Assembly (NCBI RefSeq): GCF_003063295.1
Contig: NZ_MUXF01000014.1
Coordinates: 1 to 64,000, forward strand
DNA: 64,000 nt
Direction of reading: 5' to 3'
Source: Arcobacter lacus
Lineage (GTDB): Bacteria > Campylobacterota > Campylobacteria > Campylobacterales > Arcobacteraceae
This document shows positions 1 to 64,000 of this stretch, in pieces. Position 1 is the first letter of the stretch; the number at the start of each line of letters is the position of its first letter. Made by a program: the position numbers and the translations under genes. Below the pieces are notes generated by a model, which saw nothing but the letters and a program-made list of their open reading frames with translations, had not been told where the DNA came from and searched no databases.

Positions 1-63
1 CTGGGTTCGAACCAGGGGCCAAATGATTAACAGTCATCTACTCTACCGCTGAGCTATGCCGGA
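1..63 (-). tRNA. tRNA-Asn (GTT), 3' end cut by the window edge
   Basis: Read on the minus strand, the acceptor arm starts TCCGGCA at 63, followed by a D arm (GCTCAGCGGTAGAG), an anticodon loop CTGTTAA (anticodon GTT, asparagine) and a T arm with TTCGAAC. The last bases of the acceptor stem lie outside the window. The gene has a near-perfect sigma-70 promoter just upstream (91-127). The leader is about 28 nt. Confidence 0.93.
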
Positions 64-90
64 ATCTTTTTTAACTTATTCTCTTAAATT

Positions 91-127
91 GGACGGGAAT
101 TATAATACCTTTTTCTCTTTTTGTCAA
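91..127 (-). promoter_or_regulatory. Consensus sigma-70 promoter of the tRNA-Asn gene
   Basis: On the minus strand TTGACA (122-127) and TATAAT (99-104) are separated by exactly 17 nt. The -10 box is followed by a C-rich discriminator, CCCGTCC. A 17-bp block covering the -10 and discriminator is repeated exactly in front of the tRNA-Ser gene at 61647-61663, which marks it as a stable-RNA promoter type in this genome. Confidence 0.85.
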
Positions 128-138
128 GAGATTTTTTG

Positions 139-1062
139 TTAATTTTGAAAATTTTTATAAAATTTAATTCCAGCATTGTCAATCAAGCCTATTTCATCGT
201 TTTTAATTAATTCTTTTAAAATGATTTTTGATTCATTATCAAACATATTTTCTATATCTTCAATAGTCAAAGGCCGTCTATTTATCATAGAAAGTATCTC
301 TTCTTTATTATATGAGATAATTTGTTTTGGTCTATTCTTAAAAACTATATTTACATTTATATTTTCAAATTTATTTGCAACTTTTTCTAAAAATTCATAA
401 CTTACTGGACTTACTTTATATGCAGGTGGTCTATCAATAGTTCCAATGTCAACTCTTTTAGGATTGATTTGTTTTACAGCATTAAACAATAATTCTATTT
501 CTTCTTCTTTATCATTTATATCGTTAACAAATAAAATTTCTAAAACAAAATCTTTTGTAGTTTTTTGTGAGAATTCAATCATCGAAGGTATAATTTTATT
601 AATTTCTACACTTTTATTTTGTCTATCAAGTTTTTTAAAACACTTTTCACTTACACAATCTAAAGATAATTTAACTATATCAATTTTTAATAAAGCATCA
701 AAAACCTCTTTTTTATAAATCGTACTTCCATTTGATAAAATTAAAGTTTTTGTTTCACCTTTTATCTTATTAATTTCATCAATTAATTCGCTTAATTTAG
801 GATACAAAGTTGGTTCACCATTACATGTAATTGTAATTACATCAATTTTAGGATGATTTTTAAAACTTTCTTTTATTGCTTTTATAATTTCATTAACACT
901 TGGAAATGTATCCATTTTATCAACAGTTTTAGCACCTTCTAATTCACAATATAAACAATCAAAATTACACTGTTTTTTTGATGGTGATAAATCAATACCT
1001 AATGATATTCCAAATCTTCTTGAAGGAATTGGTCCAAAAATAATAGAATTTGAATATGACAA
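139..1062 (-). CDS. Radical SAM protein of the COG0731 type
   Basis: A 307-residue protein with a radical SAM iron-sulfur motif CNFDCLYC (Cys32, Cys36, Cys39), placed after an N-terminal GPIPSRRFG segment. That N-terminus and overall length match the group of short radical SAM proteins related to wyosine synthase-like Fe-S oxidoreductases (COG0731). The substrate is unknown in this family. The C-terminal region (about 240-307) looks like a small helical winged domain. The start is TTG at 1062 with AAAAGGA 8 nt upstream. An in-frame ATT one codon earlier has better spacing, so the exact start is uncertain. It stands alone between the tRNA-Asn promoter and the hemE terminator. Confidence 0.8.
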   Translation of the reverse strand: MSYSNSIIFGPIPSRRFGISLGIDLSPSKKQCNFDCLYCELEGAKTVDKMDTFPSVNEIIKAIKESFKNHPKIDVITITCNGEPTLYPKLSELIDEINKIKGETKTLILSNGSTIYKKEVFDALLKIDIVKLSLDCVSEKCFKKLDRQNKSVEINKIIPSMIEFSQKTTKDFVLEILFVNDINDKEEEIELLFNAVKQINPKRVDIGTIDRPPAYKVSPVSYEFLEKVANKFENINVNIVFKNRPKQIISYNKEEILSMINRRPLTIEDIENMFDNESKIILKELIKNDEIGLIDNAGIKFYKNFQN

Positions 1063-1081
1063 AATAAAAATCCTTTTAAAT

Positions 1082-1110
1082 AAAAAAAGAGAAGCTAAAT
1101 AGCCTCTCTT
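1082..1110 (-). terminator. Rho-independent terminator behind hemE
   Basis: On the minus strand AGAGAGGCT and AGCTTCTCT form a 9-bp stem (one G-U wobble) with a 4-nt loop, followed by seven T. The odd pair is a wobble only in the minus-strand RNA (an A-C mismatch on the plus strand), so the element is oriented for hemE. Confidence 0.8.
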
Positions 1111-1139
1111 TTATAATAATTTTCTAAAACAAATTTGTT

Positions 1140-2180
1140 TTATGCTTTTTTTGATACTCGTTGACACTCTTTTACAAAGTGAATAGCATTTTCAACAGGA
1201 ACATCAGGTAAAATTCCATGACCTAAATTAAAGATGTGTCCAGTTCCACCCATAATATTTTGAATTCCTTCAACACACATTGTTGTTGCTTCTTTTGAAT
1301 ACAATCTACAAGGCTCCATATTTCCTTGTAAAACATATTTTTCACCTAATTTTTCTTTTGCAAGAGCCATTGGTGTTCCCCAATCTACTCCAAATACATC
1401 GAAGTTTCCGTAAACTAAACCTCTTTCAATAAATGCAGCAATTCCTTTTGGAAACATAATAACTGGAATATGAGGATATTTTTCTTTTAAATACTCAGCA
1501 ATTTCTACCATATATTTCCACGAAAACTCATCATATTTTGAAGGTTCAATTGCCGCAGCCCAAGAATCAAAAATTTGAACTACATCAACTCCAGCTTCAA
1601 TTTGTTTTTCCATATAAAACTTAACTACATCAGTTACACGTCTAAGAATTTTATGTAAAAACTCTGGATCCGAATACATCATTTTTTTACAAAGATTGTA
1701 TGTTTTTGTTCCTTGACCTTCAATCATATAAGTTGCAAGTGTCCAAGGAGCACCTGTAAATCCAATCAAAGCTTTATCTTGAGGTAATCTTTGTTTTAAA
1801 ATTTTAATAGTTTCATAAACATAAGTTAATTTATTTGCAGCTTCTTCGCCACCAATTAAAGCATCTAAATCAGCTTGCGTTTTTATTGGTTTATCAAAAA
1901 CTGGACCTTCACCCTTTAAAAAATCTAATTTCATTCCCATTTCATTTGGTACAACTAAAATATCACTAAATAAAATAGCTGCATCAACACCAACAATATC
2001 AAGTGGTTGAATTGTAACTTCAGCAGCAAGTTCTGGATTATGACATAAATTTAAAAAATTCCCAGCTTTTGCTCTTACTTCCATATATTCTGGTAGGTAT
2101 CTTCCAGCTTGTCTCATCATCCAAACAGGAGTGTAAGGAGTCTCTTTTCTAAAACATGCATCTACAAAAATTTTTGACAT
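1140..2180 (-). CDS. hemE: Uroporphyrinogen decarboxylase
   Basis: A 346-residue protein of the usual length for HemE, the cytoplasmic enzyme that removes four acetate carboxyls from uroporphyrinogen III to give coproporphyrinogen III in haem synthesis. The N-terminal signature [13 protein letters not shown] (residues 20-32) with its substrate-binding arginines and the second signature [13 protein letters not shown] are both present. It lies 12 bp behind the YqhA-type gene and ends at a clear terminator, so it is the last gene of a gyrA-asd-yqhA-hemE string. Confidence 0.97.
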
Positions 2181-2192
2181 CTTTTACCTTTT

Positions 2193-2705
2193 TTAATGTT
2201 TTCCAACTTTACCAGTAAAGTAAAGCCCAACTGCTAATGCTACAATAGCTAGTGCAAAATATAATAATTCTAGCGGTGTTTGATAACTTGTATGTAATAC
2301 TCTTTGGAAATAGTTTACAACTAAAACCATGATAATTACTTTTGCAATTTTATCTTTTAATTGATCCAATGAACTAATGTTTAAAATTGAATTACATTCT
2401 TCAGGTGTACACGCTGCATCTATTTTTGATATAAATAACTCATAAACTCCAAAAGAAAAAATTAACAAAACAACAGCAATTAGATATAAATCTACTGCTC
2501 CAATAATTCCTGCAACTATATCCTCATGAAAATGTTCTGGATGGCTTCCGTCAATAAATGTTGTAATAATAAATTTTGCAACATCAATAATATCAATGCT
2601 TGCAACAATAAATAAAATTACAGCTCCCATAAAACCAAAAATTACAGCTAAAATAACTATAAATCTACTTTTCCAAAGAGCATTCTCAAAAAGTTTTTCA
2701 AGCAT
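2193..2705 (-). CDS. YqhA/UPF0114 family inner membrane protein
   Basis: A 170-residue protein that opens with MLEKLFENALWKSRF, the typical start of the UPF0114 (YqhA) family. It has about four hydrophobic segments (around residues 16-38, 40-60, 70-92 and 120-160) and a charged loop with HPEHFHED between the second and third. The family has no established biochemical role. Its stop-start junction with asd shares one base (2705), so translation is probably coupled. Confident as a family call, not as a function. Confidence 0.85.
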   Translation of the reverse strand: MLEKLFENALWKSRFIVILAVIFGFMGAVILFIVASIDIIDVAKFIITTFIDGSHPEHFHEDIVAGIIGAVDLYLIAVVLLIFSFGVYELFISKIDAACTPEECNSILNISSLDQLKDKIAKVIIMVLVVNYFQRVLHTSYQTPLELLYFALAIVALAVGLYFTGKVGKH

Positions 2706-3742
2706 TAAATATCACTTTCTAAATCTATCCATTTTAAAGCAATTCTAACTGCATTTGTAGCAGCTCCAACTCTTACTTGATCTGCAACGTTAAAATAGTG
2801 AACAATGTTTTGTGCATAAACATCTTTTCTAATTCTTCCAACATATGTAAAATCTGTATCTGTTGAAATAATTGGCATTGGATATTTTTTATTTGCTAAA
2901 TCATCAATCACTTTTACATTTTCAAAATTGATTAATGCATTTCTTACTTCTTCAACATCAACATCAATATTATCTTCAAAAGTTACAGTTATTGATTCAC
3001 TATGACTTCTTAAAACTGGTACTCTTACACAAGTTGCAGCTACTTGAATCTCTTTATGCATAATTTTTTGAGTTTCTAAAACCATTTTCATCTCTTCTTT
3101 AGTAAAACCATTCTCTTTTGCTACATCAATTTGTGGAATTACATTTAAAGCGATTTGATAAGGAAATGCTTTTATTTCTGTTTCGTCTAATCTAAATGCA
3201 AAAAAGTCTTGCATCTGTTTTACAAGCTCTTCCATACCAGTTTTTCCAGCACCAGAAACTGCTTGATAAGTTGAAACATCAACTCTTTTGATTCCATATA
3301 ATTCATCTAAAGGTTTTAAACTTTGAACCATTTGAATTGTCGAACAATTTGGATTTGCAATAATTCCAGTTTCTTTCCATAATTTAATATCTTCTGGATT
3401 AACTTCAGGTACAACTAATGGAACTTTTGGATCCATTCTAAAATGACTTGTATTATCAATTACAACTGCACCTGCTTCTACTGCAAATTTTGCAAATTTT
3501 TCTGAAACTGAACCACCTGCACTAAAAAATGCAATTTCAACATCATTTTCTTCAAAAACTGTTTCAGTTAATTCTAAAACAGTAACTTCTTTATTCATAT
3601 ATTCAATTTTAGAACCAGCACTTCTTGCACTTGCAAGTGGTATTAATTTGTTAATAGGGAAATTTACTTCTTCTAAAACTCTAAATAACTCTTCACCAAC
3701 TGCTCCAGTAGCTCCTACTACTGCTACATTGAATTTTCTCAT
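2705..3742 (-). CDS. asd: Aspartate-semialdehyde dehydrogenase
   Basis: A 345-residue NADP-dependent enzyme that reduces aspartyl-4-phosphate to aspartate semialdehyde, the branch point to lysine/diaminopimelate, threonine and methionine. The N-terminal Rossmann motif is GATGAVGEE (10-18). The catalytic cysteine is Cys133 in NPNCSTIQ, and the RVPVLRSHSE segment carries the catalytic histidine. It starts 2 bp downstream of the gyrA stop codon. In Campylobacter, asd and gyrA also lie close together. Confidence 0.97.
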   Translation of the reverse strand: MRKFNVAVVGATGAVGEELFRVLEEVNFPINKLIPLASARSAGSKIEYMNKEVTVLELTETVFEENDVEIAFFSAGGSVSEKFAKFAVEAGAVVIDNTSHFRMDPKVPLVVPEVNPEDIKLWKETGIIANPNCSTIQMVQSLKPLDELYGIKRVDVSTYQAVSGAGKTGMEELVKQMQDFFAFRLDETEIKAFPYQIALNVIPQIDVAKENGFTKEEMKMVLETQKIMHKEIQVAATCVRVPVLRSHSESITVTFEDNIDVDVEEVRNALINFENVKVIDDLANKKYPMPIISTDTDFTYVGRIRKDVYAQNIVHYFNVADQVRVGAATNAVRIALKWIDLESDI

Positions 3743-3744
3743 TT

Positions 3745-6327
3745 TTACTCTTCCTCACCTTTTTCTAAATTGTCATTTGAATCTAATATATCTATTAAAT
3801 TTTTTTCTTCATTTGTACTATTTGTTTCAATAACTTCACCATCTTCGTTATATCTAATTACATTTCCATTTTCATCAAGTTCTATTTCTTCATCTTCTTT
3901 TGGACATTTTGCAATAGATACAACTTTATCGTTACTATCAACATTTACAATTATTACTCCACTTGTATTTCTTCCAGCTTTTCTAATTGTATTCATGTCA
4001 ACTCTAATCATTTTTCCAATTGATGTTAGTAACATTAAATCTTGAGTATCATCAACTAAAACTTCACCAATAACATTTCCTGTTTTTGTAGATAATTTCA
4101 TAGCAATAACACCCGAACCAGCTCTATTTGTAAGTCTATATTCTTCAACAGTTGTTCGTTTTCCAATTCCTTTTTCAGAAACAGTTAATATTTCTTGTTC
4201 TTCACTGCTAATAACATCAGCATCAACAACAAAATCTGTATCAATTTTAAATTTAATACCTCTTACTCCTCTTGTGCTTCTTCCTTGATCTCTTGTTTTT
4301 TCAAGTTCAAATCTAATACATTGACCAAGACTTGTAAATATCATAATATATTGCGTTTGAACATCAGCAATTTTTGCTGTTACAATTTCATCAGCATCGT
4401 CAAGAACGATAGCTCTTACTCCATTACTTCTTATATTACTAAATTCATTTAAACTAGTTCTTTTTACAATACCATTTCTTGTAAAGAACACTAAAGATTT
4501 ACTTTCATCAAAATCTGGTGTTGGAATTATTTCCATAATTTTTTCATCAGGTCTTAAATTGATTAAGTTTACAACTGCTTTTCCTTTTGCAATTCTACTT
4601 CCTTCTGGAATTTTATAAACTTTTAACCAATATAATTGTCCCATATTTGTAACAAACATCAATGTATCATGAGTATTACTTACAAAGAATCTTTCAATAA
4701 AGTCATCATCGTGAGTAGTAACTGCAACTTTTCCTTTTCCACCTCTTTTTTGTTTTTCATAAGCTTTTATAGGAACTCTTTTTACATATCCATTATGAGT
4801 GATTGTAACAACCATTGGCTCATTTGGAATTAAATCTTCAATATCAATTTCATCATAAGAATCTTCAATTTCTGTTTTTCTATCATTAGAGAATTTTTCT
4901 TTAATTTCTGTTAATTCTTCTCTAATAATTTCATTTAATTTTTCTTCACTTCTTAAAATTGCTTCTAATTCTGCAATTAATATCATAAGTTCTTGATATT
5001 CAGCTTCAAGTTTATCTCTTTGAAGTCCTGTTAATCTTCCAAGTCTCATATCTAAAATTGCTTGTGATTGAATAGCACTTAAATCAAATCTTGTTTCTAA
5101 ACTCTCTTTAGCTTCTGCATCATTTGAACTAGATCTAATAATTCTTACAACTTCATCGATATTATCAACAGCAATTTTTAAACCTTCTAAGATATGTGCT
5201 CTTGCTTTTGCTTTTTCTAAATCAAATATTGTTCTTCTAATAATTACAGTTTTTCTATGAGATAAGAAAATATTTAATATTTGTGGTAAATTAAATACTT
5301 TTGGCTCTTTATTATAAACTGCAAGTAAAATAATTCCAAAAGTTGTTTCCATTGGAGTTGATTTATATAAATTATTTAAAACAATCTCACTCATAGCATC
5401 TTTTTTAAGTTCAATTACAACTCTAATACCTTCTCTATCAGACTCATCTCGAACTTCAGAAATTCCATCAATTTGTTTATCTTTTGCTAAATTTGCAATA
5501 AGTTCAATAAGTCTTGCTTTATTTACTTGATATGGCAATTCATCAATAACAATAATCTCTTTTTTAGCTTTTGTTTCAATATGATGTTTTGCTCTAATTC
5601 TTACTCTTCCTCTTCCTGTATTATAAGCATCAATAATTCCACGTCTTCCAAAAATAGTTCCACCAGTTGGAAAATCTGGACCTTGAACAAATTGCATCAA
5701 ATCATCAGCTTCAGCTTCTGGATTATCAATTAAATATAAAATTGCTTCTAGTAATTCTCCAAGATTGTGAGGTGGTATTTTTGTTGCCATACCAACAGCA
5801 ATTCCTTCACTTCCATTTAAAAGTAATGTTGGAACTCTTGTTGGAAGGACAGAAGGCTCTTTCATTGTATCATCATAATTTGGAACAAAGTTTACCGTAT
5901 CTTTATCTAAATCTCTTAAAACTTCTTCAGCAATTCTAGTCATTCTAGCTTCAGTATATCTCATGGCTGCTGCATTATCACCATCAATAGAACCAAAGTT
6001 TCCTTGTCCATCAACAAGAGGTGCTCTTAAAGAGAAATTTTGTGCCATTCTTACAAGTGCATCATAAACCGAAATGTCTCCATGAGGGTGATATTTACCG
6101 ATAACATCTCCAACAATTCTTGCAGATTTTTTATAAGCAGATTTTGAAGTAATACTTAAATCATGCATTGCATACAAAATTCTTCTATGAACTGGCTTTA
6201 ATCCATCTTTTGCATCTGGCAATGCTCGTCCAATAATAACACTCATAGAATAATCTAAATATGAAGCTTTAACAGAATCTTCTATATTTACATTTATAAT
6301 ATCTTGATTTTCGAAAAGGTTTTCCAT
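3745..6327 (-). CDS. gyrA: DNA gyrase subunit A, with Ile85 in the quinolone-resistance region
   Basis: An 860-residue GyrA, the cleavage-religation subunit of gyrase. The winged-helix and tower domains fill the first 500 residues, with the catalytic tyrosine at 124 ([10 protein letters not shown]). The C-terminal beta-pinwheel follows, with a GyrA box-like QKRGGKGK and an acidic tail. The quinolone-resistance region reads [12 protein letters not shown] (80-91): residue 85 is Ile (codon ATT, 6073-6075), while sensitive Arcobacter and Campylobacter have Thr there. Asp at the E. coli 87-equivalent (residue 89) is unchanged. First gene of a minus-strand string with asd, yqhA-like and hemE. Confidence 0.98.
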
Positions 6328-6407
6328 AAAAAAGGCCTTTAGTATATAAAATTAATAGATTATATCTAAATTGTACTTTAGTAATTCTTGTATCAAAGTA
6401 TTAAACG

Positions 6408-6442
6408 AAAAAAGGGGACAAAAGCCTAAACTTTGATCCCCT
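6408..6442 (-). terminator. Terminator behind the DUF465 gene
   Basis: On the minus strand AGGGGATCAAAG pairs with CTTTTGTCCCCT, with two single-base bulges, and is followed by six T. It separates the DUF465 gene (stop at 6465) from gyrA (start at 6327). Confidence 0.75.
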
Positions 6443-6464
6443 CTTTACTATTAAAAATTATAAA

Positions 6465-6680
6465 TTAATTTTCAGCTTTATGTTTTACAATCATATTGTA
6501 AATTTCATCTTTTAATTTTAATTTTTCTTTTTTCTTTGATTCAATTTCGAATTGATCAGCATGAGAATTTTCTAAATTTACAATTTCGTGATCTAAATCA
6601 TTATGTTTTTCAAAAACTCTATTGAAATGAGAGTCTTTTTGTTTTAATTCAGCAATGATATCTCTATATTCGTGAAACAT
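6465..6680 (-). CDS. Small YdcH/DUF465 family protein
   Basis: A 71-residue highly charged helical protein (MFHEYRDIIAELKQKDSHF at the start) of the DUF465 (YdcH) family, predicted to form a two-helix hairpin or coiled coil. No function is established. It is monocistronic: it has its own -10 box (6713-6718), a good ribosome-binding site AGGA 6 nt before ATG and its own terminator. Confidence 0.8.
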   Translation of the reverse strand: MFHEYRDIIAELKQKDSHFNRVFEKHNDLDHEIVNLENSHADQFEIESKKKEKLKLKDEIYNMIVKHKAEN

Positions 6681-6712
6681 TTGGTGTCCTATTTTTTAAA
6701 TTTGATTTCTTT

Positions 6713-6718
6713 ATTATA
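6713..6718 (-). promoter_or_regulatory. -10 box of the DUF465 gene
   Basis: TATAAT on the minus strand, 33 nt before the start codon, preceded by TTG. No convincing -35 box is visible, as is common in Campylobacterota. Confidence 0.5.
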
Positions 6719-6763
6719 CAAACTATGTTCTTAAAATTTTGTAAAAATAATATTTATTATATT

Positions 6764-7945
6764 TTAACTTCTATAATCTGCATTTATTTCAACATATTTG
6801 TAGCCTAAATCACAACCATATGCTGTAAATTTTCCATCACCTAAACCAATGTCACAAATAATTTTATATTTGTCTTTTTTTAACACTTCAAAAGCCTTTG
6901 CTTCTATTGCTGCATCAAAACAAATTTCACCTTTATTAAAAACAATTACATCATTATATGAAATTACAAGTTTTTCTTCATCACAATCAATTCTTGAAGC
7001 TCCAATAGTTGAAGCAATTCTTCCAAAATTTGGATCTTCTCCAAAAAGTGCAGTTTTCACTAAAAGTGAATTAGATAAAGCTTTAGCAGCAATTTCAGCT
7101 TGTTTATCATCTTTTGCATTTATAACTTCAAATGCAGCCACTTTTTTAGCACCTTCACCATCTGCAACCATTAACATCGCCATATCATGCATAACCAGTC
7201 TTAAAACTTCTTTGAAAGCTTCTTTGTCATAAGCATTTGATTTTCCATTTGCTAAAACCATAACTGTATCATTTGTTGAAGTATCTCCATCAACTGAAAT
7301 TGCATTAAAAGTTGTCTCTTTATTTATATTTAAAGCCTCTTTTATATCTTCATAAGGAGCAGCAGCATCTGTACAAATAAAACAAAGCATAGTTGCTAAA
7401 TTTGGATTTATCATTCCTGCACCTTTTGCAACTGCACCTATTTTAAATGAAGTTCCATTTTCAAGTTTCACTTCATACATACAAGTTTTAGCATACGCAT
7501 CTGTTGTCATAATTGCTTTTGATAAGTTTTCACCATTTTTAGCTGTTAAATCAAATTTTTTTGCCCCTGCTATTAATTTTTCAATTGGCAATGGATTTCC
7601 AATAACACCTGTGCTACTCATAACTGGATTAATCAAATCAAAATCAAGTTGAGAAAACAAAGTATTGATTGACTCTATTCCTTTTCTTCCTGTTAATGCA
7701 TTTGCATTTTTTGAATTTATTAAAACAAAATTTGTTTTAAAATTTTCTCCATATTGTAAAAAATGTTTTAAAGGAGCTGCTTGAAATCTATTTTCTGTAA
7801 AAACCGCTGCAACGGTACAAGCCTCTTTTGTATAAATAAATCCTAAATCATTATTTCCATTTGGTTTAAGACCTGCATGGATTCCATCACAATAAAATCC
7901 ATCAATTTGATCAATATAACCTTTTATAGGCATAATAGTAAACAT
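6764..7945 (-). CDS. argJ: Bifunctional ornithine acetyltransferase / N-acetylglutamate synthase
   Basis: A 393-residue ArgJ, which recycles the acetyl group from N-acetylornithine to glutamate in arginine synthesis. It is made as a precursor that cuts itself between Ala184 and Thr185 in the motif NPNLATMLCF, giving two chains, with Thr185 as the nucleophile. The length and the GAVAKGAGMI segment before the cut are typical. Translation may start at Met1 or Met5. It begins 1 bp after the stop of the K+ channel gene, so the two are probably co-transcribed. Confidence 0.95.
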   Translation of the reverse strand: MFTIMPIKGYIDQIDGFYCDGIHAGLKPNGNNDLGFIYTKEACTVAAVFTENRFQAAPLKHFLQYGENFKTNFVLINSKNANALTGRKGIESINTLFSQLDFDLINPVMSSTGVIGNPLPIEKLIAGAKKFDLTAKNGENLSKAIMTTDAYAKTCMYEVKLENGTSFKIGAVAKGAGMINPNLATMLCFICTDAAAPYEDIKEALNINKETTFNAISVDGDTSTNDTVMVLANGKSNAYDKEAFKEVLRLVMHDMAMLMVADGEGAKKVAAFEVINAKDDKQAEIAAKALSNSLLVKTALFGEDPNFGRIASTIGASRIDCDEEKLVISYNDVIVFNKGEICFDAAIEAKAFEVLKKDKYKIICDIGLGDGKFTAYGCDLGYKYVEINADYRS

Positions 7946-7946
7946 T

Positions 7947-9074
7947 TTATATATCCTCTGGTTGTTTATTTAAAGTTAAAATTCTTTTTGCCCTTATTAT
8001 TCCACTTTGAGAACCAACTAATAAAAGCTTACTATTTGCATTTATTGATGTTTCACCTTTTGGCATTTGAATAAATCGTCCATTAGCTTCAGTTATTCCA
8101 ATCACTGAAACTTTTAATGTATCTCTTAAACGTAAATCTTTTAATTCTCTTCCTACAACCCAAGATGTCTCTTTTACAAAAACTTCTTCCATTGCAATTG
8201 GAGTATCAATTTTATATAAAAATTCATCAAGAATATTTTCCATATCAGGACGAATAGCCATTGCACTTACTCTTTTTGCCATAAGTGATGGAGTTGCTAC
8301 AACTTTATCAGCACCTAATTTTTTTAATCTTATTTTTTCATTTAATGTTTCAGCATTTGAAATAATTAAAAAAGGAGCTCTTCCTAACTCTTTTTCATAA
8401 AGTCTAACTGATGCAATAAGTGTAATATTATCTGAAATATTTTTTGATAAAGATATGGCACCTTTTGCAGAGCTTAGGTGAGCTTTTAAAAAGGCTGTCT
8501 CTTTATATGGTTCTTCTTTTATAAAATAAGGATAACCATTTTCTCTAGCAATATCTTCAATATTATCACTTGGATCAACTACAACAAAAGGAATATGATT
8601 TTCTCTAAATTGTCTTGCTAATTGTGCCGTATATTCATTGTGATAACAAATCACAAAGTGTCTTCTTAGTCTTGCTATTTTATAAAGCATTTTTCTCTCC
8701 TTTAATAGCTCTCTTAAATTACCATTCATAAAAACATCTATTACAATACCGACTGCAAACATTGTACTTGCAAATCCAGCATACATTAGAAATGTAGTAA
8801 ATACAATCGTTTCATTTTTGAAATTTGATTCATTTAAAGCGCCAAATCCTGTATTTGTAAGAGTATACGCTGTTTGAAAGATAGCCTGCATGATAGTATA
8901 ATTTTCAAAATAAACATAAGCTAATGTTCCAATTATCATCAGTAATTGAATAATTATTAAGGGAAATCTTAGAGGTTTTAATTTTGAATAAATAATTGGG
9001 TTTAAATCATATAAAGGCTTAGCCGCTTTTATTTCCCAACCAATAGTTTTTTTGAATTTTATGAAGATACTCAT
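7947..9074 (-). CDS. Potassium channel with a cytoplasmic RCK/TrkA-type domain
   Basis: A 375-residue two-helix channel: TM1 about 38-56, pore loop 60-80, TM2 about 91-114, then an RCK region (about 139-260) and a TrkA-C-like end (about 290-370). The expected filter TVGYG is replaced by TNTGFG (73-78). The nucleotide-binding loop of the RCK domain lacks the usual glycines (VICYHNEYTA at 141-150), so it may not bind NAD in the normal way. No ribosome-binding site is visible: the ATG sits in a hairpin with the rpmB stop codon. H. pylori KchA is a likely relative. Confidence 0.8.
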   Translation of the reverse strand: MSIFIKFKKTIGWEIKAAKPLYDLNPIIYSKLKPLRFPLIIIQLLMIIGTLAYVYFENYTIMQAIFQTAYTLTNTGFGALNESNFKNETIVFTTFLMYAGFASTMFAVGIVIDVFMNGNLRELLKERKMLYKIARLRRHFVICYHNEYTAQLARQFRENHIPFVVVDPSDNIEDIARENGYPYFIKEEPYKETAFLKAHLSSAKGAISLSKNISDNITLIASVRLYEKELGRAPFLIISNAETLNEKIRLKKLGADKVVATPSLMAKRVSAMAIRPDMENILDEFLYKIDTPIAMEEVFVKETSWVVGRELKDLRLRDTLKVSVIGITEANGRFIQMPKGETSINANSKLLLVGSQSGIIRAKRILTLNKQPEDI

Positions 9075-9105
9075 GAAAGCACTTTATCTAGTGCTTCTTA
9101 TGAGT
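9069..9105 (-). promoter_or_regulatory. Stem-loop joining the rpmB stop codon and the K+ channel start codon
   Basis: On the minus strand ACTCAT...AAGCACT pairs with AGTGCTT...ATGAGT: an inner stem of about 8 bp and an outer stem of 6 bp, split by a small mismatch, with an AGATAA loop. The rpmB TAA lies in the 5' arm and the channel ATG in the 3' arm. There is no T run, so it is not a typical terminator. Confidence 0.55.
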
Positions 9106-9286
9106 GTTTTTTAAGTGTTCTTAGCTCTTTAGCAGAAATTCTTAATTTAGTAGTAGTTCCATCTTCAAGTGTAACTCTAACTGTTCTAATATTTGGTAAG
9201 AATCTTCTTCTTGTTCTATTTTTAGCGTGACTTACGTTGTTACCAACCATTGGTCCTTTTCCAGAAATTGCACATTTTCTTGACAT
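9098..9286 (-). CDS. rpmB: 50S ribosomal protein L28
   Basis: A 62-residue L28, a standard component of the large ribosomal subunit. It opens with [20 protein letters not shown], the typical family start, followed by [10 protein letters not shown]. Ribosome-binding site AAGGAAG precedes the ATG. Transcription probably starts from the -10 box at 9324-9329. The K+ channel follows after 23 bp. Confidence 0.97.
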
Positions 9287-9323
9287 TTGTCTTCCTTTTT
9301 TTTATAGTGAAAAATATTTGCGT

Positions 9324-9329
9324 ATTCTA
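9324..9329 (-). promoter_or_regulatory. -10 box of rpmB
   Basis: GATAGAAT on the minus strand fits the Campylobacterota -10 pattern (g-n-TA-n-AAT). It lies 37 nt before the rpmB ATG, and AAGGAAG lies between them. Confidence 0.5.
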
Positions 9330-9351
9330 TCCTAAATTTCTTAAGTTAAAT

Positions 9352-10218
9352 TTAAATATTTAATATTTCTTGATTAAATCTATTTAAATTATTTTCTATA
9401 CTACACTCTTTTGCTATTTCATAATTTTGTTTTTTAATATTTTTTAACTCTTTTTCATCCGATAATATAGCATCAATTTTAAATGCAATAGTTGAGTCAG
9501 TTGGGCTACTCATTGAAGCAAAAACATCAATCACCTCTTTTGCATCATTTTTAACACTTAAAAAAACAACACATTCACAAAACATAGCTTTTAATATATT
9601 TGTAGCAAAAGATTTATTATGAGTTGGAAGTAAAAATATATCACTTACTAAAAATAATTCATCAAAATTTTTATAATCATCAATAAGTATAATTTTTTCT
9701 TCAAGTTTTTTATATTTTGGAAGTGAAAATTGTAAACTTCCTATTTGTCTTTTATCACCTGCAATTATTATTTTAAAATTTGAATAATTTAGATTTGAAC
9801 AAATATCTAAAAACTCTTTAATTCCAGACGTTTTAAAATTTTTTGCTGTAAAAAATATAAGTTTTGTATCAAAATCTATATTGAATTTTTTATAAAAATC
9901 TATTTTTATTTTATTTTCATTTTCAATATTTATATTTATTGAAGGATAGATAACTTCAATTTTTTCTGATGAAATTTTTAATTCTTCTAATATATTATTT
10001 TTAGTAGAAAATGAATTTACTATTGTAATTTTTGAATTTTTTATATTTAAAATAGTTTTTTCATCTAAAGAACCAGTATGAAAATAGACATCTGCATATC
10101 TTTTTTTGCTAAAAAGTTTTTTCAAAAAATTTTTATTTTTTATAACTTCAATATTCTCTTGTTTTTTTAACTCGTTTATTAAAACATTTGTTGTTTTATA
10201 TGAGATTGTAATTTTCAT
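9352..10218 (-). CDS. Glycosyltransferase, family 4-like, short
   Basis: A 288-residue GT-B fold protein. The C-terminal half has the family features: FFTAKNFKTSGIKEFLDIC (about 136-154), IIAGDKRQ, DIFLLPTHNKSF and the KAMFCECVVFLS segment. It is about 70 residues shorter than usual and its N-terminal acceptor domain is small. The E-x7-E motif is weak, since the second part reads AMFCE rather than EAMxxG. Donor and acceptor unknown. It is the outermost gene of the LPS locus, read divergently from gmhB. Its -10 box TATAAT is at 10251-10256. Confidence 0.7.
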   Translation of the reverse strand: MKITISYKTTNVLINELKKQENIEVIKNKNFLKKLFSKKRYADVYFHTGSLDEKTILNIKNSKITIVNSFSTKNNILEELKISSEKIEVIYPSININIENENKIKIDFYKKFNIDFDTKLIFFTAKNFKTSGIKEFLDICSNLNYSNFKIIIAGDKRQIGSLQFSLPKYKKLEEKIILIDDYKNFDELFLVSDIFLLPTHNKSFATNILKAMFCECVVFLSVKNDAKEVIDVFASMSSPTDSTIAFKIDAILSDEKELKNIKKQNYEIAKECSIENNLNRFNQEILNI

Positions 10219-10250
10219 CTAAATACTTTCTTAACTTTAAAATAACTCTT

Positions 10251-10278
10251 ATTATAGTTAAAACTGCTTTATGATAAT
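10251..10278. promoter_or_regulatory. Divergent promoter region between the glycosyltransferase and gmhB
   Basis: TATAAT on the minus strand (10251-10256) points at the glycosyltransferase. On the plus strand TATGATAAT (10270-10278) fits an extended -10 box pointing at gmhB. The plus-strand box overlaps the only upstream ATG (10271), which argues that this ATG is promoter and not start codon. Confidence 0.5.
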
Positions 10279-10312
10279 ATTTAATAAACAATACATACGA
10301 AAAGGATTTTTT

Positions 10313-10834
10313 ATTCAAACAAATAAAAAGAAAATAATCTATCTTGATAGAGATGGAGTTATAAACAAAGATTTTGGATATGTTTATGAAATTGATAAAT
10401 TTGAGTTTATAAGTGGAGTTCTTGAAGCTTGTAAACATTTTATAAATTTAGGATATGAAATTGTTGTAGTTACAAATCAATCTGGAATTGGAAGAAATTA
10501 CTATACAAAAGAGGATTTTATAAAACTTACAAATTGGATGAAAAGTGAGTTTAAAAAAAATGGTATTGATATCTTAAATGTATATTTTTGCCCTCATGCT
10601 CCTGAAGAAAACTGCAGTTGTAGAAAACCACAAATTGGTATGATTACACAATCATTAAACGATTTTGATATAGATTTACAAAAATCTTGGCTAATTGGAG
10701 ATAAAATGAGTGATATTCAAACTGCAATTAGTGCAAATATTCCAAATAAAATATTAATTTCAAAAGAGAAAGAGGATAAAGTTTTACATGTAGTTGAAAC
10801 TTTATTTGATACAATAAACATAATAAAACAGTAA
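10313..10834 (+). CDS. gmhB: D-glycero-beta-D-manno-heptose 1,7-bisphosphate 7-phosphatase
   Basis: A HAD-superfamily phosphatase that removes the C7 phosphate of heptose 1,7-bisphosphate in ADP-heptose synthesis. It has the HAD nucleophile motif YLDRDGVIN, VTNQSG, and the zinc-loop cysteines in CPHAPEENCSCRKP, typical of GmhB. Start choice: an ATG at 10271 would add 14 residues but has no ribosome-binding site and overlaps a -10 box. AAAAGGA at 10300-10306 is followed after 6 nt by in-frame ATT (10313), which also puts the N-terminus where the family usually starts. I therefore prefer ATT (173 residues), and 10271 remains possible (187 residues). First gene of gmhB-hldD-hldE-gmhA. Confidence 0.9.
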   Translation: MQTNKKKIIYLDRDGVINKDFGYVYEIDKFEFISGVLEACKHFINLGYEIVVVTNQSGIGRNYYTKEDFIKLTNWMKSEFKKNGIDILNVYFCPHAPEENCSCRKPQIGMITQSLNDFDIDLQKSWLIGDKMSDIQTAISANIPNKILISKEKEDKVLHVVETLFDTINIIKQ

Positions 10835-10842
10835 GGCTTATA

Positions 10843-11850
10843 ATGAAATATACAGATATAAATTTTAATAAAAAAACAATACTAATTACTGGTGGAGCTG
10901 GTTTTATAGGCTCTAGTTTGGCTTTTTATTTTCAAAATAATTACCCAAAATCAAAAATTGTAGTTTTAGATAGTTTTAGAAGTGGTGAAACTTTTAGTAA
11001 TGGAAACTTAAAAAGTTTTGGTCACTTTAAAAATCTTTTAGGTTTTAAAGGCATTGTTATAAGTGGTGATATAAACGATAAAAGTGTTTTAAAATCTTTA
11101 GAAAAGAATTATAAATTTGACTATATTTTTCATCAAGCTGCTATTTCAGATACAACTGTACAAGAACAAGATTTAATGATAAAAACAAATGTAAATGCTT
11201 ATGAAGATCTATTAAAAATTGCAATAAAACATAAAGCAAATATGATTTATGCAAGTAGTGCAGCAACTTATGGAGATAGTGATAGATTTGAAGTTGGTTA
11301 TGAACAGCCAAATAATGCTTATGGTTTTAGTAAAGTTATGATGGATAATGTGACTTATGAGTACTTAAAAAAAGATTTAGATATTTCAATAGTTGGATTA
11401 AAATATTTTAATGTTTATGGACCAAGAGAGTTTTTTAAAAATAAAACTGCATCAATGGTAGTTCAATTTGGACATCAAATACTAAAAGGACTTACTCCAA
11501 AACTTTTTGAAGGAAGTGATAAAATATTAAGAGACTTTATCTATATTGAAGATATTATTCAAGCAAATATAAAAGCTTGTAATCCTAAAAAATCTGGTGT
11601 TTATAATGTTGGAACAGGAAATGCTAGAAGTTTTGAAGATATAGTAAATATCTTGCAAAAAGAGTTACAAATAAATAATGGTAAAGAGTATATTCCAAAT
11701 CCTTATGTTGGTTCTTACCAATTTTTTACACAAGCAAATATAGAAACTACAACGAAGTATTTAGGATATGAACCAAAATTTAGTTTAGAAGATGGAATAA
11801 AAGCTTATATTCCTGAAATTTTAAAACTATTTAAAGAAGAAGTAAAATAG
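10843..11850 (+). CDS. hldD: ADP-L-glycero-D-manno-heptose 6-epimerase
   Basis: A 335-residue short-chain dehydrogenase/epimerase that converts ADP-D,D-heptose to ADP-L,D-heptose, the LPS inner-core donor. NADP-binding motif GGAGFIGS lies at 17-24 and the catalytic YxxxK pair is in YGFSK (about 157-161). LKYFNVYGPREF is typical of HldD. It lies 8 bp after gmhB and directly abuts hldE, in the order of the pathway operon. Confidence 0.96.
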   Translation: MKYTDINFNKKTILITGGAGFIGSSLAFYFQNNYPKSKIVVLDSFRSGETFSNGNLKSFGHFKNLLGFKGIVISGDINDKSVLKSLEKNYKFDYIFHQAAISDTTVQEQDLMIKTNVNAYEDLLKIAIKHKANMIYASSAATYGDSDRFEVGYEQPNNAYGFSKVMMDNVTYEYLKKDLDISIVGLKYFNVYGPREFFKNKTASMVVQFGHQILKGLTPKLFEGSDKILRDFIYIEDIIQANIKACNPKKSGVYNVGTGNARSFEDIVNILQKELQINNGKEYIPNPYVGSYQFFTQANIETTTKYLGYEPKFSLEDGIKAYIPEILKLFKEEVK

Positions 11851-13287
11851 ATGAAAATGTTGAGTAAAAAACCAAATATTTTAGTAATTGGTGATTTGAT
11901 GATAGATCACTATTTATGGGGAAGTTGTGATAGAATTTCTCCTGAAGCGCCAGTTCAAGTTGTAAATGTAAAAAAAGAGAGTTCTGTTTTAGGTGGAGCT
12001 GGAAATGTTATAAATAATCTTTTTACTCTTGGTGCAACTGTTGATGTAATAAGTGTAATTGGAGATGATAATGTTGCAAATGAACTAAAAAGTTTATTAG
12101 AAAAAATCAAAATATCAACTTCAAATTTAATAGTTGAAAATAATAGAAAAACATCTAAAAAAAGCCGACTTATAGCTTCACAGCAACAAGTTTTAAGATA
12201 TGATATGGAAAGTATTGATGATATAAATGAAGAAAGTCATAAGAAAATCATCTCAAATCTTGAAAAAAATATTAAAAAATATAGTTCAATTATACTTTCT
12301 GATTATGGGAAAGGCGTGTTAACTACAAAATTAACGCAAGATATTATAAATATTGCAAATAAAAATGGTGTAAAAGTTTTAGTTGATCCAAAAGGAAAAG
12401 ATTATAGTAAATATAAAGGTTCATATACTCTTACTCCAAATAAAAAAGAGGCTCAAGAAGCTACAAATATAGATATAAAAGATGAAAATTCTTTAATAAA
12501 TGCTTTAAAAAATTTAAAAGAAAAATGTGATTTAGAAGTATCTCTTATAACTTTAAGTGAACAAGGAATTGCTATTTTTGATGAAAATCTTACTATAAAA
12601 CCAACTGTTGCTAGAGAAGTTTATGATGTAACAGGAGCTGGTGATACAGTAATTGCTTCTATTGCTTTTGCTTTAGGAAATGATTTAAATATAAATGAAG
12701 CTGTAAGTTTTGCAAATTTAGCAGCTGGCGTTGTTGTAGGAAAACTTGGAAGTGCAACGACAACTTTAGATGAAATTTATGAATATGAATCAAGTTTACA
12801 TAAATCAAATTCAAACTCTCATATAAAAACTTTTGAAGAGATTGAAAAATTAGCATCAAAACTTCATAGTCTTGGTAAAAAAATAGTTTTCACAAATGGT
12901 TGTTTTGACATACTTCATGTAGGGCATGTAAAATACCTAGAAGAAGCAAGAAGTTATGGTGATGTTTTAATATTAGGTTTAAACGCTGATAGCAGTGTAA
13001 AAAAACTAAAAGGTGATTCAAGACCAATAAATAATCAAGATGATAGAGCATATATTTTAGCTTCACTTGAAAGTGTAGATTATGTAGTTATTTTTGAAGA
13101 AGAAACTCCTTATGAGTTAATTAAATTAATTAAACCACATGTTTTAGTAAAAGGTGGAGATTATGAAGGTAAGGATGTTGTTGGTCAAGATATAGCTGAT
13201 GAATTAAAATTAGTAAAATTTGTAGATGGGAAAAGTACAACAAATACGATAAAAAGGATACAAGAAAATGAAAAGTGCAATAATTAA
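11851..13287 (+). CDS. hldE: Bifunctional heptose 7-phosphate kinase / heptose 1-phosphate adenylyltransferase
   Basis: A 478-residue fusion enzyme. Residues 1 to about 315 form a PfkB-type kinase (GGAGNV near the N-terminus, DVTGAGDT at about 259-266) that phosphorylates heptose 7-phosphate at C1. Residues from about 340 form a nucleotidyltransferase ([10 protein letters not shown] at about 351-360) that adds AMP. The full-length fusion matches the E. coli-type enzyme. Translation starts directly at the hldD stop (Met1 or Met3), and its last 20 bp overlap gmhA. Confidence 0.97.
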
Positions 13288-13834
13288 AGAGTTTTTAGCA
13301 CATCAAGAAACAATAGCAAAAGTTATAGAAACTATGCAAGGACCTTTAGAAGAAGCTTCAAAAATTGCAGTTGAAACTTTAAAAAATGGGAATAAAATCT
13401 TACTTTGTGGAAATGGAGGAAGTGCAGCAGATGCACAACATTTTGCGGCAGAACTAACAGGAAGATATAAAACAGAAAGACGAGGATTACCAGGAATTGC
13501 TCTTACAACTGATACAAGCGCACTAACAGCTATTGGAAATGACTATGGATATGATAGAGTTTTTGATAGACAAGTTGAAGCTTTAGCTTCTAAAGGTGAT
13601 TTACTTATTGGTATTTCTACTTCAGGGAATAGTACTAATGTAATAAATGCACTAAAAGTAGCAAAGGATTTGGGTTGTAAAACTATTGGTTTAACAGGAC
13701 GTGACGGAGGAAAAATGAACGAACTTTGTGATATAAATTTAGTTGTTCCTTCAAATGATACACCAAGAATACAAGAGATGCATATACTTTTTGAACACAC
13801 GATTTGTCAAATTATTGATAATGAATTAAGTTAA
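13268..13834 (+). CDS. gmhA: Sedoheptulose 7-phosphate isomerase
   Basis: A 188-residue SIS-domain enzyme making heptose 7-phosphate from sedoheptulose 7-phosphate, the first step of ADP-heptose synthesis. [16 protein letters not shown] and GISTSGNS are the sugar-phosphate-binding loops typical of GmhA. It completes the pathway in one plus-strand operon. It overlaps hldE by 20 bp upstream, and its 3' end overlaps the convergent waaF gene by 9 bp. Confidence 0.96.
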
Positions 13835-14767
13835 ATTTTCACAAACTTTTAAAACATCAGCAGCTGTAATATTTTTCATACACTTATGATGTTTTAATGG
13901 ACAAACTCTTTTCATACAAGGTGCACAATCCAGATTTTTTGTCACAATTTCTCCATTTGGATTATTCCATTGATTTGTTTCAGTAAATTTTGTAGGACCA
14001 AAGATAGCTATTGTTTTCACTTTATAAGCAGCTGCAATATGCATAGGACCACTATCATTTGTAATAAATAAATCAAGCCCAGCAATTCTTTCAATAAGTT
14101 CAGGAATTGTGGTTTTACCAGCTAAATTTTGATAATTTGTTATTCCTTTTGAAACTAATTCATTTTCTATATCCTTTGCAATATTAGTTTCTGCTGGTCC
14201 TCCAAAAATTACGATATCATATTTTTTTGACATTTCAATTGCAATTTTTGCAAACTCTTCTGGGTACCATCTTTTTGCACTTCCATAAGTGGCACCTGGA
14301 TTTATTCCTAAAGTTGGTTTACCGTAATTAAAAGGTTTAAAATAAAGTTTTAAATCCCCTACTTCATTTTGCAAATTTAAAACTTTATTTATAAAGTCGT
14401 TATATCTAATACATAAATGTATCTCTTTTTTTGTAAGACGTCTATAATTGAATTTTTTCTTTGCTTTTATAAAAAACATCATAAATTTAGAAGAGATACT
14501 TCTTCTAAATGAAATTGCTAAATCAACTTTTCCGATACTTTTTGCTAAAGAAATAAGATTTTTATATCTATTTCCACTCTTTTTTGTATCATCAACTATT
14601 ACTCTTTTTATATTTGGATAACCTTGAAAAGCTTGAGTTGAAACAAAAGAACCTAAAAGTGTAATTTGAGCATCGGGATATGTTTTTATCAAATTTTCTA
14701 TTGCTGGTGTTGCCATAATAGCATCTCCCAACCAAGAAGGTATTTCTATAAATATTTCTTTAATCAT
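13826..14767 (-). CDS. waaF: ADP-heptose:LPS heptosyltransferase II-type enzyme
   Basis: A 313-residue GT9 enzyme. It has the start motif [20 protein letters not shown] (7-26), the donor-binding segment [17 protein letters not shown], and [13 protein letters not shown] near the C-terminus. WaaF adds the second heptose of the inner core. Two cysteine clusters near the end ([12 protein letters not shown]) are usual for this group. It lies beside the heptose-synthesis operon, as in Campylobacter LOS loci. It overlaps the next minus-strand gene (14760) by 8 bp. Confidence 0.9.
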
Positions 14768-15821
14768 TTTTTTTAATCATCTCTTTAAAAGCATAAAATT
14801 GAGGATATTTTATAATTTCTCCTCCTCTATTATCAACCAATCCATATCCTGGAGCAATTAGTTGATGCCAATAAACTCTTTTAATCTTTTTACTTTTTTT
14901 TGCTATTTCAAAATACTCTAACATATATTTTGTATATTCTTCATTTGAAACACACTCTTTTTCACTTGTTGGAGCATAAGGAGCTGTATTTTTTATAGGC
15001 CAATTAACCTCAGTTATATATATTTCATTTTTACATTTTGGACTTAATTTTACTAAAGAAAAAAGTAAATCAATTTTATTTTTAAAATCAAAAAAAAGAT
15101 ATTGTTTGTTTTTTGCACTTCCTCGTCTATCTACATAAAGTAAAGAGCTAACTATATCATATTTTATATCTTCAAAATTAAACATCGCTCTAACATTATA
15201 GTAGTATTCAAAGTCAATAACACTAGGTCCTAAAAGTTTTATATTTGGAAATTTTTCATCTTTTAAATTTTGAGCTACTTTATAGAAATTTACATACTCT
15301 TTTACGCTAAAAAATCCCCATTTTGCACGATTTATTGTAGTTGCTATTTGAAATTCGCTTACAAAACTGCCAAATTTTATAAAAATTAGTTCCAAATTTT
15401 CTTTTAAAAGTTTGTGATTTTCTATATTTTCTCTATCTTGCATAATGTTTAATAGAATATTTTTTTTTGATGTTTTATTAAAACTTTGGGCAAAATCAAC
15501 GTAAGAATCAATATTTTTTATATCACATAATGGCAGTCTAATTATTAAGTTTTTTACTTGAAGTTCTTCTACTAATTCAACTTGACAATTGCCTTTATCA
15601 AGATTCACTCCTAAACCATAAAAATCGTCATTTGAAAATTTAACTTTTCCCTTAAAAAATTTCATAAAAAGCATTGCAATAGGCAGAATAAAAAAAGAAC
15701 TGATAAAAAGCTTTATAAAATCTTTTAAATGCTTTTTTCGCATAGCTTTCTTGTAATTTTTATCTTTAATAACTTGAGGTTGATCAGAGTAATTATCCCA
15801 AATAAAAAGATCTTTATTCAC
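14760..15821 (-). CDS. Membrane-anchored glycoside-hydrolase-like protein of the LPS locus
   Basis: A 353-residue protein of unknown function. A basic N-terminus is followed by one hydrophobic segment (about 37-58), so the rest is probably periplasmic. The body looks like a TIM-barrel glycosidase: FYGLGVNLD at the start, KLLGPSVIDFEYYY in the middle, and an IYITEVNWP strand end whose Glu sits where a catalytic nucleophile would, then a YWHQLIAPGYGLVD strand. It overlaps waaF by 8 bp and the third heptosyltransferase gene by 8 bp, so it is co-translated with inner-core assembly genes. It could trim or transfer sugars, but the family assignment is inferred from motifs only. Confidence 0.6.
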   Translation of the reverse strand: MNKDLFIWDNYSDQPQVIKDKNYKKAMRKKHLKDFIKLFISSFFILPIAMLFMKFFKGKVKFSNDDFYGLGVNLDKGNCQVELVEELQVKNLIIRLPLCDIKNIDSYVDFAQSFNKTSKKNILLNIMQDRENIENHKLLKENLELIFIKFGSFVSEFQIATTINRAKWGFFSVKEYVNFYKVAQNLKDEKFPNIKLLGPSVIDFEYYYNVRAMFNFEDIKYDIVSSLLYVDRRGSAKNKQYLFFDFKNKIDLLFSLVKLSPKCKNEIYITEVNWPIKNTAPYAPTSEKECVSNEEYTKYMLEYFEIAKKSKKIKRVYWHQLIAPGYGLVDNRGGEIIKYPQFYAFKEMIKKND

Positions 15822-16734
15822 TAATTAATTCTTTTAACTTATTTTCAATTTCTAAGTATTTTTCTTTTGTATAATCTTTATTTATCATAAAATTGTTTTG
15901 GTTTTCTTCATTACTTATAGTTGCCCATCTTTTGCTACTTGCAAATAAAGAATCTCCAAAAAATGATAAAGTTTTTGTATTTGTTGTTCCTGCAAGATGC
16001 ATAGGACCAGTTGATGTACTAACAAAAAGAAAGCTAGAAGCTATATATTGTGTAAATTCATATAAAGAAACTTTTGAATCAAAAATTGTTGCCTTAAAAT
16101 CAAGATTTTCTTTTATATATTCTTTTGAATCATTATCATCTGGACCAAAACTAAAAACTACCTCAAAAGAACTATCTTTAATACTTCTTGCTAAATTTAT
16201 ATAATCATCTAATCTTAAATTTCCATCACTACTTCCACCAAATCCAACATGAAAAATTACTCTTTTTTCTTTTTCTACTTTAATATCTAAAAGTGGTTTA
16301 GTAAAATCAAGTTTTATGTCTGGATATAATTTTTTTGCCAAATCAAGATTATATCTCCACTCTGTTTTTGCTACTTGACTTCTTTTTTGTTTTACTCTTT
16401 TATTAAAAAAAAGTTGTGCTATTTTAGTAGCTGGCGCTACTCTTTTTTTTATCCCACTTTTAAAAAGAAGTTTTCCTAAAGTTATATCAATATATGCACT
16501 TATACTCGCATCAAATTTTTTTTCTTTTATCTCTTTTAATGTTTTTGATAAATTATTTTTATCAAATAAAATAACATCATCTATAAAATCTATTTTTTTT
16601 GCAAAATCAAAATTTACTTTTGATACAAGCGCTGTTAATTTTGTATTAGGATATTGTTCTTTAATAGCTTTAAAAAGAGGTAAAGTTACGACAAAATCAC
16701 CTATTTTATCGTGTCTTGTTATTAGTAAATTCAC
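15814..16734 (-). CDS. Glycosyltransferase family 9 (third heptosyltransferase-like) protein
   Basis: A 306-residue GT9 protein: LITRHDKIGDFVVTLPLFKA at residues 3-22, the donor region HVGFGGSSDGNLRLDDY, and FVSTSTGPMHLAG (about 253-265). It resembles WaaF/WaaC/WaaQ but is neither of the two standard enzymes, which are present separately (13826, 34594), so it may add a third heptose. It overlaps its neighbours by 8 bp and 1 bp. Confidence 0.82.
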   Translation of the reverse strand: MNLLITRHDKIGDFVVTLPLFKAIKEQYPNTKLTALVSKVNFDFAKKIDFIDDVILFDKNNLSKTLKEIKEKKFDASISAYIDITLGKLLFKSGIKKRVAPATKIAQLFFNKRVKQKRSQVAKTEWRYNLDLAKKLYPDIKLDFTKPLLDIKVEKEKRVIFHVGFGGSSDGNLRLDDYINLARSIKDSSFEVVFSFGPDDNDSKEYIKENLDFKATIFDSKVSLYEFTQYIASSFLFVSTSTGPMHLAGTTNTKTLSFFGDSLFASSKRWATISNEENQNNFMINKDYTKEKYLEIENKLKELISE

Positions 16735-17483
16735 TATTTTTTACCTCTGATTTTTCTTTTAAACTCTACAAAGTCTTTTAATTTTTTATCACATTTTTTC
16801 AAAATATTAATAGCTATTTTTTCATCATTTTGTGATAATCTTGCATACTCAGCTGCAATTAATTTTAAACTATCTTCATCTAACCATAATTTTGCAAAAT
16901 TGTCTAAACCAGTTTCTAAATCAATATTTTTAAATTCCATTCTATTTATATCAACGACACTAAAATCATACTCATCATTTTTATTTTTAAAAACTAGTAT
17001 ATTACCAGCTGAATAATCTTTATGATAAACACCATTTTTATGTAAATTATAAGTAAATGCTACAAATTTTTTTATAATTAATTCTCTATCATTTAACATC
17101 ATATTTCTTAATGGCTCACGAATAGTAAATAAATAATCTAATTTTTCACTAATAAAAAAACTTTCTTTAAATAAAAAGTTTTGATAAAACTCTATATAAC
17201 CTATCGGTGTTGGAGTGTTTATATTTAAATTAATAAGTTTTACAGCATTCTCGTAAGATTTTTTTGCTTTTGAATCTCTAAAATATGCATAAACAACTTG
17301 ATTTATAATATTTGGAATTTTAAAAGCCTTAACAACTGTTTGAACACTTTTATATTCTATAACTTTTAATTCATTCCTAGCTTTGTGAATAGTATTTGAA
17401 TTTTGTTTAAAAAAATTTTTAACATTTAACAAAAAATCTTTAATATTTTCATAATTTACATTTAATTCATATTTTATAGCCAA
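16734..17483 (-). CDS. LPS kinase-like protein (WaaP/Kdo-kinase superfamily)
   Basis: A 249-residue protein with the protein-kinase-like fold of lipopolysaccharide kinases. The catalytic loop reads HKDYSAGN (HxDxxxxN, roughly 144-151), followed by the metal-binding VVDINRMEF (DxN in place of DFG). No membrane segment. It sits directly upstream of the GT9 gene (shares one base), so the likely substrate is core heptose or Kdo. It is one of four kinase-fold genes in the locus. Confidence 0.78.
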   Translation of the reverse strand: MAIKYELNVNYENIKDFLLNVKNFFKQNSNTIHKARNELKVIEYKSVQTVVKAFKIPNIINQVVYAYFRDSKAKKSYENAVKLINLNINTPTPIGYIEFYQNFLFKESFFISEKLDYLFTIREPLRNMMLNDRELIIKKFVAFTYNLHKNGVYHKDYSAGNILVFKNKNDEYDFSVVDINRMEFKNIDLETGLDNFAKLWLDEDSLKLIAAEYARLSQNDEKIAINILKKCDKKLKDFVEFKRKIRGKK

Positions 17484-17544
17484 ATTTTTCCTTTTTCGTA
17501 AAGGGGATATTTTAGCAAAAGATTTTATATGTTTAAATTAAATA

Positions 17545-18108
17545 TTATTTTTCTAAATATTTTTTAACAAATTTATCCCATCTTCTATTTATTTTTCTTC
17601 GTGCAAAATATGAAATTTTATTTGGAAATGTAAAGTAAGTAACATCACCTAATCCATCAATTAATACTAAATCAAAATCTGTTTGACTATTTTTTCTAAG
17701 AAGTATATTTTTAGGCATCATTCCATAATTAAAAATTATACAATTATCTAAAAAATATTGCTTATATTCTTCTAACTCTTTTTTATATTTTAAAACACCA
17801 TCTTTTTTTAAATAATATTCAAATGTTTTAGAAACTTCACCATCAAAATCTCTTATAAGTTCAACAACAAATCCAGCCCCTTTATCTGTTTTAACTTCAC
17901 CAAAATATTTTGGAAGATGTTTAAAATTTGTCATTCTTCTTTTTTCTAATTCTTTATAGTAATTTACCTCTAGCTTAGTTTGTTTACTCTCTTTTCTATT
18001 ATTATTTTCATAAGTAATTTTTATTGCTTTATTTTTATCTTCAGGATGAATATAACAAGCTCTTTCATTTCCTTTTCCAACAAAATCTTCATCTTTTAAT
18101 ATTATCAT
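17545..18108 (-). CDS. YrbL family protein (first copy)
   Basis: A 187-residue member of the YrbL family, named after the PhoP-regulated E. coli protein of unknown function. The opening FVGKGNERACYIHPEDKNKA is typical. The later MPKNILL and LIDGLGD segments resemble a kinase catalytic Asn and a metal-binding Asp, so it may be a small kinase. It has a clear relative at 24514 in the same locus. It lies 8 bp after the SGNH gene and 61 bp before the LPS kinase gene. Confidence 0.78.
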   Translation of the reverse strand: MIILKDEDFVGKGNERACYIHPEDKNKAIKITYENNNRKESKQTKLEVNYYKELEKRRMTNFKHLPKYFGEVKTDKGAGFVVELIRDFDGEVSKTFEYYLKKDGVLKYKKELEEYKQYFLDNCIIFNYGMMPKNILLRKNSQTDFDLVLIDGLGDVTYFTFPNKISYFARRKINRRWDKFVKKYLEK

Positions 18109-18116
18109 TTTATCTC

Positions 18117-19007
18117 CTATTTTAAATAATCTTTCAATATTTCATAAAAGAACTTTGTAGATTCTAATTTATAAGAACTATAAACATGGTTTTCAGCATT
18201 TCCCATATTTTCATTTATAGGATATAGGTATTTTTCTATAAAAGTTATATTTTTAAATTTTCTTAATATCTTATGCTGTTCATCAATAATATTTGAATAT
18301 TTTTGATATAAATCATAATGTAATGTACCTTGAATATAAAAAACTTTTACATTTTTATCTTGTAAATAATCATCTAGCATTTTAAATTCTTTATTTTTTG
18401 AAGAATTTATTAATTCATAATCAATATATTTATTGTTATTTAATTCTTCATTAATATTAAGTAAACCATTTTTATAGGTTTCTTCTTCATCTCTACTTTT
18501 TTTCTCTTTTTTAAAAGCTTTTTTTATTGATTTGAGATTCATATATTTATACTTAAAACAACTAATATTATCTAAAAATTTATATGCTATTACTTCTTCA
18601 TTTGATAAATCATCTAATGTTGAACAATATCCACCATCAGAAAAAGGATATTGCCAAATTGATGGATTCTGCATTATTACAATGTATTTAATTTTGTCAT
18701 TACTTTTAATAATATTTCTAATCATATTAAATGTTGCAGAAATATTGTGAGCACCAGCAGTTAAAGCTAAGTTTGAAACACTTTTATTTAATAATGTTGA
18801 AAAATATTTTTCATCTAAACCATACTTTAAAGAACTATCTCCAACAAATACAATTTCACTTTTTTCATTTTTAGACTGTTCTACTCGCTCTTCACTATAT
18901 TTTGCTAATCTATCATTTGAATACCCTAAGAAAGACAAATAAAATAATACAATTGAACTAATTAATGAAAGACAAAAAAATAATTTTATAAATAATTTAT
19001 TATTCAT
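18117..19007 (-). CDS. SGNH-hydrolase-like, membrane-anchored protein
   Basis: A 296-residue protein with an N-terminal hydrophobic segment (about 8-28) and a periplasmic body. EIVFVGDSSLKYGLD near residue 52 is the block-I GDS motif of SGNH esterases, and NLALTAGAHN looks like block II. A possible catalytic His lies in AENHVY near the C-terminus. It sits 8 bp behind an MBOAT gene. MBOAT plus SGNH partners carry out O-acetylation of alginate, peptidoglycan or teichoic acid, so the pair probably acylates an LPS sugar. Confidence 0.7.
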   Translation of the reverse strand: MNNKLFIKLFFCLSLISSIVLFYLSFLGYSNDRLAKYSEERVEQSKNEKSEIVFVGDSSLKYGLDEKYFSTLLNKSVSNLALTAGAHNISATFNMIRNIIKSNDKIKYIVIMQNPSIWQYPFSDGGYCSTLDDLSNEEVIAYKFLDNISCFKYKYMNLKSIKKAFKKEKKSRDEEETYKNGLLNINEELNNNKYIDYELINSSKNKEFKMLDDYLQDKNVKVFYIQGTLHYDLYQKYSNIIDEQHKILRKFKNITFIEKYLYPINENMGNAENHVYSSYKLESTKFFYEILKDYLK

Positions 19008-19015
19008 TATTACCC

Positions 19016-20473
19016 TTAAAAATTAAAATATAAAAATTCACTAAATTTGTTCAAAGAAAACATAGAATAAACAAATAAAAAAACCGTAAAAACTAATATA
19101 AAAATATTTGATTTAAATTTATCTTTTAATTGCATAGAATTTTTAAAGAAAAAAACAATAATCATACTGACTAAAGTAAGATTTAAAAGATCACTTCCTC
19201 CACTTATTGAGCGAGTTACTTCATCAAACTTAATTCCATAATTTTCTAAAAATGCTAACTTCTTAAAAAATATGCTTGGTAAAACAAGATTATCAAAAGA
19301 GAACATACTACCTAATACTTTCAAAGCACTTTCAAAATCTTTTGCTCTAAAAAATATCCATGTTATATTTATAAAGTTAAATGTTATAAACCATGCCAAG
19401 ATTTTATTCATTCTAAATCCTAAGCTTTGCCAAAACCTATGTATTGCTAATGCTATTCCATGCAGCAATCCCCAGATTATAAATGTCCATCCTGCTCCAT
19501 GCCATAATCCACCTAATAGAAATGTTGTTATTAGATTTACATAAGTTCTAATATTACCTTTTCTATTCCCTCCTAGTGGTATATACAAATAATCTCTTAA
19601 AAATCTTGAGAGTGTCATATGCCATCTTCTCCAAAAGTCTTGAATTGACAATGCTTTATATGGCGAATTAAAGTTAATAGGTAATTTTATATTAAACATC
19701 AAACTTATACCTATTGCCATATCTGTATATCCTGAAAAATCAAAGTACAATTGGAAAGTATAAGACAAAGATGTTGCCCATGCTTCTATTAAATTTAAAG
19801 TTGTTGCTGTATCAAATCCTGCATTTGCCCATATTGCAAAGGTATCTGCTATTACTACTTTTTTAAACAATCCTATTGAAAAAATAAACAATCCTAATGC
19901 TATATTTCTATAATTCTTTACCCAGTTATATTTACTTGCAAATTGTGGCATCATCTCTTTATGATGCAAAATTGGTCCTGCTAGTAAATGTGGAAAATAT
20001 GTTACAAACAGCATATAATTTATTAAGCTATACTCTTTTGCTTCTTGTTTATATGCATCTACTAAGAATGCTATTTGTGTAAAGGTAAAGAAGCTAATCC
20101 CTAGAGGCAATATTATATGTGGCAATGGTATATTTGTTCCAAATATTCCATTAAAGTTATCTAGAAAAAAATCTGTATATTTAAAGTATCCTAATAATCC
20201 TAGATTAAACACTATTCCAAAACTCAGTATTGTTTTTGAAGAAATTCTTATCTTCTCATGATTTACTAAACTTAATCCTACACCATAATTTACAAATATT
20301 GAAAGTAAAATTAGAGGAAGATATATTACATTCCAGTAACTATAAAAAAATAAACTCCCTACTACTAACCATATCTTTGCTCCTAATATTAATCGTTTAC
20401 TATTCAAATAAAAGTAAACCACAAACATTACTGGCAAAAATATAAATATAAATTCGTAACTATTAAAGAGCAT
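19016..20473 (-). CDS. MBOAT family O-acyltransferase (AlgI-like)
   Basis: A 485-residue polytopic membrane protein starting MLFNSYEFIFIFLPVMF, the typical AlgI/PatA start, with about ten to twelve hydrophobic segments. The conserved WRRWHMTLSRFLRDYLYIPLG block and the catalytic His in WHGAGWTFIIWG (about residue 323) are present. Family members pass acyl groups across the inner membrane to surface polysaccharides. With the SGNH gene directly downstream (8 bp) it forms a probable acetylation module. Confidence 0.92.
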   Translation of the reverse strand: MLFNSYEFIFIFLPVMFVVYFYLNSKRLILGAKIWLVVGSLFFYSYWNVIYLPLILLSIFVNYGVGLSLVNHEKIRISSKTILSFGIVFNLGLLGYFKYTDFFLDNFNGIFGTNIPLPHIILPLGISFFTFTQIAFLVDAYKQEAKEYSLINYMLFVTYFPHLLAGPILHHKEMMPQFASKYNWVKNYRNIALGLFIFSIGLFKKVVIADTFAIWANAGFDTATTLNLIEAWATSLSYTFQLYFDFSGYTDMAIGISLMFNIKLPINFNSPYKALSIQDFWRRWHMTLSRFLRDYLYIPLGGNRKGNIRTYVNLITTFLLGGLWHGAGWTFIIWGLLHGIALAIHRFWQSLGFRMNKILAWFITFNFINITWIFFRAKDFESALKVLGSMFSFDNLVLPSIFFKKLAFLENYGIKFDEVTRSISGGSDLLNLTLVSMIIVFFFKNSMQLKDKFKSNIFILVFTVFLFVYSMFSLNKFSEFLYFNF

Positions 20474-20478
20474 TATCT

Positions 20479-21579
20479 TTAATTTCCTTTCATAAATTCT
20501 TTTAATTTTTTAAATTGTATTTCACTATCAAATTCTAAATCAACTTTTTTCTTTGCTTCTAAAATTAAATTATCTTTTAAATCTTTATTATTATAAAGTT
20601 CTTCAATTTTTAATGCTAAATCTTCTATATTTTCGTTTTCAAACAATAATCCATTAATTCTATCATCAATAATTTCTAAAAATCCTCCGCTGTTTGAAGC
20701 AATAATAGCTGTTTGATTTTTCATAGCTTCAATAACAACTAAACCAAATGTTTCATTCTTGGAAGCAGCTACAATCACATCACAGGCTTGCATAAACTTA
20801 TCTGATTCTTTTGAAAAACCTAAAAAATGTATTTCATTTTCAAGATTATAATTTTTTACTTTTTCTTTTAAAGAGTTCAAATACTCTTCATTCATAGGAT
20901 GTCCTACAAAATAAGCCTTTACGTCTAATTTTTTAATCTTTAATTTTTTCATAGCTTCAATCAAAAGATATTGACCTTTAAATTCATTAATTCTTCCAAC
21001 AAAACCTATAATAAAAGAGTTTTTTGAATTTAATTTCTCTTCTTTATAAATATTTAACTCTTCTTTTGTAAAAACTTTAGGATTTTTTGCCCCTAAATAT
21101 AAAGTTTTTACTTTTGGTCTAATATTTTGAGGAATAAATTTTTCTATTTGATTTTGTAAAGCTTTTGTCACACAAATAATTGTATCTACATTTTTATACA
21201 AAAACTTATGATAAAAATCATTTTTAAATCTTGTCATTGTCATATGTCTAGTTTGAATAATTTTTGGTTTTCTTTTTGATAATAATTTTGCAAAAATTAT
21301 TATTGGAATATCTTTTGTCCAATGAATATGTATTGTATCAATTTTATTTTTATCAATAATTTTTGCTATTTTTATTGAAGAAATTAAAGAAAAACTACTT
21401 TTTCTTTTTATTTTTATAACTTTTAAATCTTCTAAAAAGGATTCTAATTTTGAATTATTTGAAATTACACAAGTTACATTAAAATCTCTTGCTAATTCTT
21501 TTGAGCAATTACACATATAAAGTTCTAATCCACCTAAATCAGGGGATAAACAAACTTCTAAAATATTTTTATTTTGCAT
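20479..21579 (-). CDS. Glycosyltransferase family 4 protein
   Basis: A 366-residue GT4 enzyme. The start loop EVCLSPDLGGLELYM, IGFVGRINEFKGQYLLIEAM for nucleotide-sugar binding, and ASKNETFGLVVIEAM (E-x7-E) are all clear. A longer open frame begins at 21606. I chose ATG 21579 because the family motif starts within ten residues of it, and it overlaps the upstream gene by only 11 bp. The donor is unknown. It is part of the core or O-chain assembly set. Confidence 0.85.
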   Translation of the reverse strand: MQNKNILEVCLSPDLGGLELYMCNCSKELARDFNVTCVISNNSKLESFLEDLKVIKIKRKSSFSLISSIKIAKIIDKNKIDTIHIHWTKDIPIIIFAKLLSKRKPKIIQTRHMTMTRFKNDFYHKFLYKNVDTIICVTKALQNQIEKFIPQNIRPKVKTLYLGAKNPKVFTKEELNIYKEEKLNSKNSFIIGFVGRINEFKGQYLLIEAMKKLKIKKLDVKAYFVGHPMNEEYLNSLKEKVKNYNLENEIHFLGFSKESDKFMQACDVIVAASKNETFGLVVIEAMKNQTAIIASNSGGFLEIIDDRINGLLFENENIEDLALKIEELYNNKDLKDNLILEAKKKVDLEFDSEIQFKKLKEFMKGN

Positions 21580-22312
21580 TTCTTTGCATATCCAACATAA
21601 TAGCATACTTCATATATGAACTATATGCTGAAATCACTGCCACATTCCATCCATTAATTCCATGAAATGCTCCGCCTTTTAATATTAAAGCTTTAAATAA
21701 AGCTCCCAAACCATGAATAATTGGATCAAAAACTGTTGCTTTTTTACCTTCTTCGTGTGCTAAAATTGCACCTCTTTTTATGAATTTTTCAGTCGTTCTT
21801 ATCATATGAATATAATCATCATATGAATAATGCAACATATCAGCTTCTAAATCACACACATTTTTTGTTTCAACCTTTGCATGCCCTTTTGCAGTTGAAA
21901 ATCCACATTTTTTACGATTGTAAAGTCTTGTTACTCTATCTGGATACCAAAGTTTAATATAATTCTTTCCGACAAATGTCTTTCTAGCAAAAGAATAAGC
22001 ATCATAAGAACTATTTTCTAGATTCAATCTTTTTATCTCTTCTATTGCATTTAAATCAAGTCTTTCATCTGCATCAATACTCAAAACCCAATCATTTTTT
22101 GCATATGGAGCACCAAATGCCTTTTGTGGTCCATCTCCTAAATATGCCTGTTTTATAACTTTTGCACCCAAACTTTCTGCAATTTCACAAGTTCTATCAC
22201 TACTTAAAGAATCCACAACTAAAACTTCATCACATACACTTTTAACAGATTTTATAACTTCTTCTATATTTTTTTCTTCATTTAGTGTAATAATATTTGC
22301 TGTAATTTTCAA
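21569..22312 (-). CDS. Glycosyltransferase family 2, LPS core glycosyltransferase-like (WaaE/KdtX/LgtF type)
   Basis: A 247-residue GT2 enzyme beginning ITANIITLNEEKNIEE with EVLVVDSLSSDRT and the metal-binding WVLSIDADERL. This is the set seen in WaaE/KdtX/LgtF glucosyltransferases acting on inner-core heptose. Start: TTG at 22318 is directly next to AAAGG, while TTG at 22312 stands 6 nt behind it, so 22312 is chosen. A divergent promoter region (22319-22390) separates it from the plus-strand cassette. Confidence 0.85.
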   Translation of the reverse strand: MKITANIITLNEEKNIEEVIKSVKSVCDEVLVVDSLSSDRTCEIAESLGAKVIKQAYLGDGPQKAFGAPYAKNDWVLSIDADERLDLNAIEEIKRLNLENSSYDAYSFARKTFVGKNYIKLWYPDRVTRLYNRKKCGFSTAKGHAKVETKNVCDLEADMLHYSYDDYIHMIRTTEKFIKRGAILAHEEGKKATVFDPIIHGLGALFKALILKGGAFHGINGWNVAVISAYSSYMKYAIMLDMQRNAK

Positions 22313-22397
22313 AGACAACCTTTATTCTATTAATATAACTTATATTATATAGAAAATTTAATTTAATTAAGATACAATCCCTATTTTAGAGGTGATT

Positions 22398-23468
22398 ATG
22401 AAACAAAAAACAGCTATTATTTGTCTATCAAGAGTAAATGGAGGAATGGAACTTGCATCAGTAAAACTTGCAAGACTTTTAAGCCAAGATGTTGAAGTAG
22501 AATTTATCGCTAGAGATAATAGTTATATAGCAAATAGAAAAGAACATTTTGAAAACTATGATATAAATCTGCACATAGTAAAATTTTCATCTAATTTTAG
22601 TTTTAAACTTATTTTCGATGTACGAGAAATTTTAAAAAACAGTAATATAAAAAATATAATTTTTTTAGGTGCTTCTGAGATGAAATCTTTATATTTTGCA
22701 ACTTTAGGATTAGATATTAATTTTATAATCAGACAAGGTTCAAAAAAAACAACTTCAAAAAAAGATATTTTTCATAAACTATTTTATAGCAATGTAAATT
22801 ACTTTGTAGGAAATTGTGAATATATGAAAAAAAATATAATTGAAATTTTACCAATTCCCGAAAAAGCAAGTGTTAAAAGAATTTATTCATCTTTAAAACT
22901 AGAAGAAAATATAGATTTTAAACCTTTAAATAACCATGTAGATTTGGTTCATGTTGGACGAGTACATAAAGGTAAAGGACAATTTGAAGCTATAAAAGCT
23001 TGTGAAATTCTAAAAGAGAATAATATAAGTTTTACAATAAAGTTTTTAGGAGATATTCAAGATAAAGACTATCTTGAAGCTATGAAGAACTATTTAAAAA
23101 ACTCTTCTTTAAAAGATAATGTCGAATTTGTAGGTTACACTTCAAATGTAAAAGAGTATTTACAAAAAAGCGATATTTTCATTTTTCCAAGTCTAGGAGA
23201 AGGAATGAGTAATGCAATAATTGAAAGCTTAGGATTTGGACTTATTCCAATTATTTATGATGACACATCTTCAAGTGAATTTAAAGATTTAGGATTTCAT
23301 ATTCTCTTAACAAAAGAAAATAATATTAAAAATTTGCAAGAAATTTTATTAAACGTTGTAAATAACTTTGAGGAAGAAAAAGATAAAGCAAAAGAGAATC
23401 ATCAAAAAGCTTTAAATATTTTTGCTCCACAAAGAGAAAAAATTGAATATTTAAATTTATTAATATAA
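22398..23468 (+). CDS. Glycosyltransferase family 4 protein, plus-strand cassette
   Basis: A 356-residue GT4 enzyme: ICLSRVNGGMELASVKLAR at the start, HVGRVHKGKGQFEAIKACE, and FPSLGEGMSNAIIESLG (E-x7-E). ATG 22398 is chosen over GTG 22392 because AGAGG lies 5 nt before it and overlaps the GTG. A TACAAT -10 box is visible around 22373-22378. With the next gene it forms a two-gene block opposite in direction to all LPS genes around it. Confidence 0.85.
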   Translation: MKQKTAIICLSRVNGGMELASVKLARLLSQDVEVEFIARDNSYIANRKEHFENYDINLHIVKFSSNFSFKLIFDVREILKNSNIKNIIFLGASEMKSLYFATLGLDINFIIRQGSKKTTSKKDIFHKLFYSNVNYFVGNCEYMKKNIIEILPIPEKASVKRIYSSLKLEENIDFKPLNNHVDLVHVGRVHKGKGQFEAIKACEILKENNISFTIKFLGDIQDKDYLEAMKNYLKNSSLKDNVEFVGYTSNVKEYLQKSDIFIFPSLGEGMSNAIIESLGFGLIPIIYDDTSSSEFKDLGFHILLTKENNIKNLQEILLNVVNNFEEEKDKAKENHQKALNIFAPQREKIEYLNLLI

Positions 23469-23490
23469 ATAAAAAAGAGAGAATTAAAAT

Positions 23491-24504
23491 ATGTCAAATA
23501 AAGAAGTTTTTATAAGTATAATTGTTCCTGTTTACAATGCAGAAGAATATCTTGATGAATGTTTACAAAGTATTTTAAAACAAACTATCATTGAAAATAT
23601 AGAATTAATTTGTGTAAATGATGGTAGTAGTGATAACTCTTTGGAAATTTTAAATCTTTATAAAACAAAATTTCCAAATATGCTAATCATTGATCAAAAA
23701 AATGCTGGTTCAGCAATGGCAAGAAATAATGGTTTACAAATAGCAAAAGGTGAATATATATATTTTGTAGATAATGATGATTATCTAGCAAATGAAAACT
23801 GCTTAAATGAATTATATAGTGTTGCAAAAAAAGAATCTTTAGATATTTTAAACTTTAACCATTTAATTTTAAAAAATAATTCTTTAAATAAGTTTTCTAT
23901 AAAAAGAGAAAATAACAAAATTTATACTGGAAAAGAATATCTTTCAACAGCACAAAAAGGTAATATTACTAATACTCCTTGGGATAAAATATTAAAAAGA
24001 AGTTACTTAAAAGAGATAAATTTTGCATACACTTCAGGAGTTATTTCAGACGATGCGGAAGCTTTATTACCTCTATTTTATGATGCAAAAAAAGTATCTT
24101 TTGTAGATAATTTTGCTTATGTATATAGAATAAGACCAAATTCTGTTATGACTGGTGAAAAAACAGAGAAATATATAATAAGTACAAAAAAAATATTAGA
24201 AACTTACACAAAGTTTTATGATTCAGAAAAAGACAAAGGAATTAGAAGATTTTTAAAAAGCTTAATTTTTAATAGATTATTGTCTTATTATGAACTTATA
24301 TTTGAAAAAAACGACTTTATAAATAAATATATAGATGATTATGAATCATATAAAACAAAATATTTAAATAAAATAGAAATATTCTTTATTGAAAATGAAG
24401 AGAACTATCTAAATAAATATAAAAACTCAAAGTCTAAACTTGCAAAAAAACTAAACCCAAACTATTTAATTAGAAGATTTAGAAAAAGGTATTTAAAAAA
24501 TTAA
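23491..24504 (+). CDS. Glycosyltransferase family 2 protein, plus-strand cassette
   Basis: A 337-residue GT2 enzyme with the full N-terminal domain: SIIVPVYNAEEYLDECLQSI (9-28), CVNDGSSDNS, GSAMARNNGL and the DxD-like YFVDNDDY (about 91-98). The C-terminal part (220-337) is basic and helical, and may touch the membrane or acceptor. It follows the GT4 gene by 22 bp and ends 9 bp from the convergent YrbL-like gene. Acceptor and donor are unknown. Confidence 0.85.
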   Translation: MSNKEVFISIIVPVYNAEEYLDECLQSILKQTIIENIELICVNDGSSDNSLEILNLYKTKFPNMLIIDQKNAGSAMARNNGLQIAKGEYIYFVDNDDYLANENCLNELYSVAKKESLDILNFNHLILKNNSLNKFSIKRENNKIYTGKEYLSTAQKGNITNTPWDKILKRSYLKEINFAYTSGVISDDAEALLPLFYDAKKVSFVDNFAYVYRIRPNSVMTGEKTEKYIISTKKILETYTKFYDSEKDKGIRRFLKSLIFNRLLSYYELIFEKNDFINKYIDDYESYKTKYLNKIEIFFIENEENYLNKYKNSKSKLAKKLNPNYLIRRFRKRYLKN

Positions 24505-24513
24505 TATCTTTTA

Positions 24514-25104
24514 CTATTTTCTTAATCCTAAATGCTTTGCTTTTTCACAATTTTTCATGAAAAGTTTCCACTGCTTTTTTATCTTATATCTTGTATAAAA
24601 TCTACTTTTCATATATAAAGTAAGCTTTATATTATCTCTTCTAGCACCTAATCCATCATAAATTATCAAAGTATATTTATCAGCACTTACTTTTTTACAA
24701 AAAACATTATGAGAGCTACAATCAATGAATAAAATTTCATTATCTTCTAAATACTTTTTTAAATCATCTAACAATCTTTTTTCTTGATCTTTAGTAAAAA
24801 TATTTTCTTGTAAACAATTTCTTAAAAATTTTGAATCTTCTCCATCAAAATTAATAACTCTTTCAAATACCAAACCTTTACCAAAATTTGTATCCACATA
24901 ACCAAAACATTTCGTTATATGCGAAAAATCAACGTTCTTTTTTGTTAAAAAATTATAATATTTAAATTCTAATTCATTTTGAAAATTATGTTTTTTTATC
25001 TGGGGTTGAAGAACTTTTACAACTTTTTTACTATCATTTGGATGTATAAAAACAAGTCTCTCTCCTCCATCACCTAATAACAATTCCTCTCTTAATTCAA
25101 TCAT
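24514..25104 (-). CDS. YrbL family protein (second copy)
   Basis: A 196-residue relative of the 17545 protein, with LLLGDGGERLVFIHPNDSKK at the start and YDGLGARR in place of the metal-binding segment. CSSHNVF stands where the other copy has MPKNILL. The two copies share layout but are clearly diverged, so this is not a recent duplication. The start overlaps the stop of the upstream GT4 gene by 4 bp. A kinase-like role on LPS is an inference. Confidence 0.75.
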   Translation of the reverse strand: MIELREELLLGDGGERLVFIHPNDSKKVVKVLQPQIKKHNFQNELEFKYYNFLTKKNVDFSHITKCFGYVDTNFGKGLVFERVINFDGEDSKFLRNCLQENIFTKDQEKRLLDDLKKYLEDNEILFIDCSSHNVFCKKVSADKYTLIIYDGLGARRDNIKLTLYMKSRFYTRYKIKKQWKLFMKNCEKAKHLGLRK

Positions 25105-26225
25105 TTTTCTATAAAATCCAATATTTTTTTACATCTAGCTTCATAAGTAAAATTTTGTACACAATATTCATAAGCATTTTTAGCCATATTCTCTCTAAAT
25201 TCTTTATCACTATAAAGTTTTTCAACTGCCTTTATCCAAGCATTTATATCTTCATTATCAACTAACATTGTATATTTTTCATTTAAACTTTCTCTTATAA
25301 TTTTTGAATCAGAACAAATCATTGGTGTTTTAGAAGCCATATATTCAAAAATCTTTATTGGAGACATATATTCAAAGTTTTTATCTGCATTCATATATGG
25401 GGCTAATAAAATATCGCTTAAATTTCTATATTTATAAGTATCTTGAGGATTTATAAAACCATGAAAAATTATATTTTCTAAATTTTTAGATTCATTCTTC
25501 CAATATTTTACCTCTTTTTCATCTCCTCCAATAATATGAAAAATAATTTTAGGAAAGTTTTCAGCCAATTTTATAATTATTTCCAATCCCCTATTTTTAG
25601 TCATTTTACCTATATATCCAATATTAAAGCTATCTTTAAATTGTTCACAATTAACTGGTATAGTATCAAAATCTTCATTTACAAGAGTAGCACTAGGTGC
25701 AACATGCACTGCATTCTCCTCAATATTATATTCTCTACAATATAATTCTTTTAATTTTTGAGCAATAGCAACTAATTTAGCTTTATTTTTATTTTCTGAA
25801 ATAAACTTTTTAAATATTTTTTCTTCTGATTTTTTATCTTCTCCATAATTACTATGTCTTTCAAATAACGTCTTATATCCAGCTTTTTGAGTTAAATAAA
25901 AAGCTGAAATAACACCTCTTCCATATACTAGATCTGGATCTATTTTTTTTACTTGATTAAGACATCTATACGAATATATTTTTCTTTTCAAAAATCTTAT
26001 ATTTGGTGAAAATAATTTCTTTATTTCAAAATTATTTTCAACACCATAAAATTTAAAAATGTCTTCAACACCTTTTTCTTCAAGCTTTTTTGTAATAGGT
26101 GCAAGAAGTGTCACTTGATGACCTAAAGAAGCAAAAGCAGAACACATTCTAATTACATTTACACTATTTGCTGTTTTTGAAGGTATTATAGAACGAGTAA
26201 TGTATACTATTTTTAATGATTTCAT
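25101..26225 (-). CDS. Glycosyltransferase family 4 protein
   Basis: A 374-residue GT4 enzyme: SIIPSKTANSVNVIRMCSAF near the start, FNIGYIGKMTKNRGLEIIIK as the donor-domain opening, and APYMNADKNFEYMSPIKIFEYMA near the end, where the E-x7-E motif is modified. The SPIKIFEYMA form is common among capsule and O-antigen enzymes. It overlaps the O-antigen-ligase-like gene by 4 bp upstream and the YrbL gene by 4 bp downstream. Confidence 0.83.
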   Translation of the reverse strand: MKSLKIVYITRSIIPSKTANSVNVIRMCSAFASLGHQVTLLAPITKKLEEKGVEDIFKFYGVENNFEIKKLFSPNIRFLKRKIYSYRCLNQVKKIDPDLVYGRGVISAFYLTQKAGYKTLFERHSNYGEDKKSEEKIFKKFISENKNKAKLVAIAQKLKELYCREYNIEENAVHVAPSATLVNEDFDTIPVNCEQFKDSFNIGYIGKMTKNRGLEIIIKLAENFPKIIFHIIGGDEKEVKYWKNESKNLENIIFHGFINPQDTYKYRNLSDILLAPYMNADKNFEYMSPIKIFEYMASKTPMICSDSKIIRESLNEKYTMLVDNEDINAWIKAVEKLYSDKEFRENMAKNAYEYCVQNFTYEARCKKILDFIEK

Positions 26226-27559
26226 TTTGTAATTCCTATTATTAAGAAAATTATAATAACTAAAATATATTTTAATATAGATTTATAATCTACTTCTTTA
26301 ACAAATACATCAAATTTATAATTATTTATCATAGCACTTATAATTGTAACAAACATTGTTAATTCAAAAAATTCAAAAAAATTTCCAGGTATCATAAATA
26401 TTAAAGTAGCAATAGTTAGTATCTTAATTATATCATCTCTTTTTTTATCCAAAGTTTTATAAGTTAATATTTTATAAAACATTAACATCATTATAAAAAA
26501 ACCTATTATTCCAACTTGAGCTAAGACTTGTAGATAAACATTGTGTGGACTTTTGACTCTTTGTATAATATAAGGGTCTTTATCTTTTGATAATTTTTCA
26601 ATTTCTTGCATAACATCACCAGTTCCGACACCAACTAAATAATTATCTTTTATTACTTCAATTGTATAATAAGAAGCAATAATTCTAAGTCCAATAGAAC
26701 TATCATAATTCTTTTCATTGATCATACTTTTTATGTCATTTTTTGCAGCTTCTACTCTATTATCAAATTGTTCAGAAAAATTATACATATACATAAACAT
26801 AATTAATATAATTGACAAAGAAATAAAAAATACTTTTTTTATTTTTTGCCTATAAACCAAAAAAACTACTAAAAATATTAAAAGAAATAGTACAATATAA
26901 CCAGTTCTTCCACCAATTAAACTCATGTTTATAAAAGCAGTTGTTATAAAAATAAAAGACAATATTTTTAGATAAATATTTTTTATATCATTAACTAATA
27001 ATCTATATATTAAAACAGATATTACTATTGCCAAAGCGATATTGTGCTTTATATGATTTAAAAATGGAGCTGGATCTGTATAAACAGTTTGATAAACTTT
27101 ATATTCTCCAATGAAAAGTTCAGGTGGAATAATTTGAAAATGAATCAAATAAGAAACTATCTCAGAAAATAAAACTCCAAATATAAAAGCATTTAAAATT
27201 CTAAAAGAAAATCTCATATCTAAAAAAGATAAAAATATTAAAGGATATATTAAAAACTTTGCTTTATTCATAAAAGCATATGCACTATCCATATCACTTG
27301 TATAAAACATTCCAAACAGAAAAACTAAATACAATAATATAAAATACTTTAAAAGCTCATTTTTAAATGCAATTTTAAAATAATCTATAAAATTTCTTCT
27401 ATATAAAAACAGTAGCAGTATACAAAAGAATACTGATGTTTTTGCCTTATTACTAATAGGGATTAAAAAAGCATATACTACCAAAAGATGATTCATCAAA
27501 AGAGTAATTTTATTTTGATTCTCTTTTGAAACATAACAAATTTTATTAATAAGATTCAT
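26222..27559 (-). CDS. O-antigen ligase/polymerase-like membrane protein
   Basis: A 445-residue protein with about ten to twelve membrane segments and one larger periplasmic loop (about 290-350). The loop ends in VKSPHNVYLQVLAQVGIIGF, the conserved H-N motif of WaaL/Wzy family proteins, after VGVGTGDVM. WaaL joins O-chains to lipid A-core in the periplasm. From sequence alone a ligase cannot be told from a Wzy polymerase. No Wzx flippase or Wzm/Wzt transporter is present in the window. Confidence 0.78.
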   Translation of the reverse strand: MNLINKICYVSKENQNKITLLMNHLLVVYAFLIPISNKAKTSVFFCILLLFLYRRNFIDYFKIAFKNELLKYFILLYLVFLFGMFYTSDMDSAYAFMNKAKFLIYPLIFLSFLDMRFSFRILNAFIFGVLFSEIVSYLIHFQIIPPELFIGEYKVYQTVYTDPAPFLNHIKHNIALAIVISVLIYRLLVNDIKNIYLKILSFIFITTAFINMSLIGGRTGYIVLFLLIFLVVFLVYRQKIKKVFFISLSIILIMFMYMYNFSEQFDNRVEAAKNDIKSMINEKNYDSSIGLRIIASYYTIEVIKDNYLVGVGTGDVMQEIEKLSKDKDPYIIQRVKSPHNVYLQVLAQVGIIGFFIMMLMFYKILTYKTLDKKRDDIIKILTIATLIFMIPGNFFEFFELTMFVTIISAMINNYKFDVFVKEVDYKSILKYILVIIIFLIIGITK

Positions 27560-27570
27560 ATTTCTTCTTT

Positions 27571-28644
27571 TTATAAACTATTTTTGATTGTATCTAATAT
27601 AATATTTTGTTCATCTTGAGTTAATTCAGCATATATAGGTAAACAAAGTATTTTCTTACTTATATTCTGAGATATTTCTGATTTATGTTTTATTTCAATG
27701 TAATCAAGAGTATCAAGAGATGGATAAAAATATCTTCTTGGAAAAATTTGTTTATCATTTAAAGCTTTTTGAACTTTTAAAAGTTCTTCTTCACTTTTAA
27801 AAACTACTGGAAAATAGCTAAAATTTTTTGTTGCATTTTCATTTTGTTTTTGAAATTGAACTAGATTTTTTAACTCTTTTCTATAATTTTCTATTAAAAT
27901 TTTTCTTTTTTCTTTAATATCTTTTATATCATCAAGAACACAAAGTCCCATAGCTGCTTCAAATTCATTCATTTTAGCATTCGTTCCAAGGTATGGTATT
28001 TCTGTAGGAGTTTTAATTCCAAAATTTATCAAACATCTTACTTTCTCTAAAAGATTATCATCATTTATAATGATAGCACCACCTTCAATAGTATGAAAAA
28101 GTTTAGTTGCATGAAAACTAATAGTTGAAATATCTCCATAGTTTAAAACTGATTTATTTTTATAATTTACGTCAAAAGCATGTGCAGCATCATAAATTAC
28201 CTTTAGATTATTTTTATTTGCTATTTTTTCTATTTCTTCTACTTCACATGCATTACCAAAAACATGAACAGGTAATATAGCTGATGTATTTTTATTTATA
28301 AGTTTTTCAATATTTTCAGGATTTACATTTAGAGATTTTTCATCTATGTCTGCAAATACTGGAGTTAAACCACCTGTCATAAGAGAACTTGTAGTTGCTA
28401 CAAACGAAAATGGAGTAGTAATAACCTCACCTTTTAAATTTAATGCTTTATACGCAATATCAAGAGCTACTGTTCCATTTGAAACTAAAACTATATTTTT
28501 CACACCTAAATATTCTGCTAGTCTTTTTTCAAGCTTTTGTACTAGTGGTCCATTATTTGTAAGCCAACAATTTTCATATATTTCATCAATATACTTTTTA
28601 TATTTTTCTTTGTTTGGTAAGTATGTTTTTGTTACATTTATCAT
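27571..28644 (-). CDS. DegT/DnrJ/EryC1/StrS-family sugar aminotransferase
   Basis: A 357-residue PLP enzyme. VSNGTVALDIAY, VITTPFSFVAT, IYDAAHAFD and SFHATKLFHTIEGGAI (the Lys forms the PLP Schiff base) are all present. Beside RmlA and RmlB the most likely substrate is dTDP-4-keto-6-deoxyglucose, giving a dTDP-4-amino-4,6-dideoxyhexose (VioA/RffA type). Start: ATG 28644 has GGA 7 nt upstream and leaves 1 bp after rmlB. ATG 28656 has no ribosome-binding site and overlaps rmlB. Confidence 0.85.
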   Translation of the reverse strand: MINVTKTYLPNKEKYKKYIDEIYENCWLTNNGPLVQKLEKRLAEYLGVKNIVLVSNGTVALDIAYKALNLKGEVITTPFSFVATTSSLMTGGLTPVFADIDEKSLNVNPENIEKLINKNTSAILPVHVFGNACEVEEIEKIANKNNLKVIYDAAHAFDVNYKNKSVLNYGDISTISFHATKLFHTIEGGAIIINDDNLLEKVRCLINFGIKTPTEIPYLGTNAKMNEFEAAMGLCVLDDIKDIKEKRKILIENYRKELKNLVQFQKQNENATKNFSYFPVVFKSEEELLKVQKALNDKQIFPRRYFYPSLDTLDYIEIKHKSEISQNISKKILCLPIYAELTQDEQNIILDTIKNSL

Positions 28645-28645
28645 T

Positions 28646-29674
28646 TTATTTTCCATATTTATTTAAGTACCAATTAATAGTTTTCACTATTCCTGTATCA
28701 AAGTTCTCATCCGCTTTCCATCCAAGTTCATTTTCAAGCTTTGTTGCATCTATTGCATATCTTTTATCATGTCCTGCTCTATCTTCTACAAATGTGATTA
28801 ACTCTTTATATGAAGTACTTTTTGGAACTCTTTTATCAAGTATTTCACATATTGTATTAACTATTTGTAGATTTGTTCTTTCATTTCTTCCACCAATATT
28901 ATATGTTTCACCTTTTAGTCCCTTATGGTAAACCAAATCTATCCCTTTACAGTGATCAAGTACATACAACCAATCTCTTATATTTTTACCATCTCCATAT
29001 ATTGGTATTTGATTTCCTTTTAAAGCATTTCTGATAATTGTAGGAATTAGTTTTTCATCATGTTGTTTTGGTCCATAATTATTTGAACAGTTTGTGATAA
29101 CTGCATTTAGTCCAAATGTTTCTACATATGCTCGAACTATCATATCTGATGATGCTTTACTAGCGCTATATGGAGAATTTGGAGCATAAGAAGTTTTCTC
29201 GGTAAACAAATCATTTGGGTCAAGACTAAGCGTTCCATATACTTCATCTGTTGAGATATGGTGAAATCTACAATCTTTATATTCTTCTTTATAAGTAAAT
29301 GGTTTTTCCATCCAATATTTTTTTGCTACATCAACCAAAGTGTATGTTCCATTTACATTTGTTTGTACAAATACTCCCGGATTTTTAATAGAGTTATCCA
29401 CATGAGATTCTGCTGCAAAATGAATTACACCTTTTATATCATATTCACTAAATATAAATTCAACTAATTCTCTATTACAGATATCACCTTTTATAAATTT
29501 ATAATTAGTCTTTTTTTCACACTCTTTTAGATTTTCTAAATCTCCTGCATAAGTTAAAAGGTCTAAATTTACGAGATTATAGTTATGATATTTTTCTAAA
29601 AAATATGGAACAAAATTTGAACCAATAAATCCTGCGCACCCTGTTACTAATATTGTTTTTGAATTATTGAACAC
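28646..29674 (-). CDS. rmlB: dTDP-glucose 4,6-dehydratase
   Basis: A 342-residue extended short-chain dehydrogenase. [20 protein letters not shown] near the start, [22 protein letters not shown] and the catalytic YSASK are the RmlB set. It makes dTDP-4-keto-6-deoxyglucose. RmlC and RmlD are not present here, so the product probably goes to the aminotransferase rather than to rhamnose. It overlaps rmlA by 11 bp. Confidence 0.95.
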
Positions 29675-30545
29675 TATTTATCTCTCCTACAAGACTATAT
29701 AAATATTCTCCATAACCATTTTTAGATAATGGTTTTGCAATTTCTAAAATTTTCTCTTTTGTTATCCAACCATTTCTATAAGCTATTTCTTCTAAACAAG
29801 CAATTTTATATCCTTGTCTATGTTCTATTGTTTGTACAAATTGTCCAGCATCAATTAAACTATCATGAGTACCAGTATCTAACCATGCAAAACCTCGACC
29901 AAGAAGTTCAACTTTAAGTTTTCCTTTTTTAAGATATTCTTGATTTACCGAAGTTATTTCTAGTTCACCTCGTTGGCTTGGCTTTACATTCTTAGCTATT
30001 CTTACTACATCATTATCATAAAAATACAGTCCTGTTACTGCAAAGTTTGATTTTGGATTATCTGGTTTTTCTTCTATACTTATAGCATTTTTATTTTTAT
30101 CAAATTCAACTACACCAAATCTTTGAGGATCTTTTACTCCATAACCAAAAATTAATGCCCCATTTTTTAATTTAGAAGCTTCTTTTAAAGTATCTGAAAA
30201 ACCATGTCCAAAAAAAATATTATCGCCAAGTATTAAACAAACACTATCATTTCCAATAAACTCTTCTCCTAAAATAAAGGCTTGTGCTAAACCATCAGGA
30301 CTTGGTTGAATCTTATATTCTAATTGTATTCCCCAATCACTCCCATTTCCTAAGAGTTCTTCAAATCTTGGTAAATCTTCAGGTGTTGAGATAATAAGAA
30401 TTTCTTTAATTCCAGCTAACATTAGAACAGAAAGAGGATAATAAATCATTGGTTTATCATATATTGGAAGTAATTGTTTACTTATACTTCTTGTTACTGG
30501 ATATAATCTTGTTCCACTTCCTCCTGCTAATATTATCCCTTTCAC
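29664..30545 (-). CDS. rmlA: Glucose-1-phosphate thymidylyltransferase
   Basis: A 293-residue RmlA that makes dTDP-glucose. The nucleotide-binding start [31 protein letters not shown] and [13 protein letters not shown] are typical, and the length is standard. It shares one base with the LtaS-like gene upstream and overlaps rmlB downstream, so the dTDP-sugar genes belong to the same long transcript that starts at ppx/waaC. Confidence 0.96.
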
Positions 30546-32548
30546 TATTTATCCTTTTTACTTGAATTGTCTATTAAATATTGTGTTACAGCTAAAGTTG
30601 CTTTATAATAATTTAACATTTCATCATCTGTTTTTTGGTTTAGTTTATCCAACTTTTTCGCATTTGAATTATTATTTACAATCATTGAACCATTAAATCC
30701 ATAATGTGGTAGCATTATATCAAATAAATTACTACCTATTGATATATAGTTTTTACTGTCTAAAGTTAAATTATATAAAGTAGGAAAAATATCTTTTTGG
30801 CTACCAGCAACAGTTGTATCTACTGTTTTCATTTTATCTTTTAATTTTTTTGGTAAATAAAAATATATTGGAATATTTTTTGAAGTAAAAGTTGGATTAT
30901 CATCATATTTCATAATCCCTTCAACTGTATTATTGTCTGCTGTAATCACAATAATCGTATTATCTTTAAATCTACTTTGTTTAAACTCATCTAAAAATTT
31001 TCCCAAACTATCCAAAGCATATGCATAAGATTTAAAACGTTGTTGAGCCAAATTAAAATCACCACTAATATGATTTTTTAAATTTTCACTATAGATCAAA
31101 TTTTTTGAAATATAATCATTTGGTACATTATAAGGGGGATGATTATTTGTGCTAAGAGCTACTATAAACTCTTTTTGTTTACTATTTTCAAGTTTTTCTA
31201 AAATATGTTTATATAAATATTCATCAAAAATTCCCCAAGGATGGAAATATTCATCTTTTGATTTTGTAATTTCTAAAGAATTAAATATATCTTGTTTTCC
31301 TTCAACATTTTTATATCCTTGAAATTTAACAAAATTTCCTAAATCTCTCCATGTTAAATCTCCACCATAAATAAATGTTGTTTCATATCCACTATCTTTA
31401 TATAAAAAAGCAGGTGAAAAAGTGAAATTAGTTTGTGCATACTCTGACTGAGAAAATGGAAAACTATTTGGTCTATATGGAATATTTAATAATAATGATT
31501 CTAAACTAGAAATTGTACCATCACCTTCACTTATAATATTTGTAAATAAGATATCTTCATCAAAATGTTTTTTAAGTTCCCCTAAAATATTAAACTCTTC
31601 ATTTTGATATTTTAATATCGGCATTCCAAAGCTTTCTACCATAACAACGACAACATTGTAATCTTCATTATCAACTTTTTTAGTACTATATGTAATATTA
31701 TTTAAAAGATTTGTTTTATCAATATTTTGATTCTTTTTATGAATTTCAAAAGCTTCTTCTATTTTATTTTCAAAACCAGTTTCTTTTATATAATCAACTT
31801 TTTTAGCTTTATAATCCTTTCTGATTCCATAAGCAGTTATAAATGCTCTAACTCCATTTTGACTTATTTTATTTATATATTCATTTGTTGAAACATTAGG
31901 AATCATTTTTCCTAAAGGATACATTCCTAAAGTTCCTCTTATGATTAAAAAATTAAATACAAGAAGTATCAAAAAAATCAACCAAGGATTCTTTAAACCA
32001 AAAAAAGATGAAATTTCTTTGCTATTTTTTGAAAAAATATTTTTAATTAAAAAAAATAATATTGTTAAATATATAAAAAATATTCCTAAAATAGAAAATA
32101 CATTATAATTTTCCCAAAAAGTCTCTAATAATGCAACTGTATCATCTTCAAATAAGCCAAAAAATAAAACATTTATATGGTCTTTAAAATAAGAATAAAA
32201 TCCAAAATCAGCACAAAGTAAAATTGTTACAATCAAATAACAAATAAAAATATAATAAATTAGAAAACTATTAAAAAACTTAAAAAAACTCTCTTTTTTT
32301 AGATAATAAAGAAAAATTAAAGCTAAAGTTGGAATAACTTGAATAAATCCAATAACAGTTAAATCAACCCTAAATCCTAAAAAGAATGCTTTGATGATAT
32401 CAAATAAAAAAGAATTAAAACTATCTAATTCTGAATAATATAAGAAAAAAACCAATCTAAAAATTGACATAAAACACAAAAATATAACATGAATAAGAAA
32501 TAATTTTTTCAATAGATTTAATGTCTGAGATAAAGATATTAAATTCAT
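30545..32548 (-). CDS. LtaS/MdoB-like phosphoglycerol (or phosphoethanolamine) transferase
   Basis: A 667-residue membrane enzyme with five N-terminal membrane segments (within about 1-220) and a periplasmic sulfatase-like domain from about 280. [12 protein letters not shown] is the first metal-binding motif, and [12 protein letters not shown] (about 341-352) carries the likely catalytic Thr. [13 protein letters not shown] and [11 protein letters not shown] hold further metal ligands. Relatives move sn-glycerol 1-phosphate from phosphatidylglycerol, leaving diacylglycerol. The diacylglycerol kinase gene lies 13 bp upstream, which supports that chemistry. Confidence 0.83.
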
Positions 32549-32561
32549 ATAAATTCCTCTT

Positions 32562-32915
32562 TTAAAATAAAATAATTACTATCCAACAACTACAATGTAA
32601 GAGGATAGAAAACATAACAGCTGTAGAACCTATATCTTTTGCATTTTTTGCAAGTGGATGAATCTCTTTTGTAACAAGATCAACTACATTTTCAATTGCT
32701 GAATTTACTAATTCAATAATTAAGACTAAAATTCCTGTAACTATTAGTATTAACTTATTTGTTACACTTGTATCAATATAAAAAATTCCAGCAACAATAA
32801 ATATTGCACATAAAAGTTCCAATCTAAATGAACTTTCAGTTTTTAAGGCATGAAACAAGCCTTCTACTGCATATTTAGTATTTTTAAATATATGATATTT
32901 TGGTTTATTATTCAT
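32562..32915 (-). CDS. dgkA: Diacylglycerol kinase
   Basis: A 117-residue small membrane kinase of the prokaryotic DgkA family, with three membrane helices. The catalytic signature ELVNSAIENVVDLVT and the following HPLAKNAKDIGSTAV are intact. It phosphorylates diacylglycerol to phosphatidic acid for lipid recycling. It lies 1 bp behind the kinase-fold gene at 32917 and directly before the LtaS-like gene. Confidence 0.95.
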   Translation of the reverse strand: MNNKPKYHIFKNTKYAVEGLFHALKTESSFRLELLCAIFIVAGIFYIDTSVTNKLILIVTGILVLIIELVNSAIENVVDLVTKEIHPLAKNAKDIGSTAVMFSILLHCSCWIVIILF

Positions 32916-32916
32916 T

Positions 32917-33690
32917 TTATTTTTCCAAAGAATTTAAGATTTTAAGAAGTTTAAAAAAGTTTATAACATCACTACCTAAAAACTTTTTTAGAAAAGACTT
33001 CTGAGAAAGATATATAAAAAATTTTAATCTTTTCCCAATATTCTTTAATTTGTATATTACATTTTTATTATTTGTAAGTTCAATATATTTATCAATTATA
33101 TAATTATAATTTACTTCAAAACTTAATTTTTTTAATTTTGTAAAAGAAAGAAGAAAAAGTAAAAAATCTCTAAATTGTAAAGTTTCTAAAGTGGTATTTA
33201 CCTCAAAACTCTCTTCAAAATCTATAGCAAAAACTTTTTCATCTTTATATATAAAATTTCGTATTTGTGCTCCACCATGAAAGTCTTCAGAATTATGAAT
33301 TTTTGCCAATTCTACTAGTAATTTATCTACAAAAATAAGAAATTCATCCTCTTTTAAATTTCTATTTTTAAAATATCTATTCACACTTCGTCCACAGTCT
33401 TCTAATACAAAAAAATCTTCACTCTTATAAACAATATTTGGAACATTTATTCCTAGCTTTTTAAACTTTTCTATTTTTGTAGTTTCAAATACTAAAGCAT
33501 CTTTTGGAGTTTTTTCTAAAGAGGGAATTAATAACTCAAAAGAAAATATATTATAAAAGAATTTTTGAATTTTGTTTGTTTTTGTAGCTCTTGCTTTTTT
33601 TAGCCAATATTTTTTACCTTCAAAATCAAAACTAAAAATATCACTTTTATTTAGAAGTGCTTCTTTTTTTATAAACTCTTCTAAATTCAA
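32917..33690 (-). CDS. Kinase-fold protein of the WaaP/RIO/Bud32 type
   Basis: A 257-residue protein with a lipopolysaccharide-kinase layout: the N-lobe Lys in KYWLKKARATK, VLEDCGRS as the hinge, the catalytic loop HGGAQIRNFIY (about 139-149, HGxxxxxN) and the metal-binding AIDFEES. The HGGAQIRN form resembles RIO/Bud32-like kinases. It overlaps lpxL by 4 bp and waaC is next, so an inner-core or Kdo phosphorylation role is likely but unproven. Confidence 0.72.
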   Translation of the reverse strand: MNLEEFIKKEALLNKSDIFSFDFEGKKYWLKKARATKTNKIQKFFYNIFSFELLIPSLEKTPKDALVFETTKIEKFKKLGINVPNIVYKSEDFFVLEDCGRSVNRYFKNRNLKEDEFLIFVDKLLVELAKIHNSEDFHGGAQIRNFIYKDEKVFAIDFEESFEVNTTLETLQFRDFLLFLLSFTKLKKLSFEVNYNYIIDKYIELTNNKNVIYKLKNIGKRLKFFIYLSQKSFLKKFLGSDVINFFKLLKILNSLEK

Positions 33691-34601
33691 TTCTTTTCCT
33701 TTTTATAAATCTCATTATGATATTTTTTAAATCTTTTATGTTGCCACAACCAAAAATCTGGTTTTTCAAATATTTGCTTAGTTAAAACATCATTTTGTAT
33801 TTGAGTTAATTCCTCAATTTCATTATCACTCTTAAATTCAATTGTTTTAACATCAATTGGTTCTTTAACTTCAATAGTCCAACTTCGAAAGTCATTACAA
33901 AGAGTAAAAATAGGAATAATGATTGCATCAAATTTCAAAGCTAATCTTGAAGTAGAATCTGTAGCTCTTGTCTTTTGATCAAGAAAATTTATATCTACTC
34001 CACTTCTTAGGTATTGGTCTATTACAACACAAACTGTTTTATTTTCTTTAAAAGCTTTTATCATTCCTTTTGCAGCACTTTGTTTTTCAAGCATCGTAAC
34101 ATTATTTTTAGTTCTAGCTTCTTCGTAAAGTTTTTGAATATGAGGATTATCCATTTTTCTATTTACTATAGCAACTTTTCCAAATTTTAAAGCAATATAA
34201 GGAACAGTTAATTCCCAACCTCCATAATGAGCAGAAATATAAATAATTTTTCTATTCTCTTTTAGAGCTTTTTCTATAATTTCCCCATTTATTATATTTG
34301 CTTTTCCTAATATTTCATCTTTTGTAAGTTTTTGGTTTTCAATAAATTCATGCATATTAAAAACCAATGACTTATAAGAGTTATAAATTATCTCTTCTTT
34401 TCTTTCTTCACTAATTGTATTTTTATAAACTAAATCAAGATTTGCTTTTGCAATACTTTTATGTTTTTTGTTAAATTTATATGCTAAAAATGCCAAAAGC
34501 TCTAAAAATTTTTTTATTAAAAATCTAGGAGTTATAAGAAATAAAAATATAAAAGTTTTATATAAAAAAAGTCTAAAATAATCTTTAATTTTTCTATACA
34601 T
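33687..34601 (-). CDS. lpxL: Lipid A biosynthesis acyltransferase (LpxL/HtrB family)
   Basis: A 304-residue inner-membrane-associated late acyltransferase with an N-terminal hydrophobic helix (about 10-30). The catalytic H-x4-E pair lies in SAHYGGWEL (about 126-131). VNRKMDNPHIQK and CVVIDQYLRSGVDINFLDQ follow the family pattern. It adds a secondary acyl chain to Kdo2-lipid IVA. It overlaps waaC by 8 bp, as lpxL(htrB) and waaC are neighbours in Campylobacter LOS loci. Confidence 0.92.
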   Translation of the reverse strand: MYRKIKDYFRLFLYKTFIFLFLITPRFLIKKFLELLAFLAYKFNKKHKSIAKANLDLVYKNTISEERKEEIIYNSYKSLVFNMHEFIENQKLTKDEILGKANIINGEIIEKALKENRKIIYISAHYGGWELTVPYIALKFGKVAIVNRKMDNPHIQKLYEEARTKNNVTMLEKQSAAKGMIKAFKENKTVCVVIDQYLRSGVDINFLDQKTRATDSTSRLALKFDAIIIPIFTLCNDFRSWTIEVKEPIDVKTIEFKSDNEIEELTQIQNDVLTKQIFEKPDFWLWQHKRFKKYHNEIYKKEKN

Positions 34602-35598
34602 TTAAAAGCCCTTTTGCCATATTTATAATTTCATTTTCATTTATTTCTTTTATTGAAAAATCGTTTCTATCAAGTTTAAAAGGATTAACAATACTTTTTG
34701 ATTCAATTATTTTATTCATATTTGTTATATAAGTATTTCTGTATCCTGGAGTATTTCCAAAAAGAGTAATTGAAGGAATATTTAAAGCCCAAGCCATATG
34801 CGTGGGTCCAGTATCATTTCCTATTATTAAATCAACTTTACTCATTATTGCTTTTAAACTATTTAAATCTAACTTTGGTAAAACTTTTGCTTTTGAAATA
34901 TTTGCTATAAAATCAGCTATATCTTTTTCAGCTTCATTTCCCCAAGTAATCAAACAATTTTCATCTAAATTATTAATTATTTTAGCAAACTTTTCTTTAG
35001 AGTACATTTTACTTGGCCAGCTTGCGCCTATTACAAATAGTACATTTTTTTTATCTTTACTTAAATACTTATATATAACTTCATTTTCGTTTTTATAAAA
35101 TAAAAATGGTTTTTTATTTAAAATATCATCTTTTGTAATCTCAAAATTCAAAGCTTGACTTAAAACTTTTACATTTCTTTCTATTGCATTTTTATCATAA
35201 GCAATATCAACTTTTTTTGTATAAAAAAATGAAGCTAATTTTTCTCGAGTTGAATTTTTACTAAATCCTACTCTATTTTTTCCTAAAAAAAATGATACTA
35301 TTGCAGATTTTATAAGCCCTTGTGCGTCAATTACTAAATCATAAGAGTTCTTTTTATATTTTTTTATAAGTTTTATTTGATTTATTATCTCTTTTTTATC
35401 TTTTTTTATACTTTTTAAATCTAATTTAATAATTTCATTTATATCAGGATTATTTTCTAAAACTCCAGCAAAAGCACTTTCAACAAACCAATCAATTTGC
35501 AAATTTGGATATTGTTTTTTTATATATTGTAAAGCTACCATAGCATGGATTATATCACCCATTGCCGATAGCTTAATTATAGCTATTCGTTTCATCAT
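34594..35598 (-). CDS. waaC: ADP-heptose:LPS heptosyltransferase I
   Basis: A 334-residue GT9 enzyme adding the first heptose to Kdo. The start IAIIKLSAMGDIIHAMVAL is the classic WaaC opening, with VIDAQGLIKSA and IIGNDTGPTHMAWAL later. Start: ATGATG at 35598-35593 overlaps the ppx TGA, so the first or second Met is used and translation is coupled to ppx. It marks one end of the LPS locus, with waaF near the other. Confidence 0.94.
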   Translation of the reverse strand: MMKRIAIIKLSAMGDIIHAMVALQYIKKQYPNLQIDWFVESAFAGVLENNPDINEIIKLDLKSIKKDKKEIINQIKLIKKYKKNSYDLVIDAQGLIKSAIVSFFLGKNRVGFSKNSTREKLASFFYTKKVDIAYDKNAIERNVKVLSQALNFEITKDDILNKKPFLFYKNENEVIYKYLSKDKKNVLFVIGASWPSKMYSKEKFAKIINNLDENCLITWGNEAEKDIADFIANISKAKVLPKLDLNSLKAIMSKVDLIIGNDTGPTHMAWALNIPSITLFGNTPGYRNTYITNMNKIIESKSIVNPFKLDRNDFSIKEINENEIINMAKGLLNV

Positions 35599-37063
35599 AA
35601 AATCTCTAAAATTAAATCTTGTGGTGTTTCTATTTTATCAATATTTGATTCAATTAAAAATGATTTATTTGGTAAATTTATTTTTAAAGTTTTGTTTTCT
35701 AAAACATATTCTACTTTAGGTCTTGAAAAATCTTGATTTATTGCAATATTCAAAGAGATCATAAAAGACATCCATTGTACTACTTCAAGTGAAGGTAGAA
35801 GATCTTTGTGTTTTAAAATATCTTCTTGTGAAGGTAAAGATTTTTTTGAGAATTTGATTGTATAAGCAACAATTACTCTTGAAGTATGTAAAAAATCATA
35901 ATTTAAACCATTTAAAATAAAATCAAAAGCATTATCATTTGATTTATAAAAATTTAAAACTGACCCAATAGAGTTTAGTTTAGAAGCAACTACCAAAAGT
36001 TCTTTATATTTATTATCTAATTTATGAAAAGGTTTTAAACTATCAAATATTTTTTTAGCATTATTTCCAAAATATGCACTTTGTTTTTCATCGATTTGAA
36101 ACCTATCAAGAAGGCTTTTTACGCTTACATTAAAATTGTGTGGAAATTTATGATTAGAGTTTCTAAGTAAGTCTGTTAGATAAACACCTTCTCTAACACC
36201 TACTCCAGAAGTTACAACCGTTTGAGTTTTTAACTCCTCTAAAATAGTTTTAAAAATAAATGAACCCTCTTTTATTGTATCAAATCTATCTTTTTTTATT
36301 CCAAATGATTTTAAGTCTTCACAATTTTTTGCTTTAGAAATTCTATTTAATAAAAAAATCTCATCTTCTACTTTATATGTAAACCCATGTAAAATATCTA
36401 AAGGATATTCATTTTTAACCATAATAAGTTTTGATAAAGCTCTAATACTTCCACCAATACCAACAACTTTTTTAGGAATTTCAATCTCTAATTCAAAAAT
36501 CTTTTTTAAGTTATCTAAAATATATTTTTTTGCACCATCAATATTGTTTTTATTAAAATATAACTCTTTTATTCTAACCGTTCCAATGTTTAATGATATT
36601 GATTTTTCTATCTTTCCATTTTTTACAAAACAAAATTCTGTTGAACCACCACCAATATCAACTGTTACAAAAGTATCATCATGTAATAAATTAGAAGCAG
36701 CAACTCCACCAAAGTACGCTTCTTTTTCACCATCGATTACTTTTATATTTAATCCCAAATCATTCCTAACTTTATTTATAAAAGTTTTTGAATTTGGAGC
36801 ATCTCTTAAAGCTGATGTTGCAACACAAATAATTTTTCTTGATTTTAAAGCATTAGATATATTTAAAAAAGATTTTAAAGATTCATAGGCTCTTTGCATA
36901 GGAATTTCTTGAAGATTGCCATCATTTTCATAACAACCTTCAGAAATTTTAACCCTACTTTTAGTTTCATTTATTAAACTAAATGCAAATCTACTACTCT
37001 TTTGTAATACAACCATTCTCATTGAATTTGAGCCAATGTCAATGATTGTTGTTACTTTAGACA

Positions 37064-37064
<1 letters not shown>
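35595..37064 (-). CDS. ppx: Exopolyphosphatase / guanosine pentaphosphate phosphatase
   Basis: A 489-residue Ppx/GppA protein. The actin-like N-terminal domains have TTIIDIGSNSMRMVV, FVTVDIGGGSTEFCFV and VVGIGGSIRALSK. The C-terminal region (about 310-489) is the HD-like helical part. It hydrolyses polyphosphate or pppGpp. The ferredoxin gene ends in the same base at which it starts (37064), and its stop overlaps waaC, so it links the housekeeping side to the LPS operon. Confidence 0.93.
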
Positions 37065-37354
<290 letters not shown>

Positions 37355-37361
37355 TTATAAC

Positions 37362-38111
37362 CTAAAAATGATTAATTATCTCTTTAAATAAATCATATTT
37401 TTCTTTATATTTTGATATAAATAAGTACTCTTTTGTTCTATAAATATACAAATCTGAGCAAATATATAAAGCTGCTTCCACATCAAATTCTCTGATATTT
37501 CCTGCAAATAATACAAATTCGTAATCTCTTGTATTACTCAAAGATAAAGCAACTGCACCTAAAATTCTAAACTTAATATTATTTTGATACAATTTTTCAC
37601 AAATTTTTGGATATTTATAAGCTCTTTCAAAAATTGCTATTTTGCTTTTATTTGTTTTCAATGGTACAAATTCTTTCATATTTATCAAAGAATAGTATTT
37701 AACTTCATTTTCAAAAGCTTTATATATAACAGTTTTTGTAACTAAATTTGTTACAAATCCAGCAACAATTTTTTCATCAATTTTTAAAGCAACAGATGTT
37801 CCATAATATGGTAAGTTTGAGTAAAAATTATTACTTCCATCAAGAGGATCAATTATTATCGTAGTTTTTTTGCTATTATCTATAAAACCACATTCTTCTG
37901 AATATATATTTCCAAATTCCAAAAGGTATTTTATAAAAATTTGTTCAAGTAACAAATCAATTTTTAAAGAATTATCTCCACCAAAACCATTGATATTTGT
38001 GTATTCATAGTCATCTAAAGTTATTTTTTTATCTAGATATGTAGAAATTTCTTTATTTGCTAAAATTACAGCCTTTATAAAATCTTCTTTATATTTGGCT
38101 GTAATTTCCAT
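37362..38111 (-). CDS. Inositol monophosphatase family protein
   Basis: A 249-residue metal-dependent sugar phosphatase-like protein. The key motif DPLDGSNNF (about 94-102) and the upstream acidic EECGF supply metal ligands. EFDVEAALYIC near the C-terminus replaces the usual WDxAAG but keeps the Asp. Family members act on inositol phosphate, adenosine 3',5'-bisphosphate (CysQ) or fructose 1,6-bisphosphate. Which one applies cannot be told here. It lies 2 bp behind gltD. Confidence 0.85.
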   Translation of the reverse strand: MEITAKYKEDFIKAVILANKEISTYLDKKITLDDYEYTNINGFGGDNSLKIDLLLEQIFIKYLLEFGNIYSEECGFIDNSKKTTIIIDPLDGSNNFYSNLPYYGTSVALKIDEKIVAGFVTNLVTKTVIYKAFENEVKYYSLINMKEFVPLKTNKSKIAIFERAYKYPKICEKLYQNNIKFRILGAVALSLSNTRDYEFVLFAGNIREFDVEAALYICSDLYIYRTKEYLFISKYKEKYDLFKEIINHF

Positions 38112-38113
38112 TT

Positions 38114-39490
38114 TTATAATAAATCTTTTATTATAGCTTTTGCAGCTTCTCTTCCATCAGCCGCAGCAGTTACTGCTAAATGAGCGCCTCTTTGACAATC
38201 TCCACCAGCATAAACTTTTTTATTTGAAGTTTTAAATTCACTATTTACAACAACTGCACCCCAAGAGTTTGTTTCAACATTTAGTTCTTTTAAGAAAGTT
38301 GGAGTTTCTGGAGAAAAACCTAATGCTAAGATTACAACATCAGCTTCTTCTAAATACTCACTTCCTTGATTTACAACTACTTTTTGTCTTCCACTACCAT
38401 CTGGTTCGCTCATAGAAGTTTCAAGTAATTCAACTGCAAAAGCACTATTATCTTTTACTTTTATAGATTTTGGGCTTACATTAAATACAAACTCAACACC
38501 CTCTTCTTTTGCATTTACAACTTCTTTTTTACTTCCTGGCATATTTACTTCATCTCTTCTGTAAAGACATTTTACAGTTTGAGCACCTTCTCTAACAGAA
38601 GTTCTAACACAATCCATAGCAGTATCTCCACCACCAATTACAACAACTCTTTTGTCTTCAACATTTATACATTCAACATTTTTATCACCAAGATTTCTTT
38701 TTTGAATACCTGTTAAAAAATCTATCGCAAAATGAACATTTGAAGCATTTTCACCTTCAATATTAACTTTATTACTAGAAGTTGCTCCAATTCCTAAATA
38801 AATTGCATCAAACTCTTCTTCTAAATCTGAAACTTTTTTATCTTTTCCAATTTCACAGTTTAAATGAAGTTTCATTCCAGCTTCTATTAACCAATTTATT
38901 CTTCTTGTTACTGTTTCTTTATTTAGTTTAAATCCTGGAATTCCATACATAAGTAGTCCTCCAGCTCTATTTGCTCTTTCGAACATTTCAACTTCAAAAC
39001 CACGTCTAAGAAGAAAAGTTGCTGCTGAAATTCCAGAAGGTCCAGAACCAATAATCGCAACTTTTTTACCATTTTTTTCTGCTTTAAACTCAGGTTTAAT
39101 ACCTTTTTCAAAAGCATTTTCACTAATATAAGTTTCAATTGCTCCAATAGAAATAGCACCATGTCCAGTATTTAAAGAACATGCTCCCTCACATAATACA
39201 TCTTGAGGACAAATTCTTCCTAAAATCTCAGGGAAAGGAGATGTTTGATTTGATAAAGCAAAAGCAAGCTCTGGATTTTTTGTTGCTGTTTGTTTTAACC
39301 AAGCTGGAATATAGTTTCCTAAAGGACAACCTGTATGACAATATGGATCTCCACATTGCATACATCTATCTGCTTGCTCTATTGCTCTATGTTTTGTAAA
39401 TACTTGATAAACTTCTTTATAATCTTTTAATCTTTGAAGTACATCTCTTTTTTCAGGATTTACTCTTTCAAATTTTGTAAAATTTAACAT
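38114..39490 (-). CDS. gltD: Glutamate synthase (NADPH) small subunit
   Basis: A 458-residue flavoprotein. The N-terminal [4Fe-4S] region has CMQCGDPYCHTGCPLGNYIP. The FAD motif is IGSGPSGISAATFLLRRG and the NADPH motif is VVIGGGDTAMDC. GltD passes electrons from NADPH to GltB. It lies 5 bp after gltB, as in many bacteria. Confidence 0.96.
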   Translation of the reverse strand: MLNFTKFERVNPEKRDVLQRLKDYKEVYQVFTKHRAIEQADRCMQCGDPYCHTGCPLGNYIPAWLKQTATKNPELAFALSNQTSPFPEILGRICPQDVLCEGACSLNTGHGAISIGAIETYISENAFEKGIKPEFKAEKNGKKVAIIGSGPSGISAATFLLRRGFEVEMFERANRAGGLLMYGIPGFKLNKETVTRRINWLIEAGMKLHLNCEIGKDKKVSDLEEEFDAIYLGIGATSSNKVNIEGENASNVHFAIDFLTGIQKRNLGDKNVECINVEDKRVVVIGGGDTAMDCVRTSVREGAQTVKCLYRRDEVNMPGSKKEVVNAKEEGVEFVFNVSPKSIKVKDNSAFAVELLETSMSEPDGSGRQKVVVNQGSEYLEEADVVILALGFSPETPTFLKELNVETNSWGAVVVNSEFKTSNKKVYAGGDCQRGAHLAVTAAADGREAAKAIIKDLL

Positions 39491-39495
39491 TTTTA

Positions 39496-42400
39496 TTAAT
39501 CTCCCTTATCTGGATCAAGTGGTAATACTGTCATATTTTTTGGTTTTACCATCCAGAAGTTTCTAATTTCTGCTCTAAAGTTTTGTAAGATACGTTCAGC
39601 TATTTCACTTTGTGTTTCATGTAAATAATCTAACAATAATCTTTTTAAATATAATCTTTCTCTTTCAGTATCATCTGTATCAATTCTCACTGATTCTATT
39701 AGCTCTTGATTCATATTATCTATAAAATGTTTTTCTGGGTCATAAACAAATGCTAAACCACCAGTCATACCTGCACCAAAGTTAATACCAGTATTTCCTA
39801 AAATTACAGCTATTCCACCAGTCATATATTCACAAGGATTATCTCCTGTTCCTTCAACAACTGCTATAGCTCCTGAATTTCTAACAGCAAATCTTTCACC
39901 AACTGCTGCTTTTACATAAAGTTTCCCACCAGTTGCACCATATAAACAAGTATTTCCTGCACCTGCAAAATTTGAACCTTGTTGAGCAGGATTTATAATG
40001 ATTTTTCCACCATTCATACCTTTTCCAACATAATCATTTGCTACACCATCAAGGTATAAATTCATACCTTTTGATAAAAATGCTCCAAATGATTGTCCAG
40101 CAACTCCTTTTAAGTTAAGAGTAATAGAGTTTTCAGGAAGCCCTTTATCTCCATAATATCTTGCAATTTCACCAGATATTAAAGCTCCAAAAGATCTGTT
40201 TAAGTTAGAAATTTCTGAACTAACTTTTACAGGTGAACTTGGATTTTCAATAGTTCTATGAACTTTTTTTAATAACTCTTTTTCAAATTTATTACTATCA
40301 AAAGGAGCATTTGTCTCTTTTTGACAAGTATCAATTCCATCAACTTTTCTTAAAATATTTTGGAAGTCAAATTTTTGTGCAAATTCATCATCAATTACTT
40401 TTAATAAATCACTTCTTCCAACTACTTCTTCAATTGATTTATACCCTAAGCTTGCAAGAATTTCTCTTACATCTTCAGCAATAAATGTAAAGTAAGAAAT
40501 TAATCTTTCAACTGTTCCAGTGAAGAAATCTCTCAAGTTTTCATCTTGAGTTGCAACACCAACTGAACACTTATTTGTATGACAAATTCTTAAAATTTTA
40601 CATCCAAGCAAAGTTAAAGAAGCTGTTCCAAATGCATAAGATTCAGCTCCTAACATCGCAGCTTTTACAACATCAAGTCCAGTTTTTAATCCACCATCTG
40701 TTTGAACATGAACAAATTCTCTTAGATGATTTAATTTTAAAGCATTATGAGCTTCAGATAAACCAATTTCCCAAGGATTTCCTGCATGTTTGATAGAAGT
40801 TAAAGGAGCAGCTCCTGTTCCTCCATCTCCACCAGAGATAATGATTTTATCTGCATAAGCTTTAGCAACACCAGCAGCTATTGTTCCAACTCCAATAGAA
40901 GAAACAAGTTTAACTGTAATTTTTGCTAATGGATTTATCTGTTTTAAGTCAAAAATCAATTGTGCTAAATCTTCAATAGAATAAATATCATGGTGCGGTG
41001 GTGGAGAAATCAATGTAACACCAGGAACTGTATGTCTAAGTGTAGCAATAAGTCCTGTTACTTTATGTCCTGGTAACTGTCCACCTTCACCTGGTTTTGC
41101 ACCTTGAGCAACTTTAATTTGTAACTCTTCTGCACTTCTTAAATATGCAGGTGTTACACCAAATCTTCCAGATGCAACTTGTTTAATTTTAGAATTTTTA
41201 ATTGTTCCAAATCTTGCAGCATCTTCTCCACCTTCACCAGAGTTACTCATACCACCAATTGTATTCATAGCAGTTGCCATAGCTTCGTGAGCTTCAGGAG
41301 AAATAGAACCTAAACTCATAGCAGCAGTTGCAAATCTTTTGAAAATATCTTCTTTTGATTCAACTTCACTAATATCTATTGGTTTTCTATCTGAGTTAAA
41401 TTCTAAAAAATCTCTAATAAATTTTTTATCTCTATTTTTTACTAATTCTCTTAATCCATCAAAATCAGTAATATCTTCTTTTTTTGTAGCTATTTTATTA
41501 TGCATAGCTTTTGTTGTTGCTGGTCCATAATCGTGATATTCACCACCATTTGAGTATTTATAAAATCCTCCTAAATCAAGAGGGAATATTGAATTTTCTT
41601 CTTTAAATGCATTAAAATGAGATTTATCTATTCTATTTTCTATATCACTATAAGTTAATCCAGATAATTCACTATGAGCACCTGTAAAACAATCATTTAT
41701 AATTTCATCACTTAATCCAATAATATCAAAAAGCCCAGAATTTCTATAAGATGCTACTGTACAAATACCCATTTTTGACATGATTTTTAGTAAACCTGCA
41801 TTTACTGATTTTTGAGTATTTTTAAGATATTTTTGCATTTCATATTTTGTTGGTTTTTGTTTTTGGAAAAATGAAACTGTTGAAGCATACATCATATATG
41901 GATAAATTGCTGTACAACCAAAAGCTATTAAAACTGCTGCCATATGGGGATCATAAACTTCTGCTGTTACTGCAACGATAGATACTTGATGTCTAATTTC
42001 TTCTTTTAGCAATCTTTGATTTATATAACCAACTGCCATTGCTGAAGGAATTACTTTTTCATTTTCATTTATTGTTCTATCATCTAAAATTACAACTGAA
42101 ATATCATTTTCTCTAACTTCTTTTATTATGTTAGAAGCTAACTTTTCTAAAGATTTTTTCAGATCAGATTTAAATGTTGTATGGAAAACTTTATTTTTAT
42201 AATATTCATCATATCTTGGTGATTTTTCATCTCCAAAAGAGTATAAAACATCATATTTTTCTTTCATTAAAATAGGACTAGAAACTTTTAATCTTCTTGC
42301 AAATTCTGGTTTTTCTGCTAAAACATTATGAACTTTTCCAAATCCAGTTTCAAGTGACATAACCACTTTTTCTCTATAAGGGTCAATTGGTGGATTTGTT

Positions 42401-43935
42401 ACTTGAGCAAATTTTTGTCTAAAAAAGTCTGTAAAATTTCTATTTACTTGAGAAAAACATGCTAATGGTGTATCATCACCCATTGAACCAACTGGTTCTT
42501 TTCCATCTTTTGCCATAGGTTCTATTACTTGATCTAACACTTCATAAGTAATATTAAAATATTTTTGTTTTTTCTCTATATTTTCTAATTTATAATCTTT
42601 TAAATTTAAAAATGTATCTTCAAGATATTCTTGAATATAGTCCATATCATCATTTAACCATTTTGAATAATGTTGAGATGATTTTAGATAATCGTTAATA
42701 TCATTTTCTTTTAAAATTTTTCCATGTTTAAGGTCAAGTGCAATCATTTGTCCTGATTGTAATCTTCCTCTTTCTAATACATTATCATCTTCTATTTCTA
42801 ATGTTCCATACTCAGAAGTAATGTATAATTTATCATCTTTTGTGATTATATATTTAGATGGTCTTAAACCATTTCTGTCAATTAAACAGCCAATATGTCT
42901 TCCATCAGTTAAAGAAACTGCTGCTGGTCCATCCCAAGCTTCCATTGTTGTTGATGTATATTCATAAAAAGCTCTTAAGTTTGGATCCATATATGGTGCA
43001 TTTTGCCAAGGAGCAGGAATTAAAGAACGTGCTGCTTTGAAAAAGTCTACTCCATTTGCTAATAAAAATTCAAACATATTATCCAAAGATGTAGAATCTG
43101 AACCTACATTTTGTAAAATTGGAAGTAATCTTTTCATTTCACTTTCTGAAAAAATTTCTGATTTTAATTGTTCTGATTTTACTTCAACATTGAATCTATT
43201 TGCTTCAACTGAATTTATCTCACCATTGTGTGCTATTGCTCTAAATGGTTGAGCTAATCTCCATAAAGGTAAAGTATTTGTTGAAAATCTTTGATGAAAT
43301 AAAGCAAAAGAAATTTTAAAATCTTCATCTCTTAAATCTATATAAAAATGTTTAATATGTGTAGGCATAATTAGCCCTTTATAGGCTATTACCTTAGATG
43401 AAAATGTAGGGATATAGAAATCTTTTTTATTAATTAATTTATGTTCACACTCTTTTCTTGTTAAATATAACATTGCATCAAATCTTTTTGATGACATTAA
43501 AGTATTTGGAACTACAAATACTTGAACAATCTTAGGTAAACTTTCCAATGCTTGTTGTCCTAAAGCATCTGTATCAACTGGTACTTCTCTTGTTAAAACT
43601 GGTTTTAAATCATTTATTTCACAGAAGTCTTTAAATGTGTTTATATCTTCTTCAAAATCTTGCGTAAATATCATTGCAACTGCATAAATTTCTGGTAAGT
43701 CAACACCTTTTTGTGTTGCTATTTTTCTCATAAAAGAATCAGGCATTGACAATAATAATCCAGAACCATCTCCTGTTTTACCATCAGCTGCTACTGCACC
43801 TCTGTGCATCATTCTTTCAAGTGAAGTTATTGCATCTTCTAAATTTTTATGACTTGGTCTACTTTTTAAATCAGCAACTAAACCAAACCCACAGTTATCT
43901 TTAAAAGAAGTTAGTAAGTCTAAATTGCTCCCCAT
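39496..43935 (-). CDS. gltB: Glutamate synthase large subunit
   Basis: A 1479-residue enzyme that makes two glutamates from glutamine and 2-oxoglutarate. After a short propeptide comes the N-terminal amidotransferase nucleophile Cys in NCGFGLVADL. Then follow the central domain, the FMN/[3Fe-4S] synthase domain (PPPHHDIYSIEDLAQLI, GGDGGTGAAPLTS, CHTNKCSVGVATQ) and the C-terminal glycine-rich beta-helix. Start: ATGATG at 43938-43933, and the second Met gives 5 nt from AAGGA. Two inverted repeats and a -10 box lie upstream. Confidence 0.97.
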   Translation of the reverse strand: MGSNLDLLTSFKDNCGFGLVADLKSRPSHKNLEDAITSLERMMHRGAVAADGKTGDGSGLLLSMPDSFMRKIATQKGVDLPEIYAVAMIFTQDFEEDINTFKDFCEINDLKPVLTREVPVDTDALGQQALESLPKIVQVFVVPNTLMSSKRFDAMLYLTRKECEHKLINKKDFYIPTFSSKVIAYKGLIMPTHIKHFYIDLRDEDFKISFALFHQRFSTNTLPLWRLAQPFRAIAHNGEINSVEANRFNVEVKSEQLKSEIFSESEMKRLLPILQNVGSDSTSLDNMFEFLLANGVDFFKAARSLIPAPWQNAPYMDPNLRAFYEYTSTTMEAWDGPAAVSLTDGRHIGCLIDRNGLRPSKYIITKDDKLYITSEYGTLEIEDDNVLERGRLQSGQMIALDLKHGKILKENDINDYLKSSQHYSKWLNDDMDYIQEYLEDTFLNLKDYKLENIEKKQKYFNITYEVLDQVIEPMAKDGKEPVGSMGDDTPLACFSQVNRNFTDFFRQKFAQVTNPPIDPYREKVVMSLETGFGKVHNVLAEKPEFARRLKVSSPILMKEKYDVLYSFGDEKSPRYDEYYKNKVFHTTFKSDLKKSLEKLASNIIKEVRENDISVVILDDRTINENEKVIPSAMAVGYINQRLLKEEIRHQVSIVAVTAEVYDPHMAAVLIAFGCTAIYPYMMYASTVSFFQKQKPTKYEMQKYLKNTQKSVNAGLLKIMSKMGICTVASYRNSGLFDIIGLSDEIINDCFTGAHSELSGLTYSDIENRIDKSHFNAFKEENSIFPLDLGGFYKYSNGGEYHDYGPATTKAMHNKIATKKEDITDFDGLRELVKNRDKKFIRDFLEFNSDRKPIDISEVESKEDIFKRFATAAMSLGSISPEAHEAMATAMNTIGGMSNSGEGGEDAARFGTIKNSKIKQVASGRFGVTPAYLRSAEELQIKVAQGAKPGEGGQLPGHKVTGLIATLRHTVPGVTLISPPPHHDIYSIEDLAQLIFDLKQINPLAKITVKLVSSIGVGTIAAGVAKAYADKIIISGGDGGTGAAPLTSIKHAGNPWEIGLSEAHNALKLNHLREFVHVQTDGGLKTGLDVVKAAMLGAESYAFGTASLTLLGCKILRICHTNKCSVGVATQDENLRDFFTGTVERLISYFTFIAEDVREILASLGYKSIEEVVGRSDLLKVIDDEFAQKFDFQNILRKVDGIDTCQKETNAPFDSNKFEKELLKKVHRTIENPSSPVKVSSEISNLNRSFGALISGEIARYYGDKGLPENSITLNLKGVAGQSFGAFLSKGMNLYLDGVANDYVGKGMNGGKIIINPAQQGSNFAGAGNTCLYGATGGKLYVKAAVGERFAVRNSGAIAVVEGTGDNPCEYMTGGIAVILGNTGINFGAGMTGGLAFVYDPEKHFIDNMNQELIESVRIDTDDTERERLYLKRLLLDYLHETQSEIAERILQNFRAEIRNFWMVKPKNMTVLPLDPDKGD

Positions 43936-43996
43936 CATTTTCCTTTATTTTAATCTCGTCTATATTCCCTAGTAAAGCCGAAAAATATACTATAAA

Positions 43997-44020
43997 AAAG
44001 TTTAAAATATGTTAAACTTT
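43997..44020. promoter_or_regulatory. 24-bp perfect dyad upstream of gltB
   Basis: AAAGTTTAA and TTAAACTTT are 9-bp inverted arms separated by 6 bp. It lies 62 bp before gltB, between a -10 box at 44047-44052 and the start codon. It could be an operator or a leader hairpin. The regulator is unknown. Confidence 0.45.
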
Positions 44021-44046
44021 CTCTATCAAACCTTTACAGTATCGAT

Positions 44047-44052
44047 ATTATA
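44047..44052 (-). promoter_or_regulatory. Probable -10 box of gltBD
   Basis: TATAAT on the minus strand, preceded by a run of ten T and a G. T-rich tracts in place of a -35 box are usual in Campylobacterota. It would give a leader of about 100 nt that contains the 43997-44020 dyad. A second AT-only inverted repeat (44086-44107, 8-bp arms) lies upstream. Confidence 0.45.
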
Positions 44053-44123
44053 CAAAAAAAAAATGGATTAATTTCATACAAGCTGTATATATTTTATACA
44101 ATATATAGCATTTGTAAACAAAT

Positions 44124-44912
44124 TTACATATATTTTAATGAATTATTATTCATTTTTTCAAGTTCTATAAAATATGAATGTCCCAAATATATCACAAAAA
44201 ATACTGCACTAAATAGCGTTGCAAAAGGTATCATAGAAATAAAATATAAAAATAGTGTTCTTAGTCTAAAATTATTTGCCTCTTTTTCATAGATGATTTT
44301 ATATTGATTTTTACTTAAAATTGTAGAACTTACATCAAAATTTAAAAGTTTATGAAAGAAATAATATAAAGGCAAAGCAAAAGCTATTACATTTAAAACT
44401 GGTACAAAATAAACAGGAATTAAAAGAAGAAATAAAAAAATCATCATAAATAAATTTTTAAATAAAACCCATAACGATAAACTCAATGTTCCGTAACTTT
44501 CAAGTTGCAAATGAGAATAATATTTTTTATGTAAATTTTGTAAAATCAATGGTGTTAAAAAACCAATTACAATTAAAGTTAAAATAACTGAAATTTGTAA
44601 AATCAAAATCGTTCCAACTGTATAAAATAAAAAACCAGCTATCCAAGATACAAATGAATATTTGAACAAAAATACTATCACATAAGTTAACCAAACAAAA
44701 TAAAAAGGTGCATTTTCATCAATAACAACTTCTTGTCCATTTTGTGAAGCAACTGCAACCTCTTTTAATGCACTAAAACCAAAATCAGCCGCCATAAAAA
44801 AAAGTGCATATAAAATAATCATTGTTACAATTAAAGGTACAATTGCAATTTTTAACATTGGACTTGTAAAAAAATCTTTTATACTTTTTAAGATAATTTC
44901 TATTTCATTCAT
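44124..44912 (-). CDS. EI24/CysZ-like inner membrane protein
   Basis: A 262-residue membrane protein starting with an amphipathic SIKDFFTSPMLKIAIVPLIV segment, followed by about four to five long hydrophobic stretches. This is the EI24-domain layout, of which CysZ (sulfate uptake) is one known member. CysZ identity is not supported by any sulfur gene nearby. It follows the radical SAM gene by 3 bp. Confidence 0.75.
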   Translation of the reverse strand: MNEIEIILKSIKDFFTSPMLKIAIVPLIVTMIILYALFFMAADFGFSALKEVAVASQNGQEVVIDENAPFYFVWLTYVIVFLFKYSFVSWIAGFLFYTVGTILILQISVILTLIVIGFLTPLILQNLHKKYYSHLQLESYGTLSLSLWVLFKNLFMMIFLFLLLIPVYFVPVLNVIAFALPLYYFFHKLLNFDVSSTILSKNQYKIIYEKEANNFRLRTLFLYFISMIPFATLFSAVFFVIYLGHSYFIELEKMNNNSLKYM

Positions 44913-44915
44913 TAT

Positions 44916-45794
44916 TTATCCTTTATCAAATCTAGTTCTATATTCGCATTTTTGGCATAATTCTTCTACTAAAATATCTTTCTTAAAACCATTTTGTATA
45001 TCTTTTACTCTTTTTGAAGTCAAAATATTTTTCAAACTATTATCTTCAATATTCCCTAAATTTATGATTGCATCTTTATCTAAACAACAAGGTACAACAT
45101 CTCCATTTGATAGAACTCCAAAATGTGAATCCAAACCATAACAAAATCCACTTTTTGAAACTTCTTTATTTTCTAAATTTGGCCAATTAAAATATTCATC
45201 AAAATTGAAAAATATTTTCCTATCTATTCTTATATTTTTAGGTCTATTTTTATAAATATCTTCAATATCGATATTTGTATCAAAAGCTTCGTTTATTTTG
45301 TTAAAAACTTTTAAATTAAACTCTTTTGCACTATTTTCTTCATCTAAATTCCAAATTCTAAAGTTTATAAAATATTCATGCTTTTGCTTTTGTGCAAATT
45401 TTACAAACTCTATAATTGGTTCTAAATATTCATCTAAAGATTTTTTATGAGAATTTGCATTGTATGAATTAATCGAAAAATTTATCTGCTTAATTGTTGG
45501 ATTTAACAAAGTTTCATAATGTTTTTCATTTATATTATTTGCTGTTGTTGTGATATTTACTTTTAAATTATGTTTTGAACTAATATTTAAATATTCATCT
45601 AAATTTGATAAAACTAAAGGATCTCCAACTATGTGATATGCAAGTTCAGTTGTAAACTCTTTTAGTTCCAAATTTAATTTATCAAACTTATCTAAAGTCA
45701 TAGTTTTATTTGGCAATATTTTAGGAGGACAAAATGTACATTTTAAATTACAAATATTTGTAATTTCTATATGTACTTTTCTAAATCTTTTTAT
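44916..45794 (-). CDS. SPASM-domain radical SAM protein, apparently started at ATA
   Basis: Counting from 45794 the protein has 292 residues: IEITNICNLKCTFC gives the radical SAM cysteines (15, 19, 22), and the C-terminal SPASM part has CYG, VPCCLDKDAIINLGNIED and LCQKCEYR. No ATG, GTG or TTG exists between the upstream in-frame stop (45798-45800) and the cysteine motif. The first standard start, TTG 45716, would delete all three cysteines. AAGGA (45801-45805) stands 6 nt before ATA (45792-45794). Substrate unknown: SPASM proteins modify peptides or proteins. EI24 gene follows. Confidence 0.82.
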   Translation of the reverse strand: MKRFRKVHIEITNICNLKCTFCPPKILPNKTMTLDKFDKLNLELKEFTTELAYHIVGDPLVLSNLDEYLNISSKHNLKVNITTTANNINEKHYETLLNPTIKQINFSINSYNANSHKKSLDEYLEPIIEFVKFAQKQKHEYFINFRIWNLDEENSAKEFNLKVFNKINEAFDTNIDIEDIYKNRPKNIRIDRKIFFNFDEYFNWPNLENKEVSKSGFCYGLDSHFGVLSNGDVVPCCLDKDAIINLGNIEDNSLKNILTSKRVKDIQNGFKKDILVEELCQKCEYRTRFDKG

Positions 45795-45819
45795 AACTTA
45801 TCCTTGATTTTTTTCTAGG

Positions 45820-45825
45820 ATTGTA
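45820..45825 (-). promoter_or_regulatory. -10 box of the SPASM radical SAM gene
   Basis: GATACAAT on the minus strand fits the -10 pattern and predicts a transcript start near 45813. That leaves room for only the AAGGA site and the ATA codon, which supports the short leader and the proposed start. Confidence 0.5.
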
Positions 45826-45861
45826 TCGAAGATTTATTAAAAAGATAATTCGAGAAAAAGC

Positions 45862-47814
45862 TTAAAAGCTTTCCCAATCATCATTTTTAGATTTTGTTGA
45901 AACTTCTTTTATCTCTTTTTTTGATGTAGTTTTTTCAACTTTTTCTATTTGTTTTGTTTTTTTTGTTGCTCTTTTTTCAATTTCTTTCGCTTTTACCTTA
46001 TCTTTACCAGTAAACTCTTTCTCATCTGCATCACTTACTATTAGTTTTGATATTTCATCTGTTACTATTGCAATATCATGCGTTTGGCTTGCTACCATTG
46101 CATTTTGTTGTGTTTGTTGATCCAATTGATTTACTGCATCATTTATTTGTTCTATTCCAAGCAACTGTTCTTTTGAAGCATTTTGTATATCTGAAATTAA
46201 ATTTATTGTTTGTGAGATATTTTGATTTAACTCTTTATACCCTTCAATCATATTATTGGCTATTTCTTTCCCTTCATCTGCTTTTATTGTTGCATTTTCT
46301 ACTATTGTTTTTATCTCTCTTGCTGCTTCCGCACTTCTACTTGCTAGGTTTCGCACCTCTTGAGCAACAACAGCAAATCCTTTTCCTGCTTCACCTGCAG
46401 TTGCAGCTTCAACAGCAGCATTGAGTGAAAGAATATTTGTTTGAAATGCTATTTGATCAATTACACTTATTGCTTCATTTATCAAATTAACTTGATTATT
46501 TATTTCATCCATTGCAGTTGTTGTTTGATTTGCTAGATTCTCACCTTGATTTGCAGAAGTTGTAACATTTGCAGATAACTTAGACATTTGAGCAATACTT
46601 TCTGTATTATTTCTTATATTTGAAGTTATCTCTTCAAGTGCAGCTGCTGTCTCTTCTAAAGATGCGGCTGCTTCATTTGAACTTAAGTTTAGTTTATCAA
46701 CATTTACCAAAAGCATATTTGAGCTTTTATCCAAAGTTAATCCATTTGTTTTATTTTCTACTAGCATTTCTGTTATTGAATCACCTAAACTATTTACTCC
46801 ACTTGCTAATTTCAATAAATGTTCTTTTAGATTTTTAGTTGATATCTTATTTAAGTAATTATAATTAGAGTATTGTTCCAAGATATTTAATACATTTTCT
46901 ATATTATTTTCTAGATTGTCTGCCATTTTATTCAATACATTTTTTAGTTGAGTTAAGGCTGGATTTGATACGTCTATATTCAATCTTTGGCATAAATCAC
47001 CTTGTTCAAACTCTCCTAAAACAGCTATTGTTTCATCTATTAGCTTTCTATCTTCTTCAATACCTTTTTGCGTTTTTACAATATTTTCATTTACAAGTTT
47101 TGCCATTTCTCCAAATTCATCTTTTGAAGCCATTTCTATTAATCTTGCATCACTTCGTTCTCTATTTAAATATGAGAAAAATGATAATAATCCCTCTTTA
47201 AATTTTTCTAAAGAATTCACTATATTACTTGAAATAAGTACCGATATTAGTATAAATATTATTATTGCTATAACTCCTAAAATTCCTAAATCTCTATCCA
47301 AAGTTTTATAAGCTTCTTCTCTTAAAATTATTGCATTGTTATTTATATCTTGTATTTTATTCTCTATTTCTAAACCAATTTCTGCCATTTTTGAAGATAT
47401 TTTTATTAACTCTTCTGATTCAAAACCAGTTGTGATACTTTTTACTTTTTCTTTTGATAAAGAATCAAAAGCTGTTATGTAGTTCTTTACAAGAGCCAAT
47501 ATATCATCACATAAATCCCTATTTTCTTTCAAAGAAAAAGTTGATTTAGCTTGAGAAACATCTTCAATTAATTTTTGAAAATCGCTCAAAACTTTTTTAC
47601 TATTTTCTTGCGTTGAACTTCTTAAATATTGATAAACAGAAATTCTTCCTTTTAAATTTTGTTGTATAAACTCTTCTGTTGAAATTGCAGCATTATTTCT
47701 TGCTGCTGCCATATCACTATAGTATTTGTATACAAACCCAGAACCTATTACTATTAAGATAAATAGTGTAGGAAATAAAAACAATTTTTTTCTTGTGTTA
47801 AGATTTTTTAACAT
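45862..47814 (-). CDS. Methyl-accepting chemotaxis protein with a CheR-tether-like C-terminus
   Basis: A 650-residue chemoreceptor: TM1 about 12-29, a periplasmic helical domain to about 175, TM2 about 178-200, a HAMP region, then the long cytoplasmic coiled coil. The hairpin tip [20 protein letters not shown] is intact. A charged Lys/Glu-rich linker (about 590-640) ends in DWESF, which fits the xWxxF pentapeptide that tethers CheR/CheB in E. coli receptors. Ligand unknown. Ribosome-binding site AAAAGGA. A short perfect repeat AAAGCTT/AAGCTTT spans the stop codon and may be a weak terminator. Confidence 0.93.
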
Positions 47815-47829
47815 TGTGCGTCCTTTTTA

Positions 47830-48006
47830 TTACTTGTTTTTTTGCTTTTTGGAATTTTCGATAGCTCTTCTTATTTCATGTAAATCAAATAAAATATCTT
47901 TTAAGAGTCTTTGGGAGGAAATATCTTCTTCTTTCTTTTTATATTTGTTGCATTCTACTTCAATATGCTTTATACTTTTAATTAATAAGTTATAAATTTT
48001 ATTCAT
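47830..48006 (-). CDS. Small 58-residue hypothetical protein upstream of the chemoreceptor
   Basis: ATG at 48006 follows AAGGAAATATA, a good ribosome-binding site, and the frame ends at TAA (47830-47832), 15 bp before the chemoreceptor start. The product is hydrophilic and Lys/Glu-rich (starts MNKIYNLLIKSIKHIEVE, ends KKQKNK), predicted helical, with no signal or membrane segment. I recognise no family. Position suggests co-transcription with the chemoreceptor. Confidence 0.6.
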   Translation of the reverse strand: MNKIYNLLIKSIKHIEVECNKYKKKEEDISSQRLLKDILFDLHEIRRAIENSKKQKNK

Positions 48007-48077
48007 TATATTTCCTTAAATAATATAAAATATTCACATAAGTAATAAAATTATTTTTTATTATTTCAACAAGTTAT

Positions 48078-48113
48078 TATCTTATCTTATCTTATCTTTC
48101 TATTAATTAGCCA
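48078..48113. repeat. 36-bp direct repeat, copy 1 (four TATCT units plus tail)
   Basis: Four tandem TATCT pentamers followed by TTCTATTAATTAGCCA. It matches the copy at 48193 in 35 of 36 positions (T instead of C in the tail). Confidence 0.9.
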
Positions 48114-48192
48114 ACATAATTCTTCATTTTTTTTTAGTAAATTAAAATATGAATAAAACAAAAAAATTTATTTCATTTTTTAATCAATGGAG

Positions 48193-48228
48193 TATCTTAT
48201 CTTATCTTATCTTTCTATTAATCAGCCA
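48193..48228. repeat. 36-bp direct repeat, copy 2 (four TATCT units plus tail)
   Basis: Four tandem TATCT pentamers followed by TTCTATTAATCAGCCA, exactly 115 bp from copy 1. The sequence between and around the copies is not repeated. Confidence 0.9.
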
Positions 48229-48329
48229 CTATATATCTTGATATTTAATTAATAATAAATATAAGTTTCGTTAGATATATTTATTCTATATAGTTATATA
48301 TTAAAATAAAAATAAATAATAATTATAAA

Positions 48330-49754
48330 CTAGTACCCTAAAATCTCTTTTACCACTTTTTCATGATTATTTTCGTTACTATTTTTATTATTTTCAGCAA
48401 TAAAATCACTTTTATTATTTTTTATAGCACTTAAAGAGTCTTGTAAATATTTGTCTTCAAGTTTTTTTAGTTCACTTAATTGTTCTCTTATATATGTAAT
48501 GTCTTTTGATTTAGGAATCATATATGGGGTTACTATTATGACTAAGTTATTCTTTTTATTCATTTTTGAATCATTTTTAAATAGTTCTCCAAAAAGAGGA
48601 ATATCTCCTAAAACTGGAACCTTTTGTTCTATAGTTTCATTCTTATTTTCTATTAAACCTCCTATTATTACACTTTCCCCATTATTTAAAATAGCTGCTG
48701 TTTTTATCTCTTTTTTTAAAGTATCAGGATTTTGTCCAGCTGAAACAGAAGTTGATTTTACACCTTCTAATAAAGTATTTATTTCCAAAGTCAATTTTGA
48801 ATCACTTGAAATTCTTGGTTTTACTTTAAGAGTTAGTCCTATATCTTCTCTTTCATAATTTGTTCTTTGTAATCCACCATCAGTTAAAGTACTAGAAATT
48901 TCAACTGAAATTTTTTCTCCTACATATATAGAACTCTCTTTATTATCTATTGCCAAAATTGATGGTTCAGAAACTATATCTAAAGCACCATTTTGTTGAA
49001 GTAAGTTTAAACTGGCTCCCAAAGCAAGTCCTGATTTAATATTTAAGTCACTTACTTTTATTCCCAAAGTATCAACTGCTTCTTTTATTGCACTTGAACC
49101 ACCATTTAAATTTGAAGAAATTGCATTTATTCCATCACTTCTTACACTTGTATTTATAATTCCATAAGAAATTCCTATTTTATTAACAAGTTCATTATTT
49201 ACTTCTATAATTTTAGCTTGAACATAAACTTGAGCTTTTTCTTTATCAAGTTCTTGTATCAAATCTTTTATCTGTTTTAATTCATTTTTTGATGCAATAA
49301 CTACTAATGAGTTAGATTCTAAATCCAAAGAAACAAAAGGTTTTGTTGGTTTATTAATATATTTTTTATTTACAACATCATCTAAAATTTTTATAATATT
49401 TGCACCATCAACATTTTTTAAACCTATAACTTCTGTAAACTGTTCTTCTTCTTTGATTATTTCTATTTTTTTTACTTTTAATACACCATTTTCTTCAACT
49501 AAAAAATACCCTTTTTCTTTTAGTGTTGTTTCTAAAATATCAAATAAATTCTCTTTTGTAATTTTTTGTGTTGGAATATAATCAACTTTTTCATTTATGA
49601 TTTGTGTTACTAGAATATTTCTTTTAGTTATTTTTGAGGTTATTTTTATTAAATCATCAACTTTTATATCTTTAAAATTGATATTTATTTCATCATTTGA
49701 ATATAAATTAAGAACATAAAAAATAAGTAATAAAACTATAAATATTTTTTTCAT
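48330..49754 (-). CDS. Isolated secretin (GspD/PilQ superfamily)
   Basis: A 474-residue outer-membrane secretin: signal peptide about 1-20 (MKKIFIVLLLIFYVLNLYS), N-terminal N0-like domain (about 24-95), a ring-building N1-type domain (about 105-175) and the secretin barrel. The barrel has VYVQAKIIEVNNEL at its start and VPVLGDIPLFGELFK near its end, then ends in an Asn/Lys-rich tail. It is shorter than GspD because fewer N-domains are present. No ATPase, pseudopilin or pilotin gene is adjacent, so the partner system must be elsewhere. Confidence 0.9.
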   Translation of the reverse strand: MKKIFIVLLLIFYVLNLYSNDEININFKDIKVDDLIKITSKITKRNILVTQIINEKVDYIPTQKITKENLFDILETTLKEKGYFLVEENGVLKVKKIEIIKEEEQFTEVIGLKNVDGANIIKILDDVVNKKYINKPTKPFVSLDLESNSLVVIASKNELKQIKDLIQELDKEKAQVYVQAKIIEVNNELVNKIGISYGIINTSVRSDGINAISSNLNGGSSAIKEAVDTLGIKVSDLNIKSGLALGASLNLLQQNGALDIVSEPSILAIDNKESSIYVGEKISVEISSTLTDGGLQRTNYEREDIGLTLKVKPRISSDSKLTLEINTLLEGVKSTSVSAGQNPDTLKKEIKTAAILNNGESVIIGGLIENKNETIEQKVPVLGDIPLFGELFKNDSKMNKKNNLVIIVTPYMIPKSKDITYIREQLSELKKLEDKYLQDSLSAIKNNKSDFIAENNKNSNENNHEKVVKEILGY

Positions 49755-49783
49755 AAATAACTCCAGATATTATCTTGAATTAT

Positions 49784-50356
49784 TTATATTATCTTAATAT
49801 TTCTCGAAAGTAAAGGGATTATATCATTAAGTTCTTCATTTGTGAGTTCAATCTTTAATTTTACATTCATATCAAAATCTTTTGAAATTATTTTTATATT
49901 TTCTTGATTCAAGATGTATTCTAATTGAGAAAGCTCATTATAATCAATTTCTAATAGTTTTATTATTAATTTTTTATACTCTTTTAACTCACTAATTTTT
50001 ATGACTTCATTGGCACTATTTGAATATGCTCTAACTAATCCACCTGTTCCTAATTTTGTTCCACCAAAATATCGTACAATAGCAACTGCACTATTTACAA
50101 TATCTGCACCACTTAAAACAGCTAAAGTTGGTTTCCCACTAGTACCTTTTGGTTCTCCATCATCGCTACTATTTTCCACTATTTGCTCAAATTCATTTAA
50201 ATACCTATAAGCATATACAAAATGAACTGCTTTTGGATGTTCTTCTCTTAATCTTTTCATAACCTCATCAAAATTTGAATAAGGAAATAAATATGATATA
50301 AATTTTGATTTTTTCTCTTCAATAGTGTAACTAAACTCTTTTTGAACAAATTTCAA
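49784..50356 (-). CDS. YigZ/IMPACT family protein
   Basis: A 190-residue protein with the IMPACT N-terminal domain: KSKFISYLFPY, then EHPKAVHFVYAYRY and the signature DDGEPKGTSGKPTL, followed by GGTKLGTGGLVRAYSN. The C-terminal part (about 125-190) has the usual ferredoxin-like YigZ fold. Relatives influence translation or ribosome function, but the bacterial role is not settled. Its ATG is only 14 bp from the divergent tlyA ATG. Confidence 0.9.
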   Translation of the reverse strand: MKFVQKEFSYTIEEKKSKFISYLFPYSNFDEVMKRLREEHPKAVHFVYAYRYLNEFEQIVENSSDDGEPKGTSGKPTLAVLSGADIVNSAVAIVRYFGGTKLGTGGLVRAYSNSANEVIKISELKEYKKLIIKLLEIDYNELSQLEYILNQENIKIISKDFDMNVKLKIELTNEELNDIIPLLSRNIKII

Positions 50357-50357
50357 A

Positions 50358-50363
50358 TATAAT
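50358..50363 (+). promoter_or_regulatory. tlyA -10 box placed for a leaderless transcript
   Basis: TATAAT is followed by only 7 nt before the tlyA ATG at 50371, and no ribosome-binding site is present in that space. Transcription would start at or next to the A of the ATG. Confidence 0.5.
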
Positions 50364-50370
50364 TCCGCCT

Positions 50371-51081
50371 ATGAGACTAGATATGTACTTAACTACTAAT
50401 TTTAATATACAAAGTCGAAATAAAGCGACTGAACTAATAAAATCAAATAAAGTTAAATGTGATGGTGAGATTATAACAAAACCATCTTTTAATGTTTTGG
50501 ATTTTCACAAAATTGAACTCTTAGAAGATGACTTTTATGTTTCAAGAGCTGCTTATAAATTAAAATTTTTCTTACAAGAGTTAAAAAACTTTGATTTAAA
50601 AGATAAAAATGCTTTAGATATAGGAAGTAGCACTGGTGGATTCACACAAATTTTATTAGAAAATGAGATAAAAAAAGTAACTTGCGTTGATGTTGGAACA
50701 AATCAACTCCACGAACGAATAAAATATAACGATAAAATAAACTTTTTTGAAAATACTGATATTAGAAATTTTGAAAGTGACGAAATTTTTGATATAGTTA
50801 CTTGTGATGTATCATTTATCTCTATACTAAACATAATTGATGCTATAAATACTCTTGCCTCAAAAGATATAATTATCCTTTTTAAACCACAATTTGAAGT
50901 TGGAACAAATGTGAAAAGAGATAAAAAAGGTATTGTAAAAGATAATAATGCAATACAAAAAGCAAGAGATAACTTTTTAAATAAAACAAATATTTTAAAT
51001 TGGACTTTAAAATATTCAAATATTAGTAAACTACAAGGAAAAGATGGAAATGTTGAAGAGTTCTTCTATTTTAGTAAATAA
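50371..51081 (+). CDS. tlyA: TlyA-type rRNA 2'-O-methyltransferase
   Basis: A 236-residue protein with an N-terminal S4 RNA-binding domain (RLDMYLTTNFNIQSRNKATE) and a FtsJ/RrmJ-like methyltransferase (ALDIGSSTGGFTQILLE, FKPQFEVG). The S4 domain lacks an extension, which fits TlyA type I, known from Campylobacter to methylate 23S rRNA C1920 only and to affect capreomycin sensitivity. Probably a leaderless mRNA. It overlaps ribF by 38 bp. Confidence 0.93.
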   Translation: MRLDMYLTTNFNIQSRNKATELIKSNKVKCDGEIITKPSFNVLDFHKIELLEDDFYVSRAAYKLKFFLQELKNFDLKDKNALDIGSSTGGFTQILLENEIKKVTCVDVGTNQLHERIKYNDKINFFENTDIRNFESDEIFDIVTCDVSFISILNIIDAINTLASKDIIILFKPQFEVGTNVKRDKKGIVKDNNAIQKARDNFLNKTNILNWTLKYSNISKLQGKDGNVEEFFYFSK

Positions 51082-51895
51082 AAATACAATTACAGCTATT
51101 GCAATTGGTGGATTTGATGGTATGCATATAGCACATCAAGAACTTTTTAAAAATTTAGGTGAAAATGGTGCCATTGTTTCAATAGAATCAGGTTTTGCAA
51201 ACTTAACTCCAAAAAGTTATAGACAAGAATATAGCAAATATCCAATTTATTACTACGTTCTTGATAATATAAAAAAACTTGAAGGAATGGAATTTATAAA
51301 ATTACTCAAAGAAGAGTTTCCAAAATTAGAAAAAATAGTTGTTGGTTATGACTTTTGTTTTGGAAAAAATAGAAGTTGTTCAACGCAAGATTTAGAAGAG
51401 CTTTTTGATGGAGAAGTTATTATTATTCCTGAAATAAAAGTTGATAATATCGCTGTACATTCAAGAACTATTAGAGAATTTATAAAAGATGGAAATATAG
51501 AACTTGCAAATAAACTTTTAGGAAAAGAGTATAAAATCTATGGTTTTTTACAAAAAGGTCAAGGATTAGGAACTACAAACTTTGTTCCAACAATAAATCT
51601 AACAATTGATGAATTTTTACTTCCAAAAGAAGGAATTTATATATCAAAAACTATTGTTGATGAAATTGAATACTCTTCAGTTAGTTTTTTAGGGCATAGA
51701 GCTACAACTGATGGAAATTATGCAGTTGAAACTCATATTTTAGATAAAAATATAGAAGTAAATAATCATAATATTCAAATAAAATTTATAAAAAGAGTTA
51801 GAGACAATCAAAAATTTGATAGTTTTGAAGAACTAAAAAAACAGATTCTTGATGATATTGAAGTCTCAAAAAACTATTTTTCTTTGATTAAATAA
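51044..51895 (+). CDS. ribF: Bifunctional riboflavin kinase / FAD synthetase
   Basis: A 283-residue RibF. The N-terminal adenylyltransferase has AIGGFDGMHIAHQELF and VVGYDFCFGKNR. The C-terminal kinase has GQGLGTTNFVPTINL and the catalytic Glu in YAVETHIL. It makes FMN and FAD from riboflavin. ATG 51044 follows AAGGA by 4 nt and lies inside tlyA. A second ATG at 51050 is possible. Confidence 0.94.
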   Translation: MEMLKSSSILVNKNTITAIAIGGFDGMHIAHQELFKNLGENGAIVSIESGFANLTPKSYRQEYSKYPIYYYVLDNIKKLEGMEFIKLLKEEFPKLEKIVVGYDFCFGKNRSCSTQDLEELFDGEVIIIPEIKVDNIAVHSRTIREFIKDGNIELANKLLGKEYKIYGFLQKGQGLGTTNFVPTINLTIDEFLLPKEGIYISKTIVDEIEYSSVSFLGHRATTDGNYAVETHILDKNIEVNNHNIQIKFIKRVRDNQKFDSFEELKKQILDDIEVSKNYFSLIK

Positions 51896-51926
51896 AAATT
51901 TTAACTCTTTTAGATAAAATATAAGT

Positions 51927-52634
51927 ATGATAGATAAAGTATTTAATAAATCAATTACAAAACAGTTTGAATTTGATGAAGAAGTAGCTAGCGTATTTGA
52001 TGATATGCTAAATAGATCAGTTCCTTTTTATAAAGAGATGCAAAGATTATCAATAAATTTTGCTTGCAATTTTCTAAGTGAAAATGACAAAGTTTATGAT
52101 TTAGGATGTTCTACTGCTTCAACTTTAATTGAATTAAGCAAACATTGTAAACATAATTTAAAATTAATAGGTATTGATAACTCTGATGCAATGCTAAAAC
52201 GAGCTTCAAACAAAGCTAAAGCTTTTGGGGTTGAAATCGAGTTAATAAATGCTGATTTACATGATGTAACATACAATGATGCAAAACTTATTCTTTCAAA
52301 CTATACTTTACAATTTATCAGACCATTACAAAGAGAAAAATTAGTAAAAAAAATATATGATTCATTAGATGAAAAAGGTATTTTTATCTTTAGTGAAAAA
52401 GTTATTTCAACAAATTCTAACCTCAATAAACAGTGCATTGATGAATATTATGAGTTTAAAAAAACTCAAGGTTATAGTGAATTTGAAATATCACAAAAAC
52501 GAGAAGCTTTAGAAAATGTACTAATACCTTATACTGAAGATGAAAATAAAAAAATGATAAAAGATGCTGGATTTAGCCATTGTGAAACTATTTTTAAATG
52601 GGTAAATTTTGCAACATTTATAGCAATAAAATAA
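51927..52634 (+). CDS. cmoA: Carboxy-S-adenosyl-L-methionine synthase
   Basis: A 235-residue SAM-dependent enzyme with [15 protein letters not shown] and [10 protein letters not shown], as in CmoA. It makes carboxy-SAM from SAM and prephenate for the tRNA wobble modification 5-oxyacetyluridine. cmoB is not in the window. GATAAAAT (51913-51920) ends 6 nt before the ATG and no AGGA is present, so this transcript may also be leaderless. Confidence 0.93.
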
Positions 52635-52646
52635 AGGAAAAAAGTT

Positions 52647-53153
52647 ATGTTAAAAATTGGAGATAATGCACCAAGTTTTTGTGCTCCAAATCAAGATGAT
52701 GTAGAGATTTGTTCAAGAGATTTAGCAGGAAAATGGATAGTTTTATACTTTTATCCAAAAGATTTAACTCCTGGTTGTACAACTGAAGCTTGCGATTTTA
52801 CAGATAAACACTCATTTTTTGATGATTTAGATGCTGTTGTTATAGGAGTAAGTCCTGATGATACAGAAAAACACAGAAAATTTATTGATAAATATGACTT
52901 AACAATAACTTTATTATCTGATGAAACGAAAAAAATATGTCAAGATTTTGGTGTTTGGCAACTGAAAAAATTTATGGGTAAAGAGTTTATGGGTGTAGTA
53001 AGAAGCACTTTTATTATAAATCCTGAAGGAAAAATTGCAGCTTTTTGGGATAAAGTAAGTGTCAGAAAAACAAAAAGTGTAAAAGGTGAAAAAATCGAAA
53101 TTTTACATGTTGATGAAGTTAGAACTAAACTTCAAGAATTACAATCAAACTAA
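52647..53153 (+). CDS. bcp: Thioredoxin-dependent peroxiredoxin, Bcp/PrxQ type
   Basis: A 168-residue peroxiredoxin. The peroxidatic Cys is C44 in LTPGCTTEACDF and the resolving Cys is C49, the PrxQ spacing. It reduces hydrogen peroxide and organic peroxides. Ribosome-binding site AAGGAAAA. It lies 12 bp after cmoA and 11 bp before the PgbA homologue. Confidence 0.95.
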   Translation: MLKIGDNAPSFCAPNQDDVEICSRDLAGKWIVLYFYPKDLTPGCTTEACDFTDKHSFFDDLDAVVIGVSPDDTEKHRKFIDKYDLTITLLSDETKKICQDFGVWQLKKFMGKEFMGVVRSTFIINPEGKIAAFWDKVSVRKTKSVKGEKIEILHVDEVRTKLQELQSN

Positions 53154-53164
53154 TAGGAAAAATG

Positions 53165-54169
53165 ATGAAAAAAACGTTTAACAAAGCTCTATTTTTAGGT
53201 GCAATATCTCTACTTTCAAGTAATTTATTAGCTGATGAAACTATTTGTTATAAAAATGGTTTAGATTTACCTTCTCAAATTGAAACTTCAAAACTTGATG
53301 GTGGAATTTGTGAAGGAAAATTGACTTTAAATGATATGAAAAAATCTGGTTGGGATATTTTAGATATTCAAGTTACAACATCTCAAAATAAACTTAGCTA
53401 TTCATACTATTTTTATAAAAATACAAATCAAGCTTTATCAAATACACCTAAAACTTATGCAAATAGTTTAAACTATTCTAAAAAAGAGTTTTCAATCAAA
53501 CCTATTGGTGCAAAAGTTGTAAATCTAAAAGATAACCAAAGTACAATTGATGTTGGTAATTTAACTGTTGGACAATCTGGTATTGTTGTACATATTTATG
53601 ATAATGATAAAAGATTAATTGTTGCAAATGCAAAAGTTATCAGTTCAACTCCTACTTCGTCAGTTGTTGAATATTTTCCTTTTGATGATTTAAAACAAGA
53701 TGCTATTCCAACTACAAAAAGAGTTGTAACAAATAATGATGTAATTGTTTTAAATTATATGTATAATCAATCTTTATTAATTGCACCTGATTATGATAGT
53801 TTCCAAGCTGTAAGAAGTGATTTTAGACAAAATAACTTTATTCATTCAGATATTTTTGCTACAAAACTAAAAGTAAATAATCAACCTTTCCCAACAAAAG
53901 AAGATATTCAAAAATTTGCAATTGAACAAAACTTAGGAACAATCTTCTTTGTATTAGATAGTAAAGTATATATTCTTGATACAAAAACATTCGCTATATT
54001 GGATGTTTATAGTTTCCCTGTAAATATAAAAGAAAAACAAATGCCATTTTATACAAGAGTTGAAGAGATAAAAGGACCTCTTATTGATTTTTCATCTATT
54101 CCATTTTTCTCTGATAAAGAAGATTTAGGTTATGATGATTATTATAAGCAAATTTTAGGATTAAAATAA
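53165..54169 (+). CDS. PgbA-type plasminogen-binding protein homologue
   Basis: A 334-residue protein with a signal peptide (cut after about LLADE, near residue 25) and the cysteine-poor N-terminal domain of the H. pylori PgbA family (ICYKNGLDLPSQIETSKLDG, GWDILDIQ). The last residue is Lys (ILGLK), and C-terminal lysines are important for plasminogen binding in H. pylori PgbA/PgbB. The long Lys-rich tail of H. pylori PgbA is absent, so real plasminogen binding is uncertain. ATG 53165 has AGGA 6 nt upstream and ATG 53162 is next to it. Confidence 0.75.
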   Translation: MKKTFNKALFLGAISLLSSNLLADETICYKNGLDLPSQIETSKLDGGICEGKLTLNDMKKSGWDILDIQVTTSQNKLSYSYYFYKNTNQALSNTPKTYANSLNYSKKEFSIKPIGAKVVNLKDNQSTIDVGNLTVGQSGIVVHIYDNDKRLIVANAKVISSTPTSSVVEYFPFDDLKQDAIPTTKRVVTNNDVIVLNYMYNQSLLIAPDYDSFQAVRSDFRQNNFIHSDIFATKLKVNNQPFPTKEDIQKFAIEQNLGTIFFVLDSKVYILDTKTFAILDVYSFPVNIKEKQMPFYTRVEEIKGPLIDFSSIPFFSDKEDLGYDDYYKQILGLK

Positions 54170-55557
54170 TGATTGATAAAAAACATTTAGATTATTTAAC
54201 TTCTATTGTTGGTGAAGAAAATATAAAAAGTGATAAAGCTCACTTAATTGCTTTTTGTTATGATGCAACAAGAAGTAGATTTGAACCTGATGCTGTAGTT
54301 TTTCCAAGACACGAACAAGATGTTAGTGATATTTTAAAATATTGTAATGAACATAAAATAGTTATCGTTCCAAGAGGAGCTGGTTCAGGTTTTACTGGTG
54401 GTGCACTTCCTGCAAATGGTGGAATTATTCTTTCACTTGAAAGACATATGAATAAACTACTTGAAATCGATATGGAAAATATGGTTGGAGTTGTTCAACC
54501 AGGACTTATAAATATGCAATTTCAAAAAGCAGTTGAAGAAGTAGGACTATTTTATCCGCCAGATCCAGCAAGTGAAGAGTATTCATCTCTTGGAGGAAAT
54601 GTAAGTGAAAATGCAGGTGGAATGAGAGCTGCAAAATATGGTATTACAAAAGATTATGTAATGGCATTAAGAGCTGTTCTTCCAAATGGAGATATTATAG
54701 TTGCTGGTAAAAAAACTATTAAAGATGTAGCAGGTTATAACACAGCTGGAATTTTAATAGCAAGTGAAGGAACTTTAGCAGTTATCACTGAAATTACTTT
54801 AAAACTAATTCCAAAACCAAAATTCAAAAAGACATATATGGGAGTTTTTCCTAGCGTTGATAGTGCTATGACAGCTGTTTTTAAATCACTTGCTGCTGGT
54901 GCTAATCCTGTTGCAATGGAATTTTTAGATGCACTTGTAATTAAAGCATTAAAACAAAAATTTCCTCATATTAGCCTTCCTGAAAATGCAGGTGGAATTT
55001 TAGTTGGGGATGTTGATGCAAGTAGTGAAGATGAAATAAACTCTCAATTAGAAACTTTAAAAAACTCTTTTGCACAAAATGGTTCTATTGATTTTATAGT
55101 AGCAAGTGATGAAGAAGAGAGCAAAAAACTTTGGTTTGCAAGAAGAAATGCAAGTCCAGCAACTATGATTTATGGAACAAAAAAATTAAATGAAGATATT
55201 TCTGTTCCAAGAAGTAAATTACCAATTGCATTAGAAGGAATCTATAAAATTGGTGAAAAATATGGCTTCAACGTTCCATGTTTTGGTCATGCAGGTGATG
55301 GAAATATCCACGTAAATGTTATGGTTAAAGATAAAACAAATGAAAAAGAGATGGAAGATGGACACAAAGCTATCGAAGAAATTTTTCAATATGTTGTAGA
55401 TTTAGGTGGAACTTTAAGTGGAGAACACGGTATTGGACTTTCAAAAGCACCATTTATGAATATCGCATTTACTGAAGCTGAGATGAATCTATTTAGAAGT
55501 ATCAAAAAAGCTTTTGACCCAAATAACATCTTAAATCCTTTTAAAATGGGATTATAA
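54169..55557 (+). CDS. FAD-linked oxidase, GlcD/lactate dehydrogenase type
   Basis: A 462-residue flavoprotein with the FAD-binding PCMH domain (VPRGAGSGFTGGALP, SSLGGNVSENAGGMRAAKYG) and the GlcD-type C-terminal domain (FGHAGDGNIHVNVMV, LSGEHGIGLSKAPFM). It oxidises a 2-hydroxy acid such as glycolate or D-lactate. The partner subunits GlcE/GlcF are not adjacent. It shares one base (TAATG) with the PgbA gene. Confidence 0.92.
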   Translation: MIDKKHLDYLTSIVGEENIKSDKAHLIAFCYDATRSRFEPDAVVFPRHEQDVSDILKYCNEHKIVIVPRGAGSGFTGGALPANGGIILSLERHMNKLLEIDMENMVGVVQPGLINMQFQKAVEEVGLFYPPDPASEEYSSLGGNVSENAGGMRAAKYGITKDYVMALRAVLPNGDIIVAGKKTIKDVAGYNTAGILIASEGTLAVITEITLKLIPKPKFKKTYMGVFPSVDSAMTAVFKSLAAGANPVAMEFLDALVIKALKQKFPHISLPENAGGILVGDVDASSEDEINSQLETLKNSFAQNGSIDFIVASDEEESKKLWFARRNASPATMIYGTKKLNEDISVPRSKLPIALEGIYKIGEKYGFNVPCFGHAGDGNIHVNVMVKDKTNEKEMEDGHKAIEEIFQYVVDLGGTLSGEHGIGLSKAPFMNIAFTEAEMNLFRSIKKAFDPNNILNPFKMGL

Positions 55558-55564
55558 TTTAGTT

Positions 55565-56350
55565 ATGCAAAAAGAAGATGGTAATATAAGTCTTTTAAAA
55601 AAATTTATTCTTGCTGTTGATTCGTTTTTTAATGATGATACAACTTACTACGCAGCGAGTTTAAGTTTTTTTACTATCTTCTCTATTTTACCAATAATTG
55701 CTCTAGCAATAGCAATTATTTCAAATTTCCCAGAATTTCATGATTATATGAATACTTTTACGATTTATCTATTTAATTTTATAAATCCAACTCACTCAAA
55801 AGATATAATTGAAGCCTTAGAAAACTATATTTCTAACTCAAATAAATTAGGATTTTTAGGAATTATTTATATGATATTTGTTTTTGTGATGTTTTTTAAA
55901 GATTATGATTATATTGTAAATAAAATTCATGAAACAGTAAGACGTCCTGTTATACTGTCTTTTTTTATTTATTCTTTATTTTTTATAATATTTCCTCTAT
56001 TTTTTGTCATCTTAACTTTTGTTTTGTCATTTTTAGAAAATGATTTCTTGAGAAACTCTATATCTTTTATATTTACTTGGTTTATATTTTTTAGTTTATT
56101 TAAATTAAGTGCAAATAAAAGAATAGACAATTACGCGGCTTTAATATCATCATTTTTTACTTTAGCAGTTTTAAGTATCTCTAAAAACTTATTTATTTAT
56201 TATGTAATTTATAATAAAACTTACACAACTATTTATGGTTCTCTTGCAACTTTACTTTTTACATTTTTTTGGATTTATGTTTCGTGGATAATATATTTAT
56301 ATGGAGTGAAAATGTGCCATAAATTGGATTTAAGAATAAAAAAATCTTAG
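55565..56350 (+). CDS. YihY/Rbn-family inner membrane protein
   Basis: A 261-residue membrane protein. The start YYAASLSFFTIFSILPIIALA and the later TIYGSLATLLFTFFWIYVSW are the YihY family blocks, with about six membrane segments. The old name (RNase BN) was a misassignment, and its function is unknown. TATAAT at 55553-55558 ends 6 nt before the ATG, another possible leaderless start, or it is translated by coupling to the upstream gene. It overlaps the convergent HNH gene by 4 bp. Confidence 0.9.
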   Translation: MQKEDGNISLLKKFILAVDSFFNDDTTYYAASLSFFTIFSILPIIALAIAIISNFPEFHDYMNTFTIYLFNFINPTHSKDIIEALENYISNSNKLGFLGIIYMIFVFVMFFKDYDYIVNKIHETVRRPVILSFFIYSLFFIIFPLFFVILTFVLSFLENDFLRNSISFIFTWFIFFSLFKLSANKRIDNYAALISSFFTLAVLSISKNLFIYYVIYNKTYTTIYGSLATLLFTFFWIYVSWIIYLYGVKMCHKLDLRIKKS

Positions 56351-56913
56351 TTTTTTACTAAACTCAATAATTTATCATTTAAAGAAATATGTAAATTTCC
56401 CTTTGAATCATTTTGATTAAAATTTACAATTTTATAACAATCAAAACATAAAATTATAATATTTTCAAAGTGAAAAGTTCCACCATCTTTTATCTCTTTT
56501 ACAAAAGCTGTATGAACATCTGTCAATTCATTTAAAACTTTTCCACATCTATTACAACATCTATCATCTCTTCTATAAACAAATTCTTTTCTTTTTAACC
56601 AATCAGTTGGATATTTAAAACTTGTTACTGAATTTAAATTGTATCCTTGCCAAAATTTATCTTTTGGAATTGATTTTTGTGTTGTTTTTGTATATTCAAA
56701 ATTTAAAAATTGTTTGACAACATTTTCTATCATCAAACTTTTTTTAACTTTTAAATTTGTCTCATTTTTAAAATCTTTAGAAACACTATAATCTATTTTT
56801 ATCTTTGGATGATTTGATTTCATATAAGATTCTAAAATCTCTATAAACATATCAAATTCATCACTTTCAAAGTTTTCTTTTGAAAAAAATATTTTTTTTA
56901 GTGTTTGAATCAA
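56347..56913 (-). CDS. HNH-like zinc-binding protein
   Basis: A 188-residue protein with an HNH-type zinc site: Cys120 and Cys123, His134 in DVHTAF, then Asn151, Cys156 and Cys159. The region before it (1-110) has no recognised motif. It may be an endonuclease or a degenerate HNH protein. The catalytic core is only partly typical. It follows murA by 2 bp in the same direction. Confidence 0.65.
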   Translation of the reverse strand: MIQTLKKIFFSKENFESDEFDMFIEILESYMKSNHPKIKIDYSVSKDFKNETNLKVKKSLMIENVVKQFLNFEYTKTTQKSIPKDKFWQGYNLNSVTSFKYPTDWLKRKEFVYRRDDRCCNRCGKVLNELTDVHTAFVKEIKDGGTFHFENIIILCFDCYKIVNFNQNDSKGNLHISLNDKLLSLVKN

Positions 56914-56915
56914 AA

Positions 56916-58184
56916 TTACTCCTCTTTACATCTTTTTACATTTGCACCAATAAGTGATAATTTTCCTTCAAGATTTTCATATCCTCTGTCAAGATGATAA
57001 ATTCTATGAATATTTGTTTCACCATCTGCTACAAGTGCAGCTAAAACTAATGCTGATGAAGCTCTCAAATCTGTTGCCATAACATCAGTTCCATGTAAAT
57101 TTCCAGTTTTTCCATTAATTGTTGCAATATTTCCATTTAGATGAATATCTGCTCCAAGTCTTAAAAGTTCACTAACATGCATAAATCTATTTTCAAATAA
57201 TCTTTCATCAATAGTACTAGTTCCATTTGCTTGGGTTGCAAGTGCCATAAATTGTGCTTGCATATCTGTTGGAAATCCTGGATATTCTGTTGTGATTATA
57301 TTTACAGGTTTTATCTCAGTTGTTGGTAAAATTGTCACACTATTTTCATCTTGTAATACTTCAAAATTCATCTCTTCAAGTTTTGAAATAACTGCTTCAA
57401 GATGTAAAGGAATAACTTTATTTATTTTTAATTTTTTATTTGTAATTGCAGCTGCACACATATAAGTCCCAGCTTCTATTCTATCAGGAATTACATCAAA
57501 AGGTTTTATATCGATTAATTTTTGTCCTGTTCCTTCAATTATAATTTTCGAAGTACCTATTCCTTCTATTTTAACACCACTATTTGCTAAAACTTCACAA
57601 AGTTGAACAATTTCAGGCTCTTTTGCTGCATTTATAATAGTTGTTGTTCCATATGCAAGTGCAGCTGCCATAACTATATTTTCAGTTCCACCAACTGTTA
57701 CTTTATCAAATACTATTTTTGCACCTTTTAATCCTTGTGGTGCTGTTGCTTTTATATATCCTTGAAGAATCTCTATTTTTGCACCCATTTGCTCTAATGC
57801 TTTTAAGTGTAAATCAACTGGTCTTTGACCTATTGCACAACCTCCTGGAAGCGAAACTTCACAATGCCCAAATCTAGCTAATAATGGTCCTAAAACTAAA
57901 ATTGAAGCCCTCATAGTTTTTACAATATCATAAGTTGCTGTTGTATTATTGATACTTGAAGTATTTATTTTTACACTATTTTCTTCTTTTACATAGTTTC
58001 CACCAAGTTTTAAAATAAGTTTTAAAAAAGTATTTATATCTACAACATTTGGTAAATTACCAATTGTAATCTCATTTTTTCCTAAAATTGTACAAGCAAT
58101 CAAAGGTAAAGCAGCATTTTTTGCTCCAGATATTTCTACACTTCCTGAAATATCTTTTCCACCAACAATTTTTAAATATTCCAT
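56916..58184 (-). CDS. murA: UDP-N-acetylglucosamine 1-carboxyvinyltransferase
   Basis: A 422-residue MurA, the first committed enzyme of peptidoglycan synthesis. [13 protein letters not shown] near the start and the catalytic Cys116 in [11 protein letters not shown] are intact. Cys at that position is the fosfomycin-reactive form. The C-terminus [17 protein letters not shown] is typical. AGGAAGATT precedes the ATG, and a divergent promoter region separates it from the EamA gene. Confidence 0.97.
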
Positions 58185-58302
58185 AATCTTCCTATAATAT
58201 AGTCATTTTTAGGCTAATATTATCCAAAAAAAGCTTTATTTTTTACCTTGTTTTAATAGCATAAGCACTACAATCGCATTTTTATACGATTAAGGAATTA
58301 TT

Positions 58303-59187
58303 TTGGATGAACAATTATCAAAAGGAATAAAATATATACTTCTTGCTTCATTTTTATTCGCACTTATGAGTGTTGCTGCAAAACAGTTAAGTAACTCTAT
58401 GAGCTCGGTAGAAGTTGTATTTTTTAGGAATATTTTTGGAGTAATATTTATTTTAATATCTATTTATCGCTCTCCATTAAAACAACTTGGTGGAAAATTT
58501 TGGTTATTGATATTTAGAGGATTTATTGGTTTTGTTGCCCTTTTATTTTTCTTTTATAATATTTCAAATATTCCTTTAGGTGAAGCTATGACTTTTTCCA
58601 AAACTTCTACAATTTTTACAGCAATTTTTGCTTATATATTTTTAAAAGAAAAATTAGGTGTTAGAGGCTGGACTGGTGTTTTTATAGGATTTATTGGAAT
58701 TTTATTTATCACTGAATTTAATGGAACAAATTTAGAAAAAAGTGACTATTTAGGGATACTTTCAGGAATAGGAGCGGCACTTGCATATACTTCTGTGAGA
58801 GAACTTAGAAAATACTATGATTCAAGAGCAATAGTTTTATCTTTTATGGCAATAGGAGCACTTGGACCACTAATTTTGATGATAATTGGAAATTTTTATA
58901 CAAACCCTCATCTTGATTTTATGTTAGCAACTTTTGTTATGCCACAGCTAAGTGATTGGATATTTATTTTACTTTTAGGAACTTTTGCAACATTAGCACA
59001 AATTCTTATGACAAAAGCATATTCTTTTGCAAAAGCTGGAATAATCGGCACTATTTCATATAGTGACATAGCCTTCTCAATAATTTTAGGGACTATTTTA
59101 GGAGATAATTTTCCTTCATTTTTGATAGTTTTAGGTATAATCTTGATTATTATGAGTGGATTATTAGTATCCACTAAAAAAAATTGA
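58303..59187 (+). CDS. EamA/DMT-family transporter
   Basis: A 294-residue membrane protein of about ten helices, made of two related halves (EamA domains around 10-135 and 150-290), as in drug/metabolite exporters. The start is TTG at 58303, chosen because AAGGA lies 6 nt upstream. The substrate is unknown. It is upstream of kdsA (12 bp) and reads with it. Confidence 0.88.
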   Translation: MDEQLSKGIKYILLASFLFALMSVAAKQLSNSMSSVEVVFFRNIFGVIFILISIYRSPLKQLGGKFWLLIFRGFIGFVALLFFFYNISNIPLGEAMTFSKTSTIFTAIFAYIFLKEKLGVRGWTGVFIGFIGILFITEFNGTNLEKSDYLGILSGIGAALAYTSVRELRKYYDSRAIVLSFMAIGALGPLILMIIGNFYTNPHLDFMLATFVMPQLSDWIFILLLGTFATLAQILMTKAYSFAKAGIIGTISYSDIAFSIILGTILGDNFPSFLIVLGIILIIMSGLLVSTKKN

Positions 59188-59199
59188 AGGATTTTTTAA

Positions 59200-60003
59200 A
59201 TGTTAAAAATAATGACAGGACCATGTGTCCTTGAAGATAGAGATACGGTGATGAAAATCGCTGAAAAATTAAAACCTTTAAGTGAAGATAAAAGAGTAGA
59301 ATTTTATTTTAAAGCTTCATTTGATAAAGCAAATAGAACAAGTTTAAGTTCATTTAGAGGACCAGGTCTTGATGAAGGACTAAAAATTTTTGAAGAGATA
59401 AAAAAAGAGTTTGGATATAAAGTTGTAACTGATATTCATGAATCATATCAAGCAGCTCCTGCTGGAGAAATCATAGATATTTTACAAATTCCTGCTTTTT
59501 TATGCAGACAAACAGATTTACTTGTAGCAGCTGCAAAAACTCCTGCAAAAATAAATATCAAAAAAGGACAATTCCTTGCAGCTGATGCTATGAAACACCC
59601 AGTTGAAAAAGTATTAAATACAAGAGGAATAGACGAAGTATCTTATGAAAACTCGCAAAAAGCTGGTGTTTGGCTTTGTGAAAGAGGAAATACCTTTGGA
59701 TATGGTGCTTTAGTTGTGGATATGAGAAACCTTATACTTCTACGACAATATGCTCCAGTAATTTTTGATGCAACACATAGTGTACAAATACCAAGTACTG
59801 GTGGAACAACAGGAGGAAATAGCTCTTTTGTACCATATATGGCAAGAGCAGCAGCAAGTGTTGGTGTAGATGGATTTTTCTTTGAAACACATATTGATCC
59901 AAAAACTGCAAAAAGTGATGGACCAAATATGCTACAAATTGATGATTTATATAAAACTATGAATGAGATTTTTGCAATCAAAGAAGCTTTAGGGTATAAT
60001 TGA
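59200..60003 (+). CDS. kdsA: 3-deoxy-D-manno-octulosonate 8-phosphate synthase
   Basis: A 267-residue KdsA that makes Kdo 8-phosphate from arabinose 5-phosphate and phosphoenolpyruvate for the LPS inner core. TGPCVLEDRDTVM, FKASFDKANRTS, ERGNTFGYGALVVDMRNL and DATHSVQIPS are the family blocks. The kdsA-ribH-nusB-pyrF order is common in Campylobacterota. Confidence 0.97.
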   Translation: MLKIMTGPCVLEDRDTVMKIAEKLKPLSEDKRVEFYFKASFDKANRTSLSSFRGPGLDEGLKIFEEIKKEFGYKVVTDIHESYQAAPAGEIIDILQIPAFLCRQTDLLVAAAKTPAKINIKKGQFLAADAMKHPVEKVLNTRGIDEVSYENSQKAGVWLCERGNTFGYGALVVDMRNLILLRQYAPVIFDATHSVQIPSTGGTTGGNSSFVPYMARAAASVGVDGFFFETHIDPKTAKSDGPNMLQIDDLYKTMNEIFAIKEALGYN

Positions 60004-60036
60004 TACCTTATTTTTAAACAAATTTTGGAGAAACAG

Positions 60037-60507
60037 ATGAAAGTAATAGAAGGTGTTTTAAGACTTAAAGGAAATGAAAAAATTGCCGTTATAAATGGTA
60101 GATTTAATCACATAATAACAGATAGACTAGTAGAAGGTGCACGTGATGCTTTCAAAAGACATGGTGGAAATGAAGATAATTTAGATTTAATTTTAGTTCC
60201 AGGAGCTTTTGAAATACCATTTGCTTTAGAAAAAGCGTTATCAAGTGGAAAATATGATGCTGTTTGTTGTGTTGGTGCAGTAATAAGAGGAGCAACTCCA
60301 CACTTTGATTACATTAGTGCTGAAGCTACAAAAGGTATCGCAACAGTTGGACTAAAATATGGAAAACCTGTATCAAATGGTGTTTTAACAACTGATACAA
60401 TAGAACAAGCAATTGAAAGAGCTGGTTCAAAAGTTGGTAACAAAGGTGCTGAAGCTATGGTTACTATTATTGAAATGTTAGATTTATATAACGAAATGGG
60501 GAAATAA
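60037..60507 (+). CDS. ribH: 6,7-dimethyl-8-ribityllumazine synthase
   Basis: A 156-residue lumazine synthase, the penultimate step of riboflavin synthesis. [34 protein letters not shown] and [15 protein letters not shown] are typical. The ATG at 60037 is chosen because GGAG lies 6 nt upstream. A TTG at 60025 overlaps that site. Lies 33 bp after kdsA and 2 bp before nusB. Confidence 0.96.
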
Positions 60508-60509
60508 TT

Positions 60510-60905
60510 TTGGCAACTAGAACACAAGCAAGAGAGTCTGTTATTGGTCTATTATATGCTTATGATTTAGGAAATGATGGTATTACTAAATTTGTAGATG
60601 AAATTTTAGAAGAGAAAAAAATAAGAAATAATCAAAAAGATTTTGCACTTAATTTATTTAATGGGACTATCAAAAACTTAAGCCAAATCGATGAAAATAT
60701 AGTTTCAAACTTAAATCAGGGAACATTAGAAGATATAGGTTCTGTTGAAAAATCTATTTTAAGACTTGCAATTTATGAAATTTTATTTGAAAGTTTACCA
60801 AAAGCAATAATTATAAATGAAGCTATCGAACTATCAAAAAGATTAGCTAGTGATGGTGCTCCAAAATTTATAAATGGTTTACTTGATAAAATAGTAAAGG
60901 CTTAA
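60510..60905 (+). CDS. nusB: Transcription antitermination factor NusB
   Basis: A 131-residue NusB with [21 protein letters not shown] at the start (after decoding the TTG start at 60510) and ILRLAIYEI and [20 protein letters not shown] near the end. It joins NusE on rRNA boxA during antitermination. It starts 2 bp after ribH and ends 1 bp before pyrF. Confidence 0.95.
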
Positions 60906-60906
60906 A

Positions 60907-61605
60907 ATGAATAAAGCTATGAAACTATGTGTATCTTTAGATTTAGAAACGGCAAAAGAGAATCTAGACCTTGTAAAACAATTAAAAGATTTTGATGTAT
61001 GGTTAAAAGTTGGGTTTAGAACTTATTTAAGAGATGGTAAAAAGTTTTTAGAAGAGTTAAAAGCTATAAATCCAAATTTTAAAATATTTTTAGATTTAAA
61101 ACTATACGATATTCCAAATACAATGGCTGATGCAGCTGAAGATATATCAAAATTTGGAATAATTGATATGTTTAATGTTCACGCAAGTGCTGGAATTATT
61201 GCTATGAAAACAGTTATGGAAAGAATAAAGGATATTCCAAATAAACCTTTAGTTTTAGCTGTAACTGCTCTTACATCATTCGATAATGAAAATTTTAAAG
61301 CAATCTATAATGAAGATATAGAAACAAAAGCAAGACAATTTGCAAAAGATACTTTTGAAGCAGGAATGGATGGGGTTGTATGCTCAGCTTTTGAAAGTTT
61401 AGATATAAAAAATAACACTTCAAAAGATTTTATTACTTTATGTCCAGGAATTCGTCCTTTTGGAGAAGATAGTGGTGACCAAAAAAGAGTTGCTGATATT
61501 GCTTTCTCAAAAGAAAATTTAGTAGATTTTATAGTTGTTGGAAGACCTATTTACAAATCAGATAATCCAAAAAAAGTTGTAGAAGAGATATTAAAAAGCA
61601 TTTAA
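60907..61605 (+). CDS. pyrF: Orotidine 5'-phosphate decarboxylase
   Basis: A 232-residue PyrF that makes UMP. The catalytic block [13 protein letters not shown] has the D-x-K-x-x-D set, and [18 protein letters not shown] binds phosphate. Last gene of the kdsA-ribH-nusB-pyrF string. A tRNA promoter lies 42 bp downstream. Confidence 0.96.
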
Positions 61606-61646
61606 TATCCCTTTTTCACATTTTAAGTCATATTTAAGAGATATGT

Positions 61647-61663
61647 TATTATAATTCCCGTCC
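61647..61663 (+). promoter_or_regulatory. Stable-RNA promoter of the tRNA-Ser/tRNA-CAT pair
   Basis: TATAAT at 61650-61655 with a C-rich discriminator CCCGTCC. The 17 bp are identical to the tRNA-Asn promoter at 91-107. The -35 region is weak here (no TTGACA at the right distance). Confidence 0.75.
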
Positions 61664-61699
61664 TGATTTTATTAAAATAAATTCAGACAGCTGAAGAAT

Positions 61700-61790
61700 G
61701 GACAGTTGGGTGAGTTGGCTGAAACCACCTCCCTGCTAAGGAGACGTACTGGCAACGGTACCGAGGGTTCAAATCCCTCACTGTCCGCCA
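61700..61790 (+). tRNA. tRNA-Ser (GCT)
   Basis: GGACAGT acceptor stem, long variable arm (about 16 nt) typical of class II tRNAs, anticodon loop with GCT (stem CTCC/GGAG), TTCAAAT T loop and encoded CCA at the end. Confidence 0.93.
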
Positions 61791-61794
61791 TCGT

Positions 61795-61871
61795 GGGTCA
61801 TTAGCTCAGCTGGTTAGAGCACTCGGCTCATAACCGAGTGGTCGAAGGTTCGAGTCCTTCATGACCCACCA
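61795..61871 (+). tRNA. tRNA with anticodon CAT (Met or Ile2)
   Basis: A 77-nt cloverleaf with acceptor GGGTCAT/ATGACCC, D arm GCTCAGCTGGTTAGAGC, anticodon loop CTCATAA, T arm GGTTCGAGTCC and encoded CCA. The sequence around the anticodon (CGG CTCATAA CCG) resembles tRNA-Ile2 of other bacteria, which is converted by TilS. An elongator Met is also possible. The acceptor stem excludes the initiator, since it has a normal G1-C72 pair. Confidence 0.85.
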
Positions 61872-62004
61872 CTTATATATTTCTTTTTAATTCAAATTTT
61901 TCAAATCCCAAACCAAATTCAAAATATTATACTTTTATAATTGCTTTTTTTCAAAACAATTAAATATACTAAAATTAATAATTACTATTACTAAAGCTTT
62001 ATTT

Positions 62005-62019
62005 TGATATCATTTATCA
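62005..62019 (+). promoter_or_regulatory. Fur-box-like palindrome
   Basis: TGATATCATTTATCA resembles the 15-bp Fur half-site pattern TGATAATNATTATCA in 11 of 14 defined positions. It lies 24 bp before the start of the small Cys-rich FeoB-associated-type gene, which would fit iron control. Score is by eye only. Confidence 0.35.
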
Positions 62020-62043
62020 GATATTTTAATTTTAGGAATTATT

Positions 62044-62163
62044 ATGGAAAATATTATCTTATTAGCTATTACGCTAGGTGCACTATTTTATTTATATAAA
62101 AAAATTTTTAAAAATAATGGTTGTAATTGCGGAAAGAGTTCTTGTAAATCAAATGAAAAATAG
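62044..62163 (+). CDS. Small Cys-rich membrane protein, FeoB-associated type
   Basis: A 39-residue protein: one N-terminal membrane helix (about 3-19), then a short basic tail with CNCGKSSC (Cys27, 29, 34). This is the layout of FeoB-associated Cys-rich membrane proteins, which help Fe(II) uptake. No FeoA or FeoB is nearby, so it may serve a different metal. AGGAA 6 nt upstream, and it overlaps the ABC ATPase gene by 11 bp. Confidence 0.7.
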   Translation: MENIILLAITLGALFYLYKKIFKNNGCNCGKSSCKSNEK

Positions 62164-62995
62164 CGATATAGTAATAGATATCTCAAATTTATCTTATTCA
62201 TATAATTCTAAAAAGATTTATGAAAATCTAAACTTACAAATAAAAGAAGGCACTATTTTTGGTCTTTTAGGGAAAAATGGTGTAGGAAAATCTACTTTAA
62301 TAAATATTTTAATGGGCTTTTTAAAACCAAATAGTGGAAAATGTTTGATTTTTGGAGAGCCATCTCATAATTTGAGTGCAAAAACAAAAAAAAATATTGC
62401 TTTATTATATGAAGGATTTATAACTTATGATTTTATGAGCATAAAAGAGATAGAAAAATATTTTGCACCCTTTTATCAAAATTGGAATAAAAAAGTTTTT
62501 TATGAGTTAATAAATCTTATGAATTTAAATCATAATCAAAAACTCTCAACTTTATCTTTTGGGCAAAAATCACAAGTAATTTTAGGACTTTTATTTGCTC
62601 AGGATGCAAAACTACTAATTCTTGATGATTATTCAATGGGACTTGATGCAGGATACAGAAGATTATTTATTGATTATTTAAAAGATTATGTAAAAGAAAC
62701 AAATAAAACTGTACTTATTACTTCACATATTATGAGTGATTTAGTTGATTTGATTGATGACATCGCAATCATACAAAAAGATAAAGAGGTTTATAAAAGT
62801 AGTATGAAAGATTTTATAGAAAATTTTAGATGTTATAAATTAAATGAAAATGAACAAATAGATTTAAAAAATGTACATAGAGTTGAATCTCATAAAAATT
62901 ACAAAAAAATTTATACATTTGAAAACTTTGATTCATTAGAAGAATTAGAAGTTGATTTTGAAGACAAATTTTTGGGATATGTAGGGAAATACTAA
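62153..62995 (+). CDS. ABC transporter ATP-binding protein with a D-D Walker B
   Basis: A 280-residue ABC ATPase. Walker A is GKNGVGKST (40-48), signature LSFGQKSQV is about 131-139, and the D loop is YSMGLD. Walker B ends LILDD, with Asp in place of the catalytic Glu. The H-loop His is present (VLITSHIMSDL). Start ATG 62153 overlaps the small gene by 11 bp. An upstream frame from 62078 is rejected because it would run across the small gene. The permease follows in a TAATG junction. Confidence 0.85.
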   Translation: MKNSDIVIDISNLSYSYNSKKIYENLNLQIKEGTIFGLLGKNGVGKSTLINILMGFLKPNSGKCLIFGEPSHNLSAKTKKNIALLYEGFITYDFMSIKEIEKYFAPFYQNWNKKVFYELINLMNLNHNQKLSTLSFGQKSQVILGLLFAQDAKLLILDDYSMGLDAGYRRLFIDYLKDYVKETNKTVLITSHIMSDLVDLIDDIAIIQKDKEVYKSSMKDFIENFRCYKLNENEQIDLKNVHRVESHKNYKKIYTFENFDSLEELEVDFEDKFLGYVGKY

Positions 62996-64000
62996 TGTTT
63001 CAATCAATTTTTATAAAAGAATGGCTAAAAACTAAAGCTTTTTTATCATTTTCAGTTTTAATTTCAATAATAATATTAGGATATTTTACATTTAGGTTAA
63101 ACTTCGAGTTTTCAACAGTTGAACCTGAATCTATGATGTGGTATCGATTTGTTCAATTAGAACAAAAACCTTATTTTGATTTAATATTTTTTTATCTCAT
63201 TTTTGGCTGTTTATTCGCTTTATTTCAGTTTTTACCAGAACTTATTCAAAAAAGAGTAAAAGTAACTATTCATCTACCTTTAAATTTGATTCAAATAGTT
63301 TTTTCTCATATTTTTATTGGTTTAATTTTTATTGTACTTTTTTGCACTTTCATTTCATTATGTTTATTGACAATTACTGCACATTATTATCCAGAAGAAA
63401 TTGTGCAAATAATATTTAAAGATACTTTAGCTTTTAGTCTTATTTCTATAATTTCTTATATTTTAGTTTCAGCTTTGATTTTAGAACAAAATAAAAAAGT
63501 TTTATTTTTAAAAGCTTTAGTTTTGGTTTTATTTTTATTCATATTTGTAAAAGAACAATTTTTTATAAATGATTTTTTTATTTTATTCACTATTTTAATC
63601 TTTTCGCCATTTATTTTACTCGATAGCTTTTATAGTGTAAAACAACAAAGATTAACAATATTGTATAAAATTGGCTTTTTTATTATCTCTTTTATTCTTT
63701 TATCTTCATCTTTTTTAAATTATAAAGAGAATTATCAAAAAGAGTTTTATAAATACTACATTTTTTATTCAGATATTTTAGGAGATTTTATTTATCAAAA
63801 GAATTTTGGAGAGCATAGATTTGAGTATGGAATAAAAAATGATATAACTTTTTTACAAAAAGAGTATGAATCATATCTTCCTTTTGTTTATTGGAGAGAT
63901 TTGGATATTCAGAAAAAACTTCCAGTTACTATAAATGAAAGAGTTTTTACCAAAGATGAAATCAAAGATTCGAAATTAGGATTTGATTACAACTATAAAT
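62995..64000 (+). CDS. ABC-transporter membrane subunit, partial at the window edge
   Basis: At least 335 residues, open at the right edge. Hydrophobic segments lie at about 14-32, 60-80, 105-130, 140-165, 175-195, 200-215 and 228-245, followed by a hydrophilic region with the segment SYLPFVYWRDLDIQKKLP. Start ATG overlaps the ATPase stop (TAATG), so it is the permease of that pair. The specificity is unknown. The tail might belong to the DUF4857-type group, but this could not be checked. Confidence 0.75.
   Translation, partial: MFQSIFIKEWLKTKAFLSFSVLISIIILGYFTFRLNFEFSTVEPESMMWYRFVQLEQKPYFDLIFFYLIFGCLFALFQFLPELIQKRVKVTIHLPLNLIQIVFSHIFIGLIFIVLFCTFISLCLLTITAHYYPEEIVQIIFKDTLAFSLISIISYILVSALILEQNKKVLFLKALVLVLFLFIFVKEQFFINDFFILFTILIFSPFILLDSFYSVKQQRLTILYKIGFFIISFILLSSSFLNYKENYQKEFYKYYIFYSDILGDFIYQKNFGEHRFEYGIKNDITFLQKEYESYLPFVYWRDLDIQKKLPVTINERVFTKDEIKDSKLGFDYNYK

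Follow-up and report, generated by a model that had tools for sequence, protein, structure and literature searches.

Two near-identical 36-bp repeats stand upstream of a chemoreceptor operon in Arcobacter lacus, within the 64,000-nt stretch of DNA analysed here (the window; contig NZ_MUXF01000014.1), and raise the question of what such an element does in front of sensory genes and which protein might read it. An earlier, sequence-only reading had described two copies of four TATCT units followed by the common 16-bp tail TTCTATTAAT(T/C)AGCCA, at 48078-48113 and 48193-48228, differing at a single position and spaced by 115 bp. This description was confirmed. The mismatch is T at 48108 and C at 48223, the start-to-start distance is 115 bp, and on the minus-strand reading the pair lies upstream of a small gene and a chemoreceptor operon. 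A 25-mer from the element, with up to three mismatches allowed, occurs twice in the window, both times exactly, and in none of 100 dinucleotide-preserving shuffles. The bare repeat is less special: three TATCT units give four overlapping matches, and 6 of 100 shuffles reach this count when two mismatches are allowed.

Form and distribution of the element

The meaningful strand of the element is the minus strand, TTGGCTAATTAATAGAAAGATAAGATAAGATAAGATAAT, directed toward the small gene and the chemoreceptor. Read in this direction (TGGCTRATTAATAGAAAGATAAGATAAGATAAGAT), each copy takes the form TGG-N5-TTAAT-N-G-A-(AAGAT)4. The features of the locus are given below, with bit scores from R1, a sequence model built from 28 sites, which therefore match it by construction.

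48194..48229, minus strand: distal copy of the element, TGG-N5-TTAAT-A-G-A-(AAGAT)4; R1 38.8 bits
48079..48114, minus strand: proximal copy of the element; R1 47.8 bits; its end lies 72 nt before the ATG of the small gene
48038..48255, minus strand: diverged 115-bp tandem duplication bearing both copies (48038-48140 and 48153-48255, 76% identical)
47830..48006, minus strand: small gene, 58 aa, ..LLKDILFDLHEIRR..; first gene behind the element
45862..47814, minus strand: chemoreceptor (MCP), 650 aa, MCPsignal at E 5.8e-39; second gene behind the element

The search for further copies that had been suggested for this element returned a third one in the same genome, a match at C19:244248-244302 (site C19:244261-244294), which precedes a response-regulator/GGDEF gene and then a hybrid kinase. 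The genome thus holds three sites, the window pair and the one on C19. A DNA search of this genome and 59 relatives gave matches at E<=0.001 in 35 of the 60 genomes. AT-rich stretches account for many of these, and below 1e-6 the matches were confined to the same genus. The strict pattern, with up to three mismatches, was found in 9 of 31 genus genomes, and the reversed pattern, used as a control, had no match in any of the 31. In these nine genomes R1 recovered 35 sites, scoring between 29.5 and 51.4 bits, and among the matches listed the next score was 18.4 bits, against 29.5 for the weakest site. The sites are unevenly spread: 12 in G006, seven in G002, four each in G005 and G027, three in the window's own genome (G000), two in G029, and one each in G011, G013 and G018. 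The last of these genomes is Arcobacter cloacae, whose site lies on plasmid pACLO.

Weak R1 matches in G004, G012, G014, G020 and G257 (15.6-18.8 bits) hold at most two consecutive AAGAT units and were rejected as copies. Across 15 genomes of the family and two of other families, R1 gave at E<=0.01, besides the sites in G333 and G401 described below, only the 18.8-bit match in G257, where AAGAT units do not form a run. Bare AAGAT runs were sought in 84,980 species, a set that may lack the window's genome and records close to it, and 28 stretches were returned. Four from A. vitoriensis scored 48-54 on the site matrix and the other 24 at most 22.5; four viral AAGAT stretches scored at most 23.4. 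The DNA of 47800-48400 had no match in a plasmid search.

Shared gene context, the test proposed with the sequence-only reading, was borne out, since all 35 genus copies lie before sensory genes. Chemoreceptor operons follow 31 of them, with the receptor reached directly or via a small gene or a PAS gene; three precede response-regulator/GGDEF genes and one a histidine kinase (23 ORFs of site operons, two of them from G333 and G401, were scanned with Pfam, and the rest were named by resemblance). None of the 35 stands before a flagellar gene. The idea of a general feature of chemoreceptor promoters was rejected: the own genome has 20 MCP matches against three sites, with one MCP operon carrying a site, which makes the site-bearing genes a subset (for the MCP start at C8:51725, absence of a site rests on the genome-wide searches). 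At G002:1362182 the receptor behind the site is split into two ORFs. On contig L046 of G006, positions 7298-15600, a unit of about 4.2 kb is tandemly repeated, in the order site, 689-aa sCache receptor, site, 132-aa PAS gene, 457/453-aa receptor. On pACLO (189 kb; L253, L214), a GIY-YIG gene, the site, an MCP gene and a GGDEF/EAL gene occur together.

Members of the small gene's family occur at 18 places in 11 of the 31 genus genomes, with the motif ..LKDIL..LHEIRR.. and lengths of 53-69 aa in nine aligned members. Neither Pfam nor NCBIfam matches the window's protein at E<=0.1, and PHROGs and PADLOC returned one weak match (E 0.0041) of unknown function. Genes of this family often come first before a chemoreceptor, and some copies lack a site, for example C1:114128-114301 in the own genome.

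Conservation within the element was counted over 31 unique sites, the G018 site being in a shifted register. TGG is kept in 28, GG in 29, and T7, A9, T10 and G12 in 30 each; A-(AAGAT)4 is nearly invariant, the upstream DNA is A-rich, and no conserved TATAAT adjoins the site. The consensus of sigma-54 promoters is TGGCAC-N5-TTGC (-24/-12). Like such promoters, the element has GG and G at the -24/-12 spacing (GG together with G12 in 29 of 31 sites). Unlike them, it lacks the usual GC at -12 (C13 in 3 of 31; CAC not conserved) and carries (AAGAT)4. The distance from the site end to the next start codon called by the script runs from 11 to 187 nt and is at most 48 nt in 25 of 34 cases.

Three familiar explanations were set aside. 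Rfam had no match up to E 5 over 47800-48500 on either strand, and a known structured RNA was rejected. A sigma-54 promoter proper was rejected on the lack of any Sigma54_DBD family match in the own genome and on the reported loss of RpoN from all Arcobacter species (PMC9321776, in excerpt); RpoN itself was not found in the own genome by that family search, which also misses the GIY-YIG protein described below. For FliA (sigma-28), whose -10 is resembled by GATAA, the genome offers one Sigma70_r3 match, in a 633-aa frame, and this candidate too was dismissed.

The sequence-only reading had offered two functions for the pair, sites on the same DNA face for a looping regulator or a repeat whose length varies by slippage, and we give either next to no credence. 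In favour of looping, 115 bp is near eleven helical turns, and the sister species G005 preserves the pair with a lag of 114. This syntenic pair is the only other close pair among the 35 sites, and looping is not needed since single copies are the rule. The spacing has another source as well. Outside the 36 bp, 64% of 67 positions are identical at lag 115; the 129 other lags average 38% and reach 51% at most. The window pair is an old, diverged 115-bp tandem duplication of the site, and since 115 bp is the period of that duplication, a looping pair is not supported. Slippage fares no better: among 34 sites, 28 have exactly four unbroken AAGAT units, across species too, four have three, one has five and one has two, and the unit number therefore looks fixed. 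What stands of the earlier proposal is the regulator binding site, upheld by site-like behaviour and by place before a chemoreceptor operon; the same-face looping does not. The window site was duplicated in tandem, and a single copy should suffice.

A protein that accompanies the site

Listing the genes that adjoin the sites brought out a recurrent divergent gene for a protein of about 360 aa. In a genus search with a profile of seven such proteins, 9 of 31 genomes proved to encode it, and these coincide exactly with the nine that have the site; three of the 22 genomes without it are under 90% complete. If the genomes were independent, this agreement would arise by chance once in C(31,9), or 5e-8, a figure that ignores kinship and thus overstates independence.

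A search of the class (397 genomes) extended this association. Matches occurred in 58 genomes, eight of which carry the protein: six of the nine, together with G333 and G401, which belong to other genera and hold the only further near-full-length relatives. The remaining matches comprise 47 with the DNA-binding region only, two with GIY-YIG only, and a weak one with eight stops in G247. Among 22 of the 47 DNA-binding-only loci that were examined, 19 have ORFs that end in the RpoN box and are RpoN itself, two have another ORF and one has none. G333 and G401 were found by protein alone, and the prediction that followed held, for in each a site adjoins the gene and precedes an MCP gene. The G333 site lies 45 bp from the gene match and scores 40.4 bits on R1; the G401 site lies 64 bp away and scores 22.0. 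The latter is degenerate, its matrix score of 19.9 being within reach of bare AAGAT runs elsewhere, and its case therefore rests on place beside the gene and not on score. Absence of the protein from other genomes of the family covers nine of the 13 scanned with R1, with the weak match in G247 and with G032, G033 and G035 left out.

Altogether 13 gene copies are known from these searches, 11 in the genus and one each in G333 and G401. Eleven adjoin a site, ten of them divergently with 31-128 bp between and one in tandem (G401, 64 bp before the site). Two of the copies are damaged: in G029 an intact site adjoins a decayed remnant that has six stops, and in G333 the gene beside the site is frameshifted (L226, L251). 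In G000, where the gene lies at C1:114846-115922, and in G005, there is no nearby site; the gene is near a member of the window's small-gene family, an arrangement that resembles what a cassette since lost would leave behind. The protein was absent from the viral and phage collections searched, and a plasmid search gave one match, on pACLO of A. cloacae. Selection on the gene is purifying, with dN/dS of 0.09 to 0.29 in eight pairs. Between G000 and G005, dS is 0.60 for the MCP gene and 0.61 for the small gene (window 45862-48006), and 0.78 for the GIY-YIG gene (C1:114846-115922), against 0.07-0.18 for three other window genes. Such high values for receptor, small gene and protein gene point to exchange between lineages by recombination or transfer of a cassette.

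The N-terminal part of the protein has no known relatives; it is followed by a sigma-54-type DNA-binding part (HTH and RpoN box) and, at the C-terminus, by a GIY-YIG domain. Pfam PF01541 (GIY-YIG) matches 11 of 11 proteins, and the Y, Y, R, E and N residues, like the YIG motif, are invariant in all 11 aligned sequences. The protein thereby shows the GIY and YIG motifs, central Arg and C-terminal Glu by which PMC1564403 (in excerpt) defines the GIY-YIG superfamily. All PADLOC and PHROGs matches of the protein are weak and fall in this same region.

Homology of the middle third to the RpoN DNA-binding domain shows at the level of the family and is weak per protein. Aligned by hhalign, columns 102-240 match RpoN 273-409 (13 RpoN sequences) at E 7e-6 with a score of 49.7, and none of 60 column-shuffled decoys scores above 21.6. 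Among PDB sequences up to E 1, only the RpoN domains 2o8k (E 0.014) and 2ahq (E 0.026) were matched. Pfam Sigma54_DBD exceeds its cut-off in two of seven proteins and reaches E<=0.01 in four of 11, which by elimination do not include the own-genome protein. A full-length RpoN HMM with default filters found 0 of 11; a C-terminal RpoN HMM run without filters found five at E<=0.01 and nine at E<=10. Beyond this part the resemblance ends, with no match of columns 1-99 to RpoN (Prob 0.4%) and likewise none of the GIY-YIG part, and the core-binding family is absent among the four Pfam families matched at E<=0.01 across the 11 proteins. The protein thus has the HTH and RpoN-box domain of a sigma-54 factor and lacks its core-RNAP-binding domain and region I. 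In G401 the RR of the RpoN box has become TV, and the site lacks TGG; joint change is expected if the two are in mutual contact, this being one case in a diverged protein. AlphaFold gave the A. vitoriensis protein, modelled alone, a mean pLDDT of 36.

Regulatory site or nuclease target

The analysis establishes the orientation of the sites and their place before sensory genes, their co-occurrence with the protein gene, and the adjacency of the two. As in a regulon, the sites stand before functionally related genes and are co-distributed with one protein. We consider it probable that each copy serves a sensory-gene regulon as a directional cis-regulatory site and is read by this protein of about 360 aa with its sigma-54-type DNA-binding and GIY-YIG domains; its presence in the same genomes as the site makes it the likely reader.

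In sigma-54, the RpoN box contacts -24 and the HTH contacts -12 (PMC7057263, in excerpt). By analogy, the RpoN box of the protein would bind TGG and its HTH would lie near TTAAT-N-G, with the N-terminal part toward the AAGAT repeats. Binding would control transcription of the downstream gene, by activation or repression, and probably also that of the protein's own divergent gene. As the core-binding part of sigma-54 has no match here, the protein is expected to be a regulator that works with the vegetative sigma factor and polymerase, not a sigma factor itself. Counted against this explanation are the relatedness of the genomes, the distance of the gene from any site in G000 and G005, the scarcity of the C of the -12 GC (3 of 31 sites), the degenerate site of G401, and the weak sigma-54 match per protein.

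A further such point concerns the GIY-YIG residues, for which a plain transcription factor would have no use. Their invariance, together with purifying selection, indicates that the whole protein matters, and a nicking or cutting role is for this reason a serious alternative. The most serious rival, which we hold to be unlikely, treats the protein as an active homing-like nuclease and the element as its target or as the boundary of a chemoreceptor cassette, with the gene riding along. Cuts or nicks at the element would lead to gene conversion and spread of element-plus-receptor cassettes, at the same low likelihood. Consistent with this are the residues invariant in 11 of 11, the gene adjoining a site in 11 of 13 copies (the G029 remnant and the frameshifted G333 copy included), the arrays of site-led receptor units in G006 with their repeated 4.2-kb unit, the exchange suggested by dS of 0.60-0.78 against 0.07-0.18, and the copy on the A. 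cloacae plasmid. However, a homing target is expected in genomes without the nuclease, and 0 of 22 such genus genomes have the site; G006 would expose 12 sites to an active enzyme; and the sites point at the starts of sensory genes of different kinds, 25 of 34 within 48 nt, much as promoters do.

The two roles may also be joined in one protein. In bacteria that lost sigma-54, its DNA-binding domain would have persisted on a nuclease scaffold, would read a new promoter class, (TGG-N5-TTAAT-N-G)(AAGAT)4, and would both regulate chemoreceptor genes and nick or cut to copy and shuffle them. We regard this as quite unlikely; if true, a single protein would couple expression and diversification of the sensory repertoire.

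Finally, the element could be the site of another regulator or sigma factor, for instance of the ECF type, and the GIY-YIG protein a mere linked neighbour. Seven ECF sigma/anti-sigma pairs are described for A. butzleri (PMC2147049, in excerpt), and the pairing of protein with site is itself deduced from sequence. An ECF study gives no promoter motif in its available part (PMC3445524). Such a regulator would need the same distribution, nine and nine of 31 genomes plus two cases in other genera, and the protein already has a domain of the kind that reads GG-N10-G sites. We judge this explanation very unlikely and return to the GIY-YIG protein as the probable reader.

Comparison with known systems

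The protein resembles sigma-54 (RpoN) in an HTH and RpoN box homologous over about 130 columns, and differs from it in lacking the core-binding domain and in being fused to GIY-YIG. It also recalls I-TevI-type GIY-YIG homing endonucleases, which share the conserved Tyr, Arg, Glu and Asn, a joined DNA-binding part, and a gene that adjoins the likely site. In I-TevI, however, the GIY-YIG domain is N-terminal (PMC1564403, same excerpt), whereas here it is C-terminal, and unlike homing targets the sites are numerous and do not occur in any of the 22 genus genomes that lack the gene. Odn of phage ICP1 offers a parallel as a nuclease that acquired a DNA-binding domain resembling one of another system and is thereby aimed at the sites of that system, although Odn cleaves the replication origin of a phage satellite and the sites described here precede chromosomal sensory genes (PMC8263062, in part). 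Plant EFFECTOR OF TRANSCRIPTION proteins likewise contain GIY-YIG, and their loss alters gene expression; they differ in being plant-specific and in having zinc- and DNA-binding ET repeats (PMC6585611, in excerpt). A possible precedent for a GIY-YIG transcription factor was discarded because the GIY-YIG genes in the available text are targets (PMC10688885). Among the titles and abstract openings listed for GIY-YIG with sigma-54/RpoN and with Arcobacter, in a library that leaves out most subscription journals and bioRxiv preprints, none described such a fusion protein.

In C. jejuni and H. pylori RpoN acts as a flagellar regulator, and Arcobacter species are reported to be without RpoN, FlgRS and FliA, with flagellar genes under 'different and yet unknown regulators' (PMC9321776, same excerpt); for A. 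butzleri, RpoN and FliA are reported missing (PMC2147049, same excerpt). With 0 of 35 sites before a flagellar gene, the site and protein alone leave the flagellar question unanswered. They are a candidate system for controlling some of the chemosensory genes of bacteria that lack RpoN and, if this is true, a case in which the DNA-binding domain of a sigma factor has been reused without sigma function and joined to a nuclease.
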